Source of the DNA: a virus
Strand: one strand, 5' to 3'
Virus record (IMG/VR): IMGVR_UViG_3300042197_000101
Coordinates: 1 to 36,048 of that record
DNA length: 36,048 nt
Shown: positions 1 to 36,048 of the stretch, one piece after another
How the letters are laid out: the number at the start of each line of letters is the position of its first letter
How positions within the stretch are numbered: the stretch's first letter is position 1
Position numbers and translations under genes: made by a program
The notes under the pieces: generated by a model
The model's database searches: none
Seen by the model: the letters and a program-made list of their open reading frames with translations, nothing else
Told to the model about the DNA's origin: nothing

Positions 1-127
1 TCCTGATTCCGTTCTCGGATGCGGCTGAATCAGATGGTGCGCCTTATGGTGAGTTCACCAACAACAACGACCAGACTGCTGCTAGTACAGGGACAACTGC
101 ATTAGTTGAGTGGGACTCGACAGAAGA
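1..127. repeat. 127-bp terminal direct repeat, left copy
   Basis: Bases 1-127 are identical to 35922-36048. A gene reads through the join in frame, so the repeat marks the point where a circular sequence was cut open. The length of 127 equals a maximum k-mer size commonly used by short-read assemblers, so it is probably an assembly overlap and not the packaged terminal redundancy. The unique circle would be 35,921 bp. Confidence 0.95.
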
Positions 128-614
128 ATCAAGCGGTGTTTATCTGTCTAACACCACTAGGATCAATGTTAGAAATACGGGTACTTACGAAATTACATAC
201 AACCTTCAATTAGCAAATTTGTCTAACGACGGGCAGTATGCAGATGTGTGGTTTCGTAAGAACGGAAGCGACATTACTAACTCTGGCAGACGCTTTTATT
301 TGCCACCGAGAAAAAGTGCTGGTGAGCCTAGTCATGTTGTCGGTGCTGGGGTAACTCATGTATTGCTAACCGCTGGCGACTATATACAGATTGCTGGTGC
401 GGTTTCAAGCACAGATGTAACTCTTGAGCACTTGGCTGCTGATGGGGCTATCCCAAGACCAGCGATCCCCGCTGCTGTTTTGACAGTTAAATTTGTTTCC
501 CCACTTGCGTATTCAAACATTTATGTAGAGTCCCAAACGAAGGGAAGTGCTGTTATTTCCCATTTTGCCAACGCAACGGCAGATAAAACTTACGCTTATA
601 TTTTGATAGGATAG
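1..614 (+). CDS. C1q-like tail appendage protein, C-terminal part (gene wraps round the ends)
   Basis: This is the downstream part of a gene that begins at 35750 and continues across the circular join; the whole product would be 261 residues. The frame is open from base 3 onward, so the ATG at 219 is internal. The segment carrying a GTYEITYNLQL stretch followed by alternating strands resembles the C1q/TNF-like jelly-roll found in phage appendage and receptor-binding proteins. The extreme C-terminus (TYAYILIG) is typical of a final beta strand. It follows the gp10-like nozzle gene directly, consistent with a virion-surface role. The fold is inferred from pattern only, and a decoration protein is also possible. 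Confidence 0.75.
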   Translation, partial: LIPFSDAAESDGAPYGEFTNNNDQTAASTGTTALVEWDSTEESSGVYLSNTTRINVRNTGTYEITYNLQLANLSNDGQYADVWFRKNGSDITNSGRRFYLPPRKSAGEPSHVVGAGVTHVLLTAGDYIQIAGAVSSTDVTLEHLAADGAIPRPAIPAAVLTVKFVSPLAYSNIYVESQTKGSAVISHFANATADKTYAYILIG

Positions 615-617
615 AGT

Positions 618-1667
618 ATGGCAACGATTTCTAATATGATCCCGCAGCTAGTAAATCAGGGTGCATTGGGTGTTATTAACCCTGGTTCTGGTGGCGTTGC
701 TCCTCAGCCTGTCTCTACAGTCGCCTCCACTCCTAGCAATATCATTTCTGGGCTTCCTGGGTTAAGAACTGGTGGCGGTGCAGAAGGATCAAATATTGAT
801 CCTACGCTTCGTCCTTATCTTGGGATGGGACTCCAGAGGGCAGAGCAACTGTTCTTTGGGCAGAACCAACCCCAACTCTTTCCAGGTCAGATGTATGTTT
901 CTCCAACCCAGCAGACGCTAGACGCTCTTGCTCGGCAGGAGGAAATTGCCCGTACTGCTTCCCCTCAACTACAAGCCGCACAACAGGCTTACGGACAGGC
1001 ACTAGGTCAGACAGGGTACACAGCCGCTGGTGGCTTTTTAGGGTCAAATCCGTTCCTTCAAGGCGCTATTGAATCAGCCACCCGCCCACTAACCCAACAG
1101 TTCCAACAGCAAACCCTTCCTGGGATTGCCTCTGCATACTCTCGTGCTGGTCGTTATGGTTCCGGTGCAATGGAGAGGGCGCTAGGAACCGCTCAAGAAG
1201 CCACAAGTCGTGCAATAGGTGACATTTCTGCACAAATTTCTGCATCTGATTACGCTCGTGAACGGGCGCTTCAGCAACAGGCAATTGCACAACAAGCCAC
1301 TCTTGGTGGTTTGGCCCCAAGTTTCTATGCTCAACAATTCTTGCCTTCAGAGCAGTTGGCTCAAATTGGTGCGGCAAGAGAGGCTATCGCTGCCAAACCC
1401 CTCCAAGAAGAAATCTCCCGATTCCAGTTCGGTCAGCAACTCCCATACTCACAACTTCAGTCTTACTTGTCTGCGGTCTATGGGAACCCGATGGCGGGTT
1501 CTGTTACTCCGCAACAAGCCCCTGCCCAAGTTAACCGACTTGGCTCTACGCTTGGTGGGGCTGCGCTTGGTGCTGGGTTGGGCCAAGCAATTGGCGGTTC
1601 TCTGGGTGGTATTTCTGCTCCGGTTATTGGGGCTGGTCTTGGTGGTCTAGCGGGGCTTTTATTCTAA
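618..1667 (+). CDS. Putative internal virion / DNA-ejection protein
   Basis: The product has 349 residues, rich in Gln, Ala and Gly. The middle third (about residues 85-270) is a Gln/Ala-rich, probably helical region. The last 40 residues form a glycine-rich hydrophobic segment (repeated GLGG and GAGLG) of the sort that could enter a membrane. Such composition is common in podoviral proteins ejected ahead of the DNA. It starts three bases after the C1q-like gene and shares one base (TAATG) with the next gene. The genes at 2369, 3046 and 4110 have similar character, so together they look like an ejection-protein block. There is no catalytic motif. Confidence 0.6.
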   Translation: MATISNMIPQLVNQGALGVINPGSGGVAPQPVSTVASTPSNIISGLPGLRTGGGAEGSNIDPTLRPYLGMGLQRAEQLFFGQNQPQLFPGQMYVSPTQQTLDALARQEEIARTASPQLQAAQQAYGQALGQTGYTAAGGFLGSNPFLQGAIESATRPLTQQFQQQTLPGIASAYSRAGRYGSGAMERALGTAQEATSRAIGDISAQISASDYARERALQQQAIAQQATLGGLAPSFYAQQFLPSEQLAQIGAAREAIAAKPLQEEISRFQFGQQLPYSQLQSYLSAVYGNPMAGSVTPQQAPAQVNRLGSTLGGAALGAGLGQAIGGSLGGISAPVIGAGLGGLAGLLF

Positions 1668-1966
1668 TGAACGAAGAACTTGAACTTTTCATGGCAGACC
1701 TCGTGCAGAGGGAAGCCCCCCAGGATGTTGCCGAGTTTATTGCTGCGATACAGCAAGATGGGGTAACCCAAGCCGAGGTTGACGAAGTACGGGCGATAAC
1801 GGTTCAAACCTTAGCCGATCCTGCTAACTTCTCTAACTTTATTCAATACCTTTTGGCGGCAGGGCTTCTTGACCAGCAAGACGCTCCGGCTGAGTTTGAC
1901 ACCGGATTTGTGCTTTCAATCCTTGGTTTGGTAGGAGTGGCCCAACAAAGTGTTGCGTCCCGCTAA
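1667..1966 (+). CDS. Small acidic virion-block protein, unknown
   Basis: This acidic, mostly helical protein of 99 residues is of unknown function. Its ATG overlaps the preceding TAA by one base, which implies translational coupling. It sits inside the block of presumed ejection proteins, so a structural or assembly role is likely. The C-terminal LSILGLVGVAQQ stretch is hydrophobic but short for a transmembrane helix. I recognise no family. Confidence 0.6.
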   Translation: MNEELELFMADLVQREAPQDVAEFIAAIQQDGVTQAEVDEVRAITVQTLADPANFSNFIQYLLAAGLLDQQDAPAEFDTGFVLSILGLVGVAQQSVASR

Positions 1967-2372
1967 AAACGAGGACATCCCACAAATAGTAGAACTGGCT
2001 GTCGAGTCAGTTAGTCAGGAAGATTGGCCTTTAACGATATGTAGGCCAAGAATGAGAACCGCCATACAGGAGTCCATGAAGTCTGGATTTGTGTGGGTCT
2101 CCGACATGAACGGGGTAAAGGGCGCTGTTGTAGCGATAAAGCACAACGGGTTCTGGTTCGCAGAAGATCAAGTCTCCGTCCTGATGTTTTACTGCAAGAC
2201 CGGAGAAGGCTACAAGTTACTTAGGAAGATGACTGACTGGATAAAGTCAGATGACATAGCAATGGCTTGTGTCTTCCTAGAGACTTTTATGGACGAGCGG
2301 TATGTCAGGATGTTTAAGAGGCTAGGGTTTACAAGACAAACCCACTCTTTATCTTATGTGAGGAACTTATGA
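1950..2372 (+). CDS. GNAT-like N-acetyltransferase
   Basis: The 140-residue product has the layout of a small GNAT acetyltransferase. An opening strand and helix (MLRPAKNEDIPQIVELAVES) is followed by a central beta region, a helix around GEGYKLLRKMTDWI in the acetyl-CoA-binding position, and a closing FKRLGFTRQ motif typical of the GNAT C-terminus. GNAT enzymes move an acetyl group from acetyl-CoA to an amine; the substrate here is unknown. The start is GTG at 1950 (a TTG follows at 1953), with AGGAG at 1933-1937. The gene overlaps its upstream neighbour by 17 bases and its downstream neighbour by ATGA. An acetyltransferase among virion genes is unusual and recurs in related phages. Confidence 0.65.
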   Translation: MLRPAKNEDIPQIVELAVESVSQEDWPLTICRPRMRTAIQESMKSGFVWVSDMNGVKGAVVAIKHNGFWFAEDQVSVLMFYCKTGEGYKLLRKMTDWIKSDDIAMACVFLETFMDERYVRMFKRLGFTRQTHSLSYVRNL

Positions 2373-3046
2373 GTAAGGCAGTCAAATCAGTAGGCAAAGC
2401 GGTCAGTAGCGCAGTTAAGAGCGTTGGTAATGTTGTTAAGCAAGTCGCTCCTATTGCTGCTCCTATTGCTATGGTTGCCTTTCCTGGGATTGGTACTGCT
2501 TTGGGTGGGATGCTTGGTGCTTCTGGTACGACTGCGACTCTTTTGGGCGGTGGACTTATAGGCGCTGGTGCGGCTGCTTTAGGTGGTAAAAACCCACTCA
2601 CAGGCGCTCTTATGGGTGCTGGTGGCGCTTACCTCGGGAATACTCTTGGAGGCGCATCTGGGCTTTTAGGCGGTGCTCCGATGGGTGTAGCCGGAGCAAC
2701 AGGTTTGACCCCTGGTGCGGCTGGTGCTAGTGGTCTTTACGGGATCATGCCAGCGACTTCTGGTTATGGGTTGGCGGCTTCTAGTCTACCTACCTATGCT
2801 GGTGCAGTAGGAGGGGCTTTAGGCTCTACTGGAATCTTCCCGACTGCGGCTATGAACCTTACTCCTCAAGCGGGACTTTTGGCTGGGTCTAACTTGTCAA
2901 ATATGTTGAGACTTGGTGGTTCTTTGCTTGGTGGTCAGCCTCAACAAATAGCGCCTCCTGTTCAGTATCAAAGACAGCAACCCATATCAGGACAGGCTAA
3001 CTTTGAGCCGACTATCTCTCTGTTAACAAATTACGGGGCCGTGTAA
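2369..3046 (+). CDS. Glycine/alanine-rich internal virion protein
   Basis: This 225-residue protein opens with a short amphipathic repeat (KAVKSVGKAVSSAVKSVGNVV) in which AVKSVG recurs. A long Gly/Ala/Leu-rich hydrophobic region follows, and the C-terminus is Gln-rich (YQRQQPISGQ). This composition suits a membrane-penetrating ejection protein packed inside the head. It is coupled to the GNAT gene (ATGA) and to the next gene (TAATG). Function is inferred from composition and position only. Confidence 0.6.
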   Translation: MSKAVKSVGKAVSSAVKSVGNVVKQVAPIAAPIAMVAFPGIGTALGGMLGASGTTATLLGGGLIGAGAAALGGKNPLTGALMGAGGAYLGNTLGGASGLLGGAPMGVAGATGLTPGAAGASGLYGIMPATSGYGLAASSLPTYAGAVGGALGSTGIFPTAAMNLTPQAGLLAGSNLSNMLRLGGSLLGGQPQQIAPPVQYQRQQPISGQANFEPTISLLTNYGAV

Positions 3047-4110
3047 TGGATGACATTTTGGCGAGTCTGCTGACTCCTGAGCAACAAGCACTAGCACAGC
3101 AAAGAGCGCAACAACAAGGGCTAATGAGTCTTGGGTTTGGGCTTTTGGGTGCTTCCCAAGGTCAACGAGGACAACCCCGCCCTGGGTTTGGTCAGATACT
3201 CGCCCAAGCTGGCCCACAGGCTATGCAAGCGTACCAAGGGTCGTTTGATCAGACGCTTAAAAACATTCTTGTCTCTCAGCAACTGCAGGAGGCGCAACGC
3301 AAGCGCCAACAAGAGATTTCTCGACAGTCTGCTTTGGCTAGGCTTGCGGAAACCCTTCCAGAAGGGCAAAGAGAACTGGCTACTCTTTTCCCAGAGGAGT
3401 ATGCAAAGACTCAATTTCAACAAGAGCCAGAGGCGGTTCGATCAGCAAGGATTTTTGCTGCTAACCCAGAATTAGCCGCTTCTGCTGCCGCAATGAAAAG
3501 AGCTGGCGCTTCAAATGTAACAGTTCCCGTATACACTGGGACAGAGAAAAAATATGGGGAAACTTTTGCCTCTGGTCTTGCGACAGAAGACTTAAATCTT
3601 TACAAGGCCGCTCAATCAGCGCCTAGCCAACTAGACACAATTAAAGAAACAAAGAATTTGCTAGACCAAGGTAAGGTGTTCACTGGGTCATTTGCGAACA
3701 ATAAATTAAGAATTGCTGCTGCTGGTCAGGCTTTGGGTATTACTGGTAAGGATACCAACGAAATTATTACCAACACACAAAGATTGTTTGCAAATCGAGC
3801 AAAAGCAACGCTAGACAATGTTCGTGCTTCTGGTCTTGGCGCTGGGCAAGGATTCACAGACAGAGATAGGGAGTTTTTGGAGAAAGCAACTTTGGGTAAC
3901 ATTGAGTTCACATCTGATGCTTTGAAGCGTCAGATAGAAATTGAAGAAAAAGTTGCTCGTGGATCTGTTTCTAGGTGGAATGAAAGATACAAGCAAATTC
4001 CAAAGAGTGCATTGCAAGGTACTGGACTAGATCAGATCCTGTCTCCGATAGAACTCAGAAATTCTGGTCAACGGCTTCGCTATAACCCAGCGACAGGAAA
4101 GGTTGAATAA
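3046..4110 (+). CDS. Putative internal virion protein, helical
   Basis: The product has 354 residues. Residues 1-110 are Gln/Leu-rich and probably coiled (EQQALAQQRAQQQ, QQLQEAQRKRQQE). The C-terminal half (about 200-330) is a compact helical region with FTDRDREFLEKATLG and a charged helix (LKRQIEIEEKVARGSVSRW). That half resembles a conserved domain seen in internal proteins of marine and freshwater podoviruses. The TAATG junctions on both sides place it firmly in the ejection-protein operon. No enzyme motif is visible. Confidence 0.6.
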   Translation: MDDILASLLTPEQQALAQQRAQQQGLMSLGFGLLGASQGQRGQPRPGFGQILAQAGPQAMQAYQGSFDQTLKNILVSQQLQEAQRKRQQEISRQSALARLAETLPEGQRELATLFPEEYAKTQFQQEPEAVRSARIFAANPELAASAAAMKRAGASNVTVPVYTGTEKKYGETFASGLATEDLNLYKAAQSAPSQLDTIKETKNLLDQGKVFTGSFANNKLRIAAAGQALGITGKDTNEIITNTQRLFANRAKATLDNVRASGLGAGQGFTDRDREFLEKATLGNIEFTSDALKRQIEIEEKVARGSVSRWNERYKQIPKSALQGTGLDQILSPIELRNSGQRLRYNPATGKVE

Positions 4111-5780
4111 TGGATGAAATCGTTGTTGACATTCCTGGCGTTGGAGAGGTTGCTTTCCCTGCGTCGATGTCGCAAGAGGAAATAAATTCAGCAGCCGCAA
4201 GACTTTATCAACAAGCGCAACAACCTCAATCGCAACAACAAGCGCAACCTCAACCGCAACAGTCATTTCTTGAGAGAATGGTTGAAGCCGCAAAGTTTGA
4301 GCCTTTTACTCGTGAGATGGCTGGAGGTATGTTTGTTGAGCCAGCCCTTGGGGTTGCCCAACTTGTTTCTAAGGGTCTTGGTGTTGGCGAAGAAACAATA
4401 GACCAAATTATCCGTGAGCGTGAGGAGCGCATTAAAGCGACTCCTGGCGGGGAGGCTGGAAGAATTGCTGGAATAGTTGCAAGCCCAGCGACGGCTTTGT
4501 TTGCTGGTAATCTCCCGTCTTTGATTCGTCAGATACCTAGAGTCGGTCAGTCTACTGCTTTGCAATCTGCTGCTGTTGGTGGCGGTGCATCTTTAATGAC
4601 TCCGGTAACAGAGGGTGATTTTGCCGAGCAAAAGGCTTTGCAAGCTGGTACAGGGGCAATTGCAGGCCCGATTCTTGATGTTCTTGCCTCTCCTTTTGCA
4701 CGAATGGGAACTCCTGGCGGTGCTACGCCAGAATTGCAGGCCCTTCAGCGTGGTGGCGTTGATGTCACTCAACTAACTCCTGGGCAACAACTTGGCGGAA
4801 CAGTAAAGCGGGTCGAGGAGTCGCTTAAGAGCCTTCCTATTGCTGGAGAGGTTGTTCGGCAAGCAGAACTTCGTAGCTTCCAAGAGTTTAATAAAGGCGT
4901 TCTAACTAATGTTCTGAAGCAAGTTAGCCCTAAAAACGAAATCCCAAAGGCATTTGATACTAGAGGTTCAGTTGACTTTGTTGGCAAAGAAATCTCCAAG
5001 GCTTACACAAAAGCACTTGCACCAATCAAGTTTCCTGTAAGCCAACAATTTAGGGATGACATCAATAGCAGGGTTGCTCAATTTTCTAGTGAGTTGTCTG
5101 ATGAGGCCTCAAAAACACTAGAAAAAATTGTTAAGAAAAATGTTCTTGATTTGATGCCAGAGAACAAAATCATTCCTGGCGGAACTTTGAAGCGCATTGA
5201 CTCAGACCTTGGGAAACAAGAGTCCAAGTACCTTGGTTCTATGACGGCTCAAGATAGAACTATCGGAGAGGCTTTGCAGGCGATTAAAGCTGACATTAGG
5301 GGAATCATTGGGTCTCAAGACAAAACTGGTCAAATCAATGCCGCAAATGCCGCTTATGCGGACTTCCTTAGAGTTCAAACCGCTGCTGCATCATCAAGAA
5401 TCCCTGGAGGTGTTTTTAGCCCAGAGCAATTGGTTAGCGCCACTAGAGCATTAGATAGCACTATGCGTAAAGGTGGGTTTGCTCGTGGTCAAGCCCGTAT
5501 GCAGAAAACCGCAGAGGCAGCTCGTGAGGTTATGGGGACAAGGGTTCCTGATTCTGGTACTCCTGAGCGCATAGGAACGACTTTAGCTGCTCTTGGGCTT
5601 ACTGGTGCAGTAGGAAGCGGTTATGCTGGAGTACCGCCTGAAAGCTTAATTATTCCTGGCTTGCTAACAGGGTTGTATACACGGCCTGGTCAAACAGCAT
5701 TAAGAAGTTTATCCCAACTCGGGCCTGGTCTCCGCTCTGCGTTGCCAGTTTTAGGCCCTCAATTCGCCCCACAGGAGTAA
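4110..5780 (+). CDS. Large internal virion protein
   Basis: This protein of 556 residues opens with a short domain (IVVDIPGVGEVAFPASMS, then QEEINSAAARLYQ) matching a pattern often found at the N-terminus of phage virion proteins, where a 'from start to end' beta hairpin precedes a helix. A polyQ/P linker lies at about 36-50. Glycine-rich hydrophobic segments lie near 110-190 and at the C-terminus, with a charged helical core between them. It is the largest member of the ejection-protein block and may form part of the trans-envelope channel. No lytic transglycosylase motif was found. Confidence 0.6.
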   Translation: MDEIVVDIPGVGEVAFPASMSQEEINSAAARLYQQAQQPQSQQQAQPQPQQSFLERMVEAAKFEPFTREMAGGMFVEPALGVAQLVSKGLGVGEETIDQIIREREERIKATPGGEAGRIAGIVASPATALFAGNLPSLIRQIPRVGQSTALQSAAVGGGASLMTPVTEGDFAEQKALQAGTGAIAGPILDVLASPFARMGTPGGATPELQALQRGGVDVTQLTPGQQLGGTVKRVEESLKSLPIAGEVVRQAELRSFQEFNKGVLTNVLKQVSPKNEIPKAFDTRGSVDFVGKEISKAYTKALAPIKFPVSQQFRDDINSRVAQFSSELSDEASKTLEKIVKKNVLDLMPENKIIPGGTLKRIDSDLGKQESKYLGSMTAQDRTIGEALQAIKADIRGIIGSQDKTGQINAANAAYADFLRVQTAAASSRIPGGVFSPEQLVSATRALDSTMRKGGFARGQARMQKTAEAAREVMGTRVPDSGTPERIGTTLAALGLTGAVGSGYAGVPPESLIIPGLLTGLYTRPGQTALRSLSQLGPGLRSALPVLGPQFAPQE

Positions 5781-5783
5781 ATC

Positions 5784-6572
5784 GTGACAAAAGCAAAGAT
5801 TTCTGAATACTCAGCAACCGCTAACGACAACACCGATGTTAATAATGTAAACATCGCTGAGGGTTGTGCTCCTTCTGGGATCAACAACGCTATCCGAGAG
5901 GTCATGGCGGCACTCAAGCGGTTCCAGACCGGAACTGACAGTGATCCGGTGACTATCGGTGGCAACCTCAATGTAACTGGTGCGACGGCTCTAAACACCC
6001 TCTCAGCGACGAATGTGACTGCTTCTGGGACTCTAGGGGTGACGGGTAATTCAACTGTAGGCGGCACTCTAGGAGTCACGGGAGCCTCGACATTTACAGG
6101 TACGCTCTCAGCCCTTGGTAATGTTTCTATTGGCGGTGCGCTGACGGTCTCTGGTGTAGCGGTCTTGAGTAGTCGTGGAACTATCAAGGCTCTATTTGAG
6201 ACTGTGACCACGACGGGTTCTGCTCCTGCCACTACTACAAACTTTGATGTGATTACCCAAGCGGTACAGTTCTATACTTCTAACGCAGACAAGAACTTTA
6301 CATTTAATGTCCGAGGTGATTCTAGTAACTCGCTAGATTCCATCTTGTCTACGGGTCAATCTGCTACAATTGCTCTGTTGGTTACTAATGGATCAACGGG
6401 TTATAGACCCACGACCTTCCAGGTTGATGGATCGAATGTAACCCCCAAATGGCAAGGTGGAACTGCACCGACGGCTGGAAATGCTAACTCAGTTGACAAC
6501 TATGTTCTAAATATAGTGAAGACAGGAAGTGCGACATTTACAGTATTTGCTTCTCAATCTAAGTTTGCCTAA
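5784..6572 (+). CDS. Tail fibre protein with repeated beta-structure
   Basis: The product has 262 residues. The N-terminal motif NIAEGCAPSGINNAIREVMA is typical of phage tail-fibre N-terminal regions. Residues about 50-125 contain repeats of the type LGVTG-x-STxxGTL that resemble the trimeric beta-prism or beta-helix shafts of phage fibres. The C-terminal 130 residues are a globular beta domain that could be the receptor-binding tip. The start is GTG at 5784, supported by AGGAG at 5773-5777 with a 6-base spacing. The neighbouring gene is a glycine-rich adhesin. Confidence 0.75.
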   Translation: MTKAKISEYSATANDNTDVNNVNIAEGCAPSGINNAIREVMAALKRFQTGTDSDPVTIGGNLNVTGATALNTLSATNVTASGTLGVTGNSTVGGTLGVTGASTFTGTLSALGNVSIGGALTVSGVAVLSSRGTIKALFETVTTTGSAPATTTNFDVITQAVQFYTSNADKNFTFNVRGDSSNSLDSILSTGQSATIALLVTNGSTGYRPTTFQVDGSNVTPKWQGGTAPTAGNANSVDNYVLNIVKTGSATFTVFASQSKFA

Positions 6573-6581
6573 GAGGTAGCC

Positions 6582-8255
6582 ATGCCTATTCTTTCTGCCG
6601 TTGCTGCTGCTACCGCTAGAGCTTATGGTTTTGGTTTATTCCAAGGCGGTGGCTACACAGTCATCCAAACCTTTACTGCATCTGGCACTTGGACTTGCCC
6701 GACTGGTGTGACCGAGGTTGAGTATCTTGTTGTCGCTGGTGGGGGTGGTGGTGGGTCAAACTATGCCGGTGGTGGTGCTGGTGGCTTTAGAACCGGAACA
6801 GGACTTTCTGTTACCGCAGGAACTGATTACACAGTTACGGTGGGCGGTGGCGGAACTGGTGGCCCTACGCCAAATTCAGGCGGTAGCACAGGAACCAATT
6901 CTGTTTTTGGTAACTCCCCGTCTGCCATTACCTCCGCTGGCGGTGGCGGTGGCGGTAATACCACTAGCAGGGACGGTGGCTCTGGTGGCGGTGGATCAGC
7001 AGCGCAGCCGGGAGGTGCTGGAAATACCCCATCTGTTAGTCCAAGCCAAGGCAACAACGGTGGCAACGGCAACAACGCTGCACCTTATTACGCTTCCGGT
7101 GGGGGTGGTGGCGCAGGAGGTGCGGGCACTTCAGGTTCTGGATCAGTTGGGGGAAATGGAGGCAACGGTTCTGTTTCGACTATTTCTGGTTCGTCTGTTA
7201 CCTATGCTGGCGGTGGGGGCGGTGCTGCTGAAGGAACAAGCACTCCGGGGTCAGGGGGGACTGGTGGTGGTGGCAACGCTGGCGCATCTGGTGGCAACAA
7301 CGCTGGAACTGCTGGTGGCACAAATACTGGAGGCGGAGGTGGCGGTGGTCATTATCAAACTGCATACGCTGCTGGCGGCTCAGGCGGCTCTGGCATAGTT
7401 ATCCTCAAATACACTGCTCCTGCTCAGACTATCTTCACATTCAAATCCTCGACCAAGTGGGTATGTCCTACAGGTGTGACTTCTGTTGACTACCTTGTGG
7501 TTGCTGGTGGGGGTGGTACTTGCTCTGGTAGGGGCGGTGGTGGTGGTGCAGGAGGTTTTCGCACAGGTACAGGGTTTAGTGTGGCCGCAGGAACGGAGTA
7601 CACGATTACCGTTGGCGCAGGAGGCGCTGGAGTAAGCGGGGCTAGTTCTCCATCTAACTCGGGTAATGACTCTATATTTAGCACCATTACTTCAACTGGT
7701 GGCGGTGGAGGGGGCGCTGGAAGTAGTAATGGATTAAATGGCGGCTCGGGTGGTGGAGGTGGAGGTGGTTTTACCACAGCAGCGGGAACAGGTGGGTCTG
7801 GTAACACTCCTTCAGTAAGCCCATCTCAAGGAAATAATGGTGGGGCCGGAGTACAGGTTAATTCGTTTCCTAATTATGTTGGATCGGGTGGAGGTGGCGG
7901 GGGGAGCGGAGGTGCTGGCGCAGCAGCAACATCCCCTGGAACTGTTGGAGGTGACGGTGGTGTGGCTACTGCATCAAGCATTAGTGGAACGACTGTGTAT
8001 TACGCAGGTGGTGGGGGAGGCGGTGCTGGAGGAACTTCAACAACCGCTGGCGGGTTAGGCGGTGGTACTTCTACTAGTTCACAAAAGGGAGGCGGTGGAG
8101 ATGGTGCTTTTGGATTTCCAGCCACTCAAGTAAAAGGCCAAGACGGAACTGCAAACACAGGCGGTGGCGGTGGAGCTGGAGGTAATTATACAACAACTGC
8201 CGTAACTCAATCTTCTGGCGGCTCTGGAATCGTAATCATTAAGACAAACCAATGA
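6582..8255 (+). CDS. Poly-glycine adhesin-like tail protein with two tandem domains
   Basis: This 557-residue protein is extremely Gly-rich. It has two copies of the glycine-rich domain (about residues 31-280 and 285-557). Each begins with a GTWTCPTGV-type or KWVCPTGV-type strand and (E/D)YLVVAGGGG, shares NTPSVSPSQGNNGG in the middle, and ends SGGSGIVI(L/I)K. Long glycine runs separated by Ser/Thr/Asn-rich strands suggest packed polyglycine-II helices, as in the distal adhesin gp38 of Salmonella phage S16. It is therefore a good candidate for the host-recognition tip. GAGGTA precedes the ATG. Confidence 0.75.
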   Translation: MPILSAVAAATARAYGFGLFQGGGYTVIQTFTASGTWTCPTGVTEVEYLVVAGGGGGGSNYAGGGAGGFRTGTGLSVTAGTDYTVTVGGGGTGGPTPNSGGSTGTNSVFGNSPSAITSAGGGGGGNTTSRDGGSGGGGSAAQPGGAGNTPSVSPSQGNNGGNGNNAAPYYASGGGGGAGGAGTSGSGSVGGNGGNGSVSTISGSSVTYAGGGGGAAEGTSTPGSGGTGGGGNAGASGGNNAGTAGGTNTGGGGGGGHYQTAYAAGGSGGSGIVILKYTAPAQTIFTFKSSTKWVCPTGVTSVDYLVVAGGGGTCSGRGGGGGAGGFRTGTGFSVAAGTEYTITVGAGGAGVSGASSPSNSGNDSIFSTITSTGGGGGGAGSSNGLNGGSGGGGGGGFTTAAGTGGSGNTPSVSPSQGNNGGAGVQVNSFPNYVGSGGGGGGSGGAGAAATSPGTVGGDGGVATASSISGTTVYYAGGGGGGAGGTSTTAGGLGGGTSTSSQKGGGGDGAFGFPATQVKGQDGTANTGGGGGAGGNYTTTAVTQSSGGSGIVIIKTNQ

Positions 8256-8509
8256 CGACAAAAATCTACACACTCTTTGGCATCGACACAGCGATGCACT
8301 TACTTCGCCCTGGTGCTAAGTGGGAAATCTCAAACACCATGTTCACCCGTTGGGATGACCCTAGACCTTGCCCTACATGGGAAGAAGTGCAGGACACGAT
8401 GGACAAGATTAAGAAGTTCGAGGACTCCATAGACACTATCTGGCTACCAGAGCAGATTGAGCAGATTGCTGGTCAACAAAAGATGATAGAGGCCGCACTT
8501 GATTCATAA
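8252..8509 (+). CDS. Small tail-associated protein, unknown
   Basis: The product has 85 residues, overlapping the adhesin stop with ATGA. Its N-terminal half (LLRPGAKWEISNTMFTRWDD) and a following acidic helix (TWEEVQDTMDKIKKFEDSI) match a small protein often found directly after tail-fibre genes in proteobacterial phages. It may be a fibre chaperone or a minor tail component. There is no signal peptide or membrane segment. The family impression is from memory and the function is unknown. Confidence 0.6.
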   Translation: MTTKIYTLFGIDTAMHLLRPGAKWEISNTMFTRWDDPRPCPTWEEVQDTMDKIKKFEDSIDTIWLPEQIEQIAGQQKMIEAALDS

Positions 8510-9119
8510 CCTATTCCCGCAGCCAGTCGGTATCTACAAGTTAGACCGTGACCTGACCGACAAAGAGATTGACTTCATCAAGGGCCAAGAGACTCGCCCC
8601 AATATGGGCAATGTCACATCGGTCAACAACACGATCCTGCGCCACAAGGCGATGACCAAATTGCGGGACTTCATTGAGTCGAGCGTGTCTGACTACTTCG
8701 CTACGATTCACAACCCCAAGCACAAGGTCAACCTGCGGATCACGCAGTCGTGGTGCAACTACACCGAGCCTGGGCAATGGCATCACAAACACGCTCATCC
8801 CAATTCGTTTGTCTCAGGAGTCTTCTACCCGCAAGCCAATCGGGAGACAGACAAGATTTACTTCTACAAGGCTGGCTTCCAGCAGATTAAATTGCCTCCT
8901 GAGAATTGGAACATCTGGAACTCTGAGTCATGGTGGTTTGAGGTTGGCACTGGAGACTTGGTGCTATTCCCATCAAGCCTAGAACACATGGTCGAAACAG
9001 TACAAGGCGACCAGACCCGTATCAGTTTGTCGTTTAACACCTTTCCTGTTGGCAATGTAGGAGAGGAAGTCAGTTTGACTGGATTGCAGATTGGAGAATT
9101 AGATGGCTCATTTCGCTAA
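8499..9119 (+). CDS. 2-oxoglutarate/Fe(II)-dependent oxygenase-like protein
   Basis: The 206-residue protein fits the 2OG-Fe(II) oxygenase group represented by Pfam 2OG-FeII_Oxy_5. The iron-binding HxH lies in WHHKHAHPNSF (His98 and His100), followed by SGVFYP. The distal histidine lies in LVLFPSSLEHMVE (His163), and an arginine for 2-oxoglutarate in TRISLSFN (Arg174). These enzymes hydroxylate proteins or small molecules using oxygen and 2-oxoglutarate. The start is TTG at 8499, with GAGG six bases upstream and an 11-base overlap with the gene before. The location beside fibre genes hints at modification of a tail or host-surface protein, which is inference. Confidence 0.78.
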   Translation: MIHNLFPQPVGIYKLDRDLTDKEIDFIKGQETRPNMGNVTSVNNTILRHKAMTKLRDFIESSVSDYFATIHNPKHKVNLRITQSWCNYTEPGQWHHKHAHPNSFVSGVFYPQANRETDKIYFYKAGFQQIKLPPENWNIWNSESWWFEVGTGDLVLFPSSLEHMVETVQGDQTRISLSFNTFPVGNVGEEVSLTGLQIGELDGSFR

Positions 9120-9459
9120 GATTGAAAACGGAGTAGTCACCCAAGTCATTGTGGTTGATAACAAAGATTGCGCTGATGCCGCTGGTGTCGAGAAGGAATA
9201 CATCGGTGCTGCGTTCTGTGAGCGACTCTTTGGTGGAGAGTGGAAGCAAACCTCCTACAACGGGAATATGCGTAAAAACTACGCTGGAATCGGCTACACC
9301 TATAACGCTGACATTGATGCGTTTGTGCCACCCCAGCCTTTTCCGTCTTGGGTGCTAGACAATGACACCGCCCAATGGAACGCTCCTGTTGCTATGCCTA
9401 CTGATGGGCAAATGTATACATGGGATGAAGCAACAACCTCATGGCTAGTCCAAGAATGA
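9103..9459 (+). CDS. Small tail-region protein, unknown
   Basis: This protein has 118 residues and overlaps the oxygenase by 17 bases. It begins AHFAKIENGVVTQVIVVDN and ends YTWDEATTSWLVQE. This architecture, a short beta N-terminus followed by a Trp-rich segment (GGEWKQTSYNG, then PSWVLDNDTAQWNAP), is seen in many phages near the tail-fibre genes and in cyanophages. The function is not established; a fibre-associated or baseplate-associated role is guessed from position. Confidence 0.6.
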   Translation: MAHFAKIENGVVTQVIVVDNKDCADAAGVEKEYIGAAFCERLFGGEWKQTSYNGNMRKNYAGIGYTYNADIDAFVPPQPFPSWVLDNDTAQWNAPVAMPTDGQMYTWDEATTSWLVQE

Positions 9460-9465
9460 TGAATC

Positions 9466-9933
9466 ATGCTAGTCGAACTTGCGGCTGCAAATGCCGCCTT
9501 TGCTGTCATCAAGGAGGCGGTTCAGAATAGTGGCGAGATAATGTCTGCTGGTAAGGCAGTCATAGAATGGTTTTCCGCTAAGAACGAGTTACAGAAGAAG
9601 ATAGAAGAAAAGCCCGAGAGCGAGAGGAACGACCTAGAGGAGTTCTTCGCTCTTGAGGAAATGAAGCAAAAAGAGAAGGAACTCAAAGACCTGATGATTA
9701 TTCAAGGTCGCCCAGGACTCTGGGAAGATTGGCTGAAGTTTCAAGTTCAAGCCAGACACAAGCGGGAGGCCGCAAAAGCCGCAGTAATCCGCAAGCAACT
9801 CCAGAAAGAAGCAGAAAGAGACAGTCTCATAGAGAAGTGTCTCCTATGGTTTTGGCTGATTATTCTTATGGGCTTTCTAGTCTTAATTATCGTCGGTGCT
9901 ATCTGGTTCACCATCACGAAAGGTAAGTTTTAA
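9466..9933 (+). CDS. Coiled-coil protein with C-terminal membrane anchor
   Basis: The product has 155 residues. Residues 40-120 are highly charged and helical (KKIEEKPESERNDLEEFFAL; EEMKQKEKELKDL), most likely a coiled coil. A single hydrophobic helix at about 125-150 (LLWFWLIILMGFLVLIIVGAIW) is followed by a short basic tail. A tail-anchored coiled coil at the head of the lysis genes could be a holin regulator or a spanin-like component, but known inner-membrane spanins carry their helix at the N-terminus. It joins the holin by TAATG. Confidence 0.6.
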   Translation: MLVELAAANAAFAVIKEAVQNSGEIMSAGKAVIEWFSAKNELQKKIEEKPESERNDLEEFFALEEMKQKEKELKDLMIIQGRPGLWEDWLKFQVQARHKREAAKAAVIRKQLQKEAERDSLIEKCLLWFWLIILMGFLVLIIVGAIWFTITKGKF

Positions 9934-10415
9934 TGATTACGCTGTTGACTACTCTTGTATCGTTCCTTGCTGGTGGCTTACCTAAAATCCTAGACTTTTT
10001 TCAAGATAGGCAGGACAAGAAGCACGAGCTTGCAATGGCTCAGATGCAGACCGAGAGAGAACTTGCTATGGCCCGAGAGGGGTACATAGCGCAGCAAAAG
10101 GTCGAGGAGATCAGAACTGACCAAATTGCTATCCAGTCTCAATCGGACACTATTCAAGCGGCCCTTGCCCATGATGCAAAGATTGGCGAAGGTGCAAGTA
10201 AATGGGTAACGAATCTTCGTGCTTCTGTTCGCCCGATAGTCACTTACATCTTTGTGTTGGAATTAGTCATTCTTAACTTTGTCGCTATGTGGTGGGCAAT
10301 GCAGACTAGCGTGGATTTCAAGGTTGCGTTAGACCTGGTGTTTTCTGAAGATGAGATGCTAATAGTCTCCTCTATCGTGAGCTTTTGGTTCGGAACACAA
10401 GCGTTTAAGCGATGA
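9933..10415 (+). CDS. Holin, GTA three-TM type
   Basis: The 160-residue product resembles the GTA_holin_3TM family. An N-terminal hydrophobic helix (residues 1-22) is followed by a charged coiled coil (about 24-80), a RASVRPIVTYIFV segment leading into a second membrane helix, and a final SSIVSFWFGTQAFKR helix. Holins of this group permeabilise the inner membrane and release endolysin. The gene overlaps the lysozyme by ATGA, giving a compact holin-endolysin unit. Confidence 0.8.
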   Translation: MITLLTTLVSFLAGGLPKILDFFQDRQDKKHELAMAQMQTERELAMAREGYIAQQKVEEIRTDQIAIQSQSDTIQAALAHDAKIGEGASKWVTNLRASVRPIVTYIFVLELVILNFVAMWWAMQTSVDFKVALDLVFSEDEMLIVSSIVSFWFGTQAFKR

Positions 10416-10885
10416 CATTGGTAGAAATGTTGCGTCACCATGAGGGCGTAAGAAACAAACCTTATAGATGTCCTGCTTTGCTTTGGACTGTTGGTGTTGG
10501 AAGACTTATGTACCCAGAGCAAGCAATCCTTAAAATGCAGGATCGTATGAAGTACCCTCTAAGAATAGAGGACTTTAGAATCTGGTCAGATAAGGAAATC
10601 AATGAACTTCTTGAACAAGACCTTGCGAGGTTTGCACGAGGCGTGGATAGAATGTGCCCTATTACTACTCCTGGTCAAAGAGATGCACTCATTTCATTTG
10701 CTTTTAATGTAGGTTTAGGAAATCTGCAAAGATCAACAATAAGAATGAAACACAACAGAGGTGACTATGCAGGAGCCTCAGAAGCCTTTATGATGTGGAC
10801 AAAGGCAGGGGGAAGGGTCTTAAACGGACTAGTCAAAAGACGGAAAGACGAAAGAGCATTATATGAGTCATCACGAGACCGCTAA
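10412..10885 (+). CDS. Endolysin, T4-type lysozyme (GH24) with Glu-Cys-Thr triad
   Basis: The 157-residue muramidase hydrolyses the MurNAc-GlcNAc bond of peptidoglycan. The catalytic spacing E-8aa-x-5aa-T is exact: Glu11 in HHEG, Cys20 in YRCPALLWT, Thr26 in WTVGVGR. In T4 lysozyme the same numbers are Glu11, Asp20 and Thr26. The family is known to accept Cys at the middle position. Downstream GH24 features are TTPGQRDALISFAFNVG and the final RRKDERALY helix. There is no signal peptide or SAR helix, so export depends on the holin. Confidence 0.9.
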   Translation: MTLVEMLRHHEGVRNKPYRCPALLWTVGVGRLMYPEQAILKMQDRMKYPLRIEDFRIWSDKEINELLEQDLARFARGVDRMCPITTPGQRDALISFAFNVGLGNLQRSTIRMKHNRGDYAGASEAFMMWTKAGGRVLNGLVKRRKDERALYESSRDR

Positions 10886-11051
10886 AACCGCTGTAGATGC
10901 CATTTCTGTGGTGACTGTAGTTGGCACTCTTACCGAGGTTCTCCCAGCAGTTGCTGCCCTTTTTACGATTATCTGGACGGCTCTAAGGATATGGGAGACC
11001 GAAACAATTAAGTCACTAACAGGCCGAAGTAAAGATGCGCCTGTCGAGTGA
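10863..11051 (+). CDS. Small membrane protein, second holin or antiholin candidate
   Basis: The 62-residue product has a hydrophobic stretch from about residue 13 to 42 (AISVVTVVGTLTEVLPAVAA, then LFTIIWTALRIW). It can form one long or two short membrane helices and is followed by a charged tail (ETETIKSLTGRSKDAPVE). The size, the WTALRIWET motif and the placement right after the endolysin are typical of small class II holins. It overlaps the lysozyme by 23 bases. It may act with or against the three-TM holin upstream. Confidence 0.7.
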   Translation: MSHHETAKTAVDAISVVTVVGTLTEVLPAVAALFTIIWTALRIWETETIKSLTGRSKDAPVE

Positions 11052-11373
11052 TAGTTGCCGGATAGTCTACGAAACCCTGATACAACTCCCCCCGATAAGA
11101 GGGTGGAGGATGCCTCCTTCAGATAGGGTGATCTTCCAGGTGATTCGTGATCCTAAATGTTATGGGGAGTACGAGAACGAACCCCATGTCATCCGTATCT
11201 CGTCGTGTAAAGTTGGTCATCTGGACACATTAGTCAAAACGATGGCCCATGAGATAGTCCACCTCAAGCTCTGCAAAGACGGTTTTAAGGACTGGGATAA
11301 ACATGGGAAGGAGTTTAAGTCTCACGCTGGGAAGATATGCGCTGAGTTTGGATTCGACCCCAAAGAGTTCTAG
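11035..11373 (+). CDS. SprT-like zinc metallopeptidase
   Basis: This protein has 112 residues with a zincin motif MAHEIVHLKLC (His72, Glu73, His76) and a probable third ligand in DKHGKEF (His90), the arrangement of SprT/WSS1-like proteases. It is shorter than cellular SprT and lacks the C-terminal zinc ribbon. It overlaps the small holin gene by 17 bases. Possible roles include cleaving a host or virion protein, or aiding lysis from the cytoplasm; no signal peptide is seen. Metal binding is strongly suggested but the substrate is unknown. Confidence 0.75.
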   Translation: MRLSSDSCRIVYETLIQLPPIRGWRMPPSDRVIFQVIRDPKCYGEYENEPHVIRISSCKVGHLDTLVKTMAHEIVHLKLCKDGFKDWDKHGKEFKSHAGKICAEFGFDPKEF

Positions 11374-11765
11374 TGCCGACCAGAGACCCAGAAAAACAAA
11401 AGATTTGGTCTCGTAGACATTACGAGAAAAATAAAGCCTCCATCATCAAGAGGTCTGCGGAGCAAAAGCAGTCCTTCCGAGAGAAGTACAAGGCTTATAA
11501 GGCTTCTCTCTGCTGCCAATACTGTGGCTATAACGACTGCCCAGAGGCGCTAGACTTCCATCATGTAGTCCACGACCCCAGTAATAAGAAGGTCTACTAC
11601 CTAGCCGGACAGGGCCGTTTTAGGGCCGCTATGGAGGAGATCAAGAAGTGTGTGGTGCTCTGCTCTAATTGTCATCGACGACTGCACAATGACGCAGAGT
11701 TTGAAAAAGCAGTAATGCAAAAAATTAAGCGGGTTGTGAGGAAGATTTCGCAAAGAATTTCTTAG
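11373..11765 (+). CDS. HNH endonuclease with zinc-binding cysteines
   Basis: The 130-residue product has a basic N-terminal helix rich in Lys and Arg and an HNH nuclease core. The CQYC pair (Cys48, Cys51), DFHHVVHDP (His63-His64) and CSNCHRRLH (Cys97, Cys100, His101, His105) form the beta-beta-alpha metal site plus a structural zinc. It starts with GTG at 11373, sharing one base with the preceding TAG. Its last 41 bases run against the minus-strand operon. Freestanding HNH proteins can be homing or packaging nucleases; which applies here is unknown. Confidence 0.8.
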   Translation: MPTRDPEKQKIWSRRHYEKNKASIIKRSAEQKQSFREKYKAYKASLCCQYCGYNDCPEALDFHHVVHDPSNKKVYYLAGQGRFRAAMEEIKKCVVLCSNCHRRLHNDAEFEKAVMQKIKRVVRKISQRIS

Positions 11766-11868
11766 CGACTAACTCCTTCAACTTCCCGCCCAAATACTCC
11801 CCGTGTCGTCTTTCAAAAGAGTCCACGAACTCCCGCCTTTTCTTGAGGGCTTTCCAGCCGCTCACCAT
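11725..11868 (-). CDS. Small basic protein at the end of the leftward operon
   Basis: The predicted product is 47 residues starting MVSGWKALKKRREFVDSFER, strongly helical and basic. The longer open frame to 12045 runs through the winged-helix gene in another frame, so I place the start at ATG 11868. That start lies 20 bases after the upstream stop and is preceded by AGAGGGG. It overlaps the convergent HNH gene by 41 bases at its 3' end. It has no recognised family and could be a chance frame. Confidence 0.4.
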   Translation of the reverse strand: MVSGWKALKKRREFVDSFERRHGEYLGGKLKELVAKKFFAKSSSQPA

Positions 11869-11888
11869 CTCCGCTATCCCCTCTAGTT

Positions 11889-12125
11889 TTATTTCTGAGT
11901 CTCGTTCACAGATGATTCTGATTTCCTCCCCCGTGGCGTAAAACTCACCGAGCGATACGAGTTTCGTCCGTTTACTTTCTGTCTCTCTAGTAAACCTTGG
12001 CTGAACAGCCTCTCGCATATCTGCCGAGAATAGGTCGGGTCGCACAGGAAGTATTCGCTTATCTCTTTAGGAGTCTTGTAGGTCTTGCGTTGAAGGTAGT
12101 TCAACAGCTTTATTTCTAGCTTCAT
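11889..12125 (-). CDS. Winged-helix DNA-binding protein
   Basis: The 78-residue product has a clear winged helix-turn-helix pattern. LEIKLLNYLQRKTYKTPKEI forms helices 1 and 2, CDPTYSRQICERLFSQGLLE is the recognition helix region, and RQKVNGRNSYR is the wing. It overlaps the MazG-like gene by 59 bases and has no obvious Shine-Dalgarno site before ATG 12125, so translation may be coupled or start a little further in. As one of the last genes of the early leftward operon it may regulate early or late transcription. Confidence 0.6.
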   Translation of the reverse strand: MKLEIKLLNYLQRKTYKTPKEISEYFLCDPTYSRQICERLFSQGLLERQKVNGRNSYRSVSFTPRGRKSESSVNETQK

Positions 12126-12507
12126 AATTTTTAATTATCCGCACCATGTCCGGTGGAACCCACCGCTCTGGTTTCATTATCTTCCCGTTCTCATCTCTAC
12201 GGACGATCCCGAGTTCAGCGTCAATTTTCTTAAAGTTAGTGATTGCCACTTCATCCCATCCCCAGTCAAGTGGCAAGTCCATCGCCCTGGCTAAACCGAT
12301 GAGAACCCAGATAGAGTCGCAGATGGCATCTAAAGTTTCCGCCTTTGCGAGTATTTCCTCATCTTTGTTTTCTGCGGCATTAAAAGTAGCCAGAGCGACT
12401 TCTAGTTCACCAATTTCCTCGTTCACAAGGTCGTGATAGAGGGACACGAGCTTATGGCTAGGCTCGTGCCCACACGCCTTCATAAAGTGGTGGACATCGA
12501 CAATCAT
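12067..12507 (-). CDS. MazG/PRA-PH-like nucleotide pyrophosphohydrolase
   Basis: The 146-residue product belongs to the all-alpha NTP pyrophosphohydrolase group. NEEIGELEVAL gives the EExxE metal motif (Glu30, Glu31, Glu34), and ETLDAICDSIWVLIG gives the downstream E/D motif (Glu57, Asp60, Asp64). A phage-typical tail follows (ITNFKKIDAELG, then RDENGKIMKPERW and PPD). These enzymes hydrolyse NTPs or dNTPs or lower (p)ppGpp, and phages use them to adjust nucleotide pools. It starts in a TAATG overlap with the SSB-like gene. The last 20 residues lie over the winged-helix gene and may be dispensable. Confidence 0.8.
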   Translation of the reverse strand: MIVDVHHFMKACGHEPSHKLVSLYHDLVNEEIGELEVALATFNAAENKDEEILAKAETLDAICDSIWVLIGLARAMDLPLDWGWDEVAITNFKKIDAELGIVRRDENGKIMKPERWVPPDMVRIIKNYEARNKAVELPSTQDLQDS

Positions 12508-12722
12508 TAGAACGGCAAATCGTCTTTTGAGTCCATAGACTTCTCACGAGGTTCGGAGAGGATAAACCACCCGTCCGACCCTACTGGAATCGACTCCAGT
12601 TTAAGTGAGAGACCCTTCTGGCCTTCCATGACCACACCACACTTGATCCAGCGTTTCTTCTCTACGCCTTCTTTGTTGGTGTAGGAACCGCCATTAGCAA
12701 TAACTTCGTACTTGATACCCAT
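12507..12722 (-). CDS. Small ssDNA-binding-like protein with SSB acidic tip
   Basis: This is a beta-rich protein of 71 residues (IKYEVIANGGSYTNKEGVEK, then RWIKCGVVME) ending in SKDDLPF. That ending mimics the acidic DDDIPF tip with which bacterial SSB recruits exonuclease, recombination and restart proteins. At 71 residues it is about half the size of a standard SSB and would be a minimal OB-type barrel plus tip. AGGAGG precedes the ATG. Its place between recombination genes supports a role in coating ssDNA or recruiting host SSB partners. The fold is inferred. Confidence 0.65.
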   Translation of the reverse strand: MGIKYEVIANGGSYTNKEGVEKKRWIKCGVVMEGQKGLSLKLESIPVGSDGWFILSEPREKSMDSKDDLPF

Positions 12723-12743
12723 AAAACCCTCCTATTTAGGCGT

Positions 12744-12778
12744 TAAAAAAAATAAGTGCGTTTGCCCAAGACCCACTT
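12744..12778 (-). terminator. Rho-independent terminator after the AP2/HNH gene
   Basis: Read on the minus strand, AAGTGGGT (12778-12771) pairs with ACGCACTT (12761-12754) with one mismatch across a 9-base loop, and is followed by a T-tract of eight (12752-12745). It overlaps the stop codon of the HNH gene upstream. It would cut off or attenuate transcription before the SSB-like gene at 12722. Confidence 0.6.
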
Positions 12779-13268
12779 ACAAAAACCTTGCAAAACTTCC
12801 GTGAATCTCTAACCTTTTTTGCATGACAACTTGACAAGCCACATCAAAGTCATCGTACCTACCCAGAGGGTACTGTTTTTTCTTATATTGTATTTTTGCA
12901 AACCATTGACCACGACTATCATCCCAACTCACACCTTTAACGCCAGTTTTATTAGTTACCGGCAGCTTTGAGTTGCACAAATTTTGTGATTGAGTTGAGT
13001 CTCGTAGGTTGCTTATTCTGTTGTCTGTAGGGTCTCCGTTGATATGGTCAACATACCCATCAGGCCACTTGCCGTAAACATAAAGCCAAGCAAGCCTATG
13101 AGCACAATAATACTTTCCGTTTTGGTAAATGGTTATGTGTCTTTTTGCTTGCTTTAAACCCAATTTCCCGCCAACCTTGCTTCGGTTGCTAAAAACCTTT
13201 TTTCTTGAAAAAACACCCGTTGCTGGGTCGTAATTAAATGCTTCATGCAGTTCTGCTTGCGTAATCAT
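12777..13268 (-). CDS. HNH homing endonuclease with AP2 domain
   Basis: The product has 163 residues. Residues about 55-100 form an HNH_3 nuclease core (CAHRLAWLYVYGKWPDG, VDHINGDPTDNRISNLRD). Residues about 108-150 form an AP2-like DNA-binding domain (GVKGVSWDDSRGQWFAKIQY, LGRYDDFDVA). This is the standard architecture of freestanding phage homing nucleases. It starts in an ATGA overlap with a small membrane protein gene and carries its own terminator. This suggests a mobile insert placed in the recombination operon. Confidence 0.88.
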   Translation of the reverse strand: MITQAELHEAFNYDPATGVFSRKKVFSNRSKVGGKLGLKQAKRHITIYQNGKYYCAHRLAWLYVYGKWPDGYVDHINGDPTDNRISNLRDSTQSQNLCNSKLPVTNKTGVKGVSWDDSRGQWFAKIQYKKKQYPLGRYDDFDVACQVVMQKRLEIHGSFARFL

Positions 13269-13411
13269 TTGCTGTCTATCCAGTAAAGCCCAGCATTTGC
13301 TAGGCTGTATCCAAAGAACACAATAGCCATTGGCAAGTTGCCCCTCATTGCGTTCTCAACGCATATCCAAAGGTAGATAAAGCCGACAAAGGCTATCAAC
13401 CAACTACTCAA
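13265..13411 (-). CDS. Small two-helix membrane protein
   Basis: A 48-residue frame opens with TTG at 13411 (MSSWLIAFVGFIYLWICVEN) and contains NAMRGNLPMAIVFFGYSLAN before ending WIDSK. It has two hydrophobic helices separated by a short RGN turn. AGGGA lies six bases before the TTG, and the stop forms an ATGA overlap with the homing nuclease. The pattern resembles small membrane proteins I recall from other phages. Function unknown, possibly superinfection exclusion or lysis timing. It falls below usual size cut-offs and is easily missed. Confidence 0.6.
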   Translation of the reverse strand: MSSWLIAFVGFIYLWICVENAMRGNLPMAIVFFGYSLANAGLYWIDSK

Positions 13412-13595
13412 GATGCTTCCCTACACCTTCGCAGAACTCCCCGTAGATTTCTTCTACAGTCTGGACATCTGCAACGGCATATTTTAACTTGTCCCGTAGA
13501 TATCTAGCAAAGTCGTCAAGTTCTGCCAAGACATTCATCGCTAGGATCATCTGGTGAGCCTCATCGACATCATCCGTTTCTAAAGTGACTTTCAA
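13404..13595 (-). CDS. Small acidic phage protein, unknown
   Basis: The 63-residue product starts MKVTLETDDVDEAHQMILAM, and a basic patch ARYLRDKLKY lies in the middle. It resembles short acidic proteins common in phage recombination regions, with no assigned role. The start is TTG at 13595, supported by GAGGAGG with short spacing. It overlaps the 39-residue frame upstream and the membrane protein downstream. Confidence 0.6.
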   Translation of the reverse strand: MKVTLETDDVDEAHQMILAMNVLAELDDFARYLRDKLKYAVADVQTVEEIYGEFCEGVGKHLE

Positions 13596-13689
13596 GGAGC
13601 CTCCTCGCTTCTTCTCTGACTTCCTGGCTAACAGCCCACCCCAACCTCTCTGGGTCGAGCAGGGCCTCCAAAAACTCTCTAAGCCCCAC
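13570..13689 (-). CDS. Possible 39-residue helical protein
   Basis: A GTG-initiated frame at 13689 encodes MGLREFLEALLDPERLGWAV followed by SQEVREEARRLLESHF. The translation is strongly amphipathic and reads like a true protein, unlike the shadow frames around it. AGAGGAAG lies just upstream of the GTG inside the YqaJ 3' end (11-base overlap). It fills what would otherwise be an empty 83-base gap. No homologue is recognised, and a chance frame cannot be excluded. Confidence 0.45.
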   Translation of the reverse strand: MGLREFLEALLDPERLGWAVSQEVREEARRLLESHFRNG

Positions 13690-14293
13690 GAATCTTCCTC
13701 TCCATCTCGTTGACTTCTTCTAGGAACTCGTAAATCCGGCTCTCAAATTCGTTGAGTTCTTCCTCTGAGGGCTGGAACTTGATGATCTTGATTTGGGAGG
13801 ACTCGGGGAACATGGGGTGAAAACTACACCAGTAGACGAACTTCCGCCCCGTACAGGAGAGTTGTGCAAGTAACTGGGCGATGTATTCCTTGGGAATCTT
13901 GTCTGCAAGGAAGTTCTCGATATGCTTCGGGCCTTGGGGACACTTGATCTCTACCAACCCCCCGTCCGAGGTAAGGCCGTCAGGAGAGCATCCAAAGCCC
14001 TTGAGGATGGGGTGCTCTATGAAGCCATCTTCCTCTACCTGTAAGCCCGTCACAGAGGCGAATTTAAGCCTTGCTACACCTTCGTTTTCTGTCCCCCACC
14101 TCATAGCGGGAGTCTCGGGTATTACGGTAGCAAGACCCGTAAGGCGCTCACTAAGAATCTGAAGCCTGAGATTCTTTCTGTAAGCAGACTCGCCTGTCTT
14201 TGTCGTTGCCAGAGCGTCATCACATCTACTCGCTGTTAGTTTTCCGATTCGGGCTTGTAGCCACTGCTCGGATCGCTGCTCCATCTTCTCCAT
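13679..14293 (-). CDS. YqaJ-like exonuclease (lambda Exo/RecB-family)
   Basis: The 204-residue protein matches the YqaJ viral recombinase family, a lambda-exonuclease-type PD-(D/E)XK fold. Signature parts are QWLQARIGKLTASRCDDAL, MRWGTENEGVARLKF (Glu69, Glu71), GCSPDGL (Asp105) and LVEIKCPQ (Glu115, Lys117), then KEYIAQLLAQLSCTG. It would resect 5' ends of dsDNA to make ssDNA for the annealing protein encoded at 18830. AAGGAGGG precedes the first ATG; a second ATG nine bases in is also possible. It overlaps the Q-like gene by 58 bases. Confidence 0.9.
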   Translation of the reverse strand: MEKMEQRSEQWLQARIGKLTASRCDDALATTKTGESAYRKNLRLQILSERLTGLATVIPETPAMRWGTENEGVARLKFASVTGLQVEEDGFIEHPILKGFGCSPDGLTSDGGLVEIKCPQGPKHIENFLADKIPKEYIAQLLAQLSCTGRKFVYWCSFHPMFPESSQIKIIKFQPSEEELNEFESRIYEFLEEVNEMERKIRGA

Positions 14294-14637
14294 AAACCCT
14301 CCTTAGCCTTTCTCAATTCACTCTCAAACCTGTCCGTACTTATTTTCAACTTCTGGGCTATTGTGTGGCTGCCGTGGTACGGGTAAGACACAAACTTAGC
14401 CTTGACTACCATCCTCTGCATATTAGGGAGTTCCCTAACTAGCATCTCCATCTTTTCACCCTCCAAACAGTCCGGCTCGATGCTCGGTTCTGGCGGGTCG
14501 TATACATCCCCCAACTCGGGGACATAGTTTCCTTCGGCTGAAGCAGCTTTTGTTTGTACAGGTGGGCCTAGAATCCCCCACTCACACCAATAAGCCCAGT
14601 TAACTAGGTACTCGTCTACAGGATGACTTTGACGCAT
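14236..14637 (-). CDS. Q-antiterminator-like / sigma-like regulator
   Basis: The 133-residue product has an N-terminal YLVNWAYWCEWG segment and a Pro-rich loop. Its C-terminal helix-turn-helix (HTIAQKLKISTDRFESELRK) follows PNMQRMVVKAKFV. This layout recalls small Q-type antiterminators and sigma-region-4-like proteins of proteobacterial phages, where the HTH binds near a promoter and acts on RNA polymerase. If so it would switch on the large plus-strand late operon. No zinc-finger cysteines are evident, so lambda Q itself is not a close relative. The call is tentative. Confidence 0.5.
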   Translation of the reverse strand: MRQSHPVDEYLVNWAYWCEWGILGPPVQTKAASAEGNYVPELGDVYDPPEPSIEPDCLEGEKMEMLVRELPNMQRMVVKAKFVSYPYHGSHTIAQKLKISTDRFESELRKAKEGLWRRWSSDPSSGYKPESEN

Positions 14638-15050
14638 ACCTGGATAGGAACTACAAAAAAGTATTCTCCCTTCATATACTTATTGTCTTTCCTTTCTACT
14701 GGACATTGTAGAATTGTATTGTTGTCTACCCAAAGGGCTTCTGTCAAGTCGGCCTTAACCGAGAACAAAATGGTCGGTTTTTCGAGGGTAAAGAACTTCT
14801 TTTTCCTAAACGGGATGTGGAGGGTCTCAAAAGGGAACTTGTTTTGCCAGTTATGCCGCCTCTCTACCTCTACAAAGCCGACAGTCTCTCCATTCCTAGA
14901 GCAGACCAAATCCACCCCGTACTGATCTCCCTCCTCTACATCTAAAGACCAAGTGTTAAATAGGAACCGCCAGACCGCATCCTTGGCGGGTTGGTCGTTC
15001 TCGTCGTGGAGTTCACGAGAGAAGGGTTTTGATTGTGTTGTCGAGTGCAT
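14616..15050 (-). CDS. PD-(D/E)XK-like nuclease, putative
   Basis: The product has 144 residues. The core YGVDLVCSRNGETVGFVEVERR contains Asp47 and the Glu61-x-Glu63-Arg64 strand expected in a restriction-like nuclease fold, preceded by a helix with Trp27-Arg28. A conserved phage tail follows (FPFETLHIPFRKKKFF). The usual ExK lysine is replaced by Glu-Arg, so activity may be altered. Its setting with NinB, a Ref-type nuclease and YqaJ suggests processing of recombination intermediates. It overlaps both neighbours (38 and 22 bases). Confidence 0.6.
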   Translation of the reverse strand: MHSTTQSKPFSRELHDENDQPAKDAVWRFLFNTWSLDVEEGDQYGVDLVCSRNGETVGFVEVERRHNWQNKFPFETLHIPFRKKKFFTLEKPTILFSVKADLTEALWVDNNTILQCPVERKDNKYMKGEYFFVVPIQVCVKVIL

Positions 15051-15270
15051 CTAACTCGTCCATCTTCTTTACATTCCACATCCGCTTCTGCCCATGCCAT
15101 CCGTTTACAGAACCTCTATGGCAGTCCGAGCACAAAGGAATACAGAGGTACTGGTAGTGCTGCCGGATATGGTGCGCTTCCGAAGGCCCAGAAGCCCCGC
15201 ACACAGCACAGTCCATCTCTTTAATCCTGAGCAGATGGTCTTTCTCTTTTTTATTGAGCTTATTTAACAT
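15013..15270 (-). CDS. Ref-like RecA-dependent HNH nuclease
   Basis: From the preferred ATG at 15270 the product has 85 residues (an upstream ATG at 15288 also fits). It contains CAVCGASGPSEAHHIRQ (Cys21, Cys24, His33, His34), YLCIPLCSDCHRG (Cys43, Cys47, Cys50, His51) and GWHGQKRMW. This is the zinc-stabilised HNH pattern of phage P1 Ref, which cuts DNA at RecA D-loops. It overlaps the NinB stop by 11 bases. NinG-type assignments are possible but the IPLCxDCH-x-GWHG order suits Ref best. Confidence 0.75.
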   Translation of the reverse strand: MLNKLNKKEKDHLLRIKEMDCAVCGASGPSEAHHIRQHYQYLCIPLCSDCHRGSVNGWHGQKRMWNVKKMDELDALDNTIKTLLS

Positions 15271-15589
15271 TCTCTGCAATCCACGCAAAACATTGCTCTA
15301 GGTAGTCGGAGAACTCCTGCTTGGTGAGCTTCTTCGTAGTTGGCGGAAGAATAACCACCTCCCCCGCTATCTCGATGGCCTCAGAACGAAGGAAGTGGCG
15401 CTTCATAAACTCGTGCCAAAGCTCTGGAGTGTGACCACATTTCTCAGAGAGAATCTGGAGTTCCTTCCAGTAAAGAGCGTTCTGGTCGTTAGTCCGGTTA
15501 GGTTGTTTGATCTCACAGTAGTACCCATTAGGAGCGTCTGCTACCGCTCTCAGAGCCGCTGTTCTATTCTCGTGTAAGTAGTAACGCAT
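15260..15589 (-). CDS. ninB: NinB-like recombination protein
   Basis: The 109-residue product shows the NinB signature: an N-terminal beta region, EIKQPNRTNDQNALYW, LSEKCGHTPELWHEFMKRHF, and a C-terminal FSDYLEQCFAWIAEN helix. Lambda NinB (Orf) binds ssDNA and helps load recombination proteins. The ATG at 15589 is chosen because AGGAGG sits four bases upstream; an 11-residue N-terminal extension is open but unsupported. The gene starts one base after the DUF268 stop. Confidence 0.85.
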   Translation of the reverse strand: MRYYLHENRTAALRAVADAPNGYYCEIKQPNRTNDQNALYWKELQILSEKCGHTPELWHEFMKRHFLRSEAIEIAGEVVILPPTTKKLTKQEFSDYLEQCFAWIAENVK

Positions 15590-15590
15590 C

Positions 15591-16238
15591 TCACCTCCTA
15601 AAGTGAAAGCAACCACAGGCATAGGGCAAATCTAGCGGAGTCGGTTCTGTGTAATACGGCATCTGCCCGTTATTGGGTATTAGGTAGAACTCGCAGGAAA
15701 ACTCCGAGAACAGTTTTTGTATATACGCTGGGCAGTAAACCCGATGGGCGTTGAAGTAAGCCACGGGTCTCCCAACAGGTACAACAAAGAGCAAGTCCTT
15801 CTTCGCCATCTTCTTGAGGTTCTCAATCGCCTTGAGGTCGCCTTCGTTATCGAGCGTATCCCCGTACCTTCCGAGTCCTATGTGCTCGACTACATGAAGG
15901 CAGGACAGGCTCTCAAATTCCCCCACAACTTCGTTTGCCAGATCAATACTCGCAAGGCTTAACCCTTCGACTTTAAGTCTGGGGACTCTGTAGTCCATAT
16001 AAGTCGTTGGGTAGTAAGCCGCCAGAGAAGTACAGAAGTGCAAAGACGAGCCTATGTCGTAGTGGTGGGATGGGTTTATCTCTTTGACCTTACGCATAGC
16101 CCAGGCAACATGGTAGATGTAATGCTCATCAAACCCGTGTGAGGTATCATCTCCTAAGCAAGGGAAAGATTGCAGGGGGAACCTTTTTTCTTTTTTTGCG
16201 AAATCCCTCGCTTGAGAGATGTATTCTTCTTCTGTCAT
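15591..16238 (-). CDS. DUF268-family, methyltransferase-like protein
   Basis: The 215-residue product matches DUF268. HHYDIGSSLHFCTSL is a Rossmann-like first strand and loop, MDYRVPRL follows, and SCLHVVEHIGLGRYGDTLD is the hallmark. FVVPVG-x-PVAYFNAHRVY comes later. The family resembles SAM-dependent methyltransferases and is usually found with glycosyltransferases in polysaccharide loci. It is therefore out of place in a replication operon, yet it is joined to the P-like gene by ATGA. It may modify a host surface glycan together with the phage glycosyltransferases, which is inference. Confidence 0.75.
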   Translation of the reverse strand: MTEEEYISQARDFAKKEKRFPLQSFPCLGDDTSHGFDEHYIYHVAWAMRKVKEINPSHHYDIGSSLHFCTSLAAYYPTTYMDYRVPRLKVEGLSLASIDLANEVVGEFESLSCLHVVEHIGLGRYGDTLDNEGDLKAIENLKKMAKKDLLFVVPVGRPVAYFNAHRVYCPAYIQKLFSEFSCEFYLIPNNGQMPYYTEPTPLDLPYACGCFHFRR

Positions 16239-16540
16239 TTCAAAACCTCCAGCAGCTTTGCCCTTTTTTCTTGGTTGACTTGTGGCCTGTAGGTCAGTCT
16301 ATGAGCCTCTAAGTAAACGGGTGCGTGTTGGCACAAAGACTTGAACTGGATCAGGTTCGGTGGCCTCTCCGGTAGGTTATCCAGAGCGTGTTTTATTTGC
16401 TCCACCTTAAAGCCAGATAGTTCTGCCGCCCATGCTCCCTTGGTTTCTTGAATTGGTCTTCCATCCCACTTCTTCGACCACTCCGACCCGTAGACCATAA
16501 ACATCTTGTCGAACAACGCATCAATAATTTTTTGGTTCAT
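16235..16540 (-). CDS. P-like replication protein (helicase-loader family)
   Basis: The 101-residue product opens MNQKIIDALFDKMFMVYGSE, continues TKGAWAAELSGFKVEQIKHA and LDNLPERPPNLIQFKSLC, the pattern of short replication protein P homologues in proteobacterial phages. Lambda P loads host DnaB helicase at the O-bound origin. This version is under half the length of lambda P and holds only the central helical part. It is joined by ATGA to the O-like gene, exactly the lambda O-P order. Confidence 0.7.
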   Translation of the reverse strand: MNQKIIDALFDKMFMVYGSEWSKKWDGRPIQETKGAWAAELSGFKVEQIKHALDNLPERPPNLIQFKSLCQHAPVYLEAHRLTYRPQVNQEKRAKLLEVLK

Positions 16541-17274
16541 TTCAACAACTCCCAGGCAGGGGCAGAAACAACATCATCTTCGGGCCAGGGTCGCCCCGTC
16601 ATCTCCTCGTACTTCTTCCTCTTGAGAATTTCATCCCTCTCGGCAAACGATAACTTCTGTGTAGATAACTTGTCTACCCATTCAGCTTTGAACCCGATCC
16701 ATCCCCTGGCTGCACACTCACTCAATGCCTTCTCTAAAGACCAACCCGCCTTCCCCGCCTCCTTCTCGATGGCTGTTAAAGCCGTAGCAGTCAGAGGGCT
16801 ACGCTTTGCCTTCCTGACCGCTAGGTAGTCATTCCACACTTGCAAAGAAATGCCTTCTGGACATACAGGCGCACTTGTGCGCTTCTCTTGTATTTGGTTA
16901 TTGGTTACTGGTTTATGGTTATTGGTTAGCTTTCCACTGGGTTCCGACTGGGAACCGACTGGGTTTTTAGGTCTGCCCCCTGCCTTGCCATTGGCTCTGG
17001 CTCTATCTGCCATGCGATGGTACTCACGAATCTCCTCGTCGCATCGGTCGTGAATCCAGCCGTTTTCTGTCTCCACAAACATATCTTGAAGGACTGTAGC
17101 AACCACTTCGGAACCAACTCGTATCCGCCTTGCAACCCAGTCGGTTTCTAGTGGGATAGGCTTTTCGGTGTCGTAATACATATCGAGCAGCCGTCGATAC
17201 GCCAAGTCTTCTTCGTTTGATAGATGGGCCGTGGCTGACTTGTAGTCGCCTATGTGGAATCTGTAGAAATGCAT
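16537..17274 (-). CDS. DUF1376 (O-like) replication initiator
   Basis: The product has 245 residues. Residues 1-95 are a DUF1376/YdaU domain (FHIGDYKSATAHLSNEEDLA, YRRLLDMYYDTEKPIP), a winged-helix-like domain found at phage origins. A polar linker (about 95-130) is encoded by the tandem repeats described separately. A C-terminal domain (about 138-245) carries LQVWNDYLAVRKAKRSPLT and ends in a charged tail. AAGGAGAG precedes the ATG. It would bind the origin inside its own gene, as lambda O does, and hand over to the P-like loader. Confidence 0.8.
   Translation of the reverse strand: MHFYRFHIGDYKSATAHLSNEEDLAYRRLLDMYYDTEKPIPLETDWVARRIRVGSEVVATVLQDMFVETENGWIHDRCDEEIREYHRMADRARANGKAGGRPKNPVGSQSEPSGKLTNNHKPVTNNQIQEKRTSAPVCPEGISLQVWNDYLAVRKAKRSPLTATALTAIEKEAGKAGWSLEKALSECAARGWIGFKAEWVDKLSTQKLSFAERDEILKRKKYEEMTGRPWPEDDVVSAPAWELLK
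16894..16928. repeat. Five tandem 7-bp iterons (TTGGTTA)
   Basis: The 35 bases divide exactly into TTGGTTA, TTGGTTA, CTGGTTT, ATGGTTA, TTGGTTA. They lie in the linker of the O-like initiator gene, where lambda O also carries its origin. A candidate initiator-binding array. Confidence 0.75.
16936..16968. repeat. Three tandem 11-bp iterons (ACTGGGNNCCG)
   Basis: ACTGGGTTCCG, ACTGGGAACCG and ACTGGGTTTTT follow one another without a gap, eight bases from the 7-bp array. The last copy is degenerate after the sixth base. Together with the first array they make a probable origin of about 75 bp. Confidence 0.65.
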
Positions 17275-17305
17275 AAACTCTCCTTTTCTTCTCCTCTTTT
17301 AAGAA

Positions 17306-17364
17306 GTTGCGGCAGACGGAAAAAGGAGAGAAACCGCCTATTCGGGAGCTACCCTAGCCGCAAC
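17306..17364 (-). promoter_or_regulatory. Structured leader before the initiator gene
   Basis: On the minus strand GTTGCGGC (17364-17357) can pair with GCCGCAAC (17313-17306), enclosing a GGGTAGCTCCC hairpin. The structure lies between the nuclease gene at 17374 and the initiator at 17274 and is followed by TTCTT. It could be an attenuator or a translational control element. This is based only on complementarity. Confidence 0.4.
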
Positions 17365-17373
17365 GAGCAGAGA

Positions 17374-17703
17374 CTATTCTATATTCGATTCCGCTGTCAA
17401 CTCCACAACCCTTTGAACATATCTTCCCTTCGAGTTCTTTCGCCAGCCATGCACAAAAACCCTCCAGCCAGACTCCAACATCACAGGAAAAAATTCGCTC
17501 TCCCGTATCTTTTGTATCCGACTGGATACACCCGTAGAGGTAGTCTGCACCGCCCAGGTCTCCCCATTCCCAATGGCTAAAATGTCTATACACCCGTAGA
17601 GGTCAACCCTCTTGCGGGAGAAGGAATTGAAGTATTCCACTATCCAGGGCTTCATGCCTTGGTTGCGTATGTACTCTAAAGACCGCTGGGTCGGGGATGC
17701 CAT
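17374..17703 (-). CDS. Divergent restriction-endonuclease-like protein
   Basis: The 109-residue first gene of the leftward operon has the outline of a small VRR-NUC/Hjc-like fold. An N-terminal helix with Glu10 comes first, then VDLYGCIDILAIGNGETWAV with Asp40, then QTTS where an ExK motif would be expected. A C-terminal beta region contains RVFVHGWRKN. The Gln53-Thr-Thr replacement suggests a changed or lost catalytic site, so it could be a DNA-binding or structural relative. Two copies of a 16-bp repeat lie inside it. It has no Shine-Dalgarno site, and TATAAA lies only six bases before the ATG. Confidence 0.6.
   Translation of the reverse strand: MASPTQRSLEYIRNQGMKPWIVEYFNSFSRKRVDLYGCIDILAIGNGETWAVQTTSTGVSSRIQKIRESEFFPVMLESGWRVFVHGWRKNSKGRYVQRVVELTAESNIE
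17526..17541. repeat. 16-bp direct repeat, copy 1
   Basis: ATACACCCGTAGAGGT, identical to 17588-17603. Here it is read as Thr-Ser-Thr-Gly-Val on the minus strand. A shorter match (TACACCCGT) lies at 17737-17745 in the divergent control region. Confidence 0.8.
17588..17603. repeat. 16-bp direct repeat, copy 2
   Basis: ATACACCCGTAGAGGT again, but in a different reading frame of the same gene (Asp-Leu-Tyr-Gly-Cys-Ile). Conservation in two frames points to selection on the DNA itself, for example a regulator-binding site. Confidence 0.8.
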
Positions 17704-17709
17704 GTTGCA

Positions 17710-17715
17710 TTTATA
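17710..17715 (-). promoter_or_regulatory. Possible -10 element for the leftward operon (leaderless start)
   Basis: TATAAA on the minus strand sits six bases before the ATG at 17703. Transcription would then begin at or next to the start codon, giving a leaderless mRNA, which fits the lack of a Shine-Dalgarno site. No good -35 was found. Confidence 0.35.
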
Positions 17716-17746
17716 CCACTAGGGAAAGTCCTAATCTACACCCGTG

Positions 17747-17774
17747 TTGACTTCTATGTAGAGAAGTGTAGGAT
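17747..17774 (+). promoter_or_regulatory. Putative rightward early promoter
   Basis: TTGACT (17747-17752), a 16-base spacer and TAGGAT (17769-17774) resemble a sigma-70 promoter for the operon starting at 17805. The -10 box overlaps a GTGTAGGATTCT element that recurs downstream. A TACACCCGT motif ends just upstream at 17745. Confidence 0.45.
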
Positions 17775-17804
17775 TCTACTTGTAGGTTTCTTGAGGAGAT
17801 GAAG

Positions 17805-18197
17805 ATGTTTACTAACTACGCACAGATTGACGAAAAGACCGCTGGCGTTTGGTCGGAGTTTGGTGAGCAGTTTGCTCGTCGTAAGTTTGGCGACATCGTT
17901 GTTGACTGCCTTCCTCGCAAGACTCGTGGCCCACACAAGGGTTCGTTCAAGGCTGAGATTTCTTGGGTCAAGGTTGTGCGTGGCGGATGGATATATGAGC
18001 CGTTTAAGGGCGTTGAAAGGCGGGTTGGTCAAGTTATTGCGGTTGCTTTGACTAGCCAGTCTAAGCATGGCCTTATTGTCCATGCCGTTTCTGGTGACAT
18101 TAGGTATCTGGGAGAGATATTTAATCAAGCTCGGTATGTGTGTACGCCAATGGAAGACTTGGTAGAAGAAGAAGCGGTTTTGAGTGTAGAGTTCTAA
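17805..18197 (+). CDS. First rightward early protein, unknown
   Basis: The product has 130 residues from ATG 17805. The ATG at 17799 touches GAGGAG with no spacing, whereas 17805 has a 6-base gap, so the second is preferred. The protein is beta-rich with a basic centre (RKFGDIVVDCLPRKTRGPHK) and an acidic C-terminus (EDLVEEEAVLSVEF). As the first gene after the early promoter it may redirect host functions. It has no recognised family and no membrane segment. Confidence 0.6.
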   Translation: MFTNYAQIDEKTAGVWSEFGEQFARRKFGDIVVDCLPRKTRGPHKGSFKAEISWVKVVRGGWIYEPFKGVERRVGQVIAVALTSQSKHGLIVHAVSGDIRYLGEIFNQARYVCTPMEDLVEEEAVLSVEF

Positions 18198-18224
18198 GTG
18201 TAGGTTTCTTAAAAGGAGAGTGAA

Positions 18225-18491
18225 ATGAATTACGACGCATGGTTAGAGCAGCCTTACTGGGATCAAGCAAGAATGGCCCAAGAACAAGAAGAACAAGAGT
18301 ACGACCGCTGGAAGTCTAGCAATCGAGAGACTTGGCAAGTAGAGATGCGCCATCTAGCGAACCTTCTCAACATCATGGCAAACAGTCTTGACGGGCCTTC
18401 AAACCGCCTGATGGAGCGTTTCTCTGATGCCGAAATTGAAGACTACTTGTCAGACCTCAACACTTGGATCAAGGACATGAGCCATGAATGA
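18225..18491 (+). CDS. Early protein rich in Trp, Glu and Gln, unknown
   Basis: The 88-residue product is acidic and helical, with an N-terminal Trp/Tyr-rich segment (YDAWLEQPYWDQARMAQEQE) and a C-terminal FSDAEIEDYLSDLNTWIKD. AAAAGGAGAG lies upstream of the ATG. A GTGTAGGTTTCTT element precedes it at 18199, matching the one before the previous gene. Its stop overlaps the next small gene. Confidence 0.6.
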   Translation: MNYDAWLEQPYWDQARMAQEQEEQEYDRWKSSNRETWQVEMRHLANLLNIMANSLDGPSNRLMERFSDAEIEDYLSDLNTWIKDMSHE

Positions 18492-18558
18492 CCTCTTAGA
18501 AAAAATTGGTTCAGTCGTTTTCATGCTGATGGTCTTTTCGATCTTCTGGCTTGTATGA
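18484..18558 (+). CDS. 24-residue single-helix membrane peptide
   Basis: MNDLLEKIGSVVFMLMVFSI followed by FWLV: a short polar head and one hydrophobic helix reaching the C-terminus. The ATG lies eight bases before the end of the previous gene and the stop forms an ATGA overlap with the next frame. A tail-anchored peptide of this size may act on a host membrane protein. Too short for family assignment, but the coupled junctions on both sides support translation. Confidence 0.55.
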   Translation: MNDLLEKIGSVVFMLMVFSIFWLV

Positions 18559-18641
18559 AAGTATTTCGACTTTTTAAGTGGTACAGGGCGGAGGGCAAGT
18601 CTGTCCTCCTTTCAATTAAATTGGCATGGAGCAAGAGATGA
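18555..18641 (+). CDS. 28-residue basic peptide
   Basis: The peptide MKVFRLFKWYRAEGKSVLLS, then IKLAWSKR, is basic and aromatic. It begins in an ATGA overlap with the membrane peptide and ends in an ATGA overlap with the gene at 18638. Similar short basic peptides occur in other phage early regions as I recall. Function unknown; it could bind nucleic acid or membranes. Confidence 0.5.
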   Translation: MKVFRLFKWYRAEGKSVLLSIKLAWSKR

Positions 18642-18826
18642 AGAAAATTAAATACGATGACCTAGAGGATCTGTATTTGTCCATCCACAATGTCAGAGAG
18701 AAGTTGCAGCTTTACAGGGAGATGAGTCCTGAGTGCTTTACTCCTGGTTACTTGGATGCCTTAATCAAGCGGATGTTTGAGATCGAAAACAAGATTGATG
18801 TTCTACAAAACTACACTAAGGAGTAA
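18638..18826 (+). CDS. Small helical early protein, unknown
   Basis: The product has 62 residues from ATG 18638, chosen over ATG 18626 because GGAG lies six bases upstream and the ATGA overlap is kept. It is all-helical and charged (DDLEDLYLSIHNVREKLQLY; LIKRMFEIENKIDVLQ). It precedes the annealing-protein gene by three bases and may be co-regulated with it. I recognise no family. Confidence 0.6.
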   Translation: MKKIKYDDLEDLYLSIHNVREKLQLYREMSPECFTPGYLDALIKRMFEIENKIDVLQNYTKE

Positions 18827-18829
18827 GAG

Positions 18830-19324
18830 ATGAATACAGGTATCGTAAACATCAGAGGCAAGGAGTACATGACAGTCGCCTTGCGGGTGCAGAACTTCCG
18901 TGAGGCTCACCCAGACTGGTCTATAGTGACTCAAATCGTTCATAGGGACGAAAACGAAGTCGTGATGGTGGCGACTATCCTCAACGAGCAGAACAGGATC
19001 ATTGCAACAGGCCACGCAGAGGAAAAGCGAAAAGCTTCGCAGATCAACTCAACCTCTGCTCTGGAGAACTGTGAGACTTCTGCAATCGGTAGAGCTTTGG
19101 CAGGAGCAGGATTCGGTGGGTCGGAGTTCGCCTCTGCCAACGAAGTCCAGAACGCCATCCAACAACAGAACCCAGGCGTAGACAAAGCAGTAGCCGCTAT
19201 CAAAGAGGCTGGCTCTATGGAAGCCCTCAAGATTGTATATACAGCGGCTATACGCCAATTCAAGAACCCTTCCGATTTAGAGCGCATAAACGCAGCCAAA
19301 GACGCTCGGAAGGCGGAACTGTGA
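18830..19324 (+). CDS. ERF/Sak-type single-strand annealing protein
   Basis: The 164-residue product carries the signature STSALENCETSAIGRALAGA found in Rad52/ERF-like phage annealing proteins. It is preceded by VQNFREAHPDWSIVTQIV and an N-terminal beta region, and followed by a Gln-rich linker and a short helical C-terminal segment. These proteins coat ssDNA and anneal complementary strands. Its partner exonuclease (YqaJ) is encoded in the divergent operon. GGAGTAAGAG precedes the ATG. Confidence 0.75.
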   Translation: MNTGIVNIRGKEYMTVALRVQNFREAHPDWSIVTQIVHRDENEVVMVATILNEQNRIIATGHAEEKRKASQINSTSALENCETSAIGRALAGAGFGGSEFASANEVQNAIQQQNPGVDKAVAAIKEAGSMEALKIVYTAAIRQFKNPSDLERINAAKDARKAEL

Positions 19325-19548
19325 GCGATCTACGAAAAGCGGCAGAGATGGCGTTGGAGGCTTTGGAGAGTGTTTATGGCAAAGGTAAACGATGCGAAGC
19401 AGCCATCAAAGAACTACGCCAAGCACTAGCGCAACCTGTTGATGCAGCCATAGTCGCTGAGGTTGGGATATGGGGCGAGAAGCCACCAGTCAAGACCTAC
19501 TGCGGTGGCAAGCCTAACTATTGCACCCCAGAGGAGAAGAACACATGA
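19321..19548 (+). CDS. Small phage protein with a helical N-terminus
   Basis: The product has 75 residues starting with GTG at 19321 in a GTGA overlap. The opening MSDLRKAAEMALEALESVYG and IKELRQALAQP match a helical module present at the head of many uncharacterised phage proteins. The C-terminal third has two cysteines (YCGGKPNYCTPEEK). Function unknown. Confidence 0.65.
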   Translation: MSDLRKAAEMALEALESVYGKGKRCEAAIKELRQALAQPVDAAIVAEVGIWGEKPPVKTYCGGKPNYCTPEEKNT

Positions 19549-19808
19549 AGAACTTCACCACTAGAGAAATCATGCATTTTCACGGGGTAGATAAGCACCG
19601 AGCCTGGAGGATGGCCCAGTATTTAGTAGACATGGGCATGGCTAAGGTCGTGAGAATCCCTCCAAGCGGAGGGACTGTCTACGGGACGATCCTAGACATT
19701 AGGAAGCCCGAACTCTGGGAGCGCCCCAAGAAGTCAGTAAAGATTGAACCTGGGTTCTACAACAACCCGTTTAACCTTACCAACGCTATAGACATGAGGT
19801 TCCAATGA
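19545..19808 (+). CDS. Small HTH-like early protein
   Basis: This is an 87-residue product from ATG 19545, coupled by ATGA; upstream in-frame codons to 19521 are open but unneeded. NFTTREIMHFHGVDKHRAWR followed by MAQYLVDMGMAKVVRI has the outline of a winged helix-turn-helix. The C-terminal half is polar without a clear motif. It may be an early DNA-binding regulator. Confidence 0.6.
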   Translation: MKNFTTREIMHFHGVDKHRAWRMAQYLVDMGMAKVVRIPPSGGTVYGTILDIRKPELWERPKKSVKIEPGFYNNPFNLTNAIDMRFQ

Positions 19809-20008
19809 GACACGAAGAAATCTTTAACTTGGCTCAGGACAACGGGGTCTCTGATGACTTCGGGTGCTGGAACTTTACCGATCAGGGTTTGGTAAACCTA
19901 GTCTTGACAGCTCTCGACCTTGAGAGGGAGAAAATCGCCAATCAGGTCAAGGGTGTACTGGATGATGCTGCGCTGGGTCTTTGGACAGACATAAGGGAGA
20001 GGAAATGA
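19805..20008 (+). CDS. Small phage protein, unknown
   Basis: The 67-residue product is joined by ATGA on both sides. The segment DNGVSDDFGCWNFTDQGLVN and a helix ALDLEREKIANQV form a pattern frequent in short proteins of proteobacterial phages. No catalytic or membrane motif is visible. Confidence 0.6.
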   Translation: MRHEEIFNLAQDNGVSDDFGCWNFTDQGLVNLVLTALDLEREKIANQVKGVLDDAALGLWTDIRERK

Positions 20009-20187
20009 AAGACTTTGACTTGCTCGACAAACTTAGAACCTTCGATGACACGATGGACTATGTGAACTACTTAAAGGGTCAGAAAGAGGTGGATGTAGCC
20101 AAACATCTACACGAACTCTGGACGCTTTCTAAGCATCTTGGGACAGAGGTAAAACGACTAAGGAAGGCTAAAAATGAAACCACTTGA
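20005..20187 (+). CDS. Small helical protein, unknown
   Basis: The product has 60 residues from ATG 20005 (an earlier ATG at 19981 lies inside the previous gene). It is helical with an acidic first half (DFDLLDKLRTFDDTMDYVNY) and a basic C-terminus (EVKRLRKAKNE). GGGAGAGGAA lies directly upstream. The gene overlaps the next by 14 bases. Confidence 0.6.
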   Translation: MKDFDLLDKLRTFDDTMDYVNYLKGQKEVDVAKHLHELWTLSKHLGTEVKRLRKAKNETT

Positions 20188-20380
20188 TGTCTGCATGGGG
20201 TTCTTTATCGGGGTTTTGTTTACGGCTGCTATGACCTTGACATTCCGAGATGACTACAAAATCCATATAGAGTCCTACCAAATGGGGCAAAAACACGCCC
20301 TACGGACAAACCCCGTTTCCTGGGAGCTTGAGGAAACTTGTTTAATTCTTTGGACAAGGAAACAACATGACCCCACCTGA
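20174..20380 (+). CDS. Small membrane protein with N-terminal anchor
   Basis: The 68-residue product has one hydrophobic segment (DVCMGFFIGVLFTAAMTLTF, residues 5-24) and a polar C-terminal domain. The short N-terminus and following acidic residues suggest the bulk faces the periplasm, or that the helix is an uncleaved signal anchor. A role at the host inner membrane is likely, but the function is unknown. Confidence 0.6.
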   Translation: MKPLDVCMGFFIGVLFTAAMTLTFRDDYKIHIESYQMGQKHALRTNPVSWELEETCLILWTRKQHDPT

Positions 20381-20579
20381 TGACCAGACGATTCACTTCG
20401 TGCAAATTAAAAACTCAATGAGCGAAGCACAGGAGCTTCTGGCTAAGCCGATGCCAAGTCTCGCTGAGTTGAAGGCCGCACAAGAACTTTTCTACAATGT
20501 GCGGAAGTCAGCCGATGTACTCTTGAAGTATTCACTAGACCTAGAGAACTATCTTTTCATTATGAGGGGAAGCAAATGA
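20367..20579 (+). CDS. Small helical protein, unknown
   Basis: The product has 70 residues. Two amphipathic helices (NSMSEAQELLAKPMPSLAEL and KAAQELFYNVRKSADVLLKY) suggest a helical hairpin. It overlaps the membrane protein by 14 bases and the next gene by ATGA. Confidence 0.6.
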   Translation: MTPPDDQTIHFVQIKNSMSEAQELLAKPMPSLAELKAAQELFYNVRKSADVLLKYSLDLENYLFIMRGSK

Positions 20580-20791
20580 GTTGCCAAAAGGTTTTAGACA
20601 CCATCACCGAAGAAGGTATTACCTCCGCACAAATTTCGGAGATTACTGGACTCCCGAGAAAGTATGTCGCTGCCTGTCTCGTCCGGTTTATGAAGCGGGG
20701 CACGATAACTTCTAAAAAGGTCGAGGCAAGCAATAAATTGGGGCCTCGGATGGTGAGTGTTTTTTCTCTTGCAAAACAAGAAGAAACCTGA
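20576..20791 (+). CDS. Winged-helix DNA-binding protein
   Basis: The 71-residue product has a helix-turn-helix (EGITSAQISEITGLPRKYVA) followed by ACLVRFMKRGTITSKKVE, a winged-helix arrangement. It is the last gene before the terminator at 20793-20870. It may repress or activate one of the phage promoters. No ligand domain is present. Confidence 0.65.
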   Translation: MSCQKVLDTITEEGITSAQISEITGLPRKYVAACLVRFMKRGTITSKKVEASNKLGPRMVSVFSLAKQEET

Positions 20792-20792
20792 T

Positions 20793-20870
20793 AAAAAGGG
20801 GGTGGGCCATTGCGCCCATTTCATCTCCTCCCCCTCGGGGCTGGCTTCAGGGTCAGCCCCACCCTTTTTA
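20793..20870 (+). terminator. Rho-independent terminator closing the early operon
   Basis: GGGGCTGGC (20837-20845) pairs with GTCAGCCCC (20852-20860) around a six-base loop. An outer arm AAAAAGGG (20793-20800) can pair with CCCTTTTT (20862-20869). The T-run follows the stem. It separates the early genes from the lysine-rich gene group; this 89-base gap holds no gene. Confidence 0.7.
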
Positions 20871-20880
20871 AGGAAGACTT

Positions 20881-20925
20881 ATGTACGGCAAAAAGAAAAT
20901 GCCTCCTAAGCCCAAGAAGAAATGA
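20881..20925 (+). CDS. 14-residue lysine-rich peptide
   Basis: MYGKKKMPPKPKKK, half lysine. GGAAG lies upstream, and the stop forms an ATGA overlap with the next gene. Extremely short Lys/Pro-rich peptides precede virion genes in many phages and may condense DNA or bind RNA. The peptide is too short for a secure call, but the position after a terminator and the coupled junction support translation. Confidence 0.45.
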   Translation: MYGKKKMPPKPKKK

Positions 20926-21248
20926 AAAAAGGGGTGACGGTGATGATTGGGCTTCTCGGGCCGAAGAAAGAAATGGCTGAGAAGGAGGAGGGCGGTCTTC
21001 TGATGGACGAAGAAGAATGTCCTCTGGCTACCCAAGACGAGGTAATCAACAAGGGCAACAAGCAGAAAGCAATCCTGACCGCTAACTACGGCCCTTCAGA
21101 GGGTGAGCAGAAGTGTGGGAATTGTGAGTACGGAGAGAAGCTCAAGGGCTGCGGCCTCGGTAAAGGCGAGATATTCTGTGGCCTTTACGAATTTAAGTGC
21201 AAAGACTCCAATGTCTGTGATGCTTGGGATAACGGAGAAGACGATTAA
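20922..21248 (+). CDS. Cysteine-rich protein, HiPIP-like pattern
   Basis: The product has 108 residues; a start at ATG 20943 is also possible. The C-terminal half has the order NYGPSEGEQKCGNCEYGEKL, then GCGLGKGEIFCGLYEF and NVCDAWDN. The spacing CxxC-Cys-Cys-CxxW recalls high-potential iron-sulfur proteins and small zinc or iron-sulfur domains found in uncharacterised phage proteins. The N-terminal half is acidic. Metal binding is inferred from six cysteines; no redox partner is encoded. Confidence 0.55.
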   Translation: MKKGVTVMIGLLGPKKEMAEKEEGGLLMDEEECPLATQDEVINKGNKQKAILTANYGPSEGEQKCGNCEYGEKLKGCGLGKGEIFCGLYEFKCKDSNVCDAWDNGEDD

Positions 21249-21281
21249 ACTTGGGGTTGCCTCCCCACAAGGGATTCGGTC

Positions 21282-22157
21282 TTGAACACACCTGGCAACC
21301 CCTCCCGAATTGCTATCTACATTCCTTATAGGAACCGAGAGGAACATCTCAAGAAGATGCTCCCACACACAGTATCGTTTTTCCGCAGAAACACGAATTT
21401 AGAGCCGTTATTTATCCTCGCAGAGCAAACCGATGACTGCCCATTTAATAAAGGGGCGATCCTTAACGGGGCTTACTTTGCGACCAAAGACTTATCTGAC
21501 TACATTTGTTTCAACGATGTAGACTACTTGCCGATGTGGGCGGACTACTCAAAACCCGCTCTGCCTTCGAGGATTATCTGGTGGGGACTCCACGAAAGAC
21601 CTATGGGCCACGGAACCAATGGGGTTATTAAGGCTCAGAAACATGGGTTGGCTGCGGTCAATGTGATGACCCACCAACAGTTCCAGTCGGCTAATGGCTG
21701 GTCTAATAATTACTGGGGTTGGGGCTACGAAGACACCGACCTAGCAAAGAGACTTGAATCTGTCGGCTGGCCTATAGGCTACAAGGACGGGACATTTATC
21801 GCTCTCGACCACGACTCAAACGGATACACCCCTACAGGCCCAAGTGAGTCCTGTAAGCGCAACGAAGAAGTATTCCATAACCAGACTTACCCGAACCTGA
21901 CCGACGGACTGAGTTCCATATCTGCAAATGTGGTGAGTATTACCAATCACATGGCTAAGGGTCTGGAAGACGAAACCGCACCTTTAATCTGGTGCAAATT
22001 CAACTTAGAGGACAGTTATGCCATTCAAAAGCAAAGCGCAGGGTCGCCTGATGTACGCAGTGGCAAACAACCCGAAGCTCGGGAAGAAACTGGGAATCCC
22101 CCAGAAGGTTGCCAAGGAGATGGTGGAGAAAACCCCGTCAATGAAAAAGCTGCCTGA
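21282..22157 (+). CDS. GT7-family beta-1,4-galactosyltransferase-like enzyme
   Basis: The product has 291 residues. The first 245 match the beta4-galactosyltransferase fold: RIAIYIPYRNREEHLKKML, EQTDDCPFNKGAILNGA, the metal-binding CFNDVDYLP (Asp79-Val-Asp81) and the acceptor-site motif NNYWGWGYEDTDLAKRL. Family members use UDP-sugars and Mn2+. The start is TTG at 21282, the only start available after the upstream stop. There is no signal anchor, unlike animal homologues, so it would act in the cytoplasm. Residues 246-291 are low in complexity and lie over another gene in a different frame, so they may be a recent read-through tail. Confidence 0.85.
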   Translation: MNTPGNPSRIAIYIPYRNREEHLKKMLPHTVSFFRRNTNLEPLFILAEQTDDCPFNKGAILNGAYFATKDLSDYICFNDVDYLPMWADYSKPALPSRIIWWGLHERPMGHGTNGVIKAQKHGLAAVNVMTHQQFQSANGWSNNYWGWGYEDTDLAKRLESVGWPIGYKDGTFIALDHDSNGYTPTGPSESCKRNEEVFHNQTYPNLTDGLSSISANVVSITNHMAKGLEDETAPLIWCKFNLEDSYAIQKQSAGSPDVRSGKQPEAREETGNPPEGCQGDGGENPVNEKAA

Positions 22158-22170
22158 GAAAAAGAAATGA
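22018..22170 (+). CDS. Small basic phage protein overprinting the GT7 tail
   Basis: The 50-residue product begins MPFKSKAQGRLMYAVANNPK and continues LGKKLGIPQKVAKEMVEK, matching a short basic protein widely seen in phages (MPFKSKxQxRxMYA start). GAGGA lies five bases before the ATG. It lies in a different frame from the glycosyltransferase, overlapping it by 140 bases, and couples to the next gene by ATGA. The function is not known; it may be a packaged or nucleic-acid-binding protein. Confidence 0.75.
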   Translation: MPFKSKAQGRLMYAVANNPKLGKKLGIPQKVAKEMVEKTPSMKKLPEKKK

Positions 22171-22352
22171 ACTTCTTTATCGGGGTGATCTTTTTTTGTC
22201 TTCCTGGCGACTGTGCCTTTTGGAAAGCAGAGGAGATCTTCGATACCAAGGCCCAGTGTGAAAAAGCCTTAGATAAGGCACTGGATACTTTTGAGAAACA
22301 CGCTGAGATTGCTTCTGGCGCTTGTCTACAGATAAGGATGACCAAGATATGA
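22167..22352 (+). CDS. Small protein with signal-like N-terminus and four Cys
   Basis: The 61-residue product starts MNFFIGVIFFCLPGDCAFWK, a hydrophobic stretch that could be a signal peptide or anchor. A helical region with further cysteines (Cys31, Cys53) follows, suggesting disulfides outside the cytoplasm. It is joined by ATGA to both neighbours. Such proteins are often periplasmic; the function is unknown. Confidence 0.6.
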   Translation: MNFFIGVIFFCLPGDCAFWKAEEIFDTKAQCEKALDKALDTFEKHAEIASGACLQIRMTKI

Positions 22353-22507
22353 AACAAGTCTACGACAAGCCCCGTCCCAAAGGATTAGGCAAGCCACAAG
22401 AACTCAGCCCGAATCAAAAGAAGGCGGCTAAGGCTTTCGCCAAGAAAACTGGGACTAAGTATCCATCCCTGCTGGCGAACATGAAAGGCGCACAGGCTAA
22501 AAAATGA
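22349..22507 (+). CDS. Small lysine-rich phage protein
   Basis: The product has 52 residues from ATG 22349. LSPNQKKAAKAFAKKTGTKY followed by PSLLANM is a motif I recall in short basic proteins near phage packaging genes. It is probably DNA-associated or packaged. ATGA overlaps on both sides show tight coupling. An upstream ATG at 22322 is open but lies within the preceding gene. Confidence 0.65.
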   Translation: MKQVYDKPRPKGLGKPQELSPNQKKAAKAFAKKTGTKYPSLLANMKGAQAKK

Positions 22508-22794
22508 AGGTACGGGAAGCCGCCAAGATATTTGAGCGCATAGGCGTAGAGGGTTATAACAAGCCCAAGCGCACCCCGAACCATCCAACGAAGTCTCATG
22601 TTGTGGTCGCTAAAGAGGGCGACAAAGTAAAGACTATTCGATTCGGGCAGCAGGGCATGAAAGGTTCCCCTCCAAGAGAAGGTGAGTCAGAAGCCGACAA
22701 AGCTCGCAGGAAGTCATTTAAGGCTCGACACGCTAAGAACATTGCTAAAGGCAAGATGAGTGCAGCTTGGTGGGCTAATAAAACCAAGTGGTGA
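22504..22794 (+). CDS. Conserved basic phage protein (DUF6321-like)
   Basis: The product has 96 residues. The C-terminal KSFKARHAKNIAKGKMSAAW followed by WANKTKW is a hallmark of a conserved phage domain of unknown function that I associate with DUF6321. The N-terminal half is a basic beta region with HVVVAKEGDKVKTIRFGQQG. It is coupled by ATGA to the gene before, and a 577-residue protein follows three bases later. A structural or packaging-associated role is plausible. Confidence 0.7.
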   Translation: MKVREAAKIFERIGVEGYNKPKRTPNHPTKSHVVVAKEGDKVKTIRFGQQGMKGSPPREGESEADKARRKSFKARHAKNIAKGKMSAAWWANKTKW

Positions 22795-22797
22795 TCT

Positions 22798-24531
22798 ATG
22801 GATGAATTTTTCTACAACACCCTGCCGCAGGACACTCAGGACTTCACACAAGTCTTGAGGGGTGTTAGGCGGAGTCTTGGGGATGTAGCAAGAGGTGTCT
22901 CTTACTACCCTTATGACCTTATTGGTGCGCCTGTAGACATTATTAACATGGCTCTAACTCCTATGGGTTTGGGGTCTCAGCAACCAGTATTGGGAAGCGA
23001 CTACTTACGCAATATCGGTAAGTCGTTGGGACTTGCTCAAGACCCGACGGGGTCAATTCCTGAGACTGTTTCAAGGATAGGTGCAGGGTTTATCAATCCG
23101 GCTGCTGGAGCGAGGGCGGTGGGGCAGATCCCCCAGGCGGTCACGAGAGGGGCTAATGTCTCTGCTGACAAACTCGTGCAGATGATTACCCAGAATCCTC
23201 GTGCGACAGCGATGGGGGTTATAGACGAGACCTCGATGCCTTTTATGCAAGCGATGGCTCCGAAGGTGTCAGACCTACCACCGCTGCCAAGAGAGTCTTT
23301 TGTTGAAGGCGTTCCTGCTGGGCAAGAGTTGATTGTGCATCACAACATTTCTCCAGAAAAACTGAGCAAAGTTCAGAAAGTTGGGGGGATGCCAGTTCCG
23401 TCAATTGCTATTTCTAATGTAGAAAGCCCATTGACTGGGTTTGGGGACATATCCCTTATTGGTAGCCCATCAATGGCGAATCCGTCTGCGAAAAACCCAG
23501 TGTATGGTTTTGATGCTTACACGGCTCGTGCCCCTCGTATCACATACAAGTTTGATAGCAAATCAGAAAAGAACCTTGCTAATGTTTTTTCTGATGTGAA
23601 GAACGATGTCAAAACAACCGGAATTTATGATCTTGTAGACAACTGGGATAGCCGTGAATTTAACGACCTGATGAGGGCGAAGTTTCTTAAAGAGAAGGGT
23701 GTTTTACCGAACTCCTCTGACTTTAAGGACAAGTGGGACTTTTCTAGGGCAATACAAGTAGCGACGGACGCTAATTATCCAGAATACAGGGCGTGGGTAA
23801 GAGACTTTGATAGCCGTCTTGCCGATGCTGGTGTCAATATCCAAGAGAAAATTTTCAAAGGTTTTACCCCATCTGGAAACAGGAAGTATGCAGAAGCAAA
23901 CCTAGAAAACCTTGTCAAAGAGATGAAAGGTGGGGCTGGTTCTGAGGGTATAAATTATGGCGTTGGAAACTTGAGGGCCGTGGCTACACCAAAGTTCAAA
24001 AAGATTGATGACATCAAAGCTGCCCGAGGAAAGATTGTCCCGTCAGAAGAATTCCAAGAAATAAAGAAAAGCATCACTGACGCTTACTCAGACCTTTCAG
24101 ATAGGATCGCCAAACTTGGCGACCAAGAAGGCTACGGGTATAGACCAGAAGATGTCCTGTATGACATTGGTCAGGCAAAGAATGTCAACTTGCTAGACAG
24201 ATTCAAAGTCGGTGCTGATGACGAACTAAAAGCAGACATTGGCATCTTCATTAGAAAACTACAGAAGTTGCCTACAGAGTATTTTGAAATTAAACCTCAA
24301 AGGGCTGTACAAGTGTCCGAGTTTGAGGGGGCAATTGTTCCTGCTGATGCGCCTGAGTCCTCAGTAAACTATCTTAGAGACCAAGGCATCGAAAGAATAT
24401 ACTTCTACTCCACTCCAGAAGAACGCACAGAATTGTTTAAGAAGTTTGGTGACAAGATGTTTAGCGCAACTCCAGCGGTAGGAGCAGGACTTCTAGGCGC
24501 AGGAATGTACCAAGACGAACAGATGTATTAA
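22798..24531 (+). CDS. Polyvalent-type protein, possible ADP-ribosyltransferase-like effector
   Basis: The product has 577 residues. The N-terminal 130 residues are helical with a short Gly/Ala stretch. Around residue 175-240, ELIVHHNISPEKLSKVQKVG, MPVPSIAISNVE, FGDISLIG and NPVYGFDAYTAR form a block that occurs in large polyvalent proteins of mobile elements, next to or part of ART/MuF-type toxin domains. A second conserved block (GINYGVGNLRAVATPKFKKI, DDIKAARGKIVP) lies near 382-420. The C-terminus is hydrophobic. Polyvalent proteins are usually injected with phage DNA. Catalytic identity is unproven. It sits directly before the terminase genes. Confidence 0.6.
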   Translation: MDEFFYNTLPQDTQDFTQVLRGVRRSLGDVARGVSYYPYDLIGAPVDIINMALTPMGLGSQQPVLGSDYLRNIGKSLGLAQDPTGSIPETVSRIGAGFINPAAGARAVGQIPQAVTRGANVSADKLVQMITQNPRATAMGVIDETSMPFMQAMAPKVSDLPPLPRESFVEGVPAGQELIVHHNISPEKLSKVQKVGGMPVPSIAISNVESPLTGFGDISLIGSPSMANPSAKNPVYGFDAYTARAPRITYKFDSKSEKNLANVFSDVKNDVKTTGIYDLVDNWDSREFNDLMRAKFLKEKGVLPNSSDFKDKWDFSRAIQVATDANYPEYRAWVRDFDSRLADAGVNIQEKIFKGFTPSGNRKYAEANLENLVKEMKGGAGSEGINYGVGNLRAVATPKFKKIDDIKAARGKIVPSEEFQEIKKSITDAYSDLSDRIAKLGDQEGYGYRPEDVLYDIGQAKNVNLLDRFKVGADDELKADIGIFIRKLQKLPTEYFEIKPQRAVQVSEFEGAIVPADAPESSVNYLRDQGIERIYFYSTPEERTELFKKFGDKMFSATPAVGAGLLGAGMYQDEQMY

Positions 24532-24532
24532 C

Positions 24533-24548
24533 CTGTATACTTATACAG
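24533..24548. promoter_or_regulatory. Palindromic operator-like site before the terminase genes
   Basis: CTGTATACTTATACAG is an inverted repeat with 7-base perfect arms and a 2-base centre. It lies one base after the preceding stop and 28 bases before the small terminase ATG. It also contains TATACT, a possible -10 box. A dimeric regulator such as one of the phage winged-helix proteins could bind here. Confidence 0.55.
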
Positions 24549-24576
24549 TACCCGAACAACCTAAGAGGATTCGGAA

Positions 24577-24864
24577 ATGGAAGTTGAAAAAATAGATCAA
24601 GATAAATCAACACACGGTGGGGCTAGGGTTGGTGCTGGGCGACCGAAAGGCGTACCCAACAAGGTGTCTCGCCAAGTAAAAGAGAACATCATCTCTGTCT
24701 TTGAGGAACTTGGGGGCCGTGAGGCTATGACCGAGTGGGCGAAGCGGGACGAAAGGAACATGACAGAGTTCTACCGGATGTATACCAGAATGGCCCCGAT
24801 AGAGCAGAAGATTAGTGGCGACGCTGAGAACCCGATCCAAATGGCAATTGGATGGATGAAGTAA
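24577..24864 (+). CDS. terS: Terminase small subunit
   Basis: The 95-residue product carries THGGARVGAGRPKGVPNKVS, the Arg/Gly-rich DNA-binding start typical of a class of small terminases. Helices follow (VKENIISVFEELGGREAMTE) along with an oligomerisation segment. It overlaps the large subunit gene by 13 bases, the usual TerS-TerL order. It would recognise the packaging site and load the motor. AGAGG lies upstream of the ATG. Confidence 0.8.
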   Translation: MEVEKIDQDKSTHGGARVGAGRPKGVPNKVSRQVKENIISVFEELGGREAMTEWAKRDERNMTEFYRMYTRMAPIEQKISGDAENPIQMAIGWMK

Positions 24865-26117
24865 AAGAAATCGTCATTCCGTACAAACCGAGGGAGCATC
24901 AACTTGCAATCCATACGGCAGTTGATACTCACCGATTTACAGTTGCAGTCTGTCACCGAAGGTTTGGAAAAACAGTTGCGGCAATCAACGAAATCATTAA
25001 AGCTGCGGTCAACTGCGAACGGGAGGCTCCTCGTTATGCCTACATCGCACCGACTTATACACAAGCCAAAAGAGTCGCTTGGGACTACTTACTAAAGTAC
25101 ACCGAGCCTCTGGAGGCAAAGGCAAACATCACAGAGTTGCGGGTGGACTTCTGGGGACGAAGAATCTCGCTCTACGGAGCAGACAACCCAGACAGTCTCC
25201 GAGGGATTTACTTAGACGGGGTGGTTCTCGACGAAGTCGGGGACATGAACCCAAAGATATGGAACGAGATCATAAGACCCGCACTAGCCGACAGACAGGG
25301 CTGGGCGATGTTTATTGGGACTCCAAAGGGTGCTAACCACTTCAAAGACCTCCGAGACCGAGCCGAGAAAGAGGCGGGCTGGGCGCTACTTGAGTTCAAG
25401 GCAAGCCAAACAGGAGTTGTACCGCTGGACGAACTGGAAGCAGCTCGTAAAGAGATGGGTGAAGATAAGTACGCCCAAGAATTTGAGTGTAGTTTTCATG
25501 CGGCAGTTGAGGGTTCGTACTATGGTTCGATCCTTAACGAACTTGAAGCGCAGGGCAGGGTTACTGAAGTCGTCCGAGATGATCTCTGTAAGACCTTTAC
25601 GGCATGGGATCTGGGGGTGGGCGACTCTACGGCAATATGGGTTGCTCAAGCTGCTGGGCAAGAAGTCCGGTTGCTCGACTACATTGAAAATCATGGCCAG
25701 GGTCTCGACTGGTATGTGCGTGAACTCACGAACAGGAATTGGCACAAAGCGTCACATCTCTTACCGCATGATGTGGAAGTCAGGGAGCTTGGAACGGGTC
25801 GCTCTCGTCTTGAGGTATTACGAGATGCGGGGCTTGACTGTACAGTCCTACCTAGACTCTCAGTTGACGACGGTATCCAAGCCGTTAGAAGACTATTACC
25901 GAGATGCTGGTTTAACTACCCACAGGTTAAGCAAGGTCTGGATTGCTTGAGGAATTACCGAAGGGAATATGATGAGAAGCGAAATGTCTTTTTTGACAAA
26001 CCTCTACACGATTGGGCTTCTCACGGGTCTGATGCCTTTCGCTATTTGGCAATGGGCATTGACACAAACACGACATGGAATAAACCACTCCCCGTTAAAA
26101 CGAACTGGATTGTGTAA
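24852..26117 (+). CDS. terL: Terminase large subunit
   Basis: The 421-residue DNA-packaging motor has Walker A CHRRFGKT (34-41), Walker B VVLDEV (124-129, Asp127-Glu128) and the coupling motif GTPKG (156-160). The RNase H-like nuclease domain has acidic residues in AWDLGVGDST (Asp253), LLPHDVE (Asp307) and HGSDAFRYL (Asp394). The length is slightly short but all motifs are present. It cuts concatemers and pumps DNA through the portal encoded next (TAATG overlap). Confidence 0.95.
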   Translation: MDEVKEIVIPYKPREHQLAIHTAVDTHRFTVAVCHRRFGKTVAAINEIIKAAVNCEREAPRYAYIAPTYTQAKRVAWDYLLKYTEPLEAKANITELRVDFWGRRISLYGADNPDSLRGIYLDGVVLDEVGDMNPKIWNEIIRPALADRQGWAMFIGTPKGANHFKDLRDRAEKEAGWALLEFKASQTGVVPLDELEAARKEMGEDKYAQEFECSFHAAVEGSYYGSILNELEAQGRVTEVVRDDLCKTFTAWDLGVGDSTAIWVAQAAGQEVRLLDYIENHGQGLDWYVRELTNRNWHKASHLLPHDVEVRELGTGRSRLEVLRDAGLDCTVLPRLSVDDGIQAVRRLLPRCWFNYPQVKQGLDCLRNYRREYDEKRNVFFDKPLHDWASHGSDAFRYLAMGIDTNTTWNKPLPVKTNWIV

Positions 26118-28207
26118 TGGATGACGGAAAACTTAAATCAATCGTAGAAGCCGAGATCGACAACGCTCTTGGCTATATAGAGACCGAGACCACAGAAGAC
26201 CGTCGCAAGTCTCTGGACTACTACAACCGCCAAGCCTACGGCAATGAGGTTGAGGGTCGGTCAACGATTGTGACTGGTGAGGTAGCCGAAGCCATTGATA
26301 GTGCGCTTCCTTCGCTGCTACGAGTTTTCACCCAATCCGATGAAGTGGTCAGATTTGAGCCTAATGGCCCTGGCGACGAGGAGAAATGTAAGCAAGCGAC
26401 TGAATACTGTAATTGGGTGCTAATGCGTGATAACGCAGGCGTTACAGTCCTGCACAACTGGTTTAAGGATGCTCTGCTTCAGAAGGTCGGGACAGTAAAG
26501 ATTTACTGGGATGAGAAAGAAGAAGTCAACACCGAACAATACGAGAACCTGTCCGAGGAAGAACTAGCCCTTTTGTTGGCAGACGAGCAGTATGAAATCG
26601 TCAGCCAAGAAGAAATGATGATTGGCGAGGTTCCTGTTCAGCCAACTCCAGAAGACATGATGCTGGCCCAGGGGATGCCTCCCATGATGCAGCCCATCTT
26701 TGCCTACAATGTAAAGGTCAAGAAGAAGGTCAACTCCGGTAAGGTGGTGGTGGAGAATGTCCCACCCGAGGAGTTCATCATCTCCAAGAAGGCTCGGACT
26801 ATTGGCGACACGCCTTTCTGTGCACACAGGAAACTCTCAACCCGCTCCGAGCTAATTGCTATGGGATTCAAGCGGGATGTAGTTGAGAATCTCCCGACCT
26901 ACGATGACCTGACATATACGCCTGAGCGTGTAGCCCGTTATTCGCAGGGTGAGCAACCAACCGAGAGGCAGTCATTTGACCTCTCCATGCAAGAAGTCGA
27001 GACATTTGAGTGCTTTATTCGGGTGGACTACGACGACGACGGAATCGCAGAACTTCGCAGAGTTTTCTACGCTGGCAACGAAATCCTTGAGAACGAGGAA
27101 ATCGACTATGTTCCGTTTGCCTCCGTTTGCCCGATTCCAATGCCGCATAAGTTCTTTGGACACTCGCTGGCTGACAGGACGATGGACTTGCAACTTATCA
27201 AGTCTACGATTACCCGCCAGATTCTTGACAACCTGTACCTGACGAACAACGCTCGAGTTGCTGCGGTAGAAGGCCAAGTGAACCTTGATGACCTTCTGAC
27301 AGTCACACCTGGCGGGATAGTGCGTGTTAAGAACCCGAACGCAATCGTACCCATATCAGTCCCGCCTGTAGCCTCCCAGTCGTTCCCTATGCTCCAGTAC
27401 CTTGACTCGGTGCAGGAGAAGCGCACAGGCATTTCTATGGCCTCCCAAGGGCTAGACCCCAACATCCTGCAAAACACGACTGCGACAGCGGTTGCGGCAA
27501 TGCAAAATGCTGGTGCGGCAAAGATTGAGTTGGTCGCCCGTATCTTCGCTGAGGGCGGTGTGCGGGATATGTTTAAGAACATCCTCCACCTTCTCTGCAA
27601 GTACCAAGACAAGCCCCGTGTAATCCGTCTGCGGGGCAAGTATGTCTCTATCGACCCCCGAGAGTGGGATTCTTCTTATGATGTTTCCGTGAATGTAGGA
27701 TTGGGAACTGGCAACCGCCAAGAACAGATGGCGATGCTGGCAATGGTTCTTCAGAAACAGGAGCAGATTCTTGGAACGCAAGGAGTTAGTGGGCCTTTGG
27801 TTGGCCTCACACAATATCGATCCACGCTTGGCAGATTCATCGAAAGCGCTGGTTTCAAAGACTCCAACGAGTTCTTTAGGGAAGTTACTCCCGAAATCGA
27901 GCAACAGATTGCACAGGCGACCTCGCAACCGCAGCCTGACCCAGCCACCGCAGCCCTGATGCAACAAGCACAGGCGCAGATCCAAGCCGACCAAGCCAGA
28001 GCACAGTCAGACATTCAGGTTCAGCAAGCGAAGGCTCAGGCTGATATTGCACTGCAACGAGAAAAGGCTATGGCTCAGATCATGTTGGAGCGGGAGAAAG
28101 CCGCTGCCGACTTAGAACTGAAAGCCGCAGAGTTCCAAGCAGAAGCCCAGATTAAAGCCGCCAAGGTAGGAGCGCAGATAACAGGCAATGTCCAAATACC
28201 AGGATAA
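26117..28207 (+). CDS. Portal protein, P22-like
   Basis: The product has 696 residues with the P22/podoviral portal outline. The N-terminal region (RKSLDYYNRQAYGNEVEGRS, EAIDSALPSLLRVF) is followed by an acidic wing insert (about 130-200) and a core with VENVPPEEFIISKKART and IPMPHKFFGHSLADRTMDLQ. TNNARVAAVEGQVNLDDLL comes next, and the Gln/Ala-rich C-terminal coiled coil forms the barrel. It makes the 12-fold DNA channel at one vertex. The size suits a P22-type portal with a long barrel. Confidence 0.92.
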   Translation: MDDGKLKSIVEAEIDNALGYIETETTEDRRKSLDYYNRQAYGNEVEGRSTIVTGEVAEAIDSALPSLLRVFTQSDEVVRFEPNGPGDEEKCKQATEYCNWVLMRDNAGVTVLHNWFKDALLQKVGTVKIYWDEKEEVNTEQYENLSEEELALLLADEQYEIVSQEEMMIGEVPVQPTPEDMMLAQGMPPMMQPIFAYNVKVKKKVNSGKVVVENVPPEEFIISKKARTIGDTPFCAHRKLSTRSELIAMGFKRDVVENLPTYDDLTYTPERVARYSQGEQPTERQSFDLSMQEVETFECFIRVDYDDDGIAELRRVFYAGNEILENEEIDYVPFASVCPIPMPHKFFGHSLADRTMDLQLIKSTITRQILDNLYLTNNARVAAVEGQVNLDDLLTVTPGGIVRVKNPNAIVPISVPPVASQSFPMLQYLDSVQEKRTGISMASQGLDPNILQNTTATAVAAMQNAGAAKIELVARIFAEGGVRDMFKNILHLLCKYQDKPRVIRLRGKYVSIDPREWDSSYDVSVNVGLGTGNRQEQMAMLAMVLQKQEQILGTQGVSGPLVGLTQYRSTLGRFIESAGFKDSNEFFREVTPEIEQQIAQATSQPQPDPATAALMQQAQAQIQADQARAQSDIQVQQAKAQADIALQREKAMAQIMLEREKAAADLELKAAEFQAEAQIKAAKVGAQITGNVQIPG

Positions 28208-28433
28208 CTACCCAGAGAGGGCCGCAAGGCTTCTTGCTGACGACTTCTTTGTCGATGTTGTAGAAAAACAACGACAAGCGTATATTTCTGTAATTCTCAA
28301 CAGTCTTGATACTGATATTGACCTCCGAGAGAGGGTGTTGATGAAGTACAAGGCTGTAGAGGAGTTTGTTGCGTCAATCCAATCTATTGCCGACGATCGA
28401 ACGATAGAGAAGAAACGCTTTAATATTTTTTAA
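28188..28433 (+). CDS. Small helical protein between portal and scaffold
   Basis: The 81-residue product is all-helical (ARLLADDFFVDVVEKQRQAY; LRERVLMKYKAVEEFVASIQ) and overlaps the portal gene by 20 bases. A short helical gene between portal and scaffold is common in podoviruses of this type. It may aid procapsid assembly. There is no membrane or DNA-binding signature. Function inferred from position only. Confidence 0.65.
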   Translation: MSKYQDNYPERAARLLADDFFVDVVEKQRQAYISVILNSLDTDIDLRERVLMKYKAVEEFVASIQSIADDRTIEKKRFNIF

Positions 28434-28450
28434 CTTTGTAAGGAGTCAAA

Positions 28451-29413
28451 ATGGACACCAACCCGCAGGGGAGTGCCAAAACCGTAAACGAAGCGGCTAG
28501 TGCTTTTTTAGGTCTCATGGGTGGCGAGGAGGAGCAATCCCAACCTCAACAGGCCCAACCTGAGCAATACCCCGAGGATGTAATCGAGGAGGTAGTTGAG
28601 CAGGAGGAGATCCAAGAAGAGCTAGCAGAGGACGACGAAGAAGTCATCGAGGAATCTCCTCCCACCTACAAAGTAAAGGTAGGCAAGGACGAGTTAGAGG
28701 TTCCGTTGGATGAACTTCTGAAAGGTTATTCTCGAACCGCTGATTACACCAAGAAGACTCAAGAGGTCGCTGAAGCAAGGAAGATGGTTGAGTCCGAGCG
28801 TCAGAAGATTGATGAGGCTTCCAGACTCCGAGACCAGTATGCCGAACGGCTGGGAGTGATTGAGCAAATGCTCTCACAGACCGAAAAGGCAGAGGATTTG
28901 TCTGCTCTGAAAGAAACCGACCCCATTGGCTATGCCGTAAGGGTTGCGGAGCAGGCAGAACGAGAGAAGCAATTATCCGCAGTTCGAGCCGAACAGCAGA
29001 GACTTGCCCAGCAACAACAAGCCGAGCAGAGCGAGAGGCTAAAAGCCCACCTTGCAACCGAGGCTGCTAAGTTGCGTGAGGCAATCCCTGAGATGGGCGA
29101 CGAAATCAAAGCGGATGTTGTGCGTAGAGATATTTGTGAGTTCGCTAAATCCATTGGTTTTTCTGACCAAGAATTAGCCTCGGTATACGACTCTCGTGCA
29201 GTCTTGGCTCTCTACAAGGCTATGCAGTACGACAAGCTCCAGAAGGGCAAACCGCAAGTGACCAAAAAAGTCCAAGCCGCCCCGAGGATGCTTAAACCTG
29301 GGACTTCAACGCCAGAGAGCGCAGAAGCCTCAGAAACCAAGAAACTAAAGGCGAAGTTGCGTCAGAGTGGAAGTAAGTCTGATGCGGCTCGTATTTTTGA
29401 ACGATTCATCTGA
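28451..29413 (+). CDS. Scaffolding protein
   Basis: The 320-residue product is acidic in its first third (EEVVEQEEIQEELAEDDEEV). A small domain TYKVKVGKDELEVPLDELLK with GYSRTADYTKKTQEV follows, then a long coiled coil (about 105-220) and a basic C-terminus. This is the standard pattern of a podoviral scaffold placed directly before the capsid gene. It guides capsid assembly and leaves before packaging. AAGGAG precedes the ATG. Confidence 0.88.
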   Translation: MDTNPQGSAKTVNEAASAFLGLMGGEEEQSQPQQAQPEQYPEDVIEEVVEQEEIQEELAEDDEEVIEESPPTYKVKVGKDELEVPLDELLKGYSRTADYTKKTQEVAEARKMVESERQKIDEASRLRDQYAERLGVIEQMLSQTEKAEDLSALKETDPIGYAVRVAEQAEREKQLSAVRAEQQRLAQQQQAEQSERLKAHLATEAAKLREAIPEMGDEIKADVVRRDICEFAKSIGFSDQELASVYDSRAVLALYKAMQYDKLQKGKPQVTKKVQAAPRMLKPGTSTPESAEASETKKLKAKLRQSGSKSDAARIFERFI

Positions 29414-29426
29414 AAGGAATTAAAAA

Positions 29427-30386
29427 ATGGCTGACGCTATTTATACCCGCCACAGCGCCATTGGTGCTCGTGAAGACCTCATCGATGTCATTTATGACAT
29501 CTCCCCCACCGACACGCCCATCATGTCGTCCATCGGCAAAACCAAGGCTACGGCTGTCTACCATGAGTGGCAGACCGACACCCTGGCTGCCGCCACCGTT
29601 AGCAACGCACAAGTTGAAGGTGCTGACGCTGATGCCGTGACTCTCAGCCCCACCAAGCGTGTTGGCAACTACACCCAAATCGTTGCTAAGACGATCAAAG
29701 TGTCGAACACCCTTGAGGCTGTAGATAAGGCTGGTCGTAAGTCTGAGAAGGCTTACCAGCTTGCCAAGGCTTCGGCTGAACTCAAGCGTGACATTGAGAC
29801 CATCATCACGGCTAACCAAGCCCAATCTGCTGGTTCTTCTTCGACCGCTCGTAAGATGTCCTCGCTCCTGTCGTTCATCAAGTCCAACACCAACTTTGGT
29901 TCTGGCACGACGGTAACTGGTGTTGACCCCACGACTTCTGGTATCTCTGTTCGTACGGACGCTGACACGACCCGTACCTTCACCGAGACCATCCTGAAGA
30001 ATGTGGTGCAGGAAATCTTCTCGTCGGGTGGCACTCCTGCCGCTCTGTTTGTTGGCCCCGCCCTCAAGCAGACGGTTTCGAGCTTCCCTGGCATTGCCGA
30101 GCAGCGTTATCAGGCTGGCAACAAGCCCACCACTATCATTAGTGCGGCTGATGCCTATCTGAGCGACTTCGGTCTTATCCAGGTTGTCCCGAACCGCTTT
30201 ATGCGTAGTCGTGACGCTCTGGTGCTTGATCCTGAGTTCGCTTCGCTTGCCTATCTGCGTCCTTTCGTTACCAACGAACTGGCTCGGACTGGCGACGCTG
30301 AGAAGACCCAGATCATCGCTGAGTTGACCCTGCAAGTCTCTAACGAGGCAGCGCATGGCGGAGCCTTCGATCTCAATGCCGCTTGA
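29427..30386 (+). CDS. Major capsid protein, SU10/DUF5309-like
   Basis: The 319-residue product matches the DUF5309/SU10 major capsid family (HK97 fold). VIYDISPTDTPIMSSIGKTK and VYHEWQTDTLAA come first, then KRVGNYTQIVAKTIKVSNTL, the long helix KAYQLAKASAELKRDIETII, and the ending NELARTGDAEKTQIIAELTL. AAAGGAATT precedes the ATG. No decoration-domain insert is present. A terminator-like hairpin follows the gene. Confidence 0.93.
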   Translation: MADAIYTRHSAIGAREDLIDVIYDISPTDTPIMSSIGKTKATAVYHEWQTDTLAAATVSNAQVEGADADAVTLSPTKRVGNYTQIVAKTIKVSNTLEAVDKAGRKSEKAYQLAKASAELKRDIETIITANQAQSAGSSSTARKMSSLLSFIKSNTNFGSGTTVTGVDPTTSGISVRTDADTTRTFTETILKNVVQEIFSSGGTPAALFVGPALKQTVSSFPGIAEQRYQAGNKPTTIISAADAYLSDFGLIQVVPNRFMRSRDALVLDPEFASLAYLRPFVTNELARTGDAEKTQIIAELTLQVSNEAAHGGAFDLNAA

Positions 30387-30408
30387 TTGAGTTCGTAATG
30401 TAATGTAG

Positions 30409-30440
30409 AGTGGGGGGTGGGAAACTGCCCCCTACTTTTA
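30409..30440 (+). terminator. Terminator or attenuator after the capsid gene
   Basis: AGTGGGGGG (30409-30417) pairs with CCCCCTACT (30428-30436), with one G-T pair, followed by TTTT (30436-30439). It would lower transcription of the glycosyltransferase cassette and tail genes relative to capsid. Confidence 0.65.
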
Positions 30441-31126
30441 TGATCTCTTACTTGATGGGCGGCCTGGGCAATCAAATGTTCCAGTACGCTGCCGGATTAG
30501 CAGTAGCCAAGAGACTGGGCGAGAGCCTAGAACTCAACACTACCTTTTACGACTCAAACGACAGTCGTGAATATCAGTTGTATCACTTTCCAATATCATC
30601 GAGGGCAACCGACAATTTCGCCCCTCAAATCAACGAGGTTGGATTTCCGTATCAGGAGATCAACCAATCAGGAATGATGGTCGGATACTGGCAGAGCGAG
30701 AAATACTTTGTAGACATCGCTGACCAGATTCGTAAGGAGTTTGAATTACCAAAGACAGACTTGGGGATGGTCGCAGTCCATGTAAGACGAGGCGATTATC
30801 TACACCTTCCACAGGTATTCCACACGCTTGATGTAGACTACTATGAGGAAGCAAGAAAGCATTTCCCCAACAGTGACTTTGTGGCGTTCTCTGACGATCC
30901 AAAGTGGGTAAAGAAGAACTTACCCTGGGTGGATGTAATAGAAGGGAACCCGCCTATCGTAGACATGGCTTTAATGGCTAGTTGCGAGGGTGTAATCATG
31001 GCAAACAGTAGTTTTTCTTGGTGGGCAGCGTGGCTAGGAAATAAGAAGGTTGTAGCCCCGTCTAAGTGGTTTACTTGTCGCCACGACACAAGAGACCTTA
31101 TTCCTGATCGGTGGATCAAAATTTGA
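30440..31126 (+). CDS. Alpha-1,2-fucosyltransferase-like enzyme (GT11)
   Basis: The product has 228 residues from ATG 30440; an upstream GTG at 30410 lies inside the terminator stem. GT11 motifs are present in order: MGGLGNQMFQYAAGLA (6-21), VHVRRGDY (113-120), VAFSDDPKW (148-156) and MANSSFSWWAAWLG (187-200). These enzymes transfer fucose from GDP-fucose to galactose. No clear Shine-Dalgarno site is seen. It may alter the host surface glycan or a virion protein. Confidence 0.9.
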   Translation: MISYLMGGLGNQMFQYAAGLAVAKRLGESLELNTTFYDSNDSREYQLYHFPISSRATDNFAPQINEVGFPYQEINQSGMMVGYWQSEKYFVDIADQIRKEFELPKTDLGMVAVHVRRGDYLHLPQVFHTLDVDYYEEARKHFPNSDFVAFSDDPKWVKKNLPWVDVIEGNPPIVDMALMASCEGVIMANSSFSWWAAWLGNKKVVAPSKWFTCRHDTRDLIPDRWIKI

Positions 31127-31443
31127 AGAAAATTCTCACAGCCGACCACGATACCAGACAGGTATCAGTCGCACACGCAGACGGAGAGGGTGGACTCATT
31201 ATCGAGACCTCTCAGAATGTAACCGATGTCATTGAGGAAAATAAAGCTCAATACAACTCCACGGACGAACGAGCCAGATGGGGTGAATGGACAAAGGTTG
31301 CTTCTATTCCTCTGGCACTCTTTCAAGAGTTAAACGAAAAAGGCATTTGCAGGGGGTTCATGGTCATCGACCAAAAGCGCATGAGGGCTTGGTTAAATGA
31401 TCCTCAGAACAGGTACTTTCGTACAAGGCCAGGGCGCTTATGA
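31111..31443 (+). CDS. Conserved phage protein, unknown (110 aa)
   Basis: The product starts with GTG 31111 or, more compactly, TTG 31123 in a TTGA overlap. The C-terminal half (WGEWTKVASIPLALFQELNE; RAWLNDPQNRYFRTRPGRL) is a pattern shared by proteins near capsid and adaptor genes of many podoviruses. It is probably a minor head or assembly protein. There are no catalytic motifs. It ends in an ATGA overlap with the HNH gene. Confidence 0.65.
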   Translation: MDQNLKKILTADHDTRQVSVAHADGEGGLIIETSQNVTDVIEENKAQYNSTDERARWGEWTKVASIPLALFQELNEKGICRGFMVIDQKRMRAWLNDPQNRYFRTRPGRL

Positions 31444-31886
31444 ACAGACAATCTTTGTTTGAAGATAAGTTTATTCCAGAACCTATGTCTGGATGTTGGT
31501 TGTGGACTGCGTCTGTTGATTCGTGCGGTTACGGAATGTTTGGGTGCGGTGGCTCTGGTAAAACCATGAGGGCGCACAGGTGGTCTTTTAAGAACTATGT
31601 TGGCGACATACCTAAAAACATTAAGGTTTGTCATCTTTGTGACAATCCTTCTTGTGTCAATCCAAGCCACTTGTTTTTAGGCACAGACAAAGAAAATTCT
31701 CTTGATCGAGATAGAAAAAACAGAACTGCTAAAGGTTTGAAAAACGGCAAGTCTGTTCTATCTGAAGAACAGGTTTTTTTCATAAGAAAAAGCTCTCTCT
31801 CAGAACGACAAATTGCTAAAGTTATAGGGGTGTCAAGAGGCACTGTTAATGCAGTTAGGTCTGGGAGAACATGGGGGCATTTATGA
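31440..31886 (+). CDS. HNH endonuclease with C-terminal HTH
   Basis: The product has 148 residues. CWLWTASVDSCGYGMFGCGG, MRAHRWSFKNYVGDIP, KVCHLCDNPSCVNPSHLFLG and TDKENSLDRDRKNR form an HNH_3-type core with zinc-binding Cys/His residues. The C-terminus (LSEEQVFFIRKSSLSERQIA, KVIGVSRGTVNAVRSGRTW) is a helix-turn-helix. This is a typical freestanding homing nuclease. ATGA overlaps on both sides show it is neatly fitted between two coupled genes. Confidence 0.88.
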   Translation: MNRQSLFEDKFIPEPMSGCWLWTASVDSCGYGMFGCGGSGKTMRAHRWSFKNYVGDIPKNIKVCHLCDNPSCVNPSHLFLGTDKENSLDRDRKNRTAKGLKNGKSVLSEEQVFFIRKSSLSERQIAKVIGVSRGTVNAVRSGRTWGHL

Positions 31887-32554
31887 GTAAAAACGGGATG
31901 AAAGTAGGAGTGTGCATCCCCTCACGGGGTGAGATGGCGATTGGGACGGGTTTCGACTTAGCGGTGATGTGTGCCTATGACGCAAAACACCGAAAGGGCG
32001 ATATTGGCGTATATACGGTCAACGGGACGCTGATATTTGACCAGCGGGAAAAGTTAGCCGAAGCCGCCATTGCGGACGGTTGTGATTACATTCTCTGGGT
32101 TGATGCAGATATGCGCTTCCCTAAGAACACGCTAGAAGTCTTGTTGAGCAGGAAGAAAGACATTATTGGTGCAAATGCCACGACTCGGAACATTCCGGTT
32201 AAAGCGTGTGCCAAGAACCTAGAGATTGACATGGAGGCCAAGACAAACACTTGGACTTCGGTCTCTAGTAAGGATAAGAAGGGCATCGAGAGAGTCACAG
32301 CCACGGGATGTGGGGTGATGCTGGTGCATAAGAAAGTGTTTGATGGCACACCTAAGCCTTGGTTCTGGTTCTATCAACTGCCAGGAAACAAGGTTCTAGG
32401 TGAAGATGTCCACTTCTGTGTAGCCGCTCACGATGCTGGTTTTGAAACATGGATCGACCACGATCTAAGTCAACTAATAGGTCATGTGGGCGAGTACACC
32501 TACGGATGGAAGGATGTAAATGGCTCTGACGAACTACAGCGACCTCAAGACTAG
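31883..32554 (+). CDS. GT-A glycosyltransferase (GT2-like)
   Basis: The product has 223 residues from ATG 31883, coupled by ATGA. KVGVCIPSRGEMAIGTGFDL begins the nucleotide-sugar-binding fold, and DYILWVDADMRFPKNTLEVL holds the DxD metal site. VTATGCGVMLVHKKVF and LGEDVHFCVAAHDAGFETWI form the acceptor side. Sugar donor and acceptor are unknown. It is the second glycosyltransferase in this cassette and the third in the genome. It overlaps the tail adaptor gene by 35 bases. Confidence 0.83.
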   Translation: MSKNGMKVGVCIPSRGEMAIGTGFDLAVMCAYDAKHRKGDIGVYTVNGTLIFDQREKLAEAAIADGCDYILWVDADMRFPKNTLEVLLSRKKDIIGANATTRNIPVKACAKNLEIDMEAKTNTWTSVSSKDKKGIERVTATGCGVMLVHKKVFDGTPKPWFWFYQLPGNKVLGEDVHFCVAAHDAGFETWIDHDLSQLIGHVGEYTYGWKDVNGSDELQRPQD

Positions 32555-33140
32555 CGTCGCTAACTACCTCGGGAGGTCTGACCTAACCAGTCAAATCCCC
32601 GACTTTATTACTTTGGCAGAGTTGCGTCTTAACCGTTCTCTGCGTATTCGTCAGATGCTCAAGACTGTGACTTCTACCACTACGGGCGGAGATTCCACGG
32701 TCGGGCTTCCCTCTGATTTCCTAGAAATCCGTGACATCTACCTAGATGCCAACCCACGGGTTTCGGTGTCTTACTTGTCTCCGAGTTCGTTTACTCGGGA
32801 TGCTCGTGCTGCTGAATCTGGTCAACCAGTCTTTTATACGCTTCGTGCCAACGAGATTGAGTTTGCTCCTATTCCTGACACGACTTACACGATTGTGATG
32901 TTGTATTACGCTAAACCACAGGTTCTAAGTGATACGAACACCAGCAATGTCTTCATGGCGAACTGTCCTGATGCGTTGCTTTATGGTGCGCTAGTAGAAG
33001 CCGAGCCGTATCTGATGAACGACGCTCGACTAGCGGTGTGGGCGAATCTGTACGAAAACGCAGTGTCTTCTCTAAACGAATCCGATGAATCGTCGGAGTA
33101 TTCTGGTATCCCTCTTTCAATGAAAGTCTCATCGAGGTAA
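32520..33140 (+). CDS. Head-tail adaptor protein (SU10 adaptor / P22 gp4-like)
   Basis: The 206-residue product opens MALTNYSDLKTSVANYLGRS, has QIPDFITLAELRLNRSLRIR, a beta core with TVGLPSDFLEIRDIYLD, and ends with helices (CPDALLYGALVEAEPYLMND). This matches podoviral adaptor proteins that dock under the portal. The position between head genes and the gp10-like nozzle agrees. The start lies within the glycosyltransferase 3' end. Confidence 0.85.
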   Translation: MALTNYSDLKTSVANYLGRSDLTSQIPDFITLAELRLNRSLRIRQMLKTVTSTTTGGDSTVGLPSDFLEIRDIYLDANPRVSVSYLSPSSFTRDARAAESGQPVFYTLRANEIEFAPIPDTTYTIVMLYYAKPQVLSDTNTSNVFMANCPDALLYGALVEAEPYLMNDARLAVWANLYENAVSSLNESDESSEYSGIPLSMKVSSR

Positions 33141-33142
33141 TC

Positions 33143-33529
33143 ATGGCTGAATTTACGAACTATCTTGAAAACAAGTTGCTTGACCATGTTCTGCGGAATG
33201 TGACCTATACAAGCCCAACGACCGCTTATGTCGGCCTCTTTACAGACGCTCCTGATGATACGGGTGCTGGAACCGAGGTATCTGGCGGCAGTTACGCTCG
33301 GGTCTCTGTGTCGGTAACGACCGCTTCTGCTGGTGCGGTAACTTCCTCTGCGAATGTGACCTTTCCGCAAGCAACTGGCTCGTGGGGAACTATCTCGCAC
33401 TTGGCTATTTTTGATGCGCTGACCTCTGGGAATATGCTCATGTATACAGAGCTGACGACTTCTAAAGTCATTGGCAACGGTGACATTTTCCAAATCTCGT
33501 CGGGTAATTTGTCAGTTACCCTTGACTAA
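33143..33529 (+). CDS. Small beta-rich virion protein
   Basis: The 128-residue product begins MAEFTNYLENKLLDHVLRNV and includes YTSPTTAYVGLFTDAPDD and SWGTISHLAIFDALTSGNML. It is a pattern common to phage minor virion proteins, often labelled tail or structural. It is beta-rich with a short N-terminal helix and couples to the next gene by TAATG. It may be a tail accessory or a decoration protein. Confidence 0.7.
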   Translation: MAEFTNYLENKLLDHVLRNVTYTSPTTAYVGLFTDAPDDTGAGTEVSGGSYARVSVSVTTASAGAVTSSANVTFPQATGSWGTISHLAIFDALTSGNMLMYTELTTSKVIGNGDIFQISSGNLSVTLD

Positions 33530-34335
33530 TGACGCTTCTCACCCTTGAGCAACTAGACCAGTTCGGCAGTCTTGATGATCTGCCGTTCTCGCTGGATGCC
33601 AATTGGGTAGAAGATGGGATTTGTGGGCCTTACCCACTAGAGTTATTAGATTACTTTGGTAACTTAGACGCACTAGCGTTTAGCCTTGATGACGAGGTTT
33701 GGGCAAGTACAACGACTTGCATTGTCTTGGCAAGTGGAAGTATCTCAGCGCAGGGAACAGTAACAGCAGTCGCTGACACGGGCGTTATTGACGGTGAAGG
33801 CTCTATATCAGCCGTCGGGACTGTTACCGCAATACCTACCAAGATTAACCTTGCCCAAGCGTCAATCTCTGCAAGCGGGACAGTAACAGCAGACGGGACA
33901 AGGATTCAGACCTCAAGCGGGGTGATCTCTGCTTCTGGTGATATGTCTGCATCGGGTAACGCCACTATGTCTGGTGTTGCCAGCATCTCGGGTGTCGGAA
34001 ATCTGACAGCAGAGGGCAGGATTTCGATAGAAGCCTCCGGCTCTATATCTGCGGTTGGGTCTGTATCTGCATTTGCTTCCGTACTAAAAGAAGCCGCTGG
34101 GTCTATATCCGCATCTGGCACTGTAACCGCTACTGGCGAGGCGTTCACGGGTGCAACGGTTACTGGATCTGCCGCTATATCTGCTAGTGCGGTATGTAAT
34201 GCCAAGGCTTACAAGTACGGTGAGGAGTGGTCTCCTGATCCTGATGAAGCGAACTCATGGAGTCTTATCGCACCCGTCGATAACAACTGGACAACTATTC
34301 CTGCTGGAAACAATCAATGGCAACAAGTCGCATAA
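33529..34335 (+). CDS. Repeat-rich beta virion protein
   Basis: The product has 268 residues. Two N-terminal motifs of the form LxLLDxFGxLDxLxFSLD (residues about 5-22 and 37-54) each end near a Trp. Residues about 68-225 hold eight to nine imperfect repeats like GSISASGTVTA, which would build a flat beta stack. The C-terminal 40 residues (EWSPDPDEANSWSLIAPVDN) carry repeated Trp. It is probably a tail structural protein; there is no enzyme motif. It overlaps the nozzle gene by 19 bases. Confidence 0.7.
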   Translation: MTLLTLEQLDQFGSLDDLPFSLDANWVEDGICGPYPLELLDYFGNLDALAFSLDDEVWASTTTCIVLASGSISAQGTVTAVADTGVIDGEGSISAVGTVTAIPTKINLAQASISASGTVTADGTRIQTSSGVISASGDMSASGNATMSGVASISGVGNLTAEGRISIEASGSISAVGSVSAFASVLKEAAGSISASGTVTATGEAFTGATVTGSAAISASAVCNAKAYKYGEEWSPDPDEANSWSLIAPVDNNWTTIPAGNNQWQQVA

Positions 34336-35753
34336 ATTTTGGTGAGTGGCTACCTGACCAGCCCGGACTTGTTGGGGCGTTGACTCAGGCTAAAAATGTC
34401 TACCCGAAGGCGGTGGGTTACGGGCCGTTTCCTAACTCTGTTGACTATTCTGGTGCTGCTTCTGAAGACTTAAACAATGTCTTTGCGGCTAAAGACTCAA
34501 CTGGTGCGACAAAGGTATTTGCTGGAAGCCAGACGATGTTATATCTCTTAGACTCAGTAGATTTGAGTATGGATGATGTGTCGGCTACGACTTCTGGGTA
34601 TACACAGTCATCTCGCTGGTTCTTTACTCAGTTTGGCAACAATGTGATTGCCGCCAACGGAAAAGATAAGCTCCAGTATTACGACCTGACAACAACCGGA
34701 ACATTCGAGGAATTGAGTTCTGGTGCGCCAACATCAAAGTTTGTGACGGTGGTGCGGGATTTTGTGGTTTCTGCTAATGAAGCATCAAATCCCAATCGGG
34801 TGCAATGGTCTGGGATTAACGACCCTACAACTTGGACTTCTTCTTCGGTAACGCAGTCGGATTTCCAAGACATCCCTGACGGTGGCAATGTCATGGGAAT
34901 TACGGGTGGTGAGTTTGGCCTTGTGCTCATGGAGCAAGCCATATTCCGCATGAGTTATGTCGGAACTCCGCTTGTGTTCCAGTTTGACAACATTGCTAGG
35001 AACCGTGGGTGCTACGAGTCTAACTCTGTAGTCCAATGGCAGGGCGTGACTTATTTCCTGTCAGACGATGGCTTTTATGCTTGTGATGGTCAGAAGGTCA
35101 TCCCGATTGGGGCTGAGAAGATCAACCGATTCTTCTTCTCAGACTTGGTTGAGGCAAACATTGAAGATATGTCTGCCGCTATTGATCCGGTTAGAAACTT
35201 GGTTGTTTGGGGGTATCCATCGCTTGAGGACACCTACAGGCTTTTGGTTTATCACACAATTACCCAACGCTGGTCAATCATTGACACGACCATTAACAGG
35301 ATTTGTAACTCTGCAACGCCTGGTGTAACGCTTGAAGGATTAGATGCCTTCTCTGCTTCTATAGACGCTTTGGGGACTTCCCTGGACTCTAGGGTTTGGC
35401 TCGGTGGCAAGTTAAACCTTACTGGGACTAGAGGAGCAAAGATTATTTCCTTCTCTGGCACTAATAAAGTCGGGGTTATCGAGACCTCAGATTTGGAGTC
35501 AAGCGGACAGAGTTCTCTCATAACCCTTGCCAAACCTTTAATTGAGGGTGGATCTGCGGATATATCTGTAGCCTCTAGGCTACTTCTGAGTCAGACACCC
35601 GTCTTTAATGGCTCAGTGGCTGCAAGTTCTGAGAACCGAGTTGGTTTGAGGTCATTTGGCAAGTATCACAGGGTTCGGGTGAACCCAACTGGGATTAACT
35701 GGCAGACGGCTATTGGGGTGGATGTAGAGCTTCAACCCGCTGGAATGAGATGA
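34317..35753 (+). CDS. Tail nozzle / packaged-DNA stabilisation protein (P22 gp10-like)
   Basis: The 478-residue product opens INFGEWLPDQPGLVGALTQA, a hallmark of the P22 gp10-like nozzle family. Propeller-like repeats follow (NPNRVQWSGINDPTTWTSSS; GGEFGLVLMEQAIFRMSYVG; SVVQWQGVTYFLSDDGFYAC). The C-terminal 120 residues are beta-rich. The protein closes the channel below the adaptor and carries the tail tip. It ends in an ATGA overlap with the C1q-like gene. Confidence 0.88.
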   Translation: MATSRINFGEWLPDQPGLVGALTQAKNVYPKAVGYGPFPNSVDYSGAASEDLNNVFAAKDSTGATKVFAGSQTMLYLLDSVDLSMDDVSATTSGYTQSSRWFFTQFGNNVIAANGKDKLQYYDLTTTGTFEELSSGAPTSKFVTVVRDFVVSANEASNPNRVQWSGINDPTTWTSSSVTQSDFQDIPDGGNVMGITGGEFGLVLMEQAIFRMSYVGTPLVFQFDNIARNRGCYESNSVVQWQGVTYFLSDDGFYACDGQKVIPIGAEKINRFFFSDLVEANIEDMSAAIDPVRNLVVWGYPSLEDTYRLLVYHTITQRWSIIDTTINRICNSATPGVTLEGLDAFSASIDALGTSLDSRVWLGGKLNLTGTRGAKIISFSGTNKVGVIETSDLESSGQSSLITLAKPLIEGGSADISVASRLLLSQTPVFNGSVAASSENRVGLRSFGKYHRVRVNPTGINWQTAIGVDVELQPAGMR

Positions 35754-36048
35754 TGTTTAGAAGGTTGCCTCCGTTCGGGGGTGATGCTCGTGCGGTCGCT
35801 GAAATCCTCAACGGAGTGATGGACGGCAAGACCAACAATACTGGCACGATCACGCTAAATACTAGCAACGCTACAACAACCTCTTTGGTTGACGAGCGTA
35901 TCTCAATTGATACCAAAATTATCCTGATTCCGTTCTCGGATGCGGCTGAATCAGATGGTGCGCCTTATGGTGAGTTCACCAACAACAACGACCAGACTGC
36001 TGCTAGTACAGGGACAACTGCATTAGTTGAGTGGGACTCGACAGAAGA
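35750..36048 (+). CDS. C1q-like tail appendage protein, N-terminal part (continues at base 128)
   Basis: This is the upstream part of the gene that ends at 614 after the circular join. The ATG at 35750 overlaps the nozzle stop (ATGA); a second ATG follows at 35753. The start FRRLPPFGGDARAVAEILNG (residues 3-22) resembles N-terminal attachment helices of podoviral tail proteins that bind the nozzle. It is followed by a Thr/Asn-rich strand region. The frame across the join is intact. Confidence 0.75.
   Translation, partial: MMFRRLPPFGGDARAVAEILNGVMDGKTNNTGTITLNTSNATTTSLVDERISIDTKIILIPFSDAAESDGAPYGEFTNNNDQTAASTGTTALVEWDSTE
35922..36048. repeat. 127-bp terminal direct repeat, right copy
   Basis: Identical to bases 1-127. 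It represents the same genomic segment read twice because the circle was opened here. Confidence 0.95.

Follow-up and report, generated by a model that had tools for sequence, protein, structure and literature searches.

Two tandem repeat arrays lie side by side within the initiator gene of an uncultured phage (IMG/VR record IMGVR_UViG_3300042197_000101), and the locus raises the question whether they form the replication origin of this phage. The window, i.e. the whole stretch of DNA that was analysed, is 36,048 nt long. The first-pass annotation had proposed an origin of the lambda type at this place. This reading held in every computational test that we made, with binding and origin activity being inferred, and we consider it highly probable that the arrays are a lambda-type replication origin inside the initiator gene, although origin activity remains untested.

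Two arrays in the linker of a DUF1376 initiator

The initiator gene (16537..17274, minus strand; 245 aa) encodes a DUF1376 N-terminal domain, a disordered linker and an O-like C-terminal domain. The DUF1376 part (17029..17271, minus strand), a predicted winged-helix-like DNA-binding domain, was recognized by Pfam (PF07120, residues 2-82, E 1.1e-25, 90.2 bits against a gathering cut-off of 30.1), and AlphaFold2 modelled residues 11-90 with a pLDDT of about 90-96. When the initiator model was searched against PDB folds, the best matches were mostly winged-helix proteins, none of them significant. In the same model (pTM 0.42), residues ~98-143 lack secondary structure, and confidence is low at 104-118 and 129-133. 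The protein matched PHROG primosomal proteins with E 5e-34, and its residues 119-205 correspond to the O-like PHROG_678 ('replication initiation O-like'; E 6e-17). From PHROG_678, PHROG_12556, the model helices and covariation with the downstream gene, we delimited a C-terminal helical domain (~residues 144-200; 16676..16845, minus strand), which is proposed to be the helicase-loader contact.

Both arrays are held by codons 103-127, between DUF1376 and the O-like C-terminal part, and encode the linker peptides NPVGSQSEPSG and TNNHKPVTNNQ; the domain boundaries given by Pfam, PHROG and AlphaFold2 agree with the linker position assigned to them at first pass. The 7-bp array (16894..16928, minus strand), the proposed unwinding or single-strand-binding array, reads ACCAATA ACCATAA ACCAGTA ACCAATA ACCAAAT on the gene strand, with the consensus ACCANNA (TNNTGGT on the plus strand), and TRF reported it at period 7 with 5.0 copies and 82% match. 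The annotation had described five units with the consensus TTGGTTA; five period-7 units are indeed present, but only three carry exactly this heptamer, the rest being CTGGTTT and ATGGTTA. The 11-bp array (16932..16968, minus strand; core CCCAGTCGG), containing the proposed initiator binding sites, reads AAAAACCCAGT CGGTTCCCAGT CGGAACCCAGT on the gene strand, and TRF placed it at 16932-16965 (period 11, 3.2 copies). Its approximately three units were described correctly, except that ACTGGGNNCCG is exact in two only and the third is ACTGGGTTTTT. The gap between the arrays, given as eight bases, measured 7 (16929-16935).

Across all 36 kb of the contig, lag-7 and lag-11 matches peaked at these two arrays. 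Upon random synonymous recoding of the same peptide, the observed lag-7 score was reached in ~1 in 10,000 draws (p = 1e-4) and the lag-11 score in 0/20,000 draws (p = 5e-5). An inverted copy of the 11-bp array (87% of 23 nt) was also seen in the DUF1376 coding region at 17134-17156, in the orientation opposite to the array at 16943-16965; it may be due to chance.

The initiator gene is followed by a P-like helicase-loader gene (16235..16540, minus strand; 101 aa). The ATGA overlap reported for this junction is real (GAAATGAACC, gene strand), and the gene is, as far as can be read from this overlap, translationally coupled to the initiator. The loader match itself is weak (PHROG_109 'P-like helicase loader', E 6.7e-5; PHROG_1524, 4e-6). 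In isolates, the genes neighbouring such arrays are P, DnaC-like, DnaB-like or primase-helicase genes. Two genes are unusual cargo for a replication region: a DUF268-domain gene after the P-like gene (15591-16238) and, farther to the right, a group 7 glycosyltransferase-like gene (21282-22157).

DnaA boxes (TTWTNCACA) were found in the contig only at 22257 and 25055, and none near 16.9 kb; the lambda ori works without the need for a DnaA box. A change of GC skew near 17.6 kb was considered as an origin mark and rejected. It coincides with the switch of gene direction at 17703-17799, and the skew is uninformative on the origin because it follows gene direction. Other repeats were noted in this neighbourhood. 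Just upstream of the initiator gene, two 10-bp arms, CTCTCCTTTT and AAAAGGAGAG, form a perfect inverted repeat around a 33-nt spacer (17278-17287 / 17321-17330). An exact 13-bp direct repeat, ATACACCCGTAGA, occurs at 17526-17538 and 17588-17600, 62 bp apart, in a leftward gene, and the related CTACACCCGTG lies in the divergent intergenic region (17737-17747); ATACACCCGTAGA and CTACACCCGTG are possible operator sites.

Conservation of the 7-bp array as DNA

We gathered relatives of the initiator by protein similarity, and because of this mode of collection their codons are unbiased. The relatives are phylogenetically linked and are not independent samples, so that the counts below overstate independence.

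From the 38 distinct arrays having the motif T-x-N-[QH]-x-P (51 triplets of units), we observed that ACCA at unit positions 1-4 was invariant in 153/153 units and in all three codon phases, while positions 5-6 varied in every codon phase, even when they served as codon positions 1 and 2. Anchoring on the motif forces part of this ACCANNA invariance, but positions that are not forced, e.g. the Thr wobble C, the Pro wobble A and the first base of the free residue, were invariant too. The Thr codon was set by its position in the motif: ACC in 52/52 cases at position 1, ACT in 8/8 at position 2 and ACA in 4/4 at position 7, as compared with 187/713 for ACC elsewhere in those genes. Likewise, Asn was AAC in 52/52 cases at one site and AAT in 22/25 at the next. 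The synonymous-recoding test for the 7-bp array was passed at p<0.01 by 158/170 relatives, and nearly all the relatives seemingly without the array keep the 7-bp period as ACTANNA or ATCANNA.

We also scanned 2.9 million viral contigs (IMG/VR) with the 7-bp unit at the DNA level only, obtaining a sample of at least 120 contigs. Among the matches listed, the array lay in a sense ORF in 119/120 cases, and 116 of 120 contigs carried DUF1376 at this locus, with 2 more having truncated members, as judged by an HMM built from the DUF1376 domains of the relatives. Hundreds of related phages have this 7-bp DNA pattern in common and read it as protein in all three frames. The first-pass annotation had asked whether the DNA repeats are kept while the encoded residues drift; they are, and the drift falls exactly at the free (NN) positions. 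The case that would have refuted it, a linker peptide kept with the repeats lost, was not seen among the relatives. From such sequence patterns, selection at the DNA level is shown for both arrays.

Could the peptide rather than the DNA be the target? The TNNQxPxTNNQ motif is widespread in the DUF1376 family, as would be expected if the linker peptide were under selection and the DNA repeat a mere by-product. However, codon choice depends on the register of the array and not on the residue, the variable residues are exactly those overlapping the NN positions, and the exceptions alter residues yet keep the 7-bp DNA period, which leaves hardly any room for this explanation. It is also very improbable that the arrays are short tandem repeats without function, which persist merely because a disordered linker tolerates them. 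Perfect heptamer microsatellites do exist in the genomes of cyanobacteria and Bacteroidetes, but slippage would yield perfect copies of arbitrary units, whereas 115/120 viral arrays among the matches listed were imperfect repeats with an invariant core, and the arrays occur nearly all in one gene family, at a constant place and on a constant strand.

Matches of the 7-bp pattern in genome contigs included many cyanobacteria and Bacteroidetes with tandem runs, which we took as microsatellites and set aside. The cyanobacterial genomes among them (L203, L227, L264 and others) have long tandem ACCANNA runs that resemble microsatellites with no relation to phage initiators. Separately, two DUF1376 initiators (L609, L614) have a linker encoding NTEHTTQDTKH beside GCGAACGCAT-type repeats, which suggests another 7-bp unit, putatively AACACAN.

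Array types, domain exchange and duplex stability

Over the 70 bp on the upstream side of the 7-bp array, lag 11 scored best in 137/170 and lag 12 in 17/170 nonredundant relatives, and the lag-11 synonymous-recoding test gave p<0.01 in only 67/170. The 11-bp cores fell into several types, namely ACCCA/GTCGG, GTTCAAC, GTnnACGAA, GCGAACGCAT, AATCAGAA and CCCCCCTA, and we compared these with the basic tail of DUF1376 (GKAGGRPK, residues 96-103; codons at 16966..16989, minus strand) in a cross-table of tail motif and iteron type. ACCCA-type iterons went with a GGR[PK]K tail in 48/48 cases, GTTCAAC-type iterons with AGKASAxRR or close variants, and CCCCCCTA-type iterons mostly with GKRGAAKRW, a GGR motif being present in eight exceptions. 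The association of iteron type was strong with the basic tail (Cramer's V 0.71) as compared with the C-domain type (0.22), and similarity over the whole N-domain followed iteron similarity only weakly (Spearman 0.14). The tail classes were defined post hoc, after viewing the alignments. The YdaU-type DUF1376 proteins provide an independent check, because they were found by a different scan; 11/11 had an AG[KRQ]xSA-like tail together with GTTCAAC/GTTGAAC repeats. The match of iterons and tail is clear from these comparisons, and the type of the 11-bp array, so far as alignments can tell, goes with the DUF1376 basic tail and does not follow the C-terminal domain. The 11-bp array probably behaves like initiator-specific iterons, a statement for which we have no binding data.

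Two relatives (L006, L007) have the C-terminal domain of the reference initiator with other N-terminal domains and other 11-bp repeats, and the change in sequence falls at the array. We then compared the downstream proteins of 138 relatives, and observed that these were similar in 26.9% of the pairs sharing only the C-domain type, in 0.5% of those sharing only the N-domain and in 0.1% of other pairs. The downstream gene evidently goes with the C-domain. This match is partly expected from linkage, because neighbours are co-inherited, and the iteron-tail association is likewise partly expected from physical linkage; the informative point, at the level of sequence comparison, is the location of the breaks, between one pair and the other. 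The pattern would fit the way in which specificity is passed on in lambda, where the N-domain goes with the iterons and the C-domain with P; this rests on covariation only.

Similar arrays were present in other phage initiators. In Limnohabitans phage DC33, Pseudomonas phage AH02 and a Rac-like E. coli phage, hexamers (GAGACA, GATACA/GATAAA) occupy the equivalent place. DNA-only scans of IMG/VR located such arrays in a sense ORF in 114/120 GATANA contigs (L340-L459) and 117/119 GAGACA contigs (L460-L578), and sampled proteins matched PHROG replication initiation proteins, DnaD-like helicase loaders and replisome organizers. The hexamers encode DTDTDT or ETETET in mid-gene; upstream of them are 11-bp repeats (e.g. 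GATATCAAnnn, GCTAGCAGAnn, GTCACGnnnnn), lag 11 being the best in 82/103 GAGACA and 36/99 GATANA cases. In relatives found by protein similarity, the ETETET run used GAG for Glu in 71/71 and ACA for Thr in 74/74 codons, as against 144:94 and 65/190, respectively, outside the run. Since hexamers keep one reading frame, a peptide constraint cannot be excluded here, unlike for the 7-bp array. The RGSRLPxDW C-domain was joined to DUF1376 with ACCANNA in 9/13 cases (the other 4 had variant linkers) and to a KNW-FQH domain with GAGANA in 20/20; therefore, the array type goes with the N-domain family and not with the C-domain. One of these phages, the 39-kb DC33 (L322; PQ492659.1), is filed as Inoviridae, which its size and O-like initiator do not fit.

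It is possible, and no more than tentatively held by us, that many unrelated initiator families share one intragenic origin grammar. In this grammar, N-domain-specific 11-bp iterons would be followed by a 6/7-bp array (ACCANNA, GATANA or GAGACA), which would melt and be recognized as ssDNA, and the basic tail would set the iteron type.

We observed that the 7-bp array is a local minimum of duplex stability (z = -2.2), having 31% GC compared with 59% for the 11-bp array, and the family mean shows the same step, from about 0.50 to about 0.34 GC. In our lambda control, an AT-rich tract (31% GC) likewise came after the iterons. Unwinding depends on this tract, and single strands rich in AT are bound by O proteins (PMC7466680); in plasmids, Rep proteins recognize the AT-rich repeats on one strand, as ssDNA and in a sequence-specific manner, and the precise sequence of these repeats is important (PMC4081077). 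Following these precedents, we assigned a role in unwinding or single-strand binding to the 7-bp array. It is probably an AT-rich element of this kind, which is an inference without melting data. Both arrays had been called iterons at first pass; the term can stand for the 11-bp array, and probably not for the 7-bp array as an equal set.

Two other readings accept the arrays as DNA elements. One, which is unlikely but has to be kept in mind, is that both are double-stranded sites for two different proteins and not iterons with an unwinding region. The near constancy of the 7-bp core across differing iterons and C-domains would be natural for a shared host factor; on the other hand, this array is the AT-rich stability minimum, standing in place of the AT-rich tract of lambda, its 7-bp units, in contrast to those of the 11-bp array, do not keep step with the helical turn, and initiators with one and the same C-domain carry different array types depending on their N-domain family. 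Other DNA control functions, such as repression of the initiator operon by its own product or a hotspot of recombination at which domains are shuffled, are improbable. It is true that the domain swaps of L006 and L007 break at the array. But the arrays are inside the gene, far from the promoter and always in the linker, they occur in initiator genes adjoining helicase-loading genes, and a pure recombination site would have no need of initiator-specific 11-bp types. We prefer, over both, the reading of 11-bp iterons beside an unwinding element.

A putative lambda-type origin and its relation to known systems

How could such an origin work? The order and place of the arrays are established by the comparisons above, and the steps of binding, melting and helicase loading are inferred. 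The DUF1376 domain and its basic tail would bind the 11-bp iterons, with one initiator molecule on each turn of the helix, and this binding may strain the adjacent AT-rich ACCANNA array and lead to its melting. The melted strand would be held sequence-specifically by the initiator or by a host factor, and the C-terminal domain of the initiator would recruit the P-like loader and, through it, the DnaB helicase.

If this is right, the sequence alone would reveal the origin in very many uncultured phages, and DUF1376, a domain of unknown function, would gain a role as the half of a lambda-style initiator that binds iterons. Natural domain swaps offer ready pairs for testing which residues read which iteron, and the 7-bp array makes it testable whether the AT-rich half of an origin is merely weak DNA or a sequence-specific element. 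Were the shared grammar also true, the 'TNNQEP', 'DTDTDT' and 'ETETET' linkers of phages would be origin DNA in disguise. We found no description of DUF1376 origins in the literature searched, from which subscription journals were mostly out of scope. Intragenic origins of the lambda type are known; what appears to differ here is the 11-bp direct iterons, the 7-bp array and the DUF1376 N-terminus.

The locus resembles lambda O/P in that the iterons separate the two initiator domains, that an AT-rich tract comes immediately after them (PMC7466680), and that the helicase-loader gene is next, with a 4-base overlap. However, lambda has four 18-bp dyad iterons spaced at 20-24 bp (the lag peak in our control was at 23-24) instead of 11-bp direct repeats, its AT-rich tract lacks a 7-bp array, and the N-terminus here is DUF1376, the O-like PHROG_678 match covering residues 119-205 only. 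Because the form of the iterons and the N-terminal domain differ, the initiator falls outside the lambda O family, even though the putative origin would work, by its layout, like that of lambda.

The YdaU-YdaV pair of the E. coli Rac prophage is similar in its DUF1376 initiator, AGKAS basic tail, GTTCAA-type repeats of 11-12 bp and downstream loader-like (DnaC-like) gene; its second array, however, is a degenerate 6-bp GATAAA/GATACA and not ACCANNA. Rac carries an active origin, oriJ (PMC3945230), whose placement in ydaU is not established. In the iteron plasmids RK2 and F, iterons adjoin AT-rich repeats (PMC4081077), which serve as a model for the 7-bp array, although the plasmid repeats are 13-mers or 8-mers and lie outside the rep gene, and these plasmid origins contain DnaA boxes.
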